From Thermocladium modestius JCM 10088 (lineage in GTDB: Archaea > Thermoproteota > Thermoprotei > Thermoproteales > Thermocladiaceae): a DNA stretch of 64,000 nt. Location of the stretch: contig BBBF01000005.1 of NCBI GenBank assembly GCA_001315925.1, forward strand, positions 1 through 64,000. Reading direction: 5' to 3'. Below are positions 1 to 64,000 of this stretch, piece after piece; within the stretch, counting starts at the first letter, position 1; every line of letters begins with the position of its first letter. The position numbers and the translations under genes are program-made. The notes beneath the pieces were generated by a model that was not told where the DNA came from, did no database searches, and worked only from the letters and a program-made list of their open reading frames with translations.

Positions 1-1105
1 TCAGTAGCTTATTTTTCGAAGCAACAGCGATCCCATTATTATCAATGCCATGGAGATCACGCCCAATGCTGTAAATGCGGAGGCGAAGCCGAGGAATCCA
101 AGCATTCTTCCAATCAAGTATGGAGATGCCGTTCCTCCAAGCTGGGTCATGAAGTTCAAGAAGGCGCTGGCGCTGCTTATCCTTGCCGATGACTTGGATG
201 ATGCTAGGGAGGGGGATGCGTAGAATCCATACATGAAGCCCATCATGGCCATAAATGTCTCTTGGAGCGGAAAGGGAAGCCAGTATATTATCAACACTAT
301 TGCCGCTATCATGGAGGAGCCCAGTATGCTTGGAGCCACATAGCCGAACCTATCTCCTATTGCCCCCCCTCCTATTATAGTCCCTATGGAGCCCAGCGCC
401 GTTGATGTGAAGGCATATATTCCGCTCATTGAATGGGTTGCCCCCCCAGAACATGAACCGAGTAGTAGGTGGACCAAGCAACAAAGCCCAGGTAGGAAAA
501 GCCGGCGGCGAACCGTATCAGTCCCATCCCAACCACCCTAGCATTAATTGCTGGAGAGCTTGCCGATTTGCCGCTCTTCACATCGGTCCCAAGCAGCAAT
601 GCCGTCAACGGAATTAATGGGATCCCGTATGAAATGAATGGAATTGTATGATTGAATGAGAATAACAGCGGAGTTACCGCTATTGAAATGGATGATCCAA
701 TGAAGAAGGCACTTTGATAAATGCCGACAGCCAACCCACTCCGCCTCTGAGTCGCTACTACTAGGCTGACCAGGAACACATATATAAAGGACGATAACGA
801 GCCCGCCACGAACTGCAGCATCAATACGTAGCCGTATGAATTGATGAATGATGGAAACGACAAGAATATGATGGCTAATGCGATGCCGGCAATTATGGCG
901 CCCTTAGCCCCCCAGCCCTCTCCACCAATGTTCCGCTGGGCATCATAAAGGCAGTATATCCAATCCAGTACGCCGTAACCAGCAATCCCTCAATTGATGG
1001 ATCCACGTGCATTAATTGACCCAGAAATGGCAATAGGGATGGCGTTGTGAACCTAATCATGACTATCAATAAAAATACGCCGAAGGCCAGCGGCAGTGGC
1101 TTCAC
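1..1105 (-). CDS. MFS transporter (frame broken twice)
   Basis: Probable 12-TM major facilitator superfamily carrier of about 365 residues; substrate not predictable. The N-terminal piece (from a GTG at 1105) carries hydrophobic helices and the loop 2-3 signature MPSGTLVERAG; the C-terminal piece carries the second-half equivalent GDRFGY, and ends with TGA at 1-3. The frame breaks at a C6 near 907-912, where GAKGAII continuity needs 4 bases, and at a C7 near 441, where VLGATHSMSG continuity needs 5. Joined across these points the protein is continuous and of normal MFS length. It lies downstream of a divergently unrelated glycoprotein gene on the same strand. A few more N-terminal residues could be added upstream of the GTG. 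Family assignment is firm, function unknown. Confidence 0.8.
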
Positions 1106-1148
1106 GACTTTTTGAGGCGGTGTTATGTTTAATTGCGTTACGCCCTGG

Positions 1149-2463
1149 CTATGTCCCTCCCTTCCTGCCTATTAAGGTTGATACGGCCCAGAGAAACAGA
1201 ACTATAGCGCCCACCTCAATGTAGGTCCTATACTTAGCCCCCCCAACATGAATTAGGCTACTTAATTCCAGTAAATTACCGCCTTGTAGCGATATCTCGC
1301 TCATGGATATCGCCGGCGGGGGTGACTGTTGAGTAGAATTGCCTCGGCGATTGGATACCCATTGTTATGATGGAGGAATTACCCGTCCACGTAGATGATA
1401 TGTTGGCGGTCCCCCCCTCCATGGTATCCGCGCCGAAGTTCCAAGCACTTGGTGGGCGTAGGATGCGCGTTCCATTGACTATAAACAGCGATAAATTAAT
1501 TGAGGCGGCGGTGAATTCGGCAATGCTGGAGTTACCAAACCCCCCCCGACCACAAGCTCCGCATCGTATAGATTACCAAATGGAGTTAGCCGTCCGCCAT
1601 CAACCATGAACCAAGCATCGCTGGGTAACCGCGTCGATGTTTTCCAATCACCTATGGATGAATTGACTCCAATCACTAGATAGTAACTACTTCCATTACT
1701 ATGGACCTCCTCGAATAGGCGCGCATTGAGGGGGGGCAGCGATGAATTGCCTAGGACATGGCTTCCAAATAGGTAGTTACCCTCGCTTATCAGCGGTGCA
1801 TTCAGCTGCGGGCCGCTTTCATTCCATATATTTATAACAGACATGAACTTGCCATTATAATATGCAAGCTCGTCTTGTATGAAGTACGTACTTCCATTTA
1901 AGATCATGTTGCATTCAATTGAATCCCGTAGCTGCTGGACTCCGCCATTCCTATCTCGACGACCCCCCCACGAATCCAGTGGCATTATATTCATACGACG
2001 TGAGCGATCCATTGCTGTACGCCACGCCATAATCTGCCATCCCCCCCACGGGCATGTTGACCCTGGCCGCCTCCAATGGATTCACCGCCTCGTAGACGAA
2101 TGACCTAGATTCGACCTGACCATCGGCTTGCATCAGAATTGCGTAGGAACCGTTACTCAATATTACCCTTCCCACTACATGATTTCCACTCCCATTGAAG
2201 TATACCATTAATTGGCCAGCATGGGAATAATTACTCAATTCATTAAACGGAATCAAATATACATTTACGGATGAGTTGGAGATAACATCTATGTCCACTA
2301 GGCTCATGGAATCCGTTGAAAAGCTCTGATAATATGCCCCATTTATGAACTTATAGAATGATAGATTAATGGACGGTATGGCAGGCAGTGCCTGGACGTA
2401 ACCGGCAATCGCAATGCCCGACGTCAATAACGCCGCAAATACTATTAACGATGCCAACCGCAT
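1149..2463 (-). CDS. Secreted, membrane-anchored glycoprotein (frame broken)
   Basis: Unrecognised exported protein of about 435 residues. The ATG at 2463 begins a signal-peptide-like stretch (MRLASLIVFAALLTSG), followed by a long Asn/Ser/Thr-rich ectodomain with many N-x-S/T sequons, and a C-terminal hydrophobic anchor (VGAIVLFLWAVSTLIG) followed by RK. Stop codon at 1149-1151. The open frame changes at a C7 near 1960, at a C8 near 1541, and once more near 1340-1370 in ordinary sequence; reading across these gives one continuous protein. The topology (signal, glycosylated ectodomain, C-terminal anchor) is that of archaeal cell-surface proteins. No domain family is recognised. The downstream neighbour on the same strand is the MFS carrier, about 45 bases away, so the two may be co-transcribed. 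Confidence 0.65.
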
Positions 2464-2658
2464 TTAACCCCAGTCCAGGCACTGGATTAAATCCCAAACA
2501 GTCAAGGTGTAATGGTCTAGTAATAGGATTTCTTCCTTAGTGGGGCATGGCTGAACCTCGCGATTCTGGTGACCCTACATTACTGAGGGCTTGATGGGCA
2601 TTATCAGTTGCAATGCATAGCTCGTCGCAATAATAGATAAAAACGCCATAATCTCACA

Positions 2659-3283
2659 TTGAAATTCGTGGATCCCATCGTATACTTGATTATCGGCGTT
2701 GGGGTTGCTTACTTAGTAATAGGAGCGATGCTGTCATTTTATTCATTGAAGGCTTTTCAATTGCTTCGCAATTCCAAGCTGCTTGGTCTAGCCCTTGGTT
2801 TTTTGCTTCTTGGGATAGCCGTATTGATGGAGAGCGCGCTATCGCTTATATATGGAATAGATAGGATAGTATATCTATATTCCAGGGCAGTCTTCGTCCA
2901 CGCCCCCCCTAGTGGCTGTATTATATAACGTGATCGTGTTGGCCGCGTACATAGCCTTCGCTTACTCCGTCACCAACATATCGACATCTGCCTCTCCATT
3001 AATTTTGATAAGCCTTTATTCAAATCCATTGATGCAATTGCTTACTCCTGCAATTCAATTATACGTGGCGCTCATGCTATGGATTCAATACTACAAGGGA
3101 AACTCACTGGTAATATCAAATGCTGTTGCATTCACTTTATTGCTGGTGGATAACTTCGTGCTTCAAGCGTTAAGCGGCAAGCTGCATCCATTTCTATCAT
3201 TATTGATCTTCTCAGTGATAAGGGTGCTTGGCTTGGCTTTTTTGGTAAATGGAGCCACCAAAGTGAATTACCATGAGGGATAA
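2659..3283 (+). CDS. Polytopic membrane protein, partner of wHTH gene
   Basis: Unrecognised integral membrane protein of about 205 residues with six or seven hydrophobic segments and almost no soluble domain. The start used is a TTG at 2659, about 20 bases after the A/T-rich stretch AATAGATAAAAA, which fits a leaderless archaeal transcript. The frame is broken by a C7 at about 2903: the first piece ends in HAPPSG, the second resumes at VAVLYNVIV, and a run of 6 or 3 bases would join them. The stop overlaps the start of the following winged-helix gene by 11 bases, so the two are translationally coupled. Such membrane-protein plus HTH pairs are common in archaea and suggest a membrane-linked regulatory unit, but no ligand can be inferred. 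Confidence 0.6.
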
Positions 3284-3542
3284 GAAGAAGCGCAGTAGGA
3301 TAGAAATAATAGCGGACATATTGGCTTACCTTGATAAGAATGGTTGCTCCAGGCCAACCAGGATGGCCACGGCCCTGAACTTATCATATGATAAGTTGAT
3401 GGATTACGTAAAGGAGTTGGATCAGAGAGGCATGATAATGACAAATATGGAGGGCATATGCATCACGTCCCGTGGCCTTCAATTTCTCCGGGAGTACACC
3501 AGGTGGAGCAACTTCGCTAAGTCGTTTGGAATAGATGTTTAA
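3273..3542 (+). CDS. Winged helix-turn-helix regulator (HTH_45-like)
   Basis: Small 89-residue DNA-binding protein. A basic N-terminus (MRDKKKRSR) leads into a helix IIADILAYL, the turn-helix region PTRMATALNLSYDKLMDYVKEL, and a wing with GMIMTNMEGICITSRGLQFL. This order and the closing TSRGLQFLREY match the archaeal single-domain winged-helix family often labelled HTH_45. The ATG overlaps the end of the preceding membrane-protein gene, which argues for coupled translation and for autoregulation of the pair. Frame is intact and there is no long G/C run inside it. Target sites are unknown. Confidence 0.75.
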   Translation: MRDKKKRSRIEIIADILAYLDKNGCSRPTRMATALNLSYDKLMDYVKELDQRGMIMTNMEGICITSRGLQFLREYTRWSNFAKSFGIDV

Positions 3543-3627
3543 CTGCCATCCTTCTAAAGGATCAGGGGCCCCCCCTATGTGGAACAGCTCATCTCAATTA
3601 ATGTGAGGCGAGGCGGTCTATTTTCAA
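3543..3627. other. Short convergent intergenic region
   Basis: Short spacer between the convergent winged-helix gene and the flavoprotein gene, containing a GGGG run joined to a C7. No gene, RNA or clear terminator is visible apart from scattered T-rich stretches. Confidence 0.5.
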
Positions 3628-4969
3628 TCAGCCCTCAGGCATTAACCTGCGTGCGGCCATTATCAGCGGGTCCCAGGCCGTGGATAGAGGAGGCAAGTAT
3701 CCCAGCTCAGCGAAGAATAGGTCCTTTATAGTGAGGCCGTGTTGCACCGCCACGGCTATCACGTTTACCCTGGCCAGCACCCCCCCTCCTCGCCCACTAC
3801 CTGGCCTCCTATTAGTTTGCCCTTATTATCGCTTACCAGCTTGACCCAAGTCAAACCGCCGCCAGGATAATACCTAGACCGCGTTCGTGCCTTTATTATG
3901 GAGGTCCTCGGATTAAGTCCCAGCTTTATCGCGTCCCCCCCCTCCTTTACCCCCCCGGTGGATCCTATCTTCAAGTCGAAGAACCTAGTTATGCTGGTCA
4001 ACACGACTCCGGGGAACACCATGTCGCCGCCGGCCGCATTGACTCCAGCCACGTAACCCATCTTATTCGCTATCGGGCCGAATGGGGGCAATTGTTCTAT
4101 GTCCAGTGATCGCGTTGACTGTCTCCACCACGTCCCCCCCGGCCGCGTATATGTCCGGCTTGCTTGTCCTCATGTGGTCATCAACTATTATTCCGCCGCT
4201 TCCTCCCACGTTCAATCCAGCATTAATCGCAAGCTCGGAATTAGGCCTTATGCCCGTCGCCATCACTACAGAATCCCCCCCGCGTACCTTCCCTTACTTG
4301 TCTCCACCACCATTCTTCCATTTATGTCCAAGCCCACCGAAACCGCTTCCTCTCCCAATACGAGATCGACAGCCCCCCCTCTTAATTTATTCTCCACTAT
4401 CGCTGACATATCGCCGTCCAGTACCCTCGAGAGCAAGTGATTGGACCTGGATATGATAGTTACTCGCTTCCCTAGGCCTGCCAACGCCTCCGCCATTTCA
4501 ATCGAGAGGAAGCCTCCCCCCCCACTATGATTATGTCTCGCGCTGACCATAATCGTTGCTTGACCATGGCTGCATTGGCTGGATGGTACACTGTCAATAC
4601 ATCGCCGTTGATTGGTATATTGGGCAATCTAGGCCTAGCTCCCGTCGCTATTATCAATTTATCGTATTCGATAAAGCCGCGTCGCCCTCCCTCATTAACC
4701 ACCAGCTCCCCCCCATCCCTTATTTCCATTACCTTTGTGTTTATCTTCACGTGAGCTCCCTTTATTTTTTCAAATTGAGATGCATCGTATGCCGAGAATA
4801 ATCGCTCATCCGAGAAGTATCCGCTAACATAATATGGTATCCCGCAAGGCGCGTGCGATACAATCCTGGTTTCCTCCAACACGACTACATCGGCATCATT
4901 ATTCAGTTTCTTGGCTCTCGAAGCCGCGCTCATGCCGGCCGCCCCGCCTCCTATTATGGCTATTTTCAT
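3628..4969 (-). CDS. CoA-disulfide reductase / NADH oxidase-like flavoprotein
   Basis: FAD- and NAD(P)H-dependent pyridine nucleotide-disulfide oxidoreductase of about 445 residues, cytoplasmic. The N-terminus MKIAIIGGGAAGMSAA is the FAD dinucleotide fold. SHAPCGIPYYVSG holds the single redox Cys typical of CoA-disulfide reductases and NADH oxidases. LIIATGARPR, then a second dinucleotide fold (IIIVGGGFLSIEMAEAL), ATGIRPNSELA and DIYAAGDVVE follow in family order; the C-terminal dimer domain has QVVGEE and AVAVQHGLTIKDLFF. The frame breaks at a C8 (4510), at a C7 (4270), at a C5 (4087, 4 expected) and at a C7 (3780). Stop at 3628-3630. The ATG lies at 4969 and no conserved neighbour shares the unit. 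Likely roles are thiol redox balance or NADH-dependent peroxide or sulfur reduction; the substrate cannot be fixed from sequence. Confidence 0.85.
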
Positions 4970-5089
4970 AAATAGGCTGGGAAGCAGCGCCTTTTTAAGG
5001 CGGAGAGAATGGATTGAATTTAGGCGGCCAGGGCCGCATCTTGGTGGGGGGGCAATTCGCGACGGGGGCCTGGAGGAGTTAGCCTAACC

Positions 5090-5641
5090 TCACTTCATAT
5101 ATGTCCTCATATATGGGTCCCCTGGGGGGGTTAAGGTGCTCTTCTTCAATTTAATCGAATTCACGTCCTGCCACCCGAAATCCGCTTCTTGCCATTCATT
5201 TATTGCCTGGATCAGCTTAGCCTTATTCCTGCCGCTCTTGACCCTGGCCATGGTTATGTGGGGGGGTGAGAACTCATCGGAGTCCTTCCCAACTATATCA
5301 GATAATGCTTCATTAACGGCATCGCGAAATGCAGCCGCCTCATTGCTTCCCTCTCCCATTCCGACCCATACAACTCTAGGGTAATCCATGTTTGGAAAGG
5401 CGCCCGTTCCAGTTAAGTGGATTCTGAATCCATTTCCGGTTATAGTTGATAATTTGTTCGCTATCGTGGGAACAATGGAATCCTTCACCTCCCCCCCTAT
5501 GAACCTCAATGTTAGGTGTAGATTATCCAGTTCCACAAGCTTTAGATCAGCGCCGCTTGACTCAAGTTCCTCCTGGAAGCGCTTCAATTTGCTCCGCACG
5601 GTCTGGTTGTTTATGTCTATGGCTACGAAGAGCCTCATCAT
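5090..5641 (-). CDS. thpR: RNA 2',3'-cyclic phosphodiesterase (ThpR/LigT family)
   Basis: Intact 183-residue 2H phosphoesterase that opens 2',3'-cyclic phosphates on RNA, historically called 2'-5' RNA ligase. The two catalytic H-x-T-x motifs are visible: HLTLRFIG at about residues 43-50 and HITMARV at about 129-135. MRLFVAIDI at the N-terminus and VWVG in the middle are also family-typical. Length is normal. The first two codons are both ATG. Three in-frame G/C runs occur; the C-terminal TPPGDPYM may contain one extra Pro. The gene sits 6 bases downstream of a small ORF and behind a winged-helix gene on the same strand, so it may end a three-gene operon. Confidence 0.92.
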   Translation of the reverse strand: MMRLFVAIDINNQTVRSKLKRFQEELESSGADLKLVELDNLHLTLRFIGGEVKDSIVPTIANKLSTITGNGFRIHLTGTGAFPNMDYPRVVWVGMGEGSNEAAAFRDAVNEALSDIVGKDSDEFSPPHITMARVKSGRNKAKLIQAINEWQEADFGWQDVNSIKLKKSTLTPPGDPYMRTYMK

Positions 5642-5647
5642 CTATTT

Positions 5648-5854
5648 CTATCGAGTTTCGATTAAAATGTTTTGCTTGACGCCCTCAAACATGGAGTGGT
5701 AGATAGCTTCCAGATCGGTTCGCCTAGACTTATAGATTAATTCGGGCGAGCCGCAGCCGATGAACGTTGAGGATCTAATTGAGGGCTTAATGCGTGTAGG
5801 ATCAATTATTGAAGGTGGTAGATATGTTATAAATCCACCTGCCCAGCAATTCAC
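5648..5854 (-). CDS. Small hypothetical ORF between regulator and thpR
   Basis: Possible 68-residue protein, not recognised. Its GTG start overlaps the TGA stop of the upstream winged-helix gene (CTGTGAAT), and it ends 6 bases before the thpR start, which is good operon geometry. Against it, a plus-strand ORF beginning MNVEDLIEGLMRVG at 5760 covers the same bases and also looks protein-like. Only one is likely real. No motifs allow a choice. Confidence 0.3.
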   Translation of the reverse strand: MNCWAGGFITYLPPSIIDPTRIKPSIRSSTFIGCGSPELIYKSRRTDLEAIYHSMFEGVKQNILIETR

Positions 5855-6241
5855 AGGTCTCTGGGCTCGTGTGGCCGCCCCCCCTGCCGCACTCCTTTAT
5901 ATATGGGCAGAAAAAGCATGGAATTCCCCATTAATAGCTCTATGTCGGTTCCCATGCCGCTTTTCATGCCCTCCATTAACGTCTTAGCCTTCTTTATGCC
6001 GGCCTCCGTTAATCGTATCACGTACTGGCTTCTCTTATCTCCCCCCTACCTTATCCCGCTCTATGAATCCCCCCCTCCTCTCCAGCTTGCTGAGGGCCGG
6101 TATGCCTGTCTTGCTGTTTATCCCCCCCGCCATTCTCCATAGTTCCCTTTGGTTATATTGATTGCCTAGCTTTACGAGGGCTATCAATATCTTGCTCTCG
6201 TTCTCATCAAGTTCCCCATAATCTCCTTCCTCGCTCATCAT
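5851..6241 (-). CDS. Winged-helix transcriptional regulator (frame broken)
   Basis: DNA-binding protein of about 128 residues. After an acidic N-terminus, LDENESKILIALVKLG, then NQRELWRMAGGINSKTGIPALSKLERRGFIERDK, form a winged-helix core with a recognition helix; the wing continues in another frame as RSQYVIRLTEAGIKKAKTLM. The break is at a run near 6040 (GGGGGG where continuity needs fewer). C-terminal residues after a hydrophobic LLMGNSMLFLPIY segment may serve in dimerisation. Start ATG-ATG at 6241-6236 faces an A/T-rich promoter region shared with the divergent dehydrogenase gene at 6472, making it a candidate regulator of that operon, which is inference. Confidence 0.65.
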
Positions 6242-6471
6242 TCCTCTACATTCATTGCTGATTAAAAACGTTGCGTCAACGTAATCATCTTTGTTATACA
6301 GATGTAGTATATATAATTAGAAAAGCGGGCATTGACCGTGTCTAGGCACGATTACGCAACAATGATAACAACGGTCGAGACGCGTTAAATCGATCTATTA
6401 TTATACTAGTAAAATTTTTTAAACTGGAAAAGCAGACGTAGAATTGCTATGTCATCAAACGGTGATCGGAT
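6242..6471. promoter_or_regulatory. Divergent promoter region
   Basis: A/T-rich 230-base spacer between the divergently transcribed regulator and the dehydrogenase/hydratase gene. A TATA-like stretch (AAAATTTTTTAAACT, about 6412-6426) precedes the plus-strand start, and GTAGTATATATAATTAG (about 6305-6321) is another candidate core promoter. No RNA gene is seen. Confidence 0.45.
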
Positions 6472-8503
6472 ATGGATATAAGGAAAGTTGCGGTTATAGG
6501 GGGCAGGCGAGATGGGCCACGGCATAGCCGAGGTCTTCGCAATAAATGGGTTTCAGGTAAACCTGATGGACGCATATGAGGATGCCTTAAAGAAAGGATT
6601 GAATAGAATTAGAGAAAGTCTCTCAAAGCTCGCCGAGAAGGGCAAGGTGAAGAGCGTTGATGAGGTGATGAGCAATATAAATTCATTCACGGACCTGGCG
6701 GCTGCGGTGAGCAATGTGGACCTTGTTGTTGAGGCGGTGCCCGAGATAGTTGACTTGAAATTGAAGATATTCAAGGAAGTCGACGCATCAGCGCCGCGCC
6801 GCGCGATAATCGCTTCAAACACAAGTAATATACGCATAAGCGACCTGGCCGCCGTAACTGCTAGGCTGAGATGGTGGTCGGCATGCACTTCTTCAATCCG
6901 CCCGTGGTGATGAAGCTGGTCGAAGTAATAAAGGGAGAGAAGACAAGCGACGATGTGATGCAGCAGGTCTTCGACCTGTCCAAATCCCTCGGCAAGACTC
7001 CGGTCAAGGTACTCAAGGACTCGCCTGGCTTCATAGTGAACAGGATACAGGCGCCGGAATTGCTTCTTCTATGCTTGATACAGGATAAGGGAATTGCATC
7101 ACCGGAGGAAGTCGATGCGCTGCTGCTCGGCCAGGGACTGCCCATGGGCGCATACGAGTTGCTGGACTTCGTGGGTATAGACGTGGTTTACCACAGCATG
7201 GAGTACTTCTCCAAGGCATTGTCCAGCGACTATGGTAAGTGCAGTACAATACGGAGGCTGTATGAGGAGAAAAAGCTAGGCAAGAAATCAGGCGCGGGAT
7301 TCTATGACTGGAGCAAGGGGGGGAGGCCATCAATAGATATATTGAAGGCAACGAGTAAGGTGAGCCTTATGGACTTCTTCGCCGTGGAGATAAATGAGGC
7401 GGTCAAAGTTATGGAGGAGGGGGATCGCCGAGAAGCCGGAGGATGTCGATACCGCGGTGATGCTTGGACTGAACAGGCCATTCGGTCCATTCGGGGTAGC
7501 CAAGAGCCTCAGTAACAGCGATGTAAAGGCGAAGCTAGAATCCCTGGCCAAGGAGTTCGGCGTAGATGTGTTCAAGCCGGCTAAATCAATAGCTGAGGGA
7601 CGGCTTAGGGAGGTAGCGCAGGGCAGGATAAAGTTCGTGATTGAACAGCCAAAGGCCCAACAACCTGTCAAGGAGGCAGCCAAGGAGGAAGTAATCGCGG
7701 CTGGGAAAGGCGTTGGCCAGTACGAGACCATAAAGGTGGAGAAGTTCGACTTCAAGGTGGCCAGGATAAGCATAAACAGGCCCAAGTATAATACGATAAA
7801 TGGCAAGGTGCTCGATGAATTGAACTCAGCGATAGACTCGTTGTGGGATGACCCAGAGGTAAACGTCGTGGTGATCACGGGAGTCGGCGATGTAATGTCG
7901 GCCGGCGCCGATTTAACGGGCTTCTACTTCTCCAACCCCCTCCAGTTCACCGAGTTCTCCAGGAGGGGGGGAGAAAGGACCTTCAGGAAGCTAATGGAAA
8001 TGCCAAAGCTAACAATAGCAGCCATAAAGGGCTACGCGCTTGGAGGAGGGCTCGAGCTATCCCTGGCCTGCGATCTAAGGGTGTCCACCGAGGATGCCCA
8101 GCTTGGATTCCCGGAGGTCACCCTAGGCTTAATACCGGGGTGGGGGGGAGGCACTCAACGCGCGGTCAAGTTGATTGGAGTGAGCAGGGCAAATCAATTG
8201 ATACTAACCGGGGAGAGAATAAGCGCGAAGACGGCATTCGAGTGGGGGATTGGTGAATGCCCTATTTCCCAAGGAGGGCTTCGACGATAAGGTGATCCAG
8301 TACGCCAAGGAGATAGCGAGCAGGACGGCGCCGATTTCAATAGCGCTAGCCAAGAGGTTGACCAATAAGGCAGGTGAGGTGGCCAGCGATGTCGGCTTGG
8401 AGATGGAGTCCACCGCGATGGGCTTGCTGTTCTCCACGGAGGATCTAAAGGAGGGAATAACAGCATTTGCGCAGAAGAGGCAGCCCAACTTCAGGGGAGA
8501 TGA
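6472..8503 (+). CDS. Bifunctional 3-hydroxybutyryl-CoA dehydrogenase / crotonyl-CoA hydratase
   Basis: Fusion enzyme of about 670 residues that hydrates crotonyl-CoA and oxidises 3-hydroxybutyryl-CoA to acetoacetyl-CoA. The N-terminal half is a 3-hydroxyacyl-CoA dehydrogenase: VAVIGAGEMGHGIAEVF NAD fold, VVEAVPE, SNTS, VGMHFFNPPVVMKLVEV, and DSPGFIVNR. The C-terminal half is a crotonase: ISINRPKYNTIN, SAGADL, IAAIKGYALGGGLELSLACD, FPEVTLGLIPGWGG. In autotrophic Thermoproteota such fusions act in the 4-hydroxybutyrate part of the carbon-fixation cycle. Frame breaks: G5 at 6497 (4 expected), a lost C near 6862, G5 near 7419 (4 expected), an extra G near 8250, and G4 near 8494 (5 expected), after which TGA overlaps the thiolase ATG. 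The thiolase completes the next step. Confidence 0.9.
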
Positions 8504-9706
8504 GCATGGATGTATATATAGTCGACTTTTTGAGAACCGCGTTCTCGCGGTCTCGTCCCAATGAGCCCGAGAAGGACGTATTCAATTCGATAAGAATGGA
8601 TGAGGCCCTGGCCAAGTTGATACGGGAGTCTATAAATAGGACCGGGGTTAATCCGAAGGAGATAGGCGACGTTATAACCGGTTGCGCGCTTCAGGCGGAC
8701 GAGAACTGGTTATACGCTGGTCGCCACCCCCCCGTCTTTCTAGCCGATCTGCCCGTGGAGGTGCCCGCAATGGCCGTGGATAGGGCGTGCGCGTCCAGCA
8801 TGACATCCATCTCAATAGGGGCTATGGAAATAATGAGCGGCAACTCCGATATAGTGCTGGCGGGCGGCATGGAGCATATGACCCATGTTCCAATGAGCAA
8901 TAACCCCCCCCATGTCGCGATAAACTTCAAATTAATGACTGACCCTCATTATGCTCACCTCCAAATGGGCATTGGCTACAACATGGGATTAACCGCGGAG
9001 AACCTGGCTCGGTACGCGAAAATACCGAAGGAGGAGATGGATCAGTTAGCATACAGAAGCCACATGTTAGCGGCTAAGTCGCTTGAGGAGGGGGGGTGGT
9101 TCAAGGGCGAGATACTGCCCCTCGAGGTCGAGTACCAGGGAGATAGGATAGTGGTGGATAGGGATCAAAGCATAAGGCCCGACACCACGCTCGAGCAAAT
9201 ATCGAAACTGCCTCCAGCGTTCATGCCTAACGGCGTCATAACGGCTGGCAACTCATCCCCCCCGCTCAACGCAGGCGCATCGCTGGTCATGTTGATGTCC
9301 GAGAAGAAGGTAAAGGAATACGGGTTGAAGCCTCTTGCCAAGATAAGATCCATGGGGGGGTGGGCAGGCGTTCACCCGGCTCTGATGGGAATGGGGGGGC
9401 CGGTGCCGGCCAGCCAGAAGGCGCTGCAGAGGCTGGATTGAGGCCGGAGGACATAGATTACTGGGAAATAAACGAGGCGTTTGCGGTCGTGGTTCTATAC
9501 GCGGTTAAGCAATTGGGGCTTGACATCAATAGAGTCAACATACACGGCGGCGCGATAGCGATTGGGCACCTCTAGGGGGGGCCACTGGGGCTAGGATAAC
9601 TGGAACCCTGGCCAGGATATTGAATGAGAAGGGAAAGAACCTTGGCGTCGCCACGCTCTGCGTGGGTAGTGGGCAGGGATTCGCAATAGTGCTGGAGAGG
9701 GCTTGA
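8500..9706 (+). CDS. Acetyl-CoA C-acetyltransferase (acetoacetyl-CoA thiolase)
   Basis: Thiolase of about 400 residues that cleaves acetoacetyl-CoA to two acetyl-CoA. The nucleophilic Cys is in [15 protein letters not shown] and [14 protein letters not shown] supply the catalytic His, and CVGSGQG the second Cys. The start is ATG 8500 ([10 protein letters not shown]), overlapping the end of the hydratase gene, so the two are one operon. Seven G/C runs lie inside; four or more appear to add a codon to a conserved motif (HPPVFLA for [13 protein letters not shown] for [15 protein letters not shown] for MGMGPVPA). The frame breaks near 9434 (AGGCTGGA, one base short) and near 9569 (CACCTCTA, one C short). 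Together with the upstream fusion this gives the acetyl-CoA-releasing end of a 4-hydroxybutyrate-type cycle. Confidence 0.92.
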
Positions 9707-9716
9707 TAAAGGAAAA

Positions 9717-10624
9717 TTAAATAATTATCTCTATCTCTATCTTTTCCATGAGCTCCCTATACCTGCTCCTAATCGTGACGTCGGTAACGCTGGCTATGCT
9801 CGCCACGTCCCGCTGCTTCGTTCTTATTCCGAATATCATCATTGCTATATAGACTGCCGCCGCTGCCACGGAGTAATTTGATTTTCCATTCAACAGCCTC
9901 TTCTCATGCGCCTTGTTCAGCAGATCCATGACGAAGCTATAGACGTTCTTCTTGCTTATGGGGGGGCCGGTGTCTATGCCGTTCACCAGGGCAGTTACGT
10001 ACTTCATAACATCGCTTCCATTGCTTTGAAGCTTATCGTAGCCAGCTTGCCTTATCTTGGTTATAACCCTGTTTAATCCGTGCCCGTCTATTCCTGACAT
10101 CTTCACAAGGGTCTTTAGCCTGCAGGTATTCCCTCCTTCTTGCAGTTAAGGTAAGTCAAGGCAACCGCGGTCTCCCTAAGGCGGGCCCTGTATCCCCCCC
10201 GCTCCGCCAATTTCCTGTAATCCCTTATCACGTTTGGCAATATGTAGCTGGGCAATGATAGCTTTATTAGGAGTTGCTTCACGACGTGCCTTATCGTCAC
10301 CACGTTACGCTCTATGCTGCTGGTCCTCGTTATTGCCTCTATCTTCCTGTTGAAGCTTATGGAGTACCTCTTGCCCATGATCTTCCCAATCCTGAGAATC
10401 CCAATCCCCAGGTTAGGCTGCGTCTCATCTATTGCCTGGGCACGCGCTCTGCTTGGCTTGTCCCCGAAGTCGCGCCACTCGGCTCCCATATCTATTATGG
10501 GCCTCTCCTCTATTACGGTGCCGCACTTACTGCATATTAACTCGCCTCTCTCTCCATCATATATTACATCCGTTGACCCACAGACTTGACACTTAATTTC
10601 CTCTACCTGCTTCACGCCTACCAC
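9717..10624 (-). CDS. tfb: Transcription initiation factor B
   Basis: Archaeal TFIIB homologue of about 300 residues that binds TBP and the BRE and recruits RNA polymerase. A zinc ribbon opens the protein (CQVCGS and CSKCGTVIEE). It is followed by the B-reader and linker (DMGAEWRDFGDKPSRARA) and two cyclin folds (VALTYLNCKKEGIP and the repeat SVAAAAVYIAMMI). The frame changes near 10122, where GGCTAAAG appears to lack one base; the second piece resumes in LVKMSGIDGHG. Start ATG at 10624 overlaps the gar1 end by about 30 bases; the gar1-tfb pair is conserved in archaea. As an essential gene, this break is unlikely to be a true null mutation. Confidence 0.92.
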
Positions 10625-10906
10625 CTCTCCTCTCTCTTCTATTCTCGCGCGATGCTCTCTTCTCCAAATCCTTCGCCGTGACGTAGATGGGCTTCCCCCC
10701 CACTACCTCGTTCGGATCGGCGCGGCTTGTCTTTATCAATCCATAAGGGGCTTTGACGGGTCCTATCACGTCGTATAGGGCGCCGACTCGCTTCATGCCG
10801 TAGTCGAACACCTGAATGCCTAGGGGGGGAGGAATGAAGTTAACCTGGCCACTATCCTTCCATCGCTCGCCACATGGCTTACCGTGCCTATTTTCCTTAA
10901 TGACAT
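10593..10906 (-). CDS. gar1: H/ACA RNP component Gar1
   Basis: Small beta-barrel protein of about 100 residues in the H/ACA pseudouridylation complex. Family features are MSLRKIGTVSHVASDGRIV at the N-terminus and VFDYGMKRVGALYDVIGPVK, then PYGLIK and GKPIYV, with an Arg/Gly-rich basic tail. The start is ATG at 10906. The N-terminal 35 residues are in another frame because of a missing G near 10849 (AGGTTAAC) and a C7 near 10828 (4 expected). The end overlaps the tfb start, possibly because of a further small indel in the Arg-rich tail. Confidence 0.85.
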
Positions 10907-11128
10907 GGCGTATACGTTGCGGCCGCCCGTTTTTAACTGTAAACGCTAAATATTTCGGATAACTCTACCGGCCTCATTCATACATTATTAGCATAATATC
11001 ATTAATCATGGGCTTGCATTATGCCTTTATATATTATATTTATAATTGAAAGTAATGATTCGGTTCCATCGCGTGGATTTCTAAAATCAAAATAACCTTT
11101 TTAAATAATAGATGGGCTGAATTAACCC
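10907..11128. promoter_or_regulatory. Divergent promoter region, A/T-rich
   Basis: Spacer between gar1 (minus) and the coiled-coil gene (plus). It holds several TATA-like stretches, including CTTTATATATTATATTTATAA (11023-11043) and CCTTTTTAAATAA (11096-11108); the latter lies 20-30 bases before the plus-strand ATG, as expected for a leaderless gene. Confidence 0.5.
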
Positions 11129-11580
11129 ATGGAGAATGCATCGACCAAGTAGGGAGCGGCGATATCGACATAGTGTACTTCAAGAACCTCAGGGAGTTGA
11201 TTTCCTACTTGGATCAGTTGATCTTGGATAACCAGAGAAAGGCAGAGGCAATAAATAAGGATATAGAGGCACTGAAGAGCCGCGTCGATAAATTCCAGGC
11301 ATTGCAGCGGATAATAGAGGAATTAATAGAGAAAAACAAGGAGGTGCTGCCAACCGCAATAGAATTAACAGGGCTAAAGATATACATAGATCCAAGGCCC
11401 ACCGACGAGTATGACATACTAAAGGAGGGTCTCGATGCCATAATGGATAGGAACTCCGTGCTTAAGAAGGTCAGGGATGTCGTGGATATATTGCAAAGCA
11501 AGGTAGGCCAGAGCGATACCATGATAGTGGTAGAAATGAGAAACGGCGTGCCGACAAAAATAGTGTTCAGAGGATGGTGA
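11129..11580 (+). CDS. Coiled-coil hypothetical protein
   Basis: Unrecognised cytoplasmic protein of about 150 residues. The first two thirds (LRELISYLDQLILDNQRKAE, IEALKSRVDKFQALQRI) have strong heptad character, and a short beta-rich C-terminal part ends TMIVVEMRNGVPTKIVF. The likely start is ATG 11129 (MENASTK), 25 bases after a TATA-like stretch; one base appears to be missing in AAGTAGG near 11148, after which the frame is open to the stop at 11580. If that is wrong, the GTG at 11173 would be the start. No G/C run of 6 or more lies inside. Confidence 0.6.
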
Positions 11581-11651
11581 GCTCATAGTCGCATTTATTA
11601 TGCGCAGCTTGTAGTGAATTGCTTTTATAGCCGCTGTGCGCTGGGCTTTCC

Positions 11652-12311
11652 ATGAAGCTTCAAGTCGCGCTGGACTTGGTCGATATAGAGGTAGCGGCTA
11701 GCATGGCTAAGTCGCTCTACACCGCCGGAGCCGTCGACGTGCTGGAGGCAGGCACTCCATTGATAAAATCCAGCGGTATGTACTCCGTTGCCAGGCTAAG
11801 GTCGTGCTGCAGGAATGCAACTATATTTGCCGACCTCAAAACCATGGACGCAGGCGCAATAGAGGTTAGGATGGCTGGGGGGGAGGCGGGCGCTGATATG
11901 GCCAGCGTATTGGCTGTAGCCCCCCTGGAGACAATAGTGGACTTCACCAAGACGGCGGCATCCATTGGGATTAAGTCCGTGGTCGACTTCATAGGGGGGG
12001 TGACGGATGTGGAGGGTAGGCTTAGGGAGATCTTGGCGGCGGGGGGGGCCAGGCCCGATTATGTCGGCCTTCACGTTGGCATTGATGTTCAGAAGAGCAC
12101 TGGGTTGACGGCGGCCAACTTGATCGATAAGGCCGTTCAAATAAAGCAGAAGCACGGCATCCAGGTAACAATAGCAGGGGGCATAGATGAGAGGATAGCC
12201 AAATCACTGGCTGGAAGGGACATAGATATAGTGGTTGTGGGCGGCGCAATAACCGGAGCCGATGACCCACTCGCATCAGCATCCAGAATACGGCGCTCCC
12301 TGGGAATATAG
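11652..12311 (+). CDS. 3-hexulose-6-phosphate synthase family protein
   Basis: Intact 219-residue TIM-barrel enzyme of the OMP decarboxylase suprafamily. MKLQVALDLVDIE opens the barrel, ADLKTMDAG gives the D-x-K-x-x-D active-site motif, and VTIAGGIDERIA with VVVGGAIT forms the phosphate-binding end. The DLKTMDAG signature with a following E favours hexulose-6-phosphate synthase over true OMP decarboxylase. In archaea it supplies ribulose 5-phosphate from fructose 6-phosphate (reverse ribulose monophosphate route) or fixes formaldehyde. Start ATG is 25 bases after GCTTTTATAG. Three in-frame G7 runs (MAGGEAG, FIGGVTD, AAGGARPD) may each add one Gly. Confidence 0.85.
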   Translation: MKLQVALDLVDIEVAASMAKSLYTAGAVDVLEAGTPLIKSSGMYSVARLRSCCRNATIFADLKTMDAGAIEVRMAGGEAGADMASVLAVAPLETIVDFTKTAASIGIKSVVDFIGGVTDVEGRLREILAAGGARPDYVGLHVGIDVQKSTGLTAANLIDKAVQIKQKHGIQVTIAGGIDERIAKSLAGRDIDIVVVGGAITGADDPLASASRIRRSLGI

Positions 12312-12474
12312 CCATGCGCCTCCAAATGGAGCGATCAGCGATACGCCGCGGCAACTTCATTTCTAAGCATCGACGTTTTCAGTTGATGGGGGCTCTTCGT
12401 TGGCGCGTTTAGTTTCAGGTCTCCAAGGTAGTGAGTACTTCTCCGTTAATTTGGATTGGAAAATTCCATTGCTT
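12312..12474. other. Intergenic, no gene seen
   Basis: Spacer between the synthase gene and the membrane-protein remnant. No open frame of note and no RNA motif recognised. Confidence 0.4.
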
Positions 12475-12908
12475 TTAGCGATGGGGGGGCCTTTTGAGAA
12501 GATTACAAATTGAAATGAAGAAGAGAAAAAGAATGGATACCATAGCCATTATGGTGGAAACACGGTCATAAAGAGGCGATGCATCGGGCCAAATTTGTCC
12601 GTAAATAAAATATTTTGCTGGATAACTTGTATTAACTACATTGTGCAATATCAGCGTGTACTTCACGTAGCCTGGGCTTTGTGGGGCCTGCTTAGACGGC
12701 GATAACGACTCGTAGATCTTAAGGGAGGTATTGGGTTTATTAACTAGGATTAAGTAGGAATTAGCATGATGGAATTGATAATCTCATCAGCGCTCGGCCT
12801 ATTGAAATGAATGCCAAGCCTATTAAAAAGCGTGCCGATCCAGGTCAGGAAAAGCCTAAATGCCATATAGTCGCGGGGGGGAGGGATGTAATTCAGCAGC
12901 CAAACCAT
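12475..12908 (-). pseudogene. Broken membrane-protein gene
   Basis: Two adjoining frames give a protein-like reading. The upstream piece runs from an ATG at 12908 (MVWLLNYIP, DYMAFRLFLTWIGTLFNRLG) and stops near 12770; the downstream piece continues from ANSYLILVNKPNTSLKIYE to YTLILHNVVNTSYPAKYF and a C-terminal TM helix (STIMAMVSILFLFFISICN) followed by basic residues. It lies at the left edge of the A/T-rich island and contains a C7 and a G7. No family was recognised. It may be a real gene with indels or a decaying one. Confidence 0.35.
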
Positions 12909-12959
12909 CGCTTCTCATCAACTCCCCCCCAATCCTAGGCTCATCATTAATGCGAATCC

Positions 12960-13529
12960 ATAATAATAATCCAGTAATATTTATTGAGTTCAACTCTAAT
13001 TTTACGATCTAAAAAGCTAATAAATACCTTTTACGTAATTTAATATTGAAATGCTATTCAAACAGCTTCAGATGTTTTATTATCAATGGCGGACCAGCTT
13101 CTTTATAAAGGAGATCCCGTACAAGTGTTTGAAAAATTTACTTGGATTTCACGTAGTATCTTTACAGGATGATGTAGAAAAATTTCTCTAAGAGTTATAA
13201 GATATTATGCATTATAAAAGAATGATGGAGCATTTTTAATTTAAAGTAAAATAATATAAAAACAATTTTAATCTTTTTACAAAGTAATAGTTAATAAGAA
13301 CTTATTTGGTATTTTAGAATTTAGGAGAGGAAATAAGAAAACTGTTAAATATCTATTACTTGAAGTTTATCCTTGTAGGCTTCTATTATTTATTATTTTT
13401 TCATAATAAGACGCTTTATTTACTTAAACTTTTTACTAAGCTATGGAAGATCCAGGAAATTGTTCAAAGATCTTAACCTAAGCTTTTATCGATATCTTTA
13501 AATAATGGATTTTTAGACTATTATTTTAG
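12960..13529. other. A/T-rich leader of the CRISPR-effector island
   Basis: About 570 bases of strongly A/T-rich sequence without a convincing gene. A 47-codon plus-strand ORF (13051-13194, starting MLFKQLQMFYYQWRTS) is present but resembles nothing known. A promoter-like stretch GATATCTTTAAATAATGG (13491-13508) lies about 25 bases before the proposed start of the effector operon. I searched for CRISPR-like direct repeats by eye and saw none. Confidence 0.5.
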
Positions 13530-13945
13530 GTGAAAATATTAAACCTCAGAATGATTTATATGATAATTTAGCAAAAGTAGCGGTTAAGGCTAAACAGGAA
13601 CATTTTTCATCTTCTCAAGTTAACAATTTCTTGGAATATTCCCAATCTACTAGCGATAGAAACGAATTGTTTGTCTTTATAATGAGACAAGCAGAAAGAG
13701 GAAAATATACTGAAACAGCAAAGTTGATGCTAAACTACCTTAAGGATAAGGATATGTCAGAAATAAGGAAGTTTATTGGACTATTAAAGTGGGTAATGGA
13801 CGCAATAGAAAACGTTAATGTCGATTCAAACATTAATAATTTTGAATCCTTGCTTGATCTTTACATCAAGAATTCAACTACAAACCAAGGTTATTCAGGA
13901 TATCCTAGGCATCAAGGTGGTTCTCATGGATATAATAGGAGCTGA
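13530..13945 (+). CDS. Type III CRISPR small subunit (Cas11/Csm2-like)
   Basis: Predicted helical protein of about 137 residues, the small subunit lining the target-RNA channel of a type III complex. The open frame runs from 13517; the most plausible start is a GTG at 13530, 25 bases after a TATA-like stretch, if one A is missing in GTGAAAATATT. Conserved-looking parts are DLYDNLAKVAVKAKQEHF, NNFLEYSQSTSDRNELFVFI and MSEIRKFIGLLKWVMDAIE, followed by a Gly/Tyr/Ser-rich tail. It is first in the operon and overlaps the next Cas7 gene by 20 bases, the usual place for a small subunit in III-D loci. The assignment rests on size, helicity and context. Confidence 0.6.
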
Positions 13946-14630
13946 TTTTGACACTCTGTCTTCGATAATTGATATTTCTGGATATCTCGTTAACGAATCC
14001 CCCCCTTTGAGAGTAGGAGGAGGTAGGGGGGAATAAATTTGACTCTGCTGCAGATTCTCCTATAATCACAATGGGCAATATTCCTTTCATTCCAGGTTCT
14101 ACCTTAAAAGGATCCTTAAGATCTCTTGCAGAAGCTTACGCAAAAAGTATGGGATGGAAAGTTGTTTATCCATATGATGATGCAAAGGAAGAGGAACTTA
14201 ACGATTGCATAACTTGTGTGCTTTTCGGTTCAAAGAACGTAGCTTCTAGGGTATATTTATTCGATTCTCCTTTAAAGGGGGGGACGTTAGGACGGGGGGG
14301 ATAAGAACTATGGTAGCCATCAATAGGGTCTTCGGAGCTCAACAACCCAAAATGTTATATAAGCTGGATTACATAGAACCCAATTCCCTTTTTGATTTTA
14401 AAATGAGAATAATTAACCTTGATGTAATTAATGGGGGGGAAAATGATGAATGGAAGAAGAAAGGAGTACAAATAATTAATTTCCTTATTTCCCAACTTAA
14501 GGAAGGTATTATGATTGGTTCTAGGAAAAGTACGGGCTATGGATTAGTAAAGTTTAATGATGCTAAGTATGTTTTAAAGAAACTAGTTAACGGGGGGGAG
14601 ATGAAAGTAATTAAGGAGGGAAAATTATGA
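13926..14630 (+). CDS. csm3: Cas7-like RAMP protein 1 (Csm3 type)
   Basis: Backbone subunit of about 230 residues. SPLRVGGGRG followed by DSAADSPII, then PFIPGSTLKGSLRSLAE, matches the Csm3 core: the first Gly-rich loop, the Asp region that cleaves bound target RNA, and the second RAMP loop. ITCVLFGSKNVASRVYLFD and GIRTMVAINRVFGAQQP follow as in Csm3, and GIMIGSRKSTGYGLVKF is the C-terminal Gly-rich loop. The frame breaks at G6 near 14026 (5 expected) and at G7 near 14290 (5 expected); C7 near 13998 and G7 near 14277 look like in-frame extra codons. Start ATG 13926, stop overlaps the next ATG (ATGA). Confidence 0.8.
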
Positions 14631-15455
14631 CGCTCTTGATAAGAAAGGATATCTTGGCAAGGAGAGTTAAAATTTACGGCAAGATTGAGACTTTAGCTCC
14701 TTTAAGAATAGGAAAAGGTAGGGAAGAAACTAACCCAGAATCTGCAGCTACAATGCAAATTATACGAACTTATGATGAAAAACCTTTAATTCCCGGTAGT
14801 AGTTGGAAGGGAATTTTCAGATCCACAGGCGAGAAAATAGCTAAGGAGAACAGGATTTTCACTTGTACTGGTTTAACTAGGCAAACATGCATGGACAAGA
14901 TTTTAAGCCAAGTTCAGTCATTAATGTCAAAAAACATAGATGAGGCTATAAAGCTAGTATGGGATGAGACTTGCATTAATTGTAAGATTTTTGGTGCCCC
15001 CCTCGCTTTATTCTGCGATATCAATATTTGATTCTATTGCAGAAAAATTCAATATAGGATATAGACCAATGATAGCAATAAGTAGGGATACTGGGGGGGC
15101 CGTTACTAGGAGCGCATTGGCAACAACAGAATACGTTGAGCCTGGTTCAATTTTTCCCTTTCTGTTAATAGGGAATAATCTCCCTAATTATGCAATAGGT
15201 TACATTATCAAAATTATGAGATACATAAATGACGGTCTGGTGCAGATAGGAGGAAATAAGAGTAGGGGGGGTTTTGGTTTCATAACTTTCTCTAAATTAA
15301 GCTTGGAAATAAGCGACTATAAAGATGGCAAACTAAAAGCTATAGACGATCTTGATAAGGAAATAACTATCGATTTACCTAAAGATTCTGAAGGTAAAGA
15401 TTTCTTCGTAAAAACTAAGCCTTTAGAGGAGGTGTTTAACAATGCAAAGATTTAA
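14627..15455 (+). CDS. Cas7-like RAMP protein 2
   Basis: RAMP subunit of about 275 residues. APLRIGKGREETNPESA, then LIPGSSWKGIFRSTGEKIA, gives the paired loops of the family, and CINCKIFGA is the Csm3-like Cys-containing segment; QIGGNKSRGGFGFITF closes with the Gly-rich loop. At the position of the catalytic Asp of Csm3 the sequence reads SAATMQ, so this copy is probably not a nuclease. The frame breaks at a C6 near 15000 (5 expected, FGAPSLYSAISIF). The start overlaps the preceding stop and the end overlaps the next ATG by 14 bases. Confidence 0.75.
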
Positions 15456-16257
15456 TTCCCACTCAGTAATTTACACTGATAGAAGTTTACCACCAATAAT
15501 GAAGATCCCAGTAACCTTGAGTATAGTATCAGAATATCTTCATATATCAGAGGATCCTAAACCTCTTCTCTCAGTTAAAATAAACGGTGACGTATCAAAG
15601 GTTATCAATGATTTTATTTTGGGCAAGAAGCCAAATTTAGATGCTTACTTTGAAAGGGATTACGTTAGATTTATGAGCACAGAAAAAGGTTTAGTAATCC
15701 CAGGAAATACTGTAAAAGGAGCAATAAGGAGTAGATTAGAATTATTAATGGACTGCGCATGTTACAATTCTCTAGGTAATAGGCCTTCCAAGAGTAAAAG
15801 CAATACGTACATAAGCATATATCATCCAAAGAGAAAACAAAGTGATAGATTTGATCCCTACAGAAATAAATATATTTGCTATGTTTGTAATCTTTTTGGA
15901 AATGCTGGGTTAGCTAGTAGAGTTAATTTTAGTGATCTTGAATTCCAAGAGGGCAAAGTAGATTTTATAACAATAAAAGGTATAATTTATGAAGTTGCGA
16001 GAAGAGGCTCTACATTTAAAGGAAATATTATCCTGGATAATCCTCAACCTCATGAAATAGGAATGCTGCTTTATGGTGCAGGATATAGAGGACAAGGTAA
16101 ATGGAAAACCTTGTTATTAGGGAGATTTAAGTACGAGATGAAGGACTTTGGAAGAGTTAAATTCAATATACAAATAAATAATGCAGATTCCTACCTTAAT
16201 GCTTTCTTATCCTTGCATAAAGGACATATCCATGACGTGGAGGAGGATTGGAAATGA
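15442..16257 (+). CDS. Cas7-like RAMP protein 3 (Csm5/Csm3 type)
   Basis: Intact RAMP protein of 271 residues. VIPGNTVKGAIRSRLELL carries the G-x-x-x-K-G-A-x-R-S motif; ICYVCNLFGNAGLASRVNFSDL is the conserved middle; AGYRGQGKWKTLLLGRFKY is the C-terminal Gly-rich loop. A variable insert (Ser/Lys/Tyr-rich, about residues 115-140) separates the first two. The N-terminus lacks the usual Gly-rich loop, which fits a terminal or capping role, but this is inference. ATGA overlap with cas10. Confidence 0.75.
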   Translation: MQRFNSHSVIYTDRSLPPIMKIPVTLSIVSEYLHISEDPKPLLSVKINGDVSKVINDFILGKKPNLDAYFERDYVRFMSTEKGLVIPGNTVKGAIRSRLELLMDCACYNSLGNRPSKSKSNTYISIYHPKRKQSDRFDPYRNKYICYVCNLFGNAGLASRVNFSDLEFQEGKVDFITIKGIIYEVARRGSTFKGNIILDNPQPHEIGMLLYGAGYRGQGKWKTLLLGRFKYEMKDFGRVKFNIQINNADSYLNAFLSLHKGHIHDVEEDWK

Positions 16258-18815
16258 CTAAAATCGTACTCTGTTTTAAAAAAGATCTAAGTATTGAAAT
16301 AAATGGCACTGAATGTATAACGAAAGTAGAAGTTGAAGAAGAGAAGTCTGACGATAAATCCAAGATAAAACATGGAAATCTCGAATACGTAGAGGAAAAG
16401 GTGATGAAAGATTATTAGAGGAATTTATAGACCTTTAAAGGGAAAAGTAGAGTTTACCGACGAGAAAAGAAATGAAAAAGCTTTCAAAAAATTAGTAAAT
16501 TTAACTGCAAACTCAATCCTTATACTCTATAACTCTAGTTATATAAATGCTCCAGAAGATCTAGCTAACGCTCTTTCAGATATCATCTCTTTAGTATATA
16601 AGGCTCCCATGATTCTTCCGCCATTACCCTACACTTCTAAAAATAAATTTATTGCAAATAATTTTGATTATCTCACATCATATATAATTAATAGATATAA
16701 AGGGGATATTAAACCATCACAGATTCTAGATATAAGCGCTGATATTCTTATAAATATATTAAGATATGATTCTTATAAAGATATAGAAGATATTTATGAA
16801 ACTTTAATTTCTACTCCTGCAGATACTAGACCAGGGAAGAATTTTTCTTCCCTTGCCTCACACATGAACCTTACGTCGCTAATAGCATGGTTAATATTCG
16901 GCAAAGCTAAAGATATACCGTATTATAGGTTAGCATCTATTTTGCACGATATAGGGAAGATGGTTGAGCCTGAAGCTCACATTGATGGAGCTACACAATT
17001 CTTTAATGAAGTTTTTAAAAAGATAAAAGAAGAGATAAAAAAGGAAACACGAAAGAAAACATAATAGATTATTATTTTGATGTAGTAAAGGATAAGGTTG
17101 AAAAATATCACTCTATAGACTTTAAACCAGATCATATAGCAGCAGAAAATGAGAGATTTCCTAACAAAATTATAGAGGAAGCACTATCTAGGGATGAGAA
17201 TTGTAAACCTTTTCTAGAAATGCTTGGGCAGAGAAGTACTGCAGAACTAAAGAAAAACGAAGAAGAATATAAGAAAAAATACGAATTATGTTCAAAGGAA
17301 GCTTATGAGTATATTAGATCTTATAAGCCTCAAAAGAATGCCGTATCAGAAAATACTAAGAATATTAAAGGATACATATATTACATAAACTTTACTGGAG
17401 TTCAGTCCTTCATCGAATACTTCAGCAACTTAAAGGATATTTCTACTGCGAGCTTCATGGTAGATTTTATAGTATCTACTTTACCTTTTGTTCACTTCGA
17501 TAATTTACTTTCCCATAAAACTAGACTTCCATTGGAAGCATTACTTGTAGTTAGTGGAGGACATTCTATCCTAATAGGAAGATCAGACGTAAAGCCTGAA
17601 GATTTTATTAATGAAATAGAAAATGATCAATTACTAAAAGGCTTGGATATAGAATTATCTATTGCGTATAGACCTTTCTTTATCAATGATGACTTAGTGT
17701 CCTATGATGTTGTTACCGACTTAATTAGGGAATCACAGTTCAATAACTTGAATTTTAAGGGTACTAAAGTCCTTTCACTTGGGTTACACAGAAATTGCGA
17801 TAACTGTAAAGAAAGGCCCGCTGTAGAGAAAATCGGCGAAGAATACTTATGCTCAAGATGTAAGATTATTAGAGACTATTCTAATAAAAGAGGATTTTCG
17901 GCTAGAGTAATGCCTAAATATTATATAAATGGAAAGGAAGTAGAAATAGGGTATAACGAGATAGATCCTATGGTTTTTATTTCTGGAGGACGCTCCAATG
18001 ACGATTCTAGATACACTAGTATTATAAAATTCGACGCTAACGATGCATCAAAATATTTTGCAAATACTTTAACATGGAGTGAATATGTGGACAAGAGTTT
18101 CTATACAGATTATTGGATAAAGAAAAGCTTGAGGGATACAGTTAATGCATATTATAATAAAAACCCTGAAATGATAAAAAGGCTGATAGCCGGTATTCAA
18201 TTCTTAGGAGGAGATGAAGGATTATTAATATCTCCCTCATTAATTTCTATTAATTTCATGATTGATATGATTAATGAAGTAAATAACAAGACTGGTGTTA
18301 ATTTTAAGGTAGGAATAGCTACAGTAAAACCTGACCATCCAATACAGTTTGCAATATTTACTGCAGAAAAAATTATGGATAAAGCAAAGATAAAAGAAGG
18401 AAAAGGAGATAACAGTATTGGCATAATATTTTCGCCTTCTTTTATCTCACCATCAGTGGTAGAAAGTTTTCAGAAGGCAGGAGATTTTACAATATTAACG
18501 TTCCAAAATACTTTCTCTCAAATTGAAGAAATACTTAATGACGTATCAATTGATGTTTCTAAGGAAGACGATGATAATTTAAAGGATTATGTAAGAGAGC
18601 TAGAAGATATTGTAGAATTCCATTATAGGCATAAAAACATTAATGAGACATTGATTTATTTAATAAGAGAAAGAATTAGATATAGAAAATATTCTCAACT
18701 TATAGACTTGATTCTTAAAAGTTATGATTCTAAGAATAAAAAGATAAACTTACTAGATACATATTTTATTTTAAAAAATATACAATCAGGATTCTCTAAG
18801 GTGAGTAAGACATGA
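16254..18815 (+). CDS. cas10: Type III CRISPR large subunit Cas10
   Basis: Large subunit of about 850 residues, with HD nuclease and palm/cyclase domains. ATG 16254 opens a 50-residue N-terminal stretch that is joined to the rest by small indels near 16397 (A run) and 16433 (T run). The HD domain has SHMNLTSLIAWL and LASILHDIGKM. A further A-run shift near 17053 joins NIIDYYFDVV; the long remaining frame holds a zinc element (CDNCKERP, CSRCKII), palm residues IIKFDANDASKYF, and FLGGDEGLL where most active Cas10 proteins have GGDD. Target RNA binding should activate the HD domain and possibly cyclic oligoadenylate synthesis for Csx1. Acidic GGDE may be active or weakened. Confidence 0.88.
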
Positions 18816-19399
18816 AATTTAAAGTTCATTTAAAAAATCTAAGTTCTTTAACTGTAGGTAATAGTTCAAGGATAGCTTATGTAGATATAGGATTTAACGA
18901 TATGGGTATTCCAGGCTCAAGCATTAAAGGAGCAATGAGGACTGCTATATCTTGGGCAATAAAAAATGGATTAATTAAAGGATTTACTTCGTGCGGTGAA
19001 GTAAGGCCAGAAAAAATAAAAGAGGCACATAAGAATGGAGCTTGCGATATATGCAAACTGTTGGGATATCCAGACCATGAAGGAGTTCTAAGAGTATCTT
19101 CAATTAATGTAAGCAAAATGAACATACTAACTAGGGTTTCAATAGAAGACACTACTAACACTTCAAAGGAACATGCGTTATTTAAACAGGAAGTTATGCC
19201 TCCGAATCAAGATCTAACTTTCGAAATAGAACTTTATACTAACGATTGCAAGATGCTTGAATTAACCTTATTTTCATTATACTTCCTAAGACTCTGGAGA
19301 TTAGGTAGAGGAGGAATGATAGATTTAAAGATAGATGAAATAAAGGAATGTCCTTCTCTAGAAGTAAAGAAATATTTAGGTGATTGGTTATGGCAATAA
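18812..19399 (+). CDS. Cas7-like RAMP protein 4
   Basis: Intact short RAMP subunit of 195 residues. LTVGNSSRIAYVDIGFNDMG, then IPGSSIKGAMRTAISWAI, is the RAMP core; CDICKLLGYPDHEGVLRVS is the Csm3-like middle; LWRLGRGGMIDLKI is the closing loop. An Asp (VDIGFND) lies between the first loop and the IPGSSIKG motif, so a catalytic role is possible. The start overlaps cas10 (ATGA). Confidence 0.75.
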   Translation: MKFKVHLKNLSSLTVGNSSRIAYVDIGFNDMGIPGSSIKGAMRTAISWAIKNGLIKGFTSCGEVRPEKIKEAHKNGACDICKLLGYPDHEGVLRVSSINVSKMNILTRVSIEDTTNTSKEHALFKQEVMPPNQDLTFEIELYTNDCKMLELTLFSLYFLRLWRLGRGGMIDLKIDEIKECPSLEVKKYLGDWLWQ

Positions 19400-20341
19400 T
19401 CCTTAGAATAACTCCAAAAGAACCCATATCATTCTATACTAGAGCAATAAAGACATATTACTTTACTACAAAGGACTATATTCCTGCTACAACTATTAGA
19501 GGAGCTTTACTTGAAGCTTATCTAAGGAAAAATAATAATAATATTAATGATTTTTACAAGAAATCTCTAAATTTTTATGTTAGTCCGGCATTTCCATTAA
19601 ACTCTGCTCCCGCACATCCATTCTTACCTGCTATTACAAGGAAGAGTGAAAAATTCATGGAAGAACCTAACTCACTTCAAAATTTGAGCAAAAATAATGT
19701 GAGCAAATATTTAGAAAAAACTTTGAACGATATAAAAGAAAAGTCGGAGACAGAAGAAGGACAATATCCTAAGCCGAAAATAGGTACTATAGTGAAATTG
19801 ATAGATCATGAGTCTACTCCATACCGATACGTTAGCAATAAATTTAGCTCAATAATTAATATGCACGTAGCCATAAACAAATTCCATGGTTCTTCGGAAG
19901 CTGGGATGTTATTTGCATACGAATATAAGGAAGTCGGAGATTTATGGGCTATTGCAAGTGAAGATCTAGAAATAGACGAGGCTTACATTGGAAAATCCAG
20001 ATACAAAGGAGCTGGAAAAGTAGAGATAAAGAAGATTAAGGATTATAAAATACAGAATCCGACAGAAGGGGGAATGGGCATACTGTTTGAGTCCATGTTT
20101 AGATAAATTCCTCGATAAAACCTATTTTGAGTACGATAATGCTTTAGGTAAAGAAGAATTATACAATGCATGGTTTACCTATAAAGATATTATGGGTAGA
20201 AAGCCACTGTTGAAGGTATTGTCTCCAGGCTCTATAGTAAAAATGAAGAAGATCAATGACTTGGATGAATTAAAGCCCGCAGGACTTAATTTTATAATAA
20301 AAATTAAGGACTTAAGATCTTTCCTAATGGAGGTGCAATAA
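19390..20341 (+). CDS. csx10: Csx10-like protein (type III-D Cas5 family)
   Basis: RAMP protein of about 315 residues resembling Csx10, the III-D protein in the Cas5/Csm4 position that holds the crRNA 5' end. ILRITPKEPISFYTRAIKT, then YIPATTIRGALLEAYLRK, is the Csx10-type N-terminus, and AYIGKSRYKGAGKVEI the Gly-rich loop. The frame is broken near 20090 by one extra T (CTGTTTGAG; LLSPCLDKFLDKTYFEY continues). The start chosen is ATG 19390; the preceding gene ends at 19399. Presence of this protein with several Csm3-like subunits and no Csm4/Cmr3 is the reason for calling the locus III-D. Confidence 0.65.
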
Positions 20342-20343
20342 AA

Positions 20344-21139
20344 ATGAAATTTTATCTATTTAATCTATTATTTAAAACAAGCGGATTAAGAATAGGCGGA
20401 GAAACCGATAAGAACGTTTTATATTTCCTAAAATACGAAAATACATATATAATACCGTACAGCTCGTGGAAAGGGTCATTTAAAAGGATAACTGAATACG
20501 TGGCAAAATCTATGAATGTGGGAAGTTCTTCATTCCATAAAAATGATAGCCATCCAGGGTATACAGATTCTGACATAGCTAAGATAATGAATAACGTGAG
20601 AAATAAATCACAAAATGGGAAAATAAAAGGAAAAAACATTGTTAGCCAAGAATATCCTTATTTGACATCAATATTTTCTCCAGAGAACGAGTACAGTATT
20701 AAAGATGTAGAAAATAAGATAACTGAATATATAGCGTCTATTAAATGTCCTATAGATGGGCTTTATGGTTCTAATTTCTTCGCTTCAAAATTAACGTTTA
20801 GCGATTCCTATTTTGAAGAAACTACCGATTTCATTACCCACGTAACTATAAATAGAAAGACTATGAAGTCTCATGAAGAAGAAAAAAGGTGGGCATCTAT
20901 TTGATGAAGAGATATTAAGACCTAGTAAAATCACTCTTAAAATTATCCTTAGAATACCAAATGAAGAAGAACTAAAAGTATGGAAGAATACGCTAAGGTT
21001 CATAAATACTGAAGGTTTACAAATAGGTGCAGGTAAATCTAGAGGATTGGGATTATTGCAATTAGATAAAGAGAGTACAGTAGTGGAAATTGAAAATTTC
21101 AATAAAATATCTCGTAATATGGATGACTTTCTAAAATAA
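20344..21139 (+). CDS. Cas7-like RAMP protein 5
   Basis: RAMP subunit of about 265 residues. SGLRIGGETDKNVLYFLKY, then IIPYSSWKGSFKRITEYV, gives the loops; IDGLYGSNFFASKLTFSDSY is the conserved middle, and LQIGAGKSRGLGLLQL the closing loop. The frame is broken near 20887 by an A run (6 seen, 5 expected), after which KKGGHLFDEEILRP continues. As in RAMP 2, the segment after the first loop is DKNVLYF, so an Asp is present but not in a clear Csm3 context. It is the last effector-complex gene before csx1. Confidence 0.75.
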
Positions 21140-21187
21140 TTAGTCTTTTTAGAGAAGTTTTAAAACTGTTAATCTGTAAAAATACAT

Positions 21188-22603
21188 ATGGGATCTCTGG
21201 TATATATAGCAGGAGATGTATCAAATTATAGCCCAGTTGAGTATAAATTTGAAGATAAAAAAGAAAAGACGTTCTTTTCGGCTCATGCTCTATCTAAAAT
21301 ATTTGGAGTAGAAAAGACAATAGCACTGCTACCAGATAGCTTGATACAGGCTCCAGATCAATCGGAAGAGGAAAAAGTAGAAACTATGAAGAAAGGTTAT
21401 AGAAAACTTATCTTGGATAAAGCTAGTATTCTTAAAGATCAAGGGAAAATAGACCAGCAAATTGAGTCAGACATTAAGTCTTTCGTTGATAATCTTATCA
21501 TTGAAGTTATACCTAACGTTGGAATAGGCCAAGCAATTAAAGTAAATTATAATGGAGAACTATTAAAGACAGACAAGAATGAAAATAAATTCCAAAGATA
21601 TTCCTGCTCTAAATCTAGAAGCCCAGTTTTTATCTTTAATGTAGTTTATACAATACTTCACGATCTAATTAATAACGAAATAATTTTAGATTTAACTCAT
21701 GGAACTAACGTTTTAACATCAATAGTCATGGCAGTAGGGTCTTTATTTGAAACTAGGTTTTTTGCAGCTCCTGTGATGGGACCGCCTACTCAAGATCAAG
21801 TAAATCAAGTAAACATCGTGGAGCTTACGGACATAGTAGAAGCGATGAAAGATTCATTAATGATAAGTTCTTCAATACAAGCGTTGGATGAAAGATATTT
21901 TAAAGACTATAGAGATAAATTAAATAGTCCTAATCTTAATCCTAATAATTTTAATGAGGAAAAAACTATTATTAGTAAAATAAAAGGTAAAGATCCTAGT
22001 AAAGTAATAGAACTATTATGGAACTTAAGAAACGGTTTTACAGTAAGAGCTGTACATTCAATGTCTGATGTTGAACAGTATTCACAACAACTTGAGAAAG
22101 ACGTAAATGAACTTTCCAAATTTTATAGAGAGTGGTATAATCATCCAAGATTAGAAAATGTAAAAGAATTAATTGTTTCCAATTTTTACTCGACACTGGA
22201 AGTTAAAAATATCATTTTTAGAGGGAATGATATAGATAAGTTACACGAATTAGTCTCATTATACATTAAAGCAAAACTTTACGATAAAGCTATATCTTTA
22301 TCAAGAGAATTACCCGTTGCAATATGTTTAGACTCTAATGGTGGAGGAACGTTTGAAGACGATGACAGAAAATATAAGGATTGTGAAGATTTAGTGACGT
22401 CTTATTTAAGACTAAAATACAGTAATTTAATACAAAATAGAAATTATTTAATGCATGGCGGATTATCTAAGGATATGAAGGTAGAGGTAAAAAACGGTAT
22501 GCTAAACGAGAAGAACCAAATAGATAAGAAAATAATAGAGGAATACATAAAGGGATCCTTAAAAAGCGATTTAGAAGATATAATCAGAATATCTAAAGGA
22601 TGA
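21188..22603 (+). CDS. csx1: Csx1, CARF-HEPN ribonuclease
   Basis: Intact 471-residue accessory ribonuclease of type III systems. The N-terminal CARF domain (LVYIAGDVSNYSPVEYKF; IILDLTHGTNVLTSIVMAVG) should bind cyclic oligoadenylate made by Cas10. The C-terminal HEPN domain has the R-x4-H active site in NRNYLMHGG (about residues 424-432). A long helical linker lies between. An ATG at 21188 follows a 48-base gap after RAMP 5 that contains TTTTTAGAGAAGTTTTAAAA, so it may have its own promoter. This gene makes the operon a complete signalling unit in principle: Cas10 as sensor and cyclase, Csx1 as effector. Confidence 0.88.
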   Translation: MGSLVYIAGDVSNYSPVEYKFEDKKEKTFFSAHALSKIFGVEKTIALLPDSLIQAPDQSEEEKVETMKKGYRKLILDKASILKDQGKIDQQIESDIKSFVDNLIIEVIPNVGIGQAIKVNYNGELLKTDKNENKFQRYSCSKSRSPVFIFNVVYTILHDLINNEIILDLTHGTNVLTSIVMAVGSLFETRFFAAPVMGPPTQDQVNQVNIVELTDIVEAMKDSLMISSSIQALDERYFKDYRDKLNSPNLNPNNFNEEKTIISKIKGKDPSKVIELLWNLRNGFTVRAVHSMSDVEQYSQQLEKDVNELSKFYREWYNHPRLENVKELIVSNFYSTLEVKNIIFRGNDIDKLHELVSLYIKAKLYDKAISLSRELPVAICLDSNGGGTFEDDDRKYKDCEDLVTSYLRLKYSNLIQNRNYLMHGGLSKDMKVEVKNGMLNEKNQIDKKIIEEYIKGSLKSDLEDIIRISKG

Positions 22604-22723
22604 ATTTCGTGTATAAATATTTTTAGTATCTTATCTTTTTATTGTGTATTTTAATACAAAATTTTTACGAATAATATTATAAACTGAAGTAAAGTTTTAA
22701 AAACATGTTCTATAAATTATTTT
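22604..22723. promoter_or_regulatory. A/T-rich spacer with promoter-like sequence
   Basis: Very A/T-rich spacer downstream of csx1. ATAAATTATTTTATGG directly precedes the small ORF at 22724. T-rich stretches (TATTTTTAG, TCTTTTTATT) could terminate the csx1 transcript. Confidence 0.4.
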
Positions 22724-22918
22724 ATGGAAATTGAGGACGCTATCCTTAATCTCATGAAGCTTCTTTCAAGGATTTCAATTGATCAGCCTTATCTCGGTAC
22801 TTCAATTTCAGTAGATTCCTTCCCTCAAAGCAAGAGAGGAGATGACGAGAAAGAAGCTCTAGAAAGACTGGTGAACTACCACGCCCTTACGGACGTAATT
22901 GGTAATACTACGCTATAA
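22724..22918 (+). CDS. Small hypothetical protein
   Basis: Unrecognised 64-residue ORF (MEIEDAILNLMKLLSRIS at the N-terminus) in the A/T-rich island after csx1. It could be a short protein or the 5' remnant of a longer mobile-element gene; the sequence after its stop contains the small inverted repeat TAGGG/CCCTA (22932-22945). Confidence 0.3.
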   Translation: MEIEDAILNLMKLLSRISIDQPYLGTSISVDSFPQSKRGDDEKEALERLVNYHALTDVIGNTTL

Positions 22919-22967
22919 ACTTTTGAAATACTAGGGAAATCCCTATGAACAATGACGTTGAAGATTC

Positions 22968-23110
22968 CTAGAACCAGTGAGCACAATGAGTCCGCTTCTC
23001 AATCCACCTCACCCGCTTGAGGTAGTCACTGAACCTCCCAGACCTGACTGCATTGACCTTAAGTTTACCGTAAGCTTCTGAAACAATGCCCAAGCCATTA
23101 GTTGGTATAA
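22968..23110 (-). pseudogene. ORF remnant at island edge (possible transposase end)
   Basis: Minus-strand reading ending at 22968 with a basic, aromatic C-terminus (KLKVNAVRSGRFSDYLKRV, RWIEKRTHCAHWF). Its composition resembles the C-terminal end of an insertion-sequence transposase, but I cannot name a family. No start codon lies before the peroxiredoxin gene, so it is a fragment. Its position exactly at the change from A/T-rich to G/C-richer sequence suggests a mobile-element scar. Confidence 0.3.
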
Positions 23111-23161
23111 ATTTTGGGTTTAGACGAAAAGGATTTAAGTGTATATACTGAAAGGAAGTAT

Positions 23162-23860
23162 ATGAGTTCTGAATACAAGCTTCCCCCCCTGATAGGGAGA
23201 AGTTCCCTGAAATGGAGGTGGAAACCACGCACGGTAAGATTAAATTGCCGGATCAATTTAAGGGTAAATGGTTCATGCTGTTCAGCCATCCGGGGGGACT
23301 TCACTCCCGTCTGCACGACGGAGTTCGTGAGCTTCTCCAAGCGATACGATGATTTTAGAAAGTTGAACACGGAATTAATAGGGCTTTCGGTGGATAGCGT
23401 GATATCCCATGTGGAGTGGGTTAGGTGGATAGAGGATAATCTTAAGGTGAAAGTACCGTTCCCAATAATAGCGGATCCCATGGGCAACGTGGCGAGGAGG
23501 CTCGGCATGATACATGCAGAATCATCCACTAGCACCGTACGGGCGGTGTTCATAGTAGATGATAAAGGGATTGTTAGGCTGATACTGTACTACCCGCTGG
23601 AGATAGGGAGGAGCGTCAATGAATTGTTGAGGGTGATAAAGGCCCTTCAGGTAGTCGATAAATACGGCGTCGCGCTTCCAGCGAACTGGCCGGAGAACGA
23701 GGTGATAGGCGATAACGCGATAAACCCACCGCCTCACACGGTGGACGGCGCCGCGACTAGACTGAAGGAGTACAAGGGATACGCGTGGTGGCTCACCTAT
23801 AGGGAAGTGCCCAGGACGGACGTGGAGGAAGCCAAGAGCATACTTAAAATAAAGGTGTGA
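23162..23860 (+). CDS. Peroxiredoxin
   Basis: Thiol peroxidase of about 233 residues (archaeal Prx6-type). After correcting the N-terminus, [19 protein letters not shown] leads to [18 protein letters not shown] with the peroxidatic Cys; [14 protein letters not shown] and [16 protein letters not shown] are typical of the family, and the long C-terminal arm ends [15 protein letters not shown]. The ATG at 23162 follows a TATA-like GTGTATATACTG. Breaks: C7 at 23183 (4 expected), G3 at 23197 (4 expected), G6 at 23292 (5 expected). It is the first gene after the A/T-rich island. Confidence 0.92.
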
Positions 23861-23911
23861 GCGATCGGAAAACGCGTAAAACTAATTTACTCCTCGCTTC
23901 ATTAACTATAA

Positions 23912-24607
23912 ATGAATTTCAGGAAGGCCATTCCCACCGATTCGGCCGAGATAAAATCATTCACTGCGGATACATTTCCTTGGGGCGATTACCTACCTAA
24001 CGAGATAGATGAATGGATAAGGGAGGGGAACGCATATGTTATGGAGGATAATGGACGAATACTGGCCGTGGCTTCCTTATTGATTTTATTTCAGGGAACT
24101 GCCTGGTTCCGCGGCCTTAGAGTTAGGAGGGAAGAGAGGCGGAGGGGGATTGGGCGCGCAATCACCAGCAACATGATAGAGACCGCCAAGAAAATGGGTG
24201 CCAGGCGAGCCATGCTGATGGTAGCCGAGTGGAACGATGCGAGCAGGTCGCTGGTTACATCAATGGGTTTTCGCCCAGTGATGAATTTGTGGGGGGGAGG
24301 TGATGTAACAGCTAACGCCGCGAGGGTTGGCGACGACGAGATAAAGGACTACGTGAGGGATGCATTGACGGCGACAGGCGGCTACTTATGCTTACCGGAT
24401 GATCCTTGGACGTGCACTAAGGCCTCCATTGAGGACGCGTTATCTCTGGCTCCCCCAGTGTATAGGGGGGGTCCAGGCATAGGAATTGGGCGTTTCTCGG
24501 TGGGGGGGTCGCCGACGGCTGGAGTCGATGCGTCCGTAGTGGCGACCAAGGATGGAGACTTCAAGAATAGGTATGGCATGTACACCATGTTCGAACTCGA
24601 TATCTAG
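23912..24607 (+). CDS. GNAT-family N-acetyltransferase
   Basis: Intact 231-residue protein. The N-terminal GNAT fold runs from FRKAIPTDSAEIKSF to the acetyl-CoA loop RREERRRGIGRAIT and NDASRSLVTSMGFRPV. The C-terminal 90 residues form an additional domain of unknown function. Acceptor substrate unknown. Start ATG lies about 25 bases after an A/T-rich stretch, fitting a leaderless gene. Three G7 runs are in frame (LWGGGDV, YRGGPG, SVGGSP). Confidence 0.85.
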   Translation: MNFRKAIPTDSAEIKSFTADTFPWGDYLPNEIDEWIREGNAYVMEDNGRILAVASLLILFQGTAWFRGLRVRREERRRGIGRAITSNMIETAKKMGARRAMLMVAEWNDASRSLVTSMGFRPVMNLWGGGDVTANAARVGDDEIKDYVRDALTATGGYLCLPDDPWTCTKASIEDALSLAPPVYRGGPGIGIGRFSVGGSPTAGVDASVVATKDGDFKNRYGMYTMFELDI

Positions 24608-24658
24608 GAGCGCGAGCCAGTCCCCAGCCGGCAATTAGTTCGCCTTTAGGAATAAAGC

Positions 24659-24742
24659 CTAGATTACCTCCTCCCTCTCATCGTCGTCATCGTCGTCATC
24701 TGTGAAGCCAGTTATGGGGAGCGGAGTGGAATTACTCCTCAT
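24659..24742 (-). CDS. 27-residue poly-Asp micro-ORF
   Basis: ATG at 24742 overlaps the TGA of the membrane-protein gene (CAATGAGG). The ORF ends TAG at 24659 and encodes a run of seven Asp followed by EREEVI. It may be a real micro-protein coupled to the membrane gene, or the true acidic C-terminus of that membrane protein displaced by one indel. The GAT/GAC repeat is plain in the DNA (24676-24698). Confidence 0.35.
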   Translation of the reverse strand: MRSNSTPLPITGFTDDDDDDDEREEVI

Positions 24743-25209
24743 TGACTTATTGAGGCGATTGGTTCCAGCATGCCGGATCTGAGGAAGTTAATCACTGAAT
24801 AAATTACTATTGCTAGTCCACCATTGTAAAACGCTAATCCCATTCCCACTGACTTATCCATCACCAGGCTCGGAGCGCTTACCTGGACTGAAATGCCTGC
24901 ATATGAATTAAACAGGGACATATCTATTGTTCCCATCATGATTATCAGAAATGCGATTGTGAGGAGCCATGCCAATTTCAATGGTTTGGATCCATCGTGT
25001 GCCTCCAGATTTATCAGCATTGCTCTGAGGATCGATATAAACGTGAATGCCTCTATCATTACTAAGAACAATGCTGTCGGCACGAACAGGACTATGCCTA
25101 GATTAGATGAGCCTGTCAGGAATACCTGCATCAACACGGCGTCCACGCTCATCATTGTGGCGATGGTAACGGAAGATAGGATCACCAATATTATCCTCCC
25201 CCCCGTCAA
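24739..25209 (-). CDS. Four-TM membrane protein
   Basis: Unrecognised 156-residue integral membrane protein with four hydrophobic segments (IILVILSSVTIATMM, LGIVLFVPTALFLVMIEAF, LAWLLTIAFLIIMMGTI, GMGLAFYNGGLAIVIYSVIN). The start is a TTG at 25209 directly before a G7, giving MTGGRI. It faces the A/T-rich region 25210-25840, where its promoter should lie. No family found. Confidence 0.6.
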   Translation of the reverse strand: MTGGRIILVILSSVTIATMMSVDAVLMQVFLTGSSNLGIVLFVPTALFLVMIEAFTFISILRAMLINLEAHDGSKPLKLAWLLTIAFLIIMMGTIDMSLFNSYAGISVQVSAPSLVMDKSVGMGLAFYNGGLAIVIYSVINFLRSGMLEPIASISQ

Positions 25210-25840
25210 ATCTGCTATTTAAGCCCATCGTTCAGTATAGAAGTACACATATTTAAAAATTTTTCTATACCATAAAGTATTTTTATAAAATTAGAATAAA
25301 ATCCTTTGATTTAATGGAAAGTATTTATAAATATAACGTTTATAATAACTGATACCTATATAAATACCATTATTCGAAACAGAACGAGACGATCAGCTTA
25401 AGGTTCACATCATTACACATTTGCATGGCTTGATCATAAATAGAATTCCCAATTCTAATCACGTCGCCGAACCCCCCCCGAATAGCTTTCTTGGTAATGT
25501 ATATCAATAAGTAGACCTAATTCTCGGTCTTCACAATGACCTCCTCAGCGCATTTATCAGGGAACTTTCTAAGTATATTAAAGAAAACAACATTATGGCG
25601 TGCATCAGTTAATTCTGGTTAATAGAGGGGGGGTTTACCTCTAGTCTTTTTCTATTGAGGGATTACTGACGCACTCAGGATAAGAAGCAGCAATGGAACA
25701 GCCGCGATGTGTGAGTCCGAGCCCCCGCGCACAGGGTTGGGGGGGGAGCGGCATGGCCTGGAATGTATATATAATTTATTTATCTTCCCATACGGAATGA
25801 CCATAGCTAAGTTTAATAAACCGTTTTCAATCATGGCTGA
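25210..25840. other. Long intergenic region
   Basis: About 630 bases between divergent genes. The left part is A/T-rich with TATA-like stretches (ATATTTAAAAATTTTTCT near 25249, ATAAATATAACGTTTATAA near 25328). The right part contains a C8, two G runs and, just before the next gene, GTATATATAATTTATTTATC. No tRNA, C/D RNA or convincing ORF was found. Confidence 0.5.
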
Positions 25841-26844
25841 GTGGACACGGAGAGAGCGCTCCTCATAATGCTCGCAATTGCGCTGGCCATCATGATAGCC
25901 ATGTACGCCGACCTATACGTGGAGACCTACTACTCCTATAACCAATTGACTCAGAAGTATGCCGCGCTGGAGTCGTCCTACGCCAACCTTTACTTGAGCT
26001 ACAATCAATTAAGCAGTTCATTCACTAAGCTGAGCAGTTACTACGCTGGGCTGAACTCCACTTATATGGGCTTGACCGAGAAGGTGGTTGAGACCAGCAA
26101 TCAATTAAATTACTGCAGGAGTAATCTGACAATTGCTGTGAGCAACAACACCCAGCTGGCCCAGGAGTTGAGTTACTATAAGGAGTCGCTGAACATATTG
26201 ACCAGCAAAAACGAGTCGCTCAGCATGGAGCTGAATAAATTGATACAGATCGATTCATCCTTAAGGCCAATAACTCGCTGCTCCAAAGCCAGGTAAATCA
26301 ACTGAACTCCACAATATACTCCATTAACTCCAGCTACAACTCCCTCCTAGCCAGGTACGCGGTTACCAAGTATTACTATGAAGTATACGGTAATGCCAGC
26401 AACGGCGTTTCATGCAACATAACGCTAATACCACAAGCCAATAACACGACGCTCATAGCGAGCGGCTCGGCTAGCCAACCGGTGAGGAGCGAAATGCTAG
26501 GCTGGGATCAATCCTCCGCTCCCCAAGTATACGTGCTGCTCCTAATCCCAGATGAGTCGGCCCCCCCTCTAGCCGCGTTCTCAACAGTGCTAAGCATCGG
26601 CTCATCATCATGGAGCCTATCGACGGTGCTGCCATCCACCAGCAATGGGGGGGGTTATATAACGATGGAGAGCTCAGTGAATGCTTACATAAAGACGCTG
26701 ACCATACACACGACTCTGCAGGAAGGCAATAAATACATAGCCGCCATAGCTATAGTGCCGGGGGGGACAAACGCCCTCTCGCTGCTCAATGCAGCCAACA
26801 TAGTGTCCCAGACCTGTATATTAGAGGTAATGAAGCCAGGCTGA
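25841..26844 (+). CDS. N-terminally anchored extracellular coiled-coil protein
   Basis: Unrecognised surface protein of about 333 residues. An N-terminal TM helix (ALLIMLAIALAIMIAMYAD) is followed by a long Tyr/Ser/Asn/Leu heptad region (YNQLTQKYAALESSYANLYL) and a beta-rich C-terminal domain (SCNITLIPQANNTTLIASGS onward). There are many N-x-S/T sequons. The frame is broken near 26263 by a missing C (TCCTTAAGG). Three G/C runs in the C-terminal part are in frame. Likely an outward-facing stalk protein. Confidence 0.6.
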
Positions 26845-26898
26845 AAATAGCAAGCGCCTCATAGGTAGGTTTTTAAACGATGAATTCGCGAGCAATCA

Positions 26899-27660
26899 AT
26901 GAATCGCAAGGCCATGCTCGGCCTAAGCTTCCTGGCCGTCGCATCCGCTCTAGCAGTGATGGATGCTGTCGAGATGCCGTTCGTGGATCCATTGATTGAT
27001 AAAATCGCCTCCATCATCGCTCAATACTCGATTTACCCGTTTTACTTCGTGAAGTTGATCCTATTCGATGGCCCAATATATGTATTGACGCATACAGGCT
27101 ATGCTGGCGTGTTCTCCCTAATGGTGATGGAATCAGCCTCGCTTCCCGTCCCCAGCGAGCTGGTTCTTCCCTACGCTGGGTACTTGGCGTTCCTGGGCTA
27201 CTTGGGGGGGTTGACCCAGACAATACTTGTATCAACGCTTGCCTCCCTTGTTGGATCCCTGATCGACTACTGGCTTGGACTGATCGCCGGCAGGCCCATA
27301 GTGTTGAGGCTTGGGCGGTATATTGGAATACGCGAGGATCATCTCTCCAAGGCTGAGAAGTGGTTCGACTCAAGGGGGGGTAGATTCGCAGTACTGCTTG
27401 CTAGATTTGTGCCTGGCCTTAGGTCCATAATATCTATACCGGCCGGCATAGCCGAAATGAACGTCTGGGAGTTCCTCATCTACACAACTATAGGCTCTGG
27501 CGCGTGGAATGCAGGATTGGTAGTGATGGGCTACTACCTAGGCCAGAATTGGGGGTTGATCTATTCATTCATCAAAACGGATTATACATCAATAGCCTTG
27601 ATAATCACCGCCATCGGCGCGATTTATATGGTTTTAAAGATAAGAAGCAAGGATAAGTGA
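26899..27660 (+). CDS. DedA family membrane protein
   Basis: Intact 253-residue polytopic protein of the DedA/SNARE-associated family, probable proton-coupled lipid or undecaprenyl-type carrier transport. The family marks are FSLMVMESASLPVPSELVLP (acidic re-entrant region), GSLIDYWLGLIAGRP, and RFVPGLRSIISIPAGIAEM with the conserved Arg. Start ATG about 30 bases after TAGGTTTTTAAACG. Two G7 runs are in frame (LGYLGGLT, DSRGGRF). Confidence 0.9.
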   Translation: MNRKAMLGLSFLAVASALAVMDAVEMPFVDPLIDKIASIIAQYSIYPFYFVKLILFDGPIYVLTHTGYAGVFSLMVMESASLPVPSELVLPYAGYLAFLGYLGGLTQTILVSTLASLVGSLIDYWLGLIAGRPIVLRLGRYIGIREDHLSKAEKWFDSRGGRFAVLLARFVPGLRSIISIPAGIAEMNVWEFLIYTTIGSGAWNAGLVVMGYYLGQNWGLIYSFIKTDYTSIALIITAIGAIYMVLKIRSKDK

Positions 27661-27715
27661 GTTATCCCATCTTGGCTTTTCAGTTGTTCTAGCGAGATTT
27701 AGGTTTGGGGGGGGA

Positions 27716-28676
27716 TCATTGATTATGCAACCAGCAAGCCACCTTTCGCTTACCGTATTGAACCAGGGGGGGCGGTTCCTTTTGCTTGCATATATCCATT
27801 GCAAAGGGACACCTAGGGTGAAATCTGCAACCAGATGGTGGATTAATCAAGCTCGGCACCTCCCCCCCTGTTGGTGGCTGTAGTTCCTTCTTATTCATGG
27901 TAGGTATGGATGCCATCAATGACTGAGTATATGGATGGGCTGGATTCCTGAATATCTCCTCCTTATCCCCCCCGTATTCAACCACCTTTCCTGCGTACAT
28001 TATCGCCACCCTATCAGATATATAATACGCCACAGCAATGTTGTGAGTTATGAATAAGTATGTCAAGCCAAGCTTTCTCTTTATATCGATCAATAGGTTC
28101 AATACCTGGGCCTGAAGAGAAGCGTCTAGCGCGGAAGTAGGCTCATCCAGGACTATGAATTTTGCGTTCTTCTTAGCTATTGCCCGAGCCACGGCAACCC
28201 TCTGAACCTGACCCCCGGATAATTCCCTGGGTCGCTTGCCCCCCCGTGTTCTTTGTAATTAAGCCCTACTAACTCCATTACTTCAATGACCCTCTTCTCA
28301 TCCATGTGACCCAAGGGTTCGGATATTATCTCCTTAACGGTTAACCTTGGATTCAATGAACTATACGGGTTTTGAAATATCATGCTACATTATCTCTAAC
28401 CCATGAAATTGACGATCGATTAACCTCTCTGCCCATGAATATGTATTTCCCGCTGTCAGGCTCCTCTAGGGTAACCAATAGTTTACCAAGGGTCGTCTTC
28501 CCGCTGCCGCTTTCTCCGATGAGCCCCCCCATGGTTTCTCCACTGTTTATGTCCAGCGTGACATCATCCACTGCCCTCACGTAGACCGGCTTTCGCCCGG
28601 CCAGCCTATCCAGTATTCCTATCTTATACGCCATGTAATATTTACGGATGTTCTCAACGCTTATGACCTCACTCAT
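27716..28676 (-). CDS. oppF: Oligopeptide ABC transporter ATPase (OppF type)
   Basis: Second ATPase of the peptide transporter, about 320 residues. Walker [14 protein letters not shown]-loop [11 protein letters not shown], signature [11 protein letters not shown], Walker [14 protein letters not shown]-loop FITHN, and the C-terminal oligopeptide-binding Cys region [17 protein letters not shown]. The frame is broken at a spot near 28382 (WVRDNVAMIFQNP) and at a C7 near 28240 (YKEHGG/ PRELSGG). MGGLIGESG probably has one extra Gly. The start overlaps the oppD stop. Last gene of the opp operon. Confidence 0.9.
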
Positions 28677-29648
28677 ACAGCCAACACCTTACCCTTCTCT
28701 TATCCATTTTAATTAATTCCGGCTCCCGTTGTTTGCATACATCCATCACGAATGGACATCTGGGGTTGAACTTACAGCCGCTGGGGAGCTGCATGAATGA
28801 TGGGGGGTTGGCCTGGAATGGACTCCAGCTTCACGTCTGGACTGACGAACTTGGACATATCCGGGACGCCGGCAATTAATTTCTGAGTGTATGGGTGAGA
28901 TGGTTCCCTGATCACGGATTCTACATCCCCCCCATCCTCCATTATCCTCCCAGCATATAATACCACCAATCTGCTCGAGATAACGTATGCCAAACTTATG
29001 TCGTGTGTTATGAATAAAATGGATATGTCCAGCTTCTTATTGAGCTCCTTGAATAGATTGACCACCTGTGCTTGTATCGTTACATCAAGGGCGGACGTCG
29101 GTTCGTCTGCTATCAAGACCTTGGGCTTTAGTATTAATGACATCGCCAACACCACCCTCTGTATTTGGCCGCCCGAGAGTTGGTGCGGATATTTTCGCAT
29201 TATCACGTCGGGATCAGGAAATCTCAGGTCCTTCAGCGCATTTATGGACATCTCATATCCCTTATCCTCGTTCCACTTCTCACCGCTCCGCTCCATTTTT
29301 ATTCGAGCAGCCTCCAAAAGTTGATAACCAACTGTCTTAACTGGGTTTAGGCTGGTGAACGGGTTTTGAAGCACCATGAAGACGGACGTTCCCCTATACT
29401 TGGTTACCTCGCCCTCGCTGAGCGATAATAAGTCCTTTCCATCTATTTGAATAGATCCATTAACTACAGCGCTGGGCGGCAGTAACCTAGTAATGGCTTG
29501 GCCCAACGTGGACTTGCCGCTGCCGCTCTCGCCCACTATTCCAACTATTTCTCCCCCTATCTATATCCAAGTCCACATTATCGAGTACATTCAATTTTCC
29601 ATAAATTGTCCTATAACTAACGCTTAGGTTTCTTATGCTGAGCAACAC
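28669..29648 (-). CDS. oppD: Oligopeptide ABC transporter ATPase (OppD type)
   Basis: First ATPase, about 325 residues. GTG start at 29648 (VLLSIRNLSVSYRTIYGKL), then Walker A GESGSGKSTLGQ, Q-loop VLQNPFTSLNP, signature QLSGGQIQRVV, Walker [13 protein letters not shown], and H-loop FITHD. The C-terminal SGCKFNPRCPFVMDVCK lies in another frame after a C6 near 28806 (5 expected). The N-terminal piece is split by a G5 near 29554 (4 expected). It ends inside the oppF start. Confidence 0.9.
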
Positions 29649-29657
29649 ATTGATCAC

Positions 29658-30587
29658 CTAGTACGCCGCCCTACCACCTATTATGTCTTGCAGCCGGTCC
29701 CCCAGCAACACGAAGCCAAGCGCTATGACCAGCACCGCCAGGCTTGGATATATTGCCCACCACCAATACCTGGGGGGGAATCCGTAGGAGACGCCGTCCG
29801 ATGCCATGGTGCCAAGTATTGGAGTGCCCGGCTGTATGCCTACCCCCCCAATGAAGTTAAGCACGGAAGCAGTTAATATCACGTTGCCGAAATCAAGCAT
29901 TGCATACGCTATTATCGGATCGACCGCGTTCATGAAGAGGTATTTAGTGAATAACTTTAGGGGGGGAGACACTCTGTACAATTGCGCAGCCGCTATGTAA
30001 TCCATCGATTTAACCTTCAAGGTCTCCGCCCTGAATAACCTAGCGTATATTGGCCACCAAATTATTATGAAGGCGTAAATCATCCCTATGAAGCTGGCAT
30101 GCAGCAGGACCGCCACCACTATTGCCAGCACTATTGCCGGCACGGATAGAAATGCGTCTGTGATCCTCATCAATATCTCATCCCACCAACCCCCCCCGAA
30201 GTAACCAGCCGCTATGCCAAGCACTGCACCTATGAGTATTGCTGAGAGCACTACCACGAATGCAGGATAAGCCGCGCTGTACGGTATGGAATACAGTATC
30301 CTTGACCATATATCCTGGCCATCTGCGTTGGTTCCCATGATGTACTTAAACGAGGGCGGCAGAAGCGAGGTGGACTGGGAAATCACCATTGGATTGTGGG
30401 GAAGCAAGACAAAGGCTAGGCGTGGATCATGGGTCTCAACCGCGGCTATCTCAAGGGAACCTTGAATTAATGCCCACACTACGAACAGCGTTACTATTAT
30501 CAGTCCCAATAATCCCGCTGGGTCCTTGGCGATAAGCCTCACCCACTCAACCAAAGCATTTCTGCGCTTAGTTGCTTGCTCCATCAT
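29658..30587 (-). CDS. oppC: Oligopeptide ABC transporter permease (OppC type)
   Basis: Intact 309-residue inner permease. The N-terminal TM is followed by MGTNADGQDIWSRILY, the OppC/DppC signature, and the coupling-helix motif YIAAAQLYRVSPPLKLFTKY. About six TM helices are seen; YFGGGWWDEIL, RVSPPLKL, FIGGVGIQ and GFPPRYWW probably each contain one extra residue at a G/C run. The start overlaps the oppB end (4 bases). Confidence 0.92.
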   Translation of the reverse strand: MMEQATKRRNALVEWVRLIAKDPAGLLGLIIVTLFVVWALIQGSLEIAAVETHDPRLAFVLLPHNPMVISQSTSLLPPSFKYIMGTNADGQDIWSRILYSIPYSAAYPAFVVVLSAILIGAVLGIAAGYFGGGWWDEILMRITDAFLSVPAIVLAIVVAVLLHASFIGMIYAFIIIWWPIYARLFRAETLKVKSMDYIAAAQLYRVSPPLKLFTKYLFMNAVDPIIAYAMLDFGNVILTASVLNFIGGVGIQPGTPILGTMASDGVSYGFPPRYWWWAIYPSLAVLVIALGFVLLGDRLQDIIGGRAAY

Positions 30588-31651
30588 GATATCCTCACCC
30601 GTGGATCCAAGATTCCATACAATATATCCGCTATGAAGTTAGCTATTATAACCGATACTCCAACGAAAAACGTTATGTCGTATATCATTAGCGGATCCAC
30701 GCTCGTTATAGCCACGGTAGTTATGTAACCCATACCATGATAGGCAAATACGTCCTCCGCGACGAATGCCCCGGACCACGACAACGCGAATGCCAATACC
30801 ATCAATGTGACGAGCGGTATCATGGCATTGCGAAGCCCTATTCCATACACTACCTTGCGCTTCGGCAGCCCCTTAGCGTAGCCCAATTTTGCATAATCGC
30901 TGTCCAACACGTCAAGCATGGTATTCCTAGCCATCCTAGTATATATTCCAAAACTATAAAGCGCTACGGCCAGCATGGGCAGTATCATATGCTGAAGGTA
31001 GCTGGTGAAGTATGGCCAGTCGCCCTCTATCAGTGAATCTATTAATGGAACGCCGGTAATAGGTTTGGGAGCTGGCAGTAGTTCATTAACATAGCCAGAA
31101 GGCGGTAGTCCTATCATGCCGTGAGTCAATCCAGGCAGCCAAAAAGCGAATATAAGCAATAGTAGGAGCGCTATGAAGTAGGGAGGAGATGACCATGTGA
31201 ATATGTAGAAAGCCCTCGTCAAGTAATCGTGCACTTTATTCCTATTGCTTGCGGCCACGGCGCCAAGTGCCATGCCTATCAACACTGTCAAGATAACAGC
31301 AGGTATAGTGAATGATAATGTTATCGGAAGATAATGTAGGATTATTTGAGACTCAGGTTCCTTGTATATGGGGGGGTCATACCCCAAATTTCCCCTGAAT
31401 ATATCAATTAAGTAATTTACAAATTGAATGTAAAGTGGCGCATTTAAGTGATACTCATGAACTATTGCCTCCAACTGCGCCATGGTTGGCCTAGGGCCTG
31501 CATACAAGCGGGCCAGGGATAGCGGCGTTCTGTATATTGCATGCACCAATATAAACATCAATAGGATCAATAATATTAAAGTCACGAATGCATTTATGAT
31601 ACGCCTTATCACGAACACCAGAAATCCGGTCTCGGCCATCCACCTAAGCAA
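30584..31651 (-). CDS. oppB: Oligopeptide ABC transporter permease (OppB type)
   Basis: Intact 355-residue permease. N-terminal TM FVIRRIINAFVTLILLILLM, then NAPLYIQFVNYLIDIFRGNLG, typical of OppB, and the coupling motif YAKLGYAKGLPKRKVVYGIG, followed by RNAMIPLVTLM. About 94 bases of A/T-rich sequence with ATTTATATTATAGATTTATAA (31684-31704) separate it from oppA, which may provide an internal promoter. Confidence 0.92.
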   Translation of the reverse strand: MLRWMAETGFLVFVIRRIINAFVTLILLILLMFILVHAIYRTPLSLARLYAGPRPTMAQLEAIVHEYHLNAPLYIQFVNYLIDIFRGNLGYDPPIYKEPESQIILHYLPITLSFTIPAVILTVLIGMALGAVAASNRNKVHDYLTRAFYIFTWSSPPYFIALLLLLIFAFWLPGLTHGMIGLPPSGYVNELLPAPKPITGVPLIDSLIEGDWPYFTSYLQHMILPMLAVALYSFGIYTRMARNTMLDVLDSDYAKLGYAKGLPKRKVVYGIGLRNAMIPLVTLMVLAFALSWSGAFVAEDVFAYHGMGYITTVAITSVDPLMIYDITFFVGVSVIIANFIADILYGILDPRVRIS

Positions 31652-31744
31652 ATAGCATTAATTTATAAGTTTTACTTATTTCCATTTATATTATAGATTT
31701 ATAAAAAAAGAAAGGATTTTTAAATAAACTTGTGAAGAACGCGT

Positions 31745-33953
31745 CTAATTCAGTACCTTAGTCACTTGAGTCCCATTCGAGTATTGTATCACGTTTATGG
31801 TAACGGGCTGGTAATACATTGTGTTGTAGAAGTAGTCATCCCACGTCCAAGTTATTCCCTTCAAGTAGGCTGAGTAAAGAGGTAGTACTCCGGCCAAGGC
31901 ATCCAGTAGTACGGGGCCTCATTATAGGTTATATTGTATATCTCTGCAACCATGTGCTGCTGCTCCGTGGCGTTGGCTACGAAGGGGGCAGTGGCGGTTA
32001 GATTATTCACCACCGAGTTATTGAACCAGGCCATGTTGCCCGATATGCCACCGTTCGCCACGTTGAGTATGGAATACATCAATTGATATATCGGGTCCGG
32101 CCAATCGGGAACCCATCCTAGGGACACCATTCTAGCGGTGGTGGAGGGCGCGGTCCATTGATCGGTCTCCGCAGTAGTGGCGTAGCTGATGGTAGTGGGT
32201 ATGCCTATTTGATTAAGGTCTTGGGTTATTATGGTTAGCTGGGCCTCTGCTAATGGGGTTATTGGCGGTATCACGGTTATCGGTATTGTGGGTAGCTTCT
32301 GCATTCGGGTTTCCTATCACAGTGCCATTGGGCAGCACGGTATAGAAGTCGCCCTGCCATCCAGATTTATTAAGGTATTCTATTGCCAAGTTGGGCGAGT
32401 AGGTATAGTTGGGTAGGTTCTCTGGGTCATAGAATCCGAGAGGCGCGTATTGCGGATCCGATGGTCCTAGGTACTCCTCGGCCAGCAGCTTATGCAGCAG
32501 TGGGGGGGAGTAGTAGGTATACAAAACAGCCGTGCTGTTTATGGCATGCACCACAGCCAATCTGAAATCGGTTATATTGGTGGGCCATCTGGCATTATTC
32601 ATGGATATGTAGAGAACGCCTGCCGGCATGTATCCAAAGAAGGAAATTATGTCTTGTGGAGGCAAGTACTTAGCATACTCATATCCATCATATATTTGAC
32701 CGAAGAACTGCGGCGATACGGTCGAGATCTGAGCAGCATTTGTATCGAAGAGGCTGACCCTGTCCGTGTGAGATAGAGCTATCTCCTCCTCTATTATCGG
32801 AATGTGAGCTGGTTGAAGAAGCACGGGCAGGCTGCCGGCTGGGTAATTGTTGCCCCAATAGTTGGGATTCGCCTTCAATATTATCTCAGTGAACTCGCCT
32901 GGGGTCCCAACCACCTTATAGATCTCGTAGGGACCAGTGCCTGGCGCTCCGTACTGATTTATGTAGCTGTTGGACGTCATGGGTTGAACACCTCCGTGTG
33001 CGTCAACGTAGCCCGGAGGCACCATGGCGCCCCCCCACCAAGCAGCTAAGTCTAAGAGGAAGAATCTATACGGATGAAGCGTATTCAATTCCACAGTATA
33101 TGGACCAAGTACCACAACTGCTTGATTCGGATAGCTCATTAGCTTTTGTATGGTGGAGTTATGGACGTTGAAATTACTTAATACGTTTGCCAAGGCATTG
33201 GCGCAAAGGGATGCATTGGTTAGGTATGCATCATTGCCGGTAACGCTGGCCAACGCATGGCAGGCACCCCACGGTATGGTAAAGCCCGTGGCCAAGAACT
33301 TGGATGCACTGAACAATAACCTTAGGTAATTACTTATTCCGACTCCCTGCCCCCCCATAACTATTGTGCGGTATAGGCTGAACCAGACCACCGAGGAGTT
33401 GAATGCCTCACCGTCGGAGAAGTAGACGCCCTTCCTCAGGGTAAATGTATAGTTCTGATATGTAGGGCTAATCGTCCAGTTAGTGGCCAGCGCCGGTTCG
33501 ACCTGGAAGTAATTGCTGGGGGTTCCACGTGACTAATCCTTGATACACTGAGTTGAATGTGCTTGTATCTATTGTATAGAATCCCGTGGCTGGGTCAAGC
33601 GCATCGGGCGAGTAGGTTAGCGATATATCGATTAATTCGCTTGAGTTGGGTGGAGCCAGCACTATTGTCTTGTTTGATACTATGGATACGGCTGGCGCCG
33701 TGGTGGTTGTGGTAGTTGGAGTCGTAGTCGTAGTAGGAGTAGTGGTAGTTGGAGTTGTCGTGGTTGTGGTAGTTGGAGTCGTAGTCGTAGTAGTGGTGAC
33801 CTTGGGGTGATAAGTGGCTGCTACTACGCCCACTATCACCACCACTACCACCACCACAACTATTGTCGCTAGAAGCGTTTTTGATATTCCTTTATTTGTG
33901 TGCGATCTGCGCATACGTGCTTGTGATAGATACCTTTTTAAAAATTTTTCCAC
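31745..33953 (-). CDS. oppA: Oligopeptide-binding lipoprotein-like SBP (family 5)
   Basis: Extracellular solute-binding protein of about 735 residues. An N-terminal TM anchor (TLLATIVVVVVVVVIVGVV) is followed by a Thr/Pro linker of some 35 residues, then the SBP_bac_5 fold: DISLTYSPDALDPATG, FTLRKGVYFSDGEAFN, GTGPYEIYKV, DFRLAVVHAINSTAVLYTYY, and WVPDWPDPIYQLMYSIL. The frame is broken near 33515, near 32300 (between NPNAEAT and MQKLPTIPITV) and near 31890; TAG at 31745. An A/T-rich promoter region lies upstream. The linker is a glycosylated tether typical of Thermoproteota binding proteins. Confidence 0.88.
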
Positions 33954-34110
33954 AAAAAACGTATTATACCTTTATTTGTACAATCTATAATTAATATAGT
34001 AGCCAATCTTATATCAATATAGTATCCTATATAATATAGAATACATTTCAATTATGATCTTGATCAAGGATGGTTCTCAATCATATGGTAGATCAATGAG
34101 ATATTAAGGA
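33954..34110. promoter_or_regulatory. oppA promoter region
   Basis: A/T-rich spacer upstream of oppA. ACCTTTTTAAAAATTTTTCC (33929-33948, overlapping the first codons) and GTATTATACCTTTATTTG lie near the start on the minus strand; a TATA-like ATATTATATAGGATAC is 60-80 bases further away. mqnD ends 34111. Confidence 0.4.
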
Positions 34111-34962
34111 TTAAATTATTTCCATTCTAGGCAATAAGGCAGAATCAATTAATCCATTATCGCTGGCCATCTTGAGCAGCAATTGATGAGCCTTGATTCC
34201 CTCCTCGCCCATATCGAGAGTTCTTTGGTTGACGTACATCTTAACGAACTCGCCTATTTTCTTGCCGCTTCTGGAGAACTTGGATGCATACTTTAGCGCC
34301 TCCTCCTCATGGCTCCACGCATACCGTATGCTTTCTTGAAGCGCATTCCTAATCCTTAACGCGGCGTCCCTGCCCAGTCTCTTGTTCACCACGTCGACCC
34401 CCCCCAGCGGCATCGGCAATCCATTTGACTCGCTTCTCCACCAATCCCATAAATCCAAGATATTGACGAGCCCCCCCATGTCGCTATACGTGAGCTGCGC
34501 ATCATGTATGAGCAGGCCAGCATCAACTTCTCCCCCCCTCAGTACCATATCAGGTATTAGGTCGAACCTGGCGAAGACCTCCGTGTACCCTCCCCCCAGT
34601 GGCCAGTCTCAACAATAGTCGTGCAGTGGTGTACTCGCCCGGAACCGCTACTTTTAGCCCCCTCAATCCCATTCTCCGCTTGGCCACAACCATGGGTCCA
34701 TACCCCCCCTCCCCCCCATGCTCACCCCCCCGGTCCTAAGCAGGTAGAACTTATCCACGACGTACGCGAATCCATGTGCGCTCATTGCTGTCACATCCAC
34801 ATTCCATCCCCCTATTATCTTCTTATTGAGGGTCTCTATGTCCTCCACCACCTGCTCTATCCCCCCCTCGAAGCCGGGCACCGACACGGCGCCGCTCGCT
34901 ATTCCGTAGAACATATAGGCATCGTCCGGATCAGGGGTGTGAGCTATGATAAGCTTGCCCAT
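34111..34962 (-). CDS. mqnD: 1,4-dihydroxy-6-naphthoate synthase (MqnD)
   Basis: Futalosine-pathway enzyme of about 275 residues that converts cyclic dehypoxanthinylfutalosine to dihydroxynaphthoate. The N-terminus LIIAHTPDPDDAYMFYG is the archaeal form of the MqnD family motif; DVTAMSAHGFAYV, YGPMVVAKRR, VAVPGEYTTARLLLRL, LIHDAQLTY and GVDVVNKRLG follow. The frame is broken at C7 runs near 34701-34715 and 34590-34600. RGGEVDAG may have an extra Gly. It is downstream of mqnA and mqnE on the same strand, with a 170-base gap. Confidence 0.88.
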
Positions 34963-35132
34963 GCTTGAAGCTGACTGGAGGCATTAAAAATAATTACGCC
35001 ATAACGCTGGCTCCTGGCCCCCCCGGTTCTGATTTTTGGCTGAAACTTGGCGTACCGCAACTTCAATTAAAAGGCGGCTCCCAAGTCCTAGATGGAATTG
35101 GTGGATCGCACCTAAAGAAATGATTAGACCGC

Positions 35133-35858
35133 TCACTTTGGGCTTTCATTGAGTAGCTCGGCCAGAGTCCTCAATGCAGTGCTTAGCTTAGCTTCATCGT
35201 ATCCCAATTTTATCGATTCATGGTATCTTTTAGCCTCGTCTAGGCTTATTCCTGTTATCCTGGACGTCTCTGCTGCATCCTCATCAATGGGAATTGGCCT
35301 AATATGGCTTAGATCAATCGATGCATCCCTGGCGCCGGTGGCCGCGTAGACGGGATTTATTCCCAATACGTCTCTCACCAACTCGCCCACATCCGCCACC
35401 ACGTGGAACGATGTGCGCGCCTTAAGTGCCTCATCCCCGAGCACCAATGCGCATCTATAAACAGAAAGGAGGAGACCAGCATTGGCGCTGAATCCAGTAA
35501 TTATCCTCGATTTAATTCCGGCCCTATCCATGACTATGCAGGTATGCCACGGCAGATCGACTCTCGGGGGGGAGGCGGCTATGGATCCGCACTCCCTGAG
35601 CGGCACTGGGTTCCTTGATACCACTAGGACACTCATTGTCTCGGCCTCGCTATATACCATGGGGGGGCCCGGCGCCGGTTGTAACTTTCCGTCGATTAAC
35701 ATGAATATGGGAACTAGACCCGCCGTTATAATTCCATTGCTTATCAATGCATGCGCATCGGGCGGCAGCGCTGTTAAGACTTCAATTCCGGAATCCGTGA
35801 GGGATCGCTTGAGGGGAGCCGCGTACCTGTAGGGAGGGACTGCGTACTTAATGGGCAA
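35133..35858 (-). CDS. mqnA: Chorismate dehydratase (MqnA)
   Basis: Futalosine-pathway enzyme of about 241 residues that dehydrates chorismate to 3-enolpyruvylbenzoate; periplasmic-binding-protein fold. PIKYAVPPYRYAAPLKRSL leads the protein; HALISNGIITAGLVPIFML is the conserved loop, SEAETMSVLVVSRNPVPL the hinge. A TTG at 35858 is the preferred start because it overlaps the mqnE stop only slightly; an earlier start is open. IAASPPRVDLP and APGPPMVY contain in-frame C7 runs. Length and order fit MqnA, though less conserved than mqnE. Confidence 0.8.
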   Translation of the reverse strand: MPIKYAVPPYRYAAPLKRSLTDSGIEVLTALPPDAHALISNGIITAGLVPIFMLIDGKLQPAPGPPMVYSEAETMSVLVVSRNPVPLRECGSIAASPPRVDLPWHTCIVMDRAGIKSRIITGFSANAGLLLSVYRCALVLGDEALKARTSFHVVADVGELVRDVLGINPVYAATGARDASIDLSHIRPIPIDEDAAETSRITGISLDEAKRYHESIKLGYDEAKLSTALRTLAELLNESPK

Positions 35859-36996
35859 CCTGATCGCCGGCCCTGTAGTACTTTTCATAAGTCGTGTCCC
35901 GCTCGTAGGGTTCCCAACCAGCCGTCTTCAGCATGTAAGCCAACTCATCGGCCCTCTTCCCAGCGCTTTCCCTGCCGCTAGCCGCAGATATTACAGCCTC
36001 ATTATAGAACGTGCCGCCCAAATCATTTGCTCCATGAGATAGCGCGGCCTGCGCCAATTTATCCCCCCCATGGATACCCAGTAAGCCACTATATTATCAA
36101 CCAACCCAAGCAATGCTAGCCGGGACGCAGCTATTATCCTCAAGTCATACTGCCCATCTAGCCTTGCTTTGCCGGCCGACAGCTTGCCCAGGGGAGTGCT
36201 TCCTGGATTGAATCTGACGGGTATGAATGACACCAAGCCCGGCGCCCTTCGTTGGAGCTCTGTTAGCCTAGTTATATGACGCGCTATGTGTATTGGCTCC
36301 TCTATGTGCCCGTACATCATTATCGAGTTGGTCTTTATCCCGAGCCTATGCGCCTCCTCCTGAACAGATAGGTATTCCTCTGGGCTTGCCTTTAATGGCG
36401 CTATCCTCCTCTGTATCTCCTCGTCCAGTATCTCGGTTCCTCCCCCTGGCATAGCATCCAGCCCCAGTTCCTTGAATCGTTGAAGTACCTCCCGCACGCT
36501 GTTGCCTGTTGTTTTTGCTATGAACATATCTCCTCCGCAGTGAATGCCTTAAGGGATGCTCTTGGCGCGGCCTCCTTTATGCTTTTTATCAATTCCTCAT
36601 AATAATCAAGCCCTATGCTTGGATTGTTCCCTCCAACCATATGAATCTCCGCGATGCCGAGATCCCTCCAAGCCTTTCCAACCAGCGCAGCCATTTTCTT
36701 GGGCTCGATTAGGTACCCCCCCTTTTCACTTCCTGGCCTGGCATAAAACGCGCAGAACGTGCAATTGGTCACGCATACGTTGGTGTATGTAACATATATG
36801 TTCCTAATGAAGCTGCCCCCCTATTGCCCTTAACTGACCTAGCGTAGTAATCCGCGGCGGCGGCGAGGGGGTGGAAGGGAGCATTAAGGAGTCCCTCCAC
36901 GTCTGTCACGTCCAATCTATCGCCATGTATTGCCTTCTCCAAGGGCCTTGAATCCTTGGTTAATTCCTCCAACCAACGGGGGGGAGGATCAAACAT
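35848..36996 (-). CDS. mqnE: Aminofutalosine synthase (MqnE), radical SAM
   Basis: Radical-SAM enzyme of about 380 residues that makes aminofutalosine from 3-enolpyruvylbenzoate. CVTNCTFCAFYARPGSEKGGY is split as C-x3-C-x2-C for the Fe-S cluster; AEIHMVGGNNPSIGLDYYEEL, AMPGGGTEILDEEIQRRI, and MMYGHIEEPIHIARHI are family segments; the C-terminal part has LSHGANDLGGTFYNE. AMPGGGTEI and MMYGHIEE favour MqnE over MqnC. Frame breaks near 36820, 36540 and 36065 (C6). The ATG at 36996 (MFDPPPRWLEEL) opens the mqnE-mqnA pair. Confidence 0.88.
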
Positions 36997-37171
36997 GAAA
37001 CAGCCCTCCCGCTTCTCTCTTAAATACTTTAACTTCTACGAGTGATATACTCAATGGATCGCGTAGGCCGTTAGCGATGGTTACGCTATGGCACTCTTCA
37101 TACAGCAATGTAAATTAACGTGAGCCCATAATTCGTATTAGTTTTTTATTTTACGCTATGGCTGTTGATTT
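36997..37171. promoter_or_regulatory. Divergent promoter region with 12-base repeat
   Basis: Spacer between mqnE (minus) and a plus-strand gene. The sequence TTACGCTATGGC occurs twice, at 37081-37092 and 37151-37162, 70 bases apart. CTCTTAAATACTTTAACT (37017-37034) may be the mqnE TATA region, and AGTTTTTTATTTTACGC the plus-strand one. Confidence 0.4.
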
Positions 37172-37771
37172 ATGGCATTCATTCTAGTCAAGCTGCGGAG
37201 CGATAAAACCAATCTGGTCGGGCTCGTGAATGCATTGCCGGTATCCGTGGTCTTGCTCCAGATAATAAGAAGGGGGGGGCGGGCGGCCCTGGTTGAAGTG
37301 GAGGGAGACGTCTCGGCGGCAGTCAATGCTGTAATTGGAATGCCTGAGGTGATATATGCAAGGCCGATTCAGGATAACATGGACATAATAGCGCTTGGCA
37401 GGGGGGGAAGCTTGGTAAACGCGTTATCCAGGAGGTTCGGCGATATGTACTCAAGCCATGCATTGTTTAGGGTTGGATTCGACTATGCATCATCCATGCT
37501 GGACAGCCTATCCATGGCTCAAGGTGGTTATAACGCAGTCGAGTTAATAATGGACGTGGCGTGGGCTATGGGTTACTTCGATGATTATAGCGCATCGCAA
37601 GGCTTCTCTAGGATTTACCTGTCCAATCCATTCGATGCGGCAATTGGTTCGCAATTCATGTTGGGCTTCATAAATGGCACCTTAAATACAGCGATTGGCA
37701 GGGCATTCGGCGTGGAGCTGAGCGAGGTGGCGGGGAGCAGGTATACATTCGTGTCCCGCGAGCTCATGTAA
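37172..37771 (+). CDS. Putative V4R-like small-molecule-binding protein
   Basis: Intact 199-residue cytoplasmic protein. The N-terminal 75 residues (FILVKLRSDKTNLVGLVNAL onward) resemble an ACT-like regulatory fold; the C-terminal part, with SQFMLGFINGTLNTAIGRAF followed by ELSEVAGSRYTF, resembles the V4R (4-vinyl reductase) domain that binds hydrophobic ligands. The assignment is by pattern only. The two in-frame G7 runs (RRGGRAA, GRGGSL) may be extra Gly codons. Function unknown. Confidence 0.45.
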   Translation: MAFILVKLRSDKTNLVGLVNALPVSVVLLQIIRRGGRAALVEVEGDVSAAVNAVIGMPEVIYARPIQDNMDIIALGRGGSLVNALSRRFGDMYSSHALFRVGFDYASSMLDSLSMAQGGYNAVELIMDVAWAMGYFDDYSASQGFSRIYLSNPFDAAIGSQFMLGFINGTLNTAIGRAFGVELSEVAGSRYTFVSRELM

Positions 37772-38241
37772 TAAATTTCCTCAATGAAATATTTCTGATT
37801 GTCGAAATGACTCTCATTCCTGCCTGCCCTGTAATTCCCGATAAACACGCGGCTCAAGCCTAATGTCCTCATCGCGTTCACGGCATTATCCATTCCGCCC
37901 CCCCTGAATAAATGGGAGGGGCAGTCATCATCTGACGACCCGAATCGCGGCACGTACTCGTGCGAAGAGGCCAGCAGGCAGGCCAGCTTGTGTTCCATTT
38001 CTGGATCATTAGTCAATGCCGACGCCACCCCCCCAAGTAGCCTTCCAGCCATCAATAGCCAATCCACGTGCCAGTGCGGCTTCGTTATGGGTCTCATATA
38101 CCTGCCTAACCTAACCGATAATCCATTCATGGCTCGACCAACATACAGGTAAACTCCTCGACTTAATTCGCGTCCTAATATGTGAAGAGGCAGTTGAAGC
38201 TCTATTTCCAATACATACACGCCTTTATCTCTTCCTGCCAT
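37615..38241 (-). CDS. DUF123 (GIY-YIG-like) family protein
   Basis: Protein of the DUF123 family, a GIY-YIG-related fold. GVYVLEIELQLPLHI, RGVYLYVGRAMNGLSVRLGRY, KPHWHVDWLL, and FGSSDDDCPSHLF are the family blocks; the GVY...YVG pair corresponds to the GIY-YIG core. The family is about 145 residues, so the true end is probably near 37780-37800 and the last 50 codons, antisense to the plus-strand gene, look spurious; an indel near the C7 at 37899 may be the reason. The start overlaps the end of the PEBP-like gene. Confidence 0.7.
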   Translation of the reverse strand: MAGRDKGVYVLEIELQLPLHILGRELSRGVYLYVGRAMNGLSVRLGRYMRPITKPHWHVDWLLMAGRLLGGVASALTNDPEMEHKLACLLASSHEYVPRFGSSDDDCPSHLFRGGGMDNAVNAMRTLGLSRVFIGNYRAGRNESHFDNQKYFIEEIYYMSSRDTNVYLLPATSLSSTPNALPIAVFKVPFMKPNMNCEPIAASNGLDR

Positions 38242-38751
38242 ACCGACCCATCAACTCAGCGGATGCCATTACGTGGCCCTCCATGGATCGCCTAACATCT
38301 CCGACCCGCGCACCCCCTCTTAATTGAAGCATGGAATCTAGGGCGTACAACCTTATGAAGTATCTATGAGGTTGGTGAGTCCTTGGCGGGCAAGGACCGC
38401 CGTAACCGATCTCGCCGAAATCGTTGACTCCCTGCAATCCCTGGGGGGGCACCTCCTTTTCCTTGCTGATGCCCTCCGGCAGCGAGGCTAGCGTGGGGGG
38501 GGAATATTATAGAGAACCCAGTGCGTGAATACCTGCATTGGCGCATCGGGGGGGTCATCCATTATCAATGCGAATGATTTAACCCCACCAGGTACACCGT
38601 TCCACGATAATGGCATTGATATATCGTCTCCATCGCACGTGAACTTAACCGGTATCATTTCCCCCCCGTTCTTGAAAGCCGGACTCCAGAGATCCATGTG
38701 AGGCAATTGCATCGATTCGTTATAAATCATTCGGTTAATTGGAACCCACAA
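38225..38751 (-). CDS. YbhB/YbcL (PEBP) family protein
   Basis: Phosphatidylethanolamine-binding-protein-like fold of about 160 residues. LWSPAFKNGGEMIPVKFTCD, LSWNGVPGGVKSFALIMDDPD, and FTHWVLYNIPP give the ligand pocket; GYGGPCPPRTHQPHRYFIRLYALD is the second half. The two halves are separated by a G8 near 38498. KNGGEM and MDDPPDAP likely have an extra residue. Function in archaea unknown. Confidence 0.82.
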
Positions 38752-38817
38752 TTATTTGTCTAGATTACATTGGCCTTAAACCTGATAAGCTTTAAAGCGG
38801 ATGCAGATAACGCGATA

Positions 38818-40318
<1,501 letters not shown>

Positions 40319-40469
40319 CCAACCCCCCCCTCCCAATGCTCAGCGGCTTGGGTTTCCCAAGGTCTTCGCGACCACGTAAAACACGTACCTGCTATACTCT
40401 ATGCCCTCCCCCCCTGCACTGCGAGAGATCGGCCTTCGCCATTTTTGAATCAAGCGAATTAGATAGGTT

Positions 40470-41076
40470 TTATTTGCATTGATCGTTGAGGAATTGCTTT
40501 ATTGCGCTGCTTATCTCCCTTAAATGCTGGGATCGCGGTGTGTGTCCCATGCCGTTCACCACCACCTTGGCGAACCTATGGGCCTTAGCCTCAATCGTTG
40601 TCAATTGATTCCGAGGAACTATCTCGTCGGCAGTGCCCCCCCAAATATAAAGTATGGGCGGCGTATCATCATTTATGTAGTTTATTGGAGATGTTTGTAT
40701 GAAGTAGTCATCCTTGGGGTACTTCCTCCGAAGCTCCTCGTAGATCGCCCTGCGGGGAGTCCCCCCCTCTGCTCCCTCCTCCAAGTACTTTAGCTGGAGC
40801 AGCCTATCGACGGGAGCCGACACAACTATCGCGCACCGCACCTTGTTAGGCATCTTAGCGGCCAGCAGCAACGCGACTGTTCCCCCCCCATTGAGTGACC
40901 GGATACTACTAATTTATCCTGGCTATCCTTTATTACCTGCGCGCCTATCTCAAGCCCATCATCCACCTCAGATATGGTGGGCGCAATCACCTCCAGTCCG
41001 GCCTCCTTGAATGGCCTGGTCAACCAATTTATTTTATCCGGCTGCTGCCGCGCCCGTGGAACACTAAGGCTTTCAT
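40470..41076 (-). CDS. Alpha/beta hydrolase
   Basis: Hydrolase of about 200 residues; substrate unknown. MKALVFHGRGSSPDKINWLT, then GHSMGGTVALLLAAKMP with the nucleophilic Ser, GTADEIVPRNQL with the Asp, and GMGHTPRSQHL with the His form the triad in order. The frame is broken near 41050 (a lost C) and at the C8 near 40892. GHSMGG precedes the latter. Divergent from the Cas4-like gene. Confidence 0.82.
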
Positions 41077-41184
41077 TAGTTGATCGATGTCTGGGGGGGA
41101 ATTATTAAACTAACCGCTGGACGCAGCGCCATCAAATGGTATGCTAAGTGCAATCTTTATATTGGATCCAGTGATTCCCAAGAC

Positions 41185-41870
41185 GTGTACCCGCTTTTGA
41201 GGGATGTGGTGAGGGTTAACGATGATGCCGTCAAGAAGGTGGTCGAGGAATACGTCAAGTCGGCCATATTGACATTCTGGGGGGGAGACATAGTTGTGAT
41301 CCCACGAGGAGGAGTCAATGCATCGCCAAGCATGGTATCATCATTCGACTTCTGTCCCCTCAAGCGTGGGTGGAGCATAGGTACGGCGTGATGATAACCA
41401 AGACAGCCTGGCTCCACCGCATAGCCTTTGGTGAGCTGGCTCATGCTCAATATCAAGATTACTTGAGATCAACCCTTGGCAAGACCGTGATTTCCGAGAT
41501 GAAGATAGAGGATGACGATGTGGTTGGGAAGCCGGATGTCGTTGTGTACAACGATGATGACACGATAGATGTGCTTGAGCTCAAAACCGGGAAACCACAC
41601 CCAGCCCACCGCATTCAGGTACTGACCTACGTCGGTCTACTCAATGAGGAGGTGAACGATGCTGAATTGATCTACATGAACATGCGGGAGCAGGTCAACG
41701 TGACCCAGAGCGACGTGATCGATGCAATAAGGCGGGTCAAGCAGGTCAAGATCATGCTATCAGCTCAATCCCCCCCGCCGCAGAGGAACTGCGGGGATTG
41801 CCCATTGAGAGGGGTATGCAAGAAAATACACGAAACCCCCCCCATAATTAGAAGCATGATGCCGCGGTGA
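41185..41870 (+). CDS. Stand-alone Cas4-like RecB nuclease
   Basis: PD-(D/E)xK nuclease of about 230 residues. SSFDFCPLKAWVEHRYG holds the first cluster Cys, GKPDVVVY and DVLELKTGK the nuclease D and E-x-K, RIQVLTYVGLL the Q-x3-Y motif, and NCGDCPLRGVCKKI the last three Cys. These define Cas4 and related [4Fe-4S] exonucleases. No cas1, cas2 or array is nearby. The frame is broken near 41363 (AAGCGTGG, one G short). TATA-like AATCTTTATATTGG (41150) supports a GTG start at 41185; an upstream TTG at 41080 is open too. Confidence 0.78.
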
Positions 41871-42225
41871 TCGCTCTACCATGCTGAATTGAATAACATG
41901 AAAACGCGAAAACTGCGATCCTGGACAAATATGCCTTCCTCTCCTTAATGGAGCGAGGCTTGCTGTCTTTTTGCTATTCCTGGAGCCCAAATGCTGGCTC
42001 TGTCCTCCAACAAATAAAATGCCTGGAGAGAGCAAGCTAGACCTAGGTGCCTAGACAAGGGAGCCTAACGTGATTTTGATTCTCCATTTTTGGCCTGGAT
42101 TTTAAGGGGAGGCAAGCATTTAAGAATGGATTAAATCCATTCTTTCCCTTATTTCTTGAATCATTGTTTATTATTTTTTGCCAATATTCAAAAAGATTTA
42201 ATACTGTTTAATGCATTTCACCCTT
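41871..42225. other. Intergenic region, mostly featureless
   Basis: About 350 bases without a convincing gene. It contains short inverted sequences, a T-rich stretch (GTCTTTTTGC near 41968), the perfect palindrome described separately, and AAAAGATTTAATAC before the next start. Confidence 0.5.
42122..42144. promoter_or_regulatory. Perfect 11-base inverted repeat
   Basis: Arms AAGAATGGATT and AATCCATTCTT flank one A. The site is about 80 bases before the next coding start and could be an operator or a bidirectional hairpin. Confidence 0.6.
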
Positions 42226-42678
42226 ATGAATGTGAGAGACTTGGGAGCGTCTATCGCATTCACTATGGTGATATTATTGATTGCCATCCTATTGTTAAGG
42301 GCTGTCGGCAGTAGCCCGGCTGAAATAATGGTTATAGCGCTGGTGGAGGTATTGTTTGGACTAGTGATTGGTTATTTCATGCTCGGCAGGTTCGCTGGCC
42401 TCAGGTCTAGGCTAGGCGAGCTAACGCTTAGGTATAGGCTGCTCCTCAGGAATGGGTTCTTCATAGGATCCGGCGACAAGGCAGTAAGCGGTGATCTGGC
42501 CATGATAGATTACTACATGAAACGATATTACAGCTGGGTGAAATATAAGGTAGAGGTTCATGGCTATGATGCAGTGCTGTATGCGAGCCTCGATTTGGAT
42601 TCCGGCATTAGGCTAATAAATTCGCTCAACAGTGAATTATCCGTTCTTAACATAAATGAATATAGAACTTTCTCCTAA
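42226..42678 (+). CDS. Two-TM membrane protein with soluble tail
   Basis: Unrecognised 150-residue protein. MNVRDLGASIAF starts at ATG 42226, after the TATA-like GATTTAATAC; an in-frame ATG at 42211 is open. Two TM helices (MVILLIAILLLRAVG, MVIALVEVLFGLVIGYFML) are followed by a cytoplasmic domain with RYRLLLRNGFFIGSGDK and SWVKYKVEVHGYDAVLYASL. Intact, no long G/C run. Confidence 0.6.
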   Translation: MNVRDLGASIAFTMVILLIAILLLRAVGSSPAEIMVIALVEVLFGLVIGYFMLGRFAGLRSRLGELTLRYRLLLRNGFFIGSGDKAVSGDLAMIDYYMKRYYSWVKYKVEVHGYDAVLYASLDLDSGIRLINSLNSELSVLNINEYRTFS

Positions 42679-42725
42679 CCATCACGGCCCGAGATTCTTT
42701 AATTACTAGATAATGAAATTGATCG

Positions 42726-42777
42726 CGTCAGATGTAATACCACTCCTCATCTCTCAGTGGTCTGGTGATCATCACTG
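42726..42777 (-). ncRNA. Candidate C/D box sRNA 1
   Basis: On the minus strand, box C GTGATGA (42775-42769) is followed by 11 bases, box D' CTGA, a short spacer, a C'-like AGATGA, a 15-base guide, and box D CTGA (42731-42728). Total length about 50, typical of archaeal C/D sRNAs. Guide 1 (TCACCAGACCA) would match UGGUCUGGUGA; guide 2 ends GTGGTATTACAT, of which nine bases match the 16S rRNA segment GUAAUACCA, a weak match. Confidence 0.55.
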
Positions 42778-42978
42778 GCGATTTCATATGTTACTGTAAT
42801 TTAAGGATTTCCATTCGCCTAGGCTGATCGCCCCACGGGCTGGGAAGATTATTCCCATAAGCGGCCCATCGATTAAAGCCTAAAAATTCACGTGGCGTAG
42901 GCACGATGCTCGTACCATAGATCACTCCATTAGGTGAGGAACCCGGCAGAGAAGTAATGTTGATCCATCTCTAAGATT
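42778..42978. other. Spacer between the two sRNAs
   Basis: About 200 bases between candidate C/D RNAs with no ORF. Short self-complementary parts exist, but no third C/D RNA, tRNA or H/ACA RNA could be supported. Confidence 0.35.
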
Positions 42979-43033
42979 GATCAGCGTTCAAATCCCTCAG
43001 TCACAGCTCAGTTAGTGATCTATCATCACTGAT
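42979..43033 (-). ncRNA. C/D box sRNA 2, guide for tRNA C56 methylation
   Basis: On the minus strand, box C GTGATGA (43029-43023), 11-base guide 1, D' CTGA (43011-43008), C'-like TGTGACTGA, guide 2 GGGATTTGAACG (42996-42985), and D CTGA (42984-42981). Flanks GATCA and TCAATC could pair. Guide 2 is exactly complementary to a tRNA T-arm, CGTTCAAATCCC, and the base opposite the fifth guide position from box D is the C of TTC, that is C56. Pyrobaculum is known to use such an sRNP for Cm56 in place of the protein enzyme aTrm56. Confidence 0.75.
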
Positions 43034-43108
43034 CTTTTAATTTAATTTAAATCACAAGTGCCGCAAGAGATGCTATCTGGGGGGGCCAGCGCTGGGCTGC
43101 CTCCATGG

Positions 43109-43486
43109 CTATGGGGCCATGAATCTCAGTGCCTTCGGTTGACCCTCCTCGCTCACTATGACCACCGCATTATCGTCGAACGCGACCCAAGTTCCATCAT
43201 GTCTCCTAAACGGTCTCCTTTGTCTCACAACTATGGCCCTTAGCTTTTGCTTTCTGACCTCTGGCCTCCCCTCAACAACGCTCACCACTATCATATCGCC
43301 GACGCCGGCGTTATGTATCTTCCTGTGAACCCCCCCATGTGATCTATTGCCTATTACGCTTATGACCCTGGCCACCTTAGCTCCGCTGTTGTCCACCACT
43401 GATACTAAACTATTGGCAAAAACGCCGGGAGTCACGTGGTATCTATGAGACACTCCCACTGTCTTAGGGCCTCCTCTCTTCGCCAT
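43109..43486 (-). CDS. rpl14p: Ribosomal protein uL14 (L14P)
   Basis: Intact 125-residue large-subunit protein. [20 protein letters not shown], then [40 protein letters not shown] and [16 protein letters not shown] are the L14 blocks. ATG at 43486. One G7 gives SHGGVHRK, where one Gly may be extra in a variable loop. No other ribosomal genes adjoin, unlike the usual archaeal operon. Two sRNAs lie directly downstream on the same strand and may be transcribed with it. Confidence 0.93.
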
Positions 43487-43523
43487 GGCATGACGTAGAC
43501 AGCCGCTTTTTAAAATTTATCCT

Positions 43524-44927
43524 TCAGCCCGGCATCGATGACGTTGAGTTACCGCTGGATCCCAAATGGTTTGCTCTCATTCTCTCAATCAATGCTAGAT
43601 CCAGCTTTGTCAGCATTAAATAATTGAAAGCCATCGGGCAATAAACGTGGACTCTCCATGAGTAATAGGCGATTTCCACTAATGTGGAATTATCCTCGAT
43701 GCTCTGCTTAAGCTCGTTTAGGTAGTTCCCGCATAGGTTGAGGTATTGGTAAGCCAGGGAGGCATTTCCTATTGTTATATTGAACATGCGGCTCAGCTCC
43801 TCACGCATGGGTTCTGGAATTGGTACTCCGACTATGTTGGATGATACCCCCCCTTGGCTTTCCCTCAGCGATTCTATGAATGCCTCATAATTTGATAGAT
43901 TCATCATGGCTGATGCTACATTGAACTGCGAAGAAACATTGAGCCAAAGAGACCTCAATCCTCCATGTCCTATCTTAGTTAATAACCGCAGCTCATTTTC
44001 CACCTGCTGTAGCTGGGTCTCGTTGAGCCCATTGCCCTCAATGTCTCGAGATGAATTTATGTAATTGTAAATGCTGTTCAATTCGCTGGAGTATTGGCTG
44101 GCATTTATGCCGGCTTGTCTAGCGAGCCCTATCAGCGAGGCAAGTAACTTGGCTTTCCCGTTCATAGATGCCAAGCCAACTATATTTCCGCTTGAAAGAT
44201 ACTCTGAGAAAGTGACGTTTAGATAATTAATTAATCCCTTCATGCTGGCCATCACTGCGGCTTCAGCTGCCTTTCCATATTGGGATTTAATTATGTAGGT
44301 CACGGATCTCAGCGAACCGGTTGAGTTATCTGCAATGAACTTCCCGAGAAGCTTGGCAGTGATGCCGTAAATCGATGAATTATAGCTCGCAATGGCTTCC
44401 GAATATGCCATTAAGTATATCTCCCTGGCCTTGGCAATGAATGATTCATTGCATGAGGCTGATCTCAACGCGTTAGATGCAGACAGGACCAGCGAGGCAT
44501 TGCCCAGCCTCGTTCCAATCTCCTTGGCGTAGTTGAGGTAAGCATATGCGATTCCAATATTGAGGGGGCAAAATAGTTCTGGTTCAGAGTTGGGTGGGTT
44601 CTTTATAATGGAATAGAAGATAGATCGCTCCATATTTATGGCCTCCACGCTGTAATTGAGCGCGGCTTGACAATTGGATTCGTTTAAGTAAGTCTCTGCC
44701 TTGTAGTTAAGGCTCAGCGCCATGGATAGAGTCGAGTTAGGATAAATGAATGGTCCCAGGCTTTGTAGTTCGCCGTAAAATGCCTTTCCTATCATTATGT
44801 TGACCGCCGCCGCATTACAGATGCCTTGGGAGTTAGCCGACGTCGAGTTGGCCTGCGAAGCCATTAAGGCCGCTCCCATGAATAATGCTGCCAGCGCCAT
44901 CATCGCAGCGGCCCGCCCGACGCTCAT
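43524..44927 (-). CDS. Secreted Asn/Ser-rich helical glycoprotein
   Basis: Unrecognised 467-residue exported protein. A signal peptide (AAAMMALAALFMGAALMASQA) is followed by an all-helical domain rich in Ala, Leu, Asn and Ser with over a dozen N-x-S/T sequons and a few Cys. No C-terminal anchor. Intact; a single in-frame C7 at about 43850 (SQGGVSS). It is the last of three surface-related genes on this strand. Confidence 0.65.
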   Translation of the reverse strand: MSVGRAAAMMALAALFMGAALMASQANSTSANSQGICNAAAVNIMIGKAFYGELQSLGPFIYPNSTLSMALSLNYKAETYLNESNCQAALNYSVEAINMERSIFYSIIKNPPNSEPELFCPLNIGIAYAYLNYAKEIGTRLGNASLVLSASNALRSASCNESFIAKAREIYLMAYSEAIASYNSSIYGITAKLLGKFIADNSTGSLRSVTYIIKSQYGKAAEAAVMASMKGLINYLNVTFSEYLSSGNIVGLASMNGKAKLLASLIGLARQAGINASQYSSELNSIYNYINSSRDIEGNGLNETQLQQVENELRLLTKIGHGGLRSLWLNVSSQFNVASAMMNLSNYEAFIESLRESQGGVSSNIVGVPIPEPMREELSRMFNITIGNASLAYQYLNLCGNYLNELKQSIEDNSTLVEIAYYSWRVHVYCPMAFNYLMLTKLDLALIERMRANHLGSSGNSTSSMPG

Positions 44928-45015
44928 GCGTGTAGCCGCGAGTTACCCCTTTATTAGGGATGCTAATATGGCAATTCATGAAACCTATTGAGAAACGCTG
45001 GTTTCATCTTAGTCC

Positions 45016-45975
45016 TTACCTTAGGATAACCTTATTCTGGCCTCCTACCTTTTCCACTCTAACCAATCCCCTTTCCTGCAGTCGCTGAACGTGTCTCCAC
45101 AGCGTGGTTTTCGGTATATTAGTCAATTGCTGCAGCTGCGATTGATACAGCGAGCCTCCGTTTTCCCTCAACGCATTCAATATTGCCTGATCCACGTCGT
45201 CCAACGCCTCCAAGACAGGTCTATTCTGCTTCCTCCTCCAATATGCCACCAACGCTCCGATAGCGACTAGAATGGCCACGGTAACTATTATCGCTAAATC
45301 CCTGGTTTCCCCGCCGGCTCCGCTGCTTTGGGTCAATGTGGATGCCCGAGTTGTTGGAGTTGATGATTGGCTCTTAGACGATGCCTCAGTTGATGAGGTG
45401 ACTGGCGGTACCACGGCAGATGATGTGGATGTTGTTGGCGATGTTGATTGAGGCGATGCTGTTCGAGTCACCGGCGTGGCGGTAGTAGCCGTGGTCGATG
45501 TGGTGAGCGATTTGTTTTGTTGCGTCGCGGGAACATATACGTACTGTATCCCGTATTGCCCCGGCGGCAGCATGACCTCCACCGAGTTATTGATCCTCTC
45601 GTAACTCAGCACAGTGCTGGGTAGGTTGAGTATCACTATGTTGCTTGGAAACGCTAGGCCGAATTTTATGGGGGGGCTCGTCAAGTTAAAGTAGTAAGTC
45701 AGCGTTTCTTGGTTGATAGTATAATTAGCATAATAAAGCACCGATACATACCCGCCTCCAAACGCAAATATTGATAGGGAACCATTGGAGTATAGGCTGG
45801 CGGGTATTAATGAACCATCGCTATCGTTGACCACCTCCAAGGTTCCCTGTATGGGCTGGGACGGTAGGTTCACCGTCACCAGCGTGGAGTTCGGATTAAG
45901 GTAAATAGTGTAATTTATGAATGGCACCCCGCTTGCCTTTATCGTCACCAGCAATGCAATCATCATCTCCAGCAT
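45016..45975 (-). CDS. Transmembrane winged-helix regulator with ectodomain
   Basis: Intact 319-residue one-component sensor. An N-terminal signal/anchor precedes a beta-rich ectodomain of about 140 residues, a Ser/Thr-rich stalk of 70 residues (TATTATPVTRTASPQSTSPT), a TM helix (LAIIVTVAILVAIGALVAYW) and an intracellular MarR/ArsR-like winged helix (VDQAILNALRENGGSLYQSQ, IPKTTLWRHVQRLQERGLV). It should carry an extracellular signal straight to DNA without a phosphorelay. It sits between two genes for secreted proteins, which it may regulate. Confidence 0.78.
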   Translation of the reverse strand: MLEMMIALLVTIKASGVPFINYTIYLNPNSTLVTVNLPSQPIQGTLEVVNDSDGSLIPASLYSNGSLSIFAFGGGYVSVLYYANYTINQETLTYYFNLTSPPIKFGLAFPSNIVILNLPSTVLSYERINNSVEVMLPPGQYGIQYVYVPATQQNKSLTTSTTATTATPVTRTASPQSTSPTTSTSSAVVPPVTSSTEASSKSQSSTPTTRASTLTQSSGAGGETRDLAIIVTVAILVAIGALVAYWRRKQNRPVLEALDDVDQAILNALRENGGSLYQSQLQQLTNIPKTTLWRHVQRLQERGLVRVEKVGGQNKVILR

Positions 45976-46162
45976 GGAACTACGGTCGATTCCTTAGTTT
46001 AAAACTTTCCCCCCCATACATTAACAAATCACGCCCTTTAAGATAGATGCCTCTCCCCCCCAAATAGGACAAGCTTTCCAGCGGCTGTCCCTGCCCGATT
46101 GAAATGCCTCAATCCGCCCGCTTTCCTGAAAATGGGTATTACATTATGAGGCTCATTGCCCT

Positions 46163-47274
46163 TCAAGTTAGCCTGCAAATGCTCGTTGACGCGTTGAATA
46201 AAGGAGCCTCCACTATGGACGAGTCGTTGTAGAAGTCATACTCGGTCAGGTATCCGCCCAATATTAACGATCCATTTATTAAAGCAATGCCGGTGGGCGG
46301 CGACTTATAATCATAGATGGGTATAGTAATGTAATCGCCATAAGCCGGGTTAATGAATTGAAGGGTTACCTCCGTATCGTAGAAGGATTCGCCCAAGCAC
46401 GATGCGCTGGCAATGGTTCCATTTCCATAGATGAAAAGCAAGGAATTGTACTGCAAGGGGGGGCCATATGGAAGCAATCGCTCGATTCCATAAATGGAAA
46501 GCCCAAATCCGGTCATGTTGCCAACGGTAAAGTTGACTCCATAGCTGGCACTGAACTCCACGCTTCCATCCACGACGCTGGATAGGTGTAGATATATGTA
46601 TTTGCCATAATATGGGAACGAGGCTCCATTAAAGTAAGTCGCAACGGCGATATGCGTTTGCCTGTAGATAAATCATTGCCCAGCCAAGCATAGAGGACGA
46701 CATGCATTGGCATCGGCACTCCATAGTAATTGCCCACCCGATGCCATAAACTATATGTATGGTTGTTTTCGCCCAGCAGGACGCCGCCTACCCTGGAAAG
46801 ATTCCCCAGCAGCGATCCAAGGCTTTCATTTCCTGTTCTGAACCCAAACAGCACTGATAATGGGTATCTGCCTCCGCTTCCTATAACCACCGTCCAAGAA
46901 TTAACGGCGTTCAGCTCATCTCTCCCTATGCATACATGCCACTCGATTCCCCCCGTGGAGTTGGACACTGCCCAGTCCGTTACATGAATTGATCCACCAT
47001 ATATGATCAAGGATAAATTCTCGTTTTCCAGTCCAAACCATGGAGGCACGGTTCTCGATATGAGCTCAATGGATCTATACAAAACAGGGTTCGACCCATT
47101 AAGTTCGCTCAATACAGAGTTGGGCAACGATGCATAGGTCAAGTTGAGCGATATGGAGTAATTGAGGCAAGGCGTTGAGACCGGCGGTATTATGACCGGT
47201 ATCAATGCTGCATGAAGTGATATGCCCATTGACGCAACTAATATGGCCACAGCCACAATCAACGGCCTCCACAT
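46163..47274 (-). CDS. Secreted glycoprotein (thermopsin-like features)
   Basis: Exported protein of about 370 residues. Signal peptide MWRPLIVAVAILVASMGISL, followed by a beta-rich domain with GGIEWHVCIGRDELNAVNSW, SYGVNFTVGNMTGFGLSIYG and ITIPIYDYKSPPTGIALING. The general make-up resembles thermopsin-family or related beta-sheet secreted proteins, but no active-site motif is identified. The frame is broken near 46640-46650 (one base). Upstream lies the divergent promoter shared with argS. Confidence 0.55.
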
Positions 47275-47429
47275 AATTCTACATTTTTCACCTTCCTAAA
47301 AACCTTTGTCGCAGTCACCTCCTCCTGCCTCTGAGCGTTGGGGGGGATTCATATATTGGAAATAAATCAGTTGAAAGCTGGTTCGGTGTCGAGGGAATAT
47401 TTATTTAATTTAAAGGAGTCCAGCTATTC
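47275..47429. promoter_or_regulatory. Divergent promoter region before argS
   Basis: Spacer with GAATATTTATTTAATTTAAAGG (47395-47416, about 20-25 bases before the argS ATG), a good TATA candidate, and a G8 near 47340. Confidence 0.5.
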
Positions 47430-49364
47430 ATGATTTATGACCCTGAGGAGCAAGTGGAGATGGATTTCAAGGCATTGTTGGCTGAGTTGGGCAGCGCGAC
47501 TGGGATTGATTTTAGCGGGGGGGTCAAGCCAAGCAGGGCCAGGGAGGGGGGGTTTGGCTTCATGGCAGTTCCCCTCCATACGTATCTGAAGAGCAATCCA
47601 GCATTGCCGATGCCGTGAAATCGCTGCGTCCGCGGGGGGGATTGATAAAGAGCATTGATTTAGTAAATGGCTTTCTCAACATAGATATAGATAATTACGC
47701 ATACGCAGAGTTGGTGATTAATTCTATCCTATCCGCGGGAAGTAAGTACGGCTGGTCCCCCAGGTGCGGGGGGGGTTCTAAGGTTGTTATAGAGCATACG
47801 AGCGCCAATCCAATACACCAGCTGCACACGGGTCATGGCAGAAACATGATAATTGGGGGGGACACGTTATCCCGCCTTCACCGCTTCTGCGGCAGCGAGG
47901 TCAGCACTAGGTTCTACGTCGATGATTGCGGTCCTCAAGTGATGTACATGGCATTAGGATATCAAAGCGCGAAGGGATTAATAAATGAAAGAATCGAGAG
48001 GGGGGGAACGAAGCCGGATAAGGTATTAGGGGGGGCCGTGTATTCCATAACATATGCAATAGGGGGGGAGATCCAGAGGCTATCTACGGCGGAGAAGACC
48101 GTTGAGGGCGATGAGGAGAAGCGCAAGTTAATAGCCGAGAGGGATGAGTGGGTGGGTATACTGGCTAAATGGAGCTCCGAGGATGAAGAGTTGGTGAACG
48201 CGCTTGCCTCATCCCTGGGCGGAGTTAACGTGACTGAGGAGGTGGCAGGTGGGTCAGGGAGTACGAGCGGGAAACCCGGAGATACGGGGCAAGGTGAGGG
48301 AGGGGGATAGAGCGCATATTCGATGGCTTTAAATCTACCCTGAGCTCATTTGGAGTATCATTTGATGCGTTTGATTGGGAATCAGAGATAGCGCTAGACA
48401 CGGGGCTCGCGAAAGCCCTCGTAGATAGAATAGCCGCTGCGGGAGCCGACTATGTGGAGAGACTGGGCGGCGCTGTGACCGTGGATGTGGAGAGGTATGC
48501 CAAGGATCACAACTTAATGAATTCGCTATCCCTACCCAAGTTCCTGCCGAAGGCCATGCTGACGAGAAGCGATGGATCCACTCTATACCTCACCAGGGAT
48601 TTGGCGTATGCCGTTTGGTGTCTGGATTCATGCAGGCCAAGCAGGATAATAAGGGTAATAGGATCGGAGCAAACCCATCCACAAGCACAACTGAGGGTGT
48701 TGCTCCACATGATGGGGGGGTACGACGCCGGGAGAATAATGCATTACTCATACGAGATGGTCAACATGCCTGGAGCCAAAATGAGCAGCAGGAGGGGGCG
48801 GATAGTATCAATGGATGACTTGCTGGAGGAGGCTGAGGAGAGGGTTTGGAAGATAGTGAAGGATAGGCTAGGCAAGGAGGAGGCAGGCAAGGTAGTGAAG
48901 GCTGTGGCGGTGGGAGCCATTCGGTTCTCCTTCCTCTCGATTTCTCCCTTGAAGGTGCTCGAGTTTAACTGGGATAAGCTGCTCGATTTAAAGCAGAACA
49001 GCGGCCCCTTCATTCAATACTCATATGTCCGCGCGTCATCTATACTGGAGAAGGCCGGGTACCCAACCATAACCAGCGTCGCCGCCCCAAAGTCTCTCAG
49101 CGAGGAGGAGGTCAAGCTAATAAGCGACTTGGGGGGGGATTGCCCAGGGCATTGGCGGAGGTATCCTCAAACCTGAGGCTGGAGAACTTGGTGGATTACG
49201 TCAATAGGATGGCCACCGACTTCAACGTATTCTATGAGAAGAACCCGGTCATAAACGCGGAGCCAGAGCTAAGGGATTTCAGGCTGGCACTGGTTACCGC
49301 ATTCCGAATAGCGCTGGGCAACATGATGAATATAATGGGAATACCAATAATAGAGCATATGTAA
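47430..49364 (+). CDS. argS: Arginyl-tRNA synthetase
   Basis: Essential class I aminoacyl-tRNA synthetase of about 640 residues. HTSANPIHQLHTGHGRNMII is the HIGH region, SEVSTRFYVDDCG follows, DGSTLYLTRDLAYAVW is the conserved core, MPGAKMSSRRGRIVSMDDLL the KMSK-equivalent, and an anticodon-binding domain ends the protein. Frame breaks: near 47617 (ALPMP/ KSLRPRG), 48250-48310 (GGGTCAGGG region), and at the G8 near 49132. At least seven G runs are in frame (for example IIGGDTL where IGDTL is expected). Start ATG 47430. The breaks cannot be real nulls in an essential gene. Confidence 0.9.
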
Positions 49365-49430
49365 ATCGATTACGTGATTCGTTCTGGAAAAATCATTTAT
49401 TTAGAAGCGATGCTGGTAATCTGTATTGCT

Positions 49431-49977
49431 TCACTTTCTTAATGGCGCAGTTGATAGCATTGGCATTGGCCTATTGAATACTTCCTGTATTACCGATGCG
49501 AACGCCGCGTACCAAGCCGCCAAAGCCGTTAATATGCCAACATAGCCCCCCAGCCATTGTGTAGCCTAGCCCCAGCAGGAAGAACGTTATCCACAGCAAT
49601 AGGAAAGTTAACCAAAGCGCCCAGCTCAGCTTAAACGTGGCTATCCACATAATGAAGGTGAATATGCCGAAGGCGATTAGCACCGTATTTATCGCGGGGC
49701 TGGGCCCTATCACGTGAAGTCCTATCAATAGTATCGTTGTGAAGAACCACTCCCAGAAGGCCCCGTATGTAAAGAACGCTAGGTAGCCAAATGTATTCCC
49801 GGCCTTGAATTCATATATCGCGGCCACTAGTTGAGCCAAACCGCCGTAGAACGCTGCCAAGCCAAGCACGGCGGTCGAATTGGAGACTAGTCCGGCATTC
49901 ACGGCGCTCAGCACGAGAGTGGTCGTCGCGAAGCCGGACAAGCCAAGCACGGCTGGATTTGCGGTTTTTTGAGACAT
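49431..49977 (-). CDS. AceP/YaaH-type acetate transporter
   Basis: Six-TM acetate/succinate carrier of about 180 residues. [19 protein letters not shown] is the N-terminal family motif; [20 protein letters not shown] and [11 protein letters not shown] follow. The frame changes at a C6 near 49546 (5 expected); [20 protein letters not shown] then completes TM6, with stop at 49431. It is 78 bases downstream of acs on the same strand and has its own A/T-rich leader; the pair suggests acetate uptake and activation. Confidence 0.85.
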
Positions 49978-50054
49978 GTATTTATTGAAATATAGATATT
50001 TTTAAGCTTTGCTTTTTGATAAATATTTAATATTCTCTTATGGTATTATTTAAT

Positions 50055-52085
50055 TCACATATTACCGCCAATTTCCTTGCGTAATTCCTCATATGCACGC
50101 TTTGCCTCATCTATGCTAGTCTCATCCTCTAAGGTGGTTGCATCGCCCAGCGGTTGATTCATGACGACTTGCTTCACCAGTCTCCTCATTATCTTGCCGC
50201 TCCTGGTCTTCGGCAGTTTCGTCACGAAGATTATATTGGATGGCTCGGCAATGGGCCCCCCCACGACTTGCCTTACCCATGCTCTCAATTCCTTCCTAAG
50301 CTCATCGGATGGGGGGGCATTGCCGCTTCTCAACACGACGAAGGCAATTGGCACTTCCCCCCCCTTAACTTGATCTGGAACGCCGACCACTGCGGCCTCG
50401 GCCACGCTCTTATGGGATATGAGGGCGGACTCTATCTCGTACGTGCCCAACCTATGGCCGGCCACCTTTATCACCTCGTCGGCGCGGCCCAGCACCCATA
50501 TATAGCCATCCCCATCCTTTATTGCCCAATCACCTGCATAGAATGCTCCTGGGAACTTGGAGAAATAGACATTAACGTATCTGGATGGGTCTCCCCATAT
50601 TGTTAATGGCATTCCAGGCCATGGTTTCTTGATTATGAGATAGCCCCGCCGTCCCTGCACTGGCTTGCCCTCATCATCGACCACATCCGCCTCCACGCCT
50701 GGGATGGGCCAACCATTTGTTCCCGGCTTCAGTGGGATTAATCCCCCAACCAGGCACGTGGCTTATCATTATGCCGCCGGTCTCCGTCATCCACCACGTG
50801 GAGCCGAAGGGCACCTCGCCCCCCCTGCCTATCCATTTCCACGCCCACCTCCACGCCTCTGGATTGATGGGCTCCCCCCCCACGCTGTGCATCAGCCTAA
50901 TAGTGGAGAAGTCGTGCTTGCTCACCCACTCGTCTCCGTACCTCATGAATGTCCTTATCGCCGTCGGCGTGGTGTAGTAAACCGTTACGCCATACCTCTC
51001 AATTATTTGCCACCACCTATCTGGCGCTGGGTAATCCGGCGCACCCTCATACATAACTATCGTAGCGCCCTCCAAGAGGGGCCCAAACACTATATAGCTG
51101 TGGCCGGTGACCCAGCCTATATCGGCAACGCACCAATACACATCGTCATCTTTTATATCGAAGACCCACTTCATCGTGGCATGAAGCTCGGTTAAATAGC
51201 CCCCCCAGTGTCGTGCACTATTCCCTTTGGCTTGCCCGTGGTGCCGGATGTGTACAGGATGTAAAGGGGATGCTCGCTTTCAACGGGTTCCGGCGGTATG
51301 TAGGCGTTGACGGGGGATGCCCTCCATTAAATCGCTCCACCAATGATCCCGCCCCCCCGCCGTCATTGGAGTATCGCCCAAGCCGAGCCTCTTGTAGACA
51401 ACCACCTTCTCCACGCTTGGACTGGTCTTCAATGCATCGTCGACTATCTCCTTCAATCTAACCTGCTTTCCCCCCCGCCTCCAGAAGCCATCCACCGTGA
51501 ACACACGCGAGCCTTGGCATCGTTTATCCTATCCGACAACGCCGACGCGCTGAAGCCGGAGAAAACGACCGAGAATATTACTCCCAACCTGGCTGCCGCC
51601 AGCATAACTATCGGTAATTCCGGAATCATAGGCATGTAGATAGTTATTGTGTCTCCCTTCTTGAGTCCTAACTTAGTCTTCATAACGTATGCAAGCTTGT
51701 TCACCTCCCTATAGAGGTCGTAGTAGGTCAATCGCCTGACCTCTACTGGGTTGCCCTTCCCATCAACGGGCTCCCCCTCCCATATGTATGCCACCTTGTT
51801 TTTCCTCCATGACGCGACGTGCCTATCCAGCGTTAAGTAGGATGCATTTAATTTGCCGCCGACGAACCATCTATAGAAGGGCGGCTGGGGGGGGTCCGCC
51901 GTCAAGGTCTTGCTCCACGGACTGAACCAATCCAATTCCTTGGCAACGCCCGACCAGAACTCCTCTATATTGGAGATGGTTCTTTCGTGCAGTTTCTTAT
52001 AATCCTCGACTGAGAGATTTTTATTGGCCCATTTATTTATTATTATCTTTTCATCAAACGGAAGATCTTTTTCTTCAATCGACAT
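50055..52085 (-). CDS. acs: Acetyl-CoA synthetase (AMP-forming)
   Basis: Enzyme of about 665 residues that activates acetate with ATP and Co[19 protein letters not shown] and [10 protein letters not shown] form the N-terminal ACS domain; [20 protein letters not shown] is the AMP-binding loop, [10 protein letters not shown] and WSANY-like blocks follow, and the C-terminal domain ends [15 protein letters not shown] with the catalytic, acetylatable Lys. Start ATG 52085 ([13 protein letters not shown]). The frame is broken near 51500, 51345, 51200 and 50695, mostly at C7-C8 runs. Acetate carrier downstream. AMP-forming type, not ADP-forming. Confidence 0.92.
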
Positions 52086-52273
52086 ATCTATAATTATTTT
52101 CTAATGTTATATTTAAACATTGCGGCTCTATTTAAATATGGTTTAAGGAATATATAAAATGTAGAAATGACGGGGCAATACGAAAATTGGGGGGCAAACC
52201 ACATTGGATCGATTTGAAAAATCCATGTAAAATATGGACGAAAACTTTTTACATTATTAGCGGCAATACATTG
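52086..52273. promoter_or_regulatory. Divergent promoter region
   Basis: A/T-rich spacer; CATTTAAATATGG (52129) and AACTTTTTACATTATTAG (52243-52260) are TATA-like. No gene found. Confidence 0.4.
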
Positions 52274-52514
52274 GTGCGATGCGAGCTGGAGTATGTTAAC
52301 GCCGTTAGGTCCAAGATAGGATTTGATGTTCCGCCAATTGAGGAGGAGGGTACCATGGATGAGGAGAACTGCTTTGCATATGCTGGAATATACTTGCTTG
52401 GGGGATATATACGTGGTTTATATGAAGGACGAAGAGAGAGTATGCATAGAGGAAGCTAGCACCATCGATGAGGCGCGGGAGGTAGCCAAGCGATTTGTGA
52501 AATCGATATGTTGA
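52274..52514 (+). CDS. Small acidic protein upstream of Thg1-like gene
   Basis: Unrecognised protein of about 79 residues. A GTG at 52274 opens CELEYVNAVRSKIGFDVPPI; an acidic patch and CFAYAGIYLL follow; the second half, in another frame, is DIYVVYMKDEERVCIEEAST and ends with a helix. The frame is broken at G5 near 52398 (4 expected). The stop overlaps the Thg1-like ATG (ATGTTGA), so it is coupled to it. Confidence 0.5.
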
Positions 52515-53179
52515 GGGCCATGGATAGATTGCTCGAGGTGGATCTGAGGAGGGCAAAGGAGTACTTCGAGTCGAGGGAATCCATCAGTGTGGTGAAAGGT
52601 CAATTAATGGTATTGAGGCTGGACGGCGTGTCGTTTAGGACCAGGCTAAACGGTTTCCGGAAGCCCAGGGATGAGAGAGTTATGGCCGCTATTGAGACCG
52701 CGGCGAGAGAATTGATGAGAGGATTCGGCGCCGCTGTTGCCTACGTGGTTTCCGACGAGATAAATCTATTCCTGGGAGAGCATGTACCATTCGGGAGCCG
52801 CGAATTCAAGTTGACCTCAGTCTCCGCCGGCATTGCATCGGCTCATGTATCGATCGCGCTGGGAAGGCCTCTCTACTTCGATTCAAGGATAGTTAGGCTT
52901 GACCACGGGGGGGATGAACTGCCCTACATAGTTTGGAGGGCTCGGCTGGCCGCTGGGAATTACTTATCAAACTTTGCCAGGAAGCCGTTCAAAGAGGCAA
53001 TATACATGGATGGCATCAACTACCTGGATTGCTGCGGCAAGGTATTGGCCAGGAAATGGATAGGCAACAAACCGAGTAGGCGAGTCATAATGGAGTACCC
53101 AGCCATCGATGTAATAGAAATGTGGAGAATACCATCCTCAACAGATGGCTATGGTGAAAAACGCCGCGGCACAACTTGA
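52508..53179 (+). CDS. Thg1-like 3'-5' polymerase (TLP)
   Basis: Template-dependent 3'-5' nucleotidyltransferase of the tRNAHis guanylyltransferase family, about 225-240 residues; in archaea such proteins repair or edit tRNA 5' ends. LMVLRLDGVSFRTRLNGFRK has the first metal Asp, and AYVVSDEINLFLGEH the second acidic motif; FKLTSVSAGIASAHVSIAL and YFDSRIVRL follow. The last residues shift frame near 53140, so the true end is uncertain (53179-53235). One in-frame G7 (DHGGDEL). Confidence 0.88.
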   Translation: MLRAMDRLLEVDLRRAKEYFESRESISVVKGQLMVLRLDGVSFRTRLNGFRKPRDERVMAAIETAARELMRGFGAAVAYVVSDEINLFLGEHVPFGSREFKLTSVSAGIASAHVSIALGRPLYFDSRIVRLDHGGDELPYIVWRARLAAGNYLSNFARKPFKEAIYMDGINYLDCCGKVLARKWIGNKPSRRVIMEYPAIDVIEMWRIPSSTDGYGEKRRGTT

Positions 53180-53234
53180 ATCCGACCTCCTCCCTCGCTC
53201 TTGGAATCAATTGCAACTTCATTTTTTATTCAGT

Positions 53235-54188
53235 TCACGGGAATCTCTCCTCAGGGAGCACGGCTACCACTGGCTCGCTCATATCCATCCTAATGAATCC
53301 GCGCCCCATCATTTCGGTGTTGAATGCGGCGTGAACGTTCCCAAGGGAGTCGATTCCTATCAATCCTATAGTGCCTGTGCCAAATATGGTGCTTGCGCCG
53401 TTAACGGATGCATTTATTGCGGTTATTATGTCGCTGCCCGCCTCCACGGCCGTAGCTGCCCTTAGGGACGCCATGTGGCGTATTATTACCTCGCCGAGCC
53501 CCCCCGTTGCCGATAAGGCACACCGCCTATCGGCCCAATAGCCTGCTCCCGGTATTGGGGGGGAATCGCCAACGCGGCCCCTCCACTTGAGCCAGACTCC
53601 GCCCGTCGAGGTGCCGGCGGCCAGGTTACCGTCGGAGTCCAAGGCCACCGCTCCAACGGTATCCATTATGCCGGCTTCCTTTGCCAGCTTCAAAACCCTC
53701 TTGTATGGCACGCTGCCGGAATCTACTTCTCGTATCATTGATCTGTACCTATTCACCTTCTTCTCATTGACGAAGACGAACTCGGGCACCCATAGCCCGG
53801 CAATTCTAGCCAATTCCTCTGCGCCTTCCCCGACCACCATCACGTGATCTGTGTTATTCATTATGAACTTAGCCAAGCGAATTGGGTTTGCAACGTGCTT
53901 GACTGATGCCACGGCCCCTATGCTCATGGTTGATCCATTCATTAAACCAGCATCCACCTCGACCTCGCCGGCTATGTTGAAGACGCTCCCCCCCACTCCA
54001 GCGTCGTTGACTGGGTTGGATTCCAAGGTTGATATTGCCTCGACCACCGCATCAATGGCATTGCCGTTCCTCAATGCTTTCAATCCATTGAGGGCGGCAT
54101 CCCTGAGGCCAGACCTATACATCCTTAAGTCGTCTTCCTCAAATCTAGCTCGGCCTGCTCCTGCGTGAACCGCTATAGTGGGCATCAT
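53235..54188 (-). CDS. Isoaspartyl peptidase / L-asparaginase (Ntn hydrolase)
   Basis: Intact 317-residue precursor of a T2-family Ntn hydrolase. MPTIAVHAGAG opens; ALDAVVEAI-type block, NPVNDAGVGGSVFN, and the self-cleavage site MDTVGAVALDSDGNLAAGTS, with the catalytic Thr in DTVGA. GAGYWADRRCALSATGGLGE completes the pocket. Substrate is L-asparagine or beta-aspartyl peptides. SPPIPGAG and GVGGSVF probably carry an extra residue. Start at the ATG pair 54188/54185. Confidence 0.9.
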   Translation of the reverse strand: MMPTIAVHAGAGRARFEEDDLRMYRSGLRDAALNGLKALRNGNAIDAVVEAISTLESNPVNDAGVGGSVFNIAGEVEVDAGLMNGSTMSIGAVASVKHVANPIRLAKFIMNNTDHVMVVGEGAEELARIAGLWVPEFVFVNEKKVNRYRSMIREVDSGSVPYKRVLKLAKEAGIMDTVGAVALDSDGNLAAGTSTGGVWLKWRGRVGDSPPIPGAGYWADRRCALSATGGLGEVIIRHMASLRAATAVEAGSDIITAINASVNGASTIFGTGTIGLIGIDSLGNVHAAFNTEMMGRGFIRMDMSEPVVAVLPEERFP

Positions 54189-54421
54189 ACTGTGACGGAG
54201 TGGGGCGGCCCCCCCTAAATAACTATTGAGGTGGTTAGGTCTAATTGACGATTTTATTCCGTTTTTCATCATTTTACTTACGTTTTCCCTCGTTTACATC
54301 GATTGATTCAGGCAATTCTTGCCCATATTGCTTAGTCTAATAGTCCACCTCTATTAATTATAAATAGAAAATCAAAAACCAGGGCATAATCAATAAATAG
54401 ACCAGGCTATGCACCGCCGCG

Positions 54422-55947
54422 ATGGATTGCTCCATCAGCGGCGTCCTAATATTCGGCGAAATGGATGAAAGGAGGGCCAGCATAATAGAGGATAAATTGA
54501 TCGACATATTGATTAGGGCGGAGGAAAGGGGGGGGCGTGATAGTTGGGGGGGGCATTGTATACCTTACCAAGAAGGGGGGGGAATTCAGGGAGGAGAAGG
54601 GAGTGGGGGGGCCTGCTTCTTCTTCGTTGGCAGGGAAACGGGGGGGATTCCTGGGTCCCGACGCTGTAGCCGTCATAGCTAACAATAGGGCAGAGCCCAC
54701 CACCGAGGTGGTTGTGGAGAAGGGAATAGATGATATCCAACCATTTGTGGGAGATAGAATAGCCGTGACCCATAACGGCACCATAGCGAACGACTCGGAA
54801 TTGGAGAGGAGGTATGGGATACGCAAGCGCAGCAGAATAGATTCTTCAGTGCTCCCCCCCCATTGTTGGAACGGGCGTGGAATGGATCGCTCGAGGATTT
54901 GCAACGCATATTGAGGGATGAGGTGACGGGGGGGTCCTATGCAGTTGCCGTGTTGGATAGATCTAGGCCGGGGGGGCGGCTTTGGTTAGCCACTAATTTC
55001 AAGCCGCTCTATGTAATGTGGGATTGGAGCGCCAATGCCCTTTTCTTCTCAAGCATGGATTACTACATGCAGGATCCAGACAAGGCTCCCTGGGAGAGCA
55101 ACGTAGTGAGGAGAGTCAATCCATACACAGTGGTGGAGATCGGCGTGGATGGGACGTGGAGGGAGGCAAGTCTCTGGAGAAGCGGCTCTGGGAATAGACG
55201 AAGGGTCTTGGTGATAGCGAGCGGGGGATTGGATTCCACGGTAGCGGCGACCAGCTTGAAGAGGGATGGTTACGATGTATCGCTTCTCCACTTCAATTAT
55301 AGGCATAAATCCGAGGAGCGGGAGAGGGAGGCGGTGAGGGAAGTAGCGAAGGCATTGGAGGTCCCGTTAATAGAGGTGAACATGGATTTCTTCAAATTGG
55401 TAGGCCACTCCCCCCCACTGCTGGGGGAGGGCGACGTCAATAAGGCGAGGATGGGGGGGAGGCCGGCGCTGAATTCGCTCACGAGTGGGTGCCGGCCAGG
55501 AACTTCGTGTTCATATCGCTGGCCACCGCAATTGCGGAGGCATGGGGATTCGATGCCGTGGCTACTGGCGTCAATTTGGAGGAGAGCGGCGCGTACCCCC
55601 CCGATAATGAAATGGAGTTCATAAGGCTGCTCAACAGCGTCATGCCTTACGCAACTGGGCCCCAGAGGCGAGTGGAGCTATTGATGCCGGTGGGACATTT
55701 AGTCAAGCACGAGATAGTTAAGTTGGGCCTGGAGATAGGCGCCCCATTGGAGCATACATGGAGCTGCTACGAGAACGGCGATAAGCATTGCGGCTTGTGC
55801 GGTCCATGCTATATGAGGCGGGTGGCATTCAAGGTGAACGGGGGGGTGAGGGACCCCCCCGTGCCTTACTCATTGCCGCCGGATGATGAGGAGGCGTTCT
55901 GGAGGGGGGGAACTAGGGATTATCATCGCCGCATGAATAATTCATAG
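54422..55947 (+). CDS. Gat-QueC archaeosine synthase
   Basis: Fusion of about 500 residues: a class II glutamine amidotransferase domain ([42 protein letters not shown]) and a QueC-like domain ([51 protein letters not shown], and zinc ligands [20 protein letters not shown]). In Crenarchaeota this fusion replaces ArcS, converting preQ0 in tRNA to archaeosine (G+15). The amidotransferase Cys is residue 3. The frame is broken many times (54530-54660, 54855, 55455, 55485), nearly all at G7-G8 runs. Confidence 0.88.
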
Positions 55948-56938
55948 ACTTTGCTCAGGGAGTCCATGACATCGTTTGGGCTATGCTTGTTCACCAATGA
56001 CTCCAATTGCCTGTTCACCTGGCTCTTCCACGTGGAGGGGGAGGTCAGCAAGTCCTCCGCGGTCTCCGCCATGCATGCAACATCACCGCACGCTGTGCCT
56101 GCTCCCTCCACCACTTCTCCCAGGCCTCCGGCATTGGAGGAAACAACGGCAGTGCCCCTCATCATTGCCTCGATCGCCGTTATTCCGTATGCTTCCCATC
56201 GAGAGGGAAGGAGGAGCACCTTTGATTTTCCTATCCTATCCAGTACCGTGCTGGACGGGGGGGAGGGGGGGGAGGTACTCATCCACGTATTTCAATTGTT
56301 TTCTATACTCATCTGGCACTGATCCTATATAGATGGTTCTCACGGAGCTTCCCCACCGCTCCTTTAGATACTTGAAAACGCCGAGCGCTATGTCGCCTCC
56401 CTTTAAGTGGAAATCAATGCCGACAAATATTATGCTGTTATCGATTTTTCTTTCCAGCTTAATCCATTGAGGCCATACCGGCAGGTCTATCACGTGAATC
56501 GACTCCTCTGGGAATCCATCCCTTATGAAACCCGATTTGGCCCAGTTTGTCCACGTGATCACGGTGGCCCTTCCATACGTGAAACTGCTCAGAAAGCGGG
56601 GGGGTGCACGACCCAGTCCACCGCTCATGTGTAGAAACTGGCTTAGGCTTTGGTCATTCTCTAGTATCCAATTATCTCCCATCCTGCGGTACCACCAAAA
56701 GAATGCGTGAAATACGTCTGCCTTCAATTGCATTAAATTATCGAATAATATCCTGAGGAGGCCCTTGGCCATCGATGACATGCTGATCCCGTACTCGTTG
56801 AATCTGGCGGGCATTAGCGGCTCCCCCCCTTACGCTGTAATCCACTCCGTCTGGCAACGCGGATAGCCGCATGCGTATGCCTGAGCGAATCGAGCGGCCA
56901 ACCCTGCCGTACTGCACAAGGAACTCTACATGCACCAA
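55923..56938 (-). CDS. GT4-family glycosyltransferase
   Basis: Glycosyltransferase of about 330 residues. [18 protein letters not shown] opens; [20 protein letters not shown] and [20 protein letters not shown] are the acceptor and nucleotide-proximal parts; [20 protein letters not shown], with [16 protein letters not shown], is the GT4 E-x7-E motif region. Frame breaks near 56265 (G7/G8) and 56820 (C7). It overlaps the archaeosine gene end by 25 bases. It lies behind the MFS and sulfoquinovose genes and may transfer that sugar. Confidence 0.8.
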
Positions 56939-56970
56939 ATGATGCTGATTGCCGGTTTTTAAAGGAATGC

Positions 56971-57964
56971 TCAGAGCCGATTAGCAAATTTTTTATTTAC
57001 CCTATAAAAGGATACAAGCTGTAACCTATTAACTATTGCCATTAATGCTCCTATTGCTATTAAAACGCTTGGGAATACGAGCACGTTTATGGATCTTGAG
57101 GCTGCAGGGAGAACCGCGGATCCAGTGCCCACCCCCCCAGCGAATGCGGCGTTTATGGCCGTCGTGGGATCCTTTCTCCCATGCTTGCCGGCCAGCATGG
57201 TTATCATGGGGTAAATCACCGCGTATGGCAAGATGAAGAGCAGGAATAGCGCGTAATTGAACGCAAACATGATGAAGCCCAGCCCCGCGGCAATTATGAA
57301 TGCATATAGCCATTTCTGCAATTTATGCGATGCTAGCCTGATCATTCCCATGGATACCGCGGCCGCGGCCAGCATGTACTTAGCATAGGGAATCCCACTC
57401 ATTCTAGCCAGAAATATCGTGTACAGGCCCCCCCAATATGAATGTGGAGGCGGCGAATAGCGCGGTTTCTACGTTGAGGGACGACGCTACGGCTTGCTTC
57501 ACGTTCGTCTTCCTGGACATAGATGGCAACAACAAGACAGAGGGTAGAAGTAGGAATGGAATGAATGGGGGCAGAAGCAGAAGCAATCCGCTCGCCGCTA
57601 TGCCGAACGAGGTAAGCGACGAAACGAGCGAGACCGCCTTATCGCCGTGCTTCTCGTAAATCATCGGCGTCGCCAGCGGATCCAAAATGCCAAGCCCGAA
57701 CATGGCTATTGGCATCGTATATGGATACCAAATAAATAGGAGCGGAGTCATGGCGAGCATAATCTTCTGGGGGGGCCTCCTGAAGCCAAATAGATACCCC
57801 CCCACCAAGCCCCCCCCGCCGCCAATGTCCCGTAGTTTAGCGACACCCAGATGCTGGGATCCATCGGCGATGACAACGGCAAGAGCAGTCCGGCTAGGTT
57901 GAGCAGCATCCTATACGCCGCTATCACCAACACGTCCCGCCTGGCCCCCCCCACCCTACCGCCA
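56971..57964 (-). CDS. MFS-like membrane transporter
   Basis: About 330-residue polytopic protein, probably 10-12 TM. VLVIAAYRMLLNLAGLLLPL opens; WVSLNYGTLAAGGLVGGYLF and MFGLGILDPLATPMIYEKHG are MFS-like loops; SGIPYAKYMLAAAAVSMGMI continues after a C7 near 57430. The frame is also broken near 57800-57825 (several C7 runs). The start is uncertain (GTG region near 57950-57964). Neighbouring SQ-synthase and glycosyltransferase suggest a carrier for a glycan precursor, but this is inference. Confidence 0.65.
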
Positions 57965-59128
57965 CCGCACTCTGGCATTATTATTGATCGCTTCTCCTCT
58001 ATTCTGTGTCTATATGGAATTATGTCTTGCAGCATTACCTTAACCTCGCTCCTGAAATCCTTGCGCAGCCCGAACATGCCCAGGCTGGGCAGCACCCTGC
58101 GTATGGGATTATAGTAATGCTCCTCCTTCTCGGCCCTGGGATTCTGTATGTGGTCTATGGAGACCTCCATGCCAAGCTCAGCTGCGGCGTTCCGCACAAT
58201 GTGGGCTATCTCGATCACGGAGTGGGCCTCCCTATATTGATGCACGACCCTGTACTCCCCCCTCCTCCTGGGGGGGATGCGTTAACAGCAAGTAAATGGA
58301 ATCAATGCTATCCTCAAGCGATATGAAGCCCCTAATCTGCTTCCCGCTTCCGTAGACAGTCAATGGATGGCCTATGACGGCTTGAGCGCAGTACCTATTT
58401 ATCACGGTCCCCCCCACACATCGTCGAAGTCGAACCTGGTGAACAGCCTCTCATCAATTATCTCTGGGGTCCGGGTGCCGTAGACCGGGCCCTGATGTAT
58501 ATCGGTCACGGTGAGCCCCCACAATTTGTTGGCGTACATTAAATTGTAACTATCATATACCTTTGACCAATGATACCAACTGCCGGCCCACCTCGGGACA
58601 ACTATCTCGTCCTCCCTATCACCTATGATCGCCTTAACCATGGCCGTCTCAGGTATGTCGAAGTTTGGAGTGCCGTACTCCCCCCCAAGAGTGCCCATCT
58701 TAAGTATGTGGGTTCGTGGAGATAGATCCCTGGCAGCATACACTATGTTTAAGGTCCCAATTATGTTATTGGTAAACGTATATTTAGCATGGTCTAGATC
58801 CATCATAGAGTAAGGAGCGGATTTCTGCTCAGCGAAGTGAACCACGGCATCTGGCTTTTCCTGCATCACCTTCTTGACCACGCCATAATCCGTCACATCG
58901 CCCTCTATGAATGAGATATCGACCCCCCCATCACCTCCTTGGCAGCGCGCAGCCGCTCCTCCATGGTTCCTATGGGCAGAGCAGACCAGGAGCCTACCTC
59001 CTCCACCCCCCGCGCCTGGTGCTGTAATTATCGACCCCCCCAATCACGTCGTGCCCCCTTGCCGCCAATCTCAAGGCGAGGGGGGGCCAGCCGAGATAAC
59101 CGTCAATGCCAAATATGACTATCTTCAC
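57950..59128 (-). CDS. UDP-sulfoquinovose synthase (SqdB/Agl3)
   Basis: SDR-type epimerase/sulfotransferase of about 390 residues that makes UDP-sulfoquinovose from UDP-glucose and sulfite. KIVIFGIDGYLGWPLALRLA gives the NAD fold; HFAEQKSAPYSMMDLDHAKY, MGTLGEYGTPNFDIPE, WYHWSKVYDSYNLMYANKLW, and DIHQGPVYGTRTPEIID are the SQD1/Agl3 hallmarks. GTG start at 59128. The frame is broken at 59030-59040, 58920, 58410 and 58265. In Sulfolobus, Agl3 feeds sulfoquinovose to N-glycans of the S-layer. The 3' end and the MFS start are hard to separate. Confidence 0.9.
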
Positions 59129-59245
59129 TGACGATCCATTTCAAGGACTCATTATAAACATTGCTCACCGGAGGAGAGGGGGGGAATACCTCATGATTTC
59201 CAACACAATGTTTTAATCCGATTCATTGACGTGGGTTCAATCGCA

Positions 59246-61063
59246 ATGATATACATAACTACTGATAAGCCTCTCTATAGGGCTGGCGACAGCGCGGCTA
59301 TAAGGGTCAAGGTGTCAAACGAGGAGGACAGGGGAATAACCGTCAATGCCAGGATCACCGCGTCCCTCAATAACGATAGGCTGGTTTCGAGGGAGGAGAG
59401 GATCTCATTATTGAGGGGAGAGACCAAGGTTATAGAGACCCAAGTGGACTTGCCGGGGCCAGGCGTCTTGATGGCTAACGCCGATGTGGATTACGATGGG
59501 AAGTCAACGACTGACAGCGTCAGGGCATACGTATTGGATGGAGGTAAGCGAATTAGGCTCGCGTTGGTTTATCACATGCATCAACCGCCCTGGTATTTGC
59601 CCAATGGGGCTTATTACATGGATTGGGCGTTCAGGTATGTGTCTGATAATTTATTATCGCCGTTCTTCGATGGAGGTCCGTATTTATTTCATGCTAAATT
59701 GAACGAGAAATACGGCGAGGTCAAAATAAACGTAAACCTATCGCCCAGCCTACTGCATCAATGGTAGATGCTGTGGAGAGGGGATACGCCTTAATGGATG
59801 GCCACGTCTACGGCGTGGATTCAATTCAAGTGAAGAGAGTGGGCGAGGCGCTGGATCTATTCAGGTCGCAAGCCAAGCGGGGCCAAGTTGAGGTGTTGAC
59901 AAGTCTCTACGCGCATACAATAGCCGGATATCTTGCCGCCACGCATGGAATGGTCGATGTCATTGATGAGGAGGTGAAGGCCGGCATCGACGTCACCAAG
60001 AATGTGATTGGAATAGACCCAGTCGGCGTGTGGACCCCCCCCGAGATGGCTTGGGACATGTCATTGTTGGGCATCTACACCGCTGCCGGTCTTCACTACA
60101 CAGTGTTGTGCGGCAGAAATCACTTCCCGGGGGGGTCCGTCGGCGATAAGGTTCCATCTATGAACCATACGACGTGGACGGCTTCACCGTGTTCTTCAGG
60201 GACCAGAGGCTAAGCGATGTGCTGGCGTTTGAGAATAATTTGTTTGATGAGAGGCACGCGGATAGGATGGCCAGGAGGATCCTAATGGAGGCGGCCAGGG
60301 CAGATGGGGGGGGAGGATCCCCTAGTGGTGATAGCATTGGATGGGGGGGAGAACTTCATAGCCATGTCGAAGACCCCCGGCTTGGTGGCGGCGGAAATGA
60401 ACGCATTATACTCCTACCTGGACCTGCTTCAGAGGGATGGCGTGCTGTCCACGATAAGGCTGAGCGAGGCCAGCTCGGCTAAGCGACGGCTCACATTCAT
60501 ACCGACCACGTCGTGGCTGGGGGGGGCTTCTCCAAGTGGAGGGGGGGGAGAGGCCGGAGCACGAGCAGTACTGGATCAAGGCGATAGACTCCTACAGATC
60601 CATAGTGGGCGCGGAGGCGGCGCTGGGGGGGCGCCGATTGGGGGGGACCGCCAGGTACGCGCTTTGGCACGCCGTGGATAGCGATTTCTGGTGGAGCGAT
60701 TTCTGGAGCGGGTACATGATAGACGAGTGGCTGAGGAGGGTTAGGGAGGAGGTGGCTAACTCAATGAGCGGCGTGAGGGCCAGCTTGGAGAGGGAGGTAA
60801 TTGAAACCCTAGCGAATAGGGAAACCAGCGTGGGAATACGCATAAGTAATGAGACTGGGGGGGCCCCGGTTCGGCTTGACGTGGTTTGCTGTAGGGACGC
60901 AGCGACCCACGTGGTGGGGGGGCCGGGCGAGTCCGTAATTAGGGTGACGATTCTCCCCCCCTCCGTGGCGGGGGGGGAGTATAGAATTCCCGTCATCTTA
61001 TCATCAAAGGGATACGGCTATAGGATCCTCTATCAATTGCTGCTGGTCAGGGCGTTTCCCTGA
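59246..61063 (+). CDS. GH57-family glycoside hydrolase
   Basis: Enzyme of about 600 residues. An N-terminal Ig-like domain (YITTDKPLYRAGDSAAIRVK) is followed by the GH57 catalytic core: LALVYHMHQPPWYLPNGAYY (region 1), VGVWTPPEMAWDMSLLGI with the nucleophile Glu (region 3), and VIALDGGENFIAM (region 4 Asp). A C-terminal helical then beta domain ends the protein. Breaks: near 59763, 60170, 60310, and 60525-60550. Runs VWTPPEMAW and LDGGENF add one residue each. Likely alpha-glucan or amylopullulanase-like activity, exact substrate open. Confidence 0.85.
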
Positions 61064-61575
61064 GAGGACACCGTCACCTCCACCCCCCCGAACCACCACT
61101 TGGCCACGGGCTTGCCTGGCGATTTGAATGGACCGTAATCCATGAATACTCGATTCACGGCGGATCGCCGCGCGAACTCCGCAGCTATCCAGCGACCGCC
61201 GGGCTTTAGGGAGGAGAGTATTTCGCCGACGGCCCTTTCCCTATCCTTTACTTGATGCATCACGAGAACCGTTATCGCGGCATCGAAGCTAGCCCTCCTG
61301 GTCGGAATCATCTCCGCACTGCCGACGGCGACGTCAACCCCCCCTTCTAAACGCCAGCTCAGCCATTTGGGGCAGCACGTCTATGCAGACTACCCTGCTT
61401 CCCCCCTCGATTGAAGCATTGAATCAAGGATGCCCGGCCCGCATCCCACGTCCAACACGGAGGAGCCCGGCGGCACTTGTTTTTCCACAATCCTGTGGAG
61501 CCCCCCCCTCAATGCCTTGCTTATCAAGGCGGAGTACGCCCAAGCAATGCGGGCCAGCGTCGCCAAGCTACTCAT
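61033..61575 (-). CDS. Class I SAM-dependent methyltransferase
   Basis: About 180-residue methyltransferase. SSVLDVGCGPGILDSMLQSR is the SAM motif I; VVCIDVLPQMAELALRR (next frame) is motif II; FDAAITVLVMHQVKDRERAV and LKPGGRWIAAEFARRS complete the fold. The break is at C runs near 61340-61400. The stop overlaps the GH57 end by 31 bases. Acceptor unknown. Co-directional with proC (4-base overlap). Confidence 0.8.
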
Positions 61576-62439
61576 CGCCGGCTCCCCCCCAATTCCTCGC
61601 CTATGTATCGCTTGAGTTCCTCCATTAACTCCCTGCTTATCTCAGCTCCCTTCCTGTTCGTGGCCTCTATCATATCCATTATGGTTCCCCCCCGCAACCC
61701 CCCCCTTTCCTCGCCCCCCCTCCATATCCCATTTATGGTCACCCCCCCGCCCGGCGTGGCGACGCTCCGCATCAAGCTGGCCGGCTCATAGTCTCTGAGC
61801 AACTCCAACGTAGATTCAAGCGTGTCCATGACGAGCATCCACGATATATCGCTGGGAAGCCCTATCAGGACGCCCGCCTCCTGCATGGCATCCATCACCA
61901 TTGCAATGAAGGCAGGCCCGCTTCCACTTAACGACGTTACGGCATTCATGTATGATTCATCCATTACATAGCACTTGCCCAAGGACTTGAACACGCCGCA
62001 TGTCTCATTTACGTCATCATCGCTGGCCCTGATCCCCCCCTTTGATATGACGGTCACCCCCCCCTGGACTTGATTATGCCTATGTTGGGCATAGCCCTTA
62101 TTATCCTGCATGGGATTAAGCCCTCCATTGCTTGTAATGGAACGCCAGCCACCACGGAAATCATCAATTGATCCGGCCCCCCCAGGCTAGGCTTTATCTC
62201 CTCCAATACCTCGAATGCTTGCCGGGGCTTCACGGCCAGCACCACCACGTCCGCGTCGGCAGCCGCGGAATTGTCGGTGGTAACCCTTATTGGGACCTGC
62301 GCCTTGACCCGCTCCACGCTTTCCGCGCGCTTCACCGTGCCGATAAGATCCTCCGGGGGGGAGCCCCGGCCAATAGGTACCCACGCGCTATCGCGGTTCC
62401 GATCCTTCCCATTCCAATAATCGCTACTCGCCTACCCAC
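61572..62439 (-). CDS. proC: Pyrroline-5-carboxylate reductase
   Basis: Last enzyme of proline synthesis, about 285 residues. VAIIGMGRIGTAIARGYLLA is the NAD(P) fold; VVVLAVKPRQAFEVLEEI, VAGVPLQAMEG, IIRAMPNIGI, and TSLSGSGPAFIAMVMDAM are family blocks; the closing ATPGGGVTINGI should read TPGGVTI. GTG start at 62439. The frame is broken near 62355 (G7) and 62060 (C7). Several in-frame runs in the C-terminal helix region (WRGGEERGGLRGG) probably inflate Gly count. Confidence 0.88.
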
Positions 62440-62717
62440 TGAGTGGGGGGGCACGCGAGGCCCTCTTTAAAAGCTGACACGTCGTATTGAAGCTGTGACT
62501 AATCCGGTCGCCATCTACGTTAGGAAGGAAAGAAATTGGTTTTGGTTAGTTTGACGACGGTCCATCCACATGGTGTACTGGAGGAAGAGGACCGCCTTAA
62601 CTGCAAGTTCATATCATGACCTCCTTCATTGCCCTTAAGGGCTGGGCTTGCCGTTTGCTTTATCGATAAATTAATGATAAAATATTTAAATAATTAACCT
62701 TATAGCCCCCCCACCCC
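62440..62717. promoter_or_regulatory. Divergent promoter region
   Basis: Spacer of 280 bases; GATAAAATATTTAAATAATT (62674-62693) lies 25-40 bases before the Rieske gene and is a strong TATA candidate. No RNA gene found. Confidence 0.45.
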
Positions 62718-63061
62718 ATGAAGGTACGCATATCTACCAAGGTATTTGAGCGAGAGAATTCAATAATAACATGGGTTAACAATAGGCCCGTCCTGGTGGC
62801 TAAGGTGGAGGGCCGCCTCTACGCCATGGATGCCGTGTGCGCCCACATGGGGGGGTGCGCATTGCTGACCAAGGTGAATGGGTACACAGTTACTTGCCCA
62901 GCCCACGAGGCTCAGTACGATATAAGGACGGGGGGCAATTAATAGCTAAGGCCAAGATAAGGCCGGAGGAGGGATGCGAGACGGAGAAGATAACCCCGCC
63001 GCTCAAGACTTACCAGGCAAGCGAGACCAGCGATGGATTCATTGAGCTGAAGATGGATTGA
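62718..63061 (+). CDS. Rieske-type [2Fe-2S] protein
   Basis: Soluble Rieske ferredoxin of about 113 residues. VCAHMGGCALL gives C-x-H and VTCPAHEAQYDIRTG the C-x2-H ligands; the first is probably CAHMGCALL with an extra Gly. The frame changes at G6 near 62935 (4 expected), after which QLIAKAKIRPEEG completes the fold. ATG at 62718. Likely an electron donor or acceptor for an unidentified oxidoreductase. Confidence 0.88.
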
Positions 63062-63065
63062 CCAG

Positions 63066-64000
63066 TTAATTAACGGGCTCTAACGGCCTGTACCAATTAT
63101 CCCTCTCATAGCCCACGTAACCTGCCCCCCCCGCTATTGTCTTCTTTATGAACTCTCGGGCCAAGTGGGGAAGGGGAACCCCCCCGGCGGCCGGCATCAC
63201 CCTCTCCTCGTAAAGCGTTCCCCCCCCAGTCGTTGGCTCCGTAATCCAGGGAGACTTGGCCGAGCCTCGTGCCCGCCGTTAACCAACCGGCCTGTATCCA
63301 TTTCAATTCGTCCCTGAACACCAATCTGGCGATCGCGACAGTTCTCAGCAGCTCCGTTCCCCCCCCACTGGTACGGAACCTCGCTGGCCAGCTCCGTGTT
63401 CTCCGGCTCGAAATTCCAAGCCGTGAATGCCATAATTAAGCCGCGCCGCCTCTGCAGGTCGAGGAGCTTCAATAGGTGCTCCGCCCTCTCCTCGAGCGTC
63501 TCCACGTGCCCGTACACCATGGTTGCGCTTATCGGAATTCCCATCTCCATTACTTGATCCATTACATCAAGCCAAGTCCCAGCCGTGCTCTTTATGGGGG
63601 GACACTAACCTCCTCACCCTATCGCTTAGAATCTCGGCGCCGCCGCCTGGAACGCTGTCCAAGCCGGCCTCCCGCAGCCTGGACACCAGTTCCTTTATGC
63701 TCAAGCCGCTGGTCTTGGCCAACCACTCTATCTCCACCACGCTCAAGCCGTGAATCGCGACCTCCCCCCCCGCGTGGCCTCCTTTATTCCCTTGAATGCC
63801 TCCTCGTAGTACTCAAGGGGAATGCTTGGATCCACTCCTCCCTGGAATAGGACCTGCCTTATGCCGTACCTCTCCCAATAATCCTTTATGGAGGCCACGG
63901 CATCCCTAACCGCTATCCTATACGAATCCGGGGATCCGGGCTTCCTATAGAACGCGCAGAACTTGCATCCTATCACGCATACGTTGGTGTAATTGAATAT
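63066..64000 (-). CDS. mqnC: Cyclic dehypoxanthinylfutalosine synthase (MqnC), 5' end cut
   Basis: Radical-SAM enzyme of the futalosine pathway, between MqnB and MqnD steps. VCVIGCKFCAFYRKPGSPD holds C-x3-C-x2-C; VLFQGGVDPSIPLEYYEE, KDYWERYGIRQ, MVYGHVETLEERAEHLLKLL, and the closing NWYRPLEP are MqnC-like. The start lies beyond the window. The frame is broken near 63765, 63600, 63365, 63225 and 63125, mostly at C7 runs. With mqnE, mqnA and mqnD at 34-37 kb, the downstream part of the pathway is nearly complete here; mqnB not seen. Confidence 0.85.

Follow-up and report, generated by a model that had tools for sequence, protein, structure and literature searches.

A box C/D sRNA next to the uL14 gene

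In most archaea the 2′-O-methyl group at C56 of tRNA (Cm56) is provided by the protein aTrm56, whereas Pyrobaculum aerophilum uses a C/D sRNP (PMC7912444, PMC6313347). The locus described here, from the hot-spring archaeon Thermocladium modestius, raises the question of whether an RNA guide takes the place of the protein in this organism as well, where it should methylate one fixed base of nearly all tRNAs. A preliminary reading made from the sequence alone had placed a C/D box sRNA at 42979–43033 of the window (the whole 64 kb stretch of DNA that was analysed). We confirmed this element and positioned it on the minus strand at 42981–43029, with 49 nt from box C to box D. It sits in the gap between the gene for ribosomal protein uL14 and a short plus-strand open frame ending at 42678, and the features of the region are as follows (basis of each assignment, or remark, in brackets):

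43109–43486, minus strand: ribosomal protein uL14 gene, upstream of the sRNA and reading towards it (Pfam PF00238, E-value 7e-28)
43035–43051, minus strand: A/T-rich stretch resembling a TATA element, ahead of box C (sequence)
43023–43029, minus strand: box C, GTGATGA (sequence)
43012–43022, minus strand: D′ guide TAGATCACTAA, 11 nt (varies among genera)
43008–43011, minus strand: box D′, CTGA (sequence)
42997–43004, minus strand: degenerate box C′ GTGACTGA (comparison with homologues)
42985–42996, minus strand: D guide GGGATTTGAACG, 12 nt (pairing with tRNA genes)
42981–42984, minus strand: box D, CTGA (sequence)

This arrangement is that of an archaeal C/D sRNA, in which RTGATGA and CTGA flank an RNA of 45–60 nt, and internal D′ and C′ boxes separated by a short spacer (3 nt in this case) accompany guides of 10–12 nt. 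Box C′ is degenerate, and reads GTGAGTGA in the Caldivirga homologue. The layout TGATGA-N-CTGA-N-CTGA, which the sRNA occupies at 42981–43028, was found twice in the 64 kb window versus 0.08 times expected from shuffled sequence, and none of 100 shuffled windows contained two such layouts. The guide together with its box D (GGATTTGAACGCTGA) has a single exact occurrence in the 64 kb. At the gathering threshold of Rfam no match was obtained for the sRNA, and a relaxed threshold returned only sub-threshold C/D families; sR2, sR3, sR5 and snoPyro_CD share the general C/D layout and their matches span the whole element, but none attains the gathering score, and the definitions of these families rely mostly on other guides. 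The A/T-rich stretch at 43035–43051 is possibly the sRNA's own promoter; in the homologues, too, A/T-rich TATA-like stretches lie ahead of box C.

A further box C/D sRNA was observed ∼200 bases downstream (42728–42775, minus strand), with the layout GTGATGA TCACCAGACCA CTGA GAG ATGAGGA GTGGTATTACAT CTGA. Both of its guides recur in the other two Thermocladium genomes and, judging by the conserved 515-region sequence, it looks like a putative double guide for helix 18 of the 16S rRNA.

Pairing of the guide with tRNAs

Pairing was assessed against the 37 tRNA genes found in the Thermocladium genome. In every one of these, the guide base at −5 from box D (G, 42989) lies opposite C56 of the T-loop, with guide bases −2 to −11 pairing with tRNA positions 53–62. 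This ten-base core is perfect for 30 of the 37 genes, whilst six others have one G-U pair and the last has a G-U pair plus a mismatch. As tRNA base 52 is G in all 37 genes, guide base −1 (also G) is unpaired with every tRNA found, and 11 of the 12 guide bases pair in 30 genes. The initial claim of exact complementarity between the 12-base guide and a T-arm was thus upheld, for mature tRNA, over 11 bases (in those 30 tRNAs) but not for base −1. Its use of the fifth base rule to arrive at C56 agreed with the organism's own tRNA genes, the comparison it had itself proposed as a check: C56 is in register in 37/37, and the ten-base core is perfect in 30/37. In box C/D RNP structures the base adjoining box D normally lies outside the guide–target duplex (the archaeal geometry), and the mismatch at −1 therefore does not weaken the assignment of C56 as target. 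We also observed that base −1 is G in 42/42 homologues, despite the lack of pairing with G52 of the Thermocladium tRNAs. For the D′ guide TAGATCACTAA no target was found.

Elsewhere in the genome the exact 12-mer CGTTCAAATCCC occurs only within an apparent intron-containing pre-tRNA, on contig C17. Its assignment to the T-arm of a tRNA-Val was rejected, as it lies ∼330 bases from that tRNA and on the opposite strand. The tRNA-like gene concerned (∼1480–1640 of locus L002, minus strand) was missed by both ARAGORN and the Rfam tRNA scan, and apparently contains at least two introns, of which one interrupts the T-arm immediately ahead of GTTCAAATCCC.

We consider it very likely that the sRNA is a C/D guide for the 2′-O-methyl group at tRNA C56, acting in place of an absent aTrm56. 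The D guide would pair with the T-arm of essentially all cellular tRNAs, and the fifth base from box D would select C56; the sRNA, together with L7Ae, Nop5 and fibrillarin, would then direct 2′-O-methylation of this base, such that the sRNP would substitute for the protein methylase. Transcription of the sRNA, assembly of the sRNP and methylation of C56 are steps that we infer from the sequence.

Fibrillarin was found in each of the three Thermocladium genomes, with its frame interrupted in the genome that carries our locus. Compared with Thermocladium sp. UBA166, these interruptions coincide for the most part with G or C runs that are longer or otherwise changed. Across the whole window, G/C runs of length 7 number 26 per 10 kb versus 0.7 in relatives. 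The distortion is systematic and extends to the organism's own genome, the fibrillarin locus being one instance: runs of exactly 7 or 8 are in sharp excess, runs of 4 are too few and none reaches 9, and A/T runs are without comparable distortion. Such a pattern is indicative of an artefact of sequencing or assembly and not of a dead fibrillarin gene, and the frame break is most likely the result of homopolymer errors. The same artefact probably explains the low completeness score of the assembly (48 %). As for the sRNA, its longest G/C run is no more than 3, and it is untouched by errors of this kind.

Guide and Trm56 across the clade

Trm56 (PF01994) was not found in the 48 % complete T. modestius genome; because of this score, the argument from Trm56 absence rests on relatives. 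It was likewise found in none of the 44 genomes of two families, which comprise Thermocladium, Caldivirga, Vulcanisaeta, Pyrobaculum, Thermoproteus and two other genera. The guide pattern GGATTTGAACNCNGA was detected in 42 of these 44 genomes (a reversed control pattern gave one match), and the two guide-negative genomes are 54 and 76 % complete. A third family, represented by one genome, has Trm56 and lacks the guide; this genome has 5 % contamination, and its Trm56 is located on a contig of >230 kb. As such, the prediction made at the outset held: aTrm56 was absent from the organism's own genome, from the rest of its genus and family, and also from the family that contains Pyrobaculum and Thermoproteus. 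The further proposal of an RNA-guided route throughout the Thermoproteales applied to two of the three families sampled in the order but not to the third, whose single genome keeps Trm56 without a guide; the exchange is therefore not strictly order-wide.

At the level of the phylum, sampled as genomes ≥ 90 % complete plus our own, Trm56 is present in 368 of 397 genomes. The premise of the sequence-only reading, that most archaea use aTrm56 with Pyrobaculum as the known sRNP exception, agrees with the reviews, which give P. aerophilum as the sRNP user. By elimination, 25 of the 29 Trm56-negative genomes belong to the two families and four are scattered elsewhere. These four (G116, G128, G159 and G173), near-complete genomes apparently without Trm56, contain no convincing C56 guide of this pattern: three have no guide-pattern match at all, and the match in G173 was rejected for want of a convincing C box. 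Trm56 may be missing from them through gaps in the assemblies, or because C56 is reached by another route.

With a single mismatch tolerated anywhere in the 15 bases, the one position to vary among the accepted homologues is the second of box D (CAGA, CGGA or CCGA in 10 of the 42). When 17 representatives were aligned, no change was seen in GGATTTGAACGC or in the GA of box D, whilst the other guide and most of the remaining sequence varied. A strict TGATGA pattern misses Vulcanisaeta and most members of Pyrobaculum and Thermoproteus (as which we take genus g7), because the C boxes there are TGAAGA, TGACGA or TGAGGA; a guide-centred pattern recovers them. Additionally, box C (at its fifth base) and box D (at its second) covary among the homologues, in that those with TGATGA have CTGA in 15/15 cases, and CAGA, CGGA and CCGA are found only alongside TGAAGA or TGACGA. 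These two bases face each other in the kink-turn.

None of 16 Trm56-bearing relatives contains the guide; the sole single-mismatch match among them (G050) has an altered core base and no boxes, and was rejected. Matches in G020 (contig C4), G019 (contig C39), G024 and G014 (contig C1) have an altered core or box D, or no C box, and were not counted. Two TTCGAAC matches in genus g8 were set aside, both genomes having a regular guide elsewhere, and bacterial contigs returned by the genome-contig scan were taken as chance matches.

The sRNA adjoins the uL14 gene in both Thermocladium and Caldivirga, and is found at one further location each in genus g3 and in Vulcanisaeta. Most Pyrobaculum and Thermoproteus genomes have it at a common fourth location, near a gene that, from a reading of its sequence alone, we take to be phosphoribosyltransferase-like. 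With the same guide present at no fewer than four genomic locations, the sRNA gene has therefore moved or re-formed whilst the guide remained unchanged. The anticorrelation between Trm56 and the guide may represent a single ancestral event. It is likely that a common ancestor of the Pyrobaculum/Thermoproteus family and the Thermocladium/Caldivirga/Vulcanisaeta family exchanged the near-universal Trm56 for an RNA guide, which has since been indispensable, its core fixed as the rest of the sRNA diverged and came to occupy at least four locations.

Three other explanations were weighed against these data. Complementarity to tRNA would also be displayed by a tRNA-derived fragment or pseudogene, antisense to a T-arm by descent and bearing C and D boxes by coincidence. 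No tRNA gene was found at the locus, however, and the similarity to tRNA is confined to the guide; moreover, the C/D boxes exceed chance expectation, and the guide and its register are kept in 42 genomes at differing locations, leaving this origin with a probability close to negligible. We regard as very unlikely the idea that the element is a genuine C/D sRNA whose main target lies elsewhere, reached through the D′ guide or, in some other RNA, through the D guide, with the T-arm match being secondary. Two guides are common among C/D sRNAs and the D′ guide may have an rRNA target, but it is the D guide that is invariant across genera and the D′ guide that is variable, and the presence of the guide coincides with the absence of Trm56. 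In addition, it is usual for one of the guides of a tRNA-targeting sRNA to lack a target (PMC7994747).

The guide could also be a redundant helper in a clade where an unrecognised protein methylates C56, given that our protein search covered the Trm56 family and that other SPOUT or Rossmann methylases are possible. In disagreement with this, the strict conservation of the core suggests that the guide matters, and an sRNP is the reported route in P. aerophilum, a member of this clade (PMC7912444); we thus view such redundancy as extremely unlikely. An RNA guide for C56 in place of aTrm56 is the explanation that we prefer.

Comparison with known systems

The C/D sRNP for Cm56 in P. aerophilum is credited to Renalier et al. 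(2005), as cited in PMC7912444, PMC6313347 and PMC5372725, and in reviews up to 2021 this organism is the sole named user of RNA-guided C56 methylation. We found no literature extending the mechanism to Caldivirga, Vulcanisaeta or Thermocladium, although Renalier et al. (2005) and Lui (2018) may do so in part. The mechanism itself has thus already been published for P. aerophilum, whilst its clade-wide extent appears to be new. The exchange is apparently fixed across two families, including the cultured Vulcanisaeta distributa and Pyrobaculum oguniense, and offers a clean case for studying the takeover of a protein enzyme's role by an RNA guide, with the Trm56-retaining third family as a point of comparison.

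The P. aerophilum sRNP and the Thermocladium sRNA have in common the target base, the class of RNA and the absence of Trm56; they differ in genus and family, in genomic location, and in their D′ guide and C box. The Pyrobaculum genome that we take to be that of P. aerophilum contains a homologue with an identical ten-base core and box D. Compared with aTrm56 (PF01994, COG1303), the SPOUT methylase for tRNA C56, the expected product is the same, namely Cm56; aTrm56, however, is a protein enzyme that is absent from the clade, whereas the Thermocladium system is an RNA guide.
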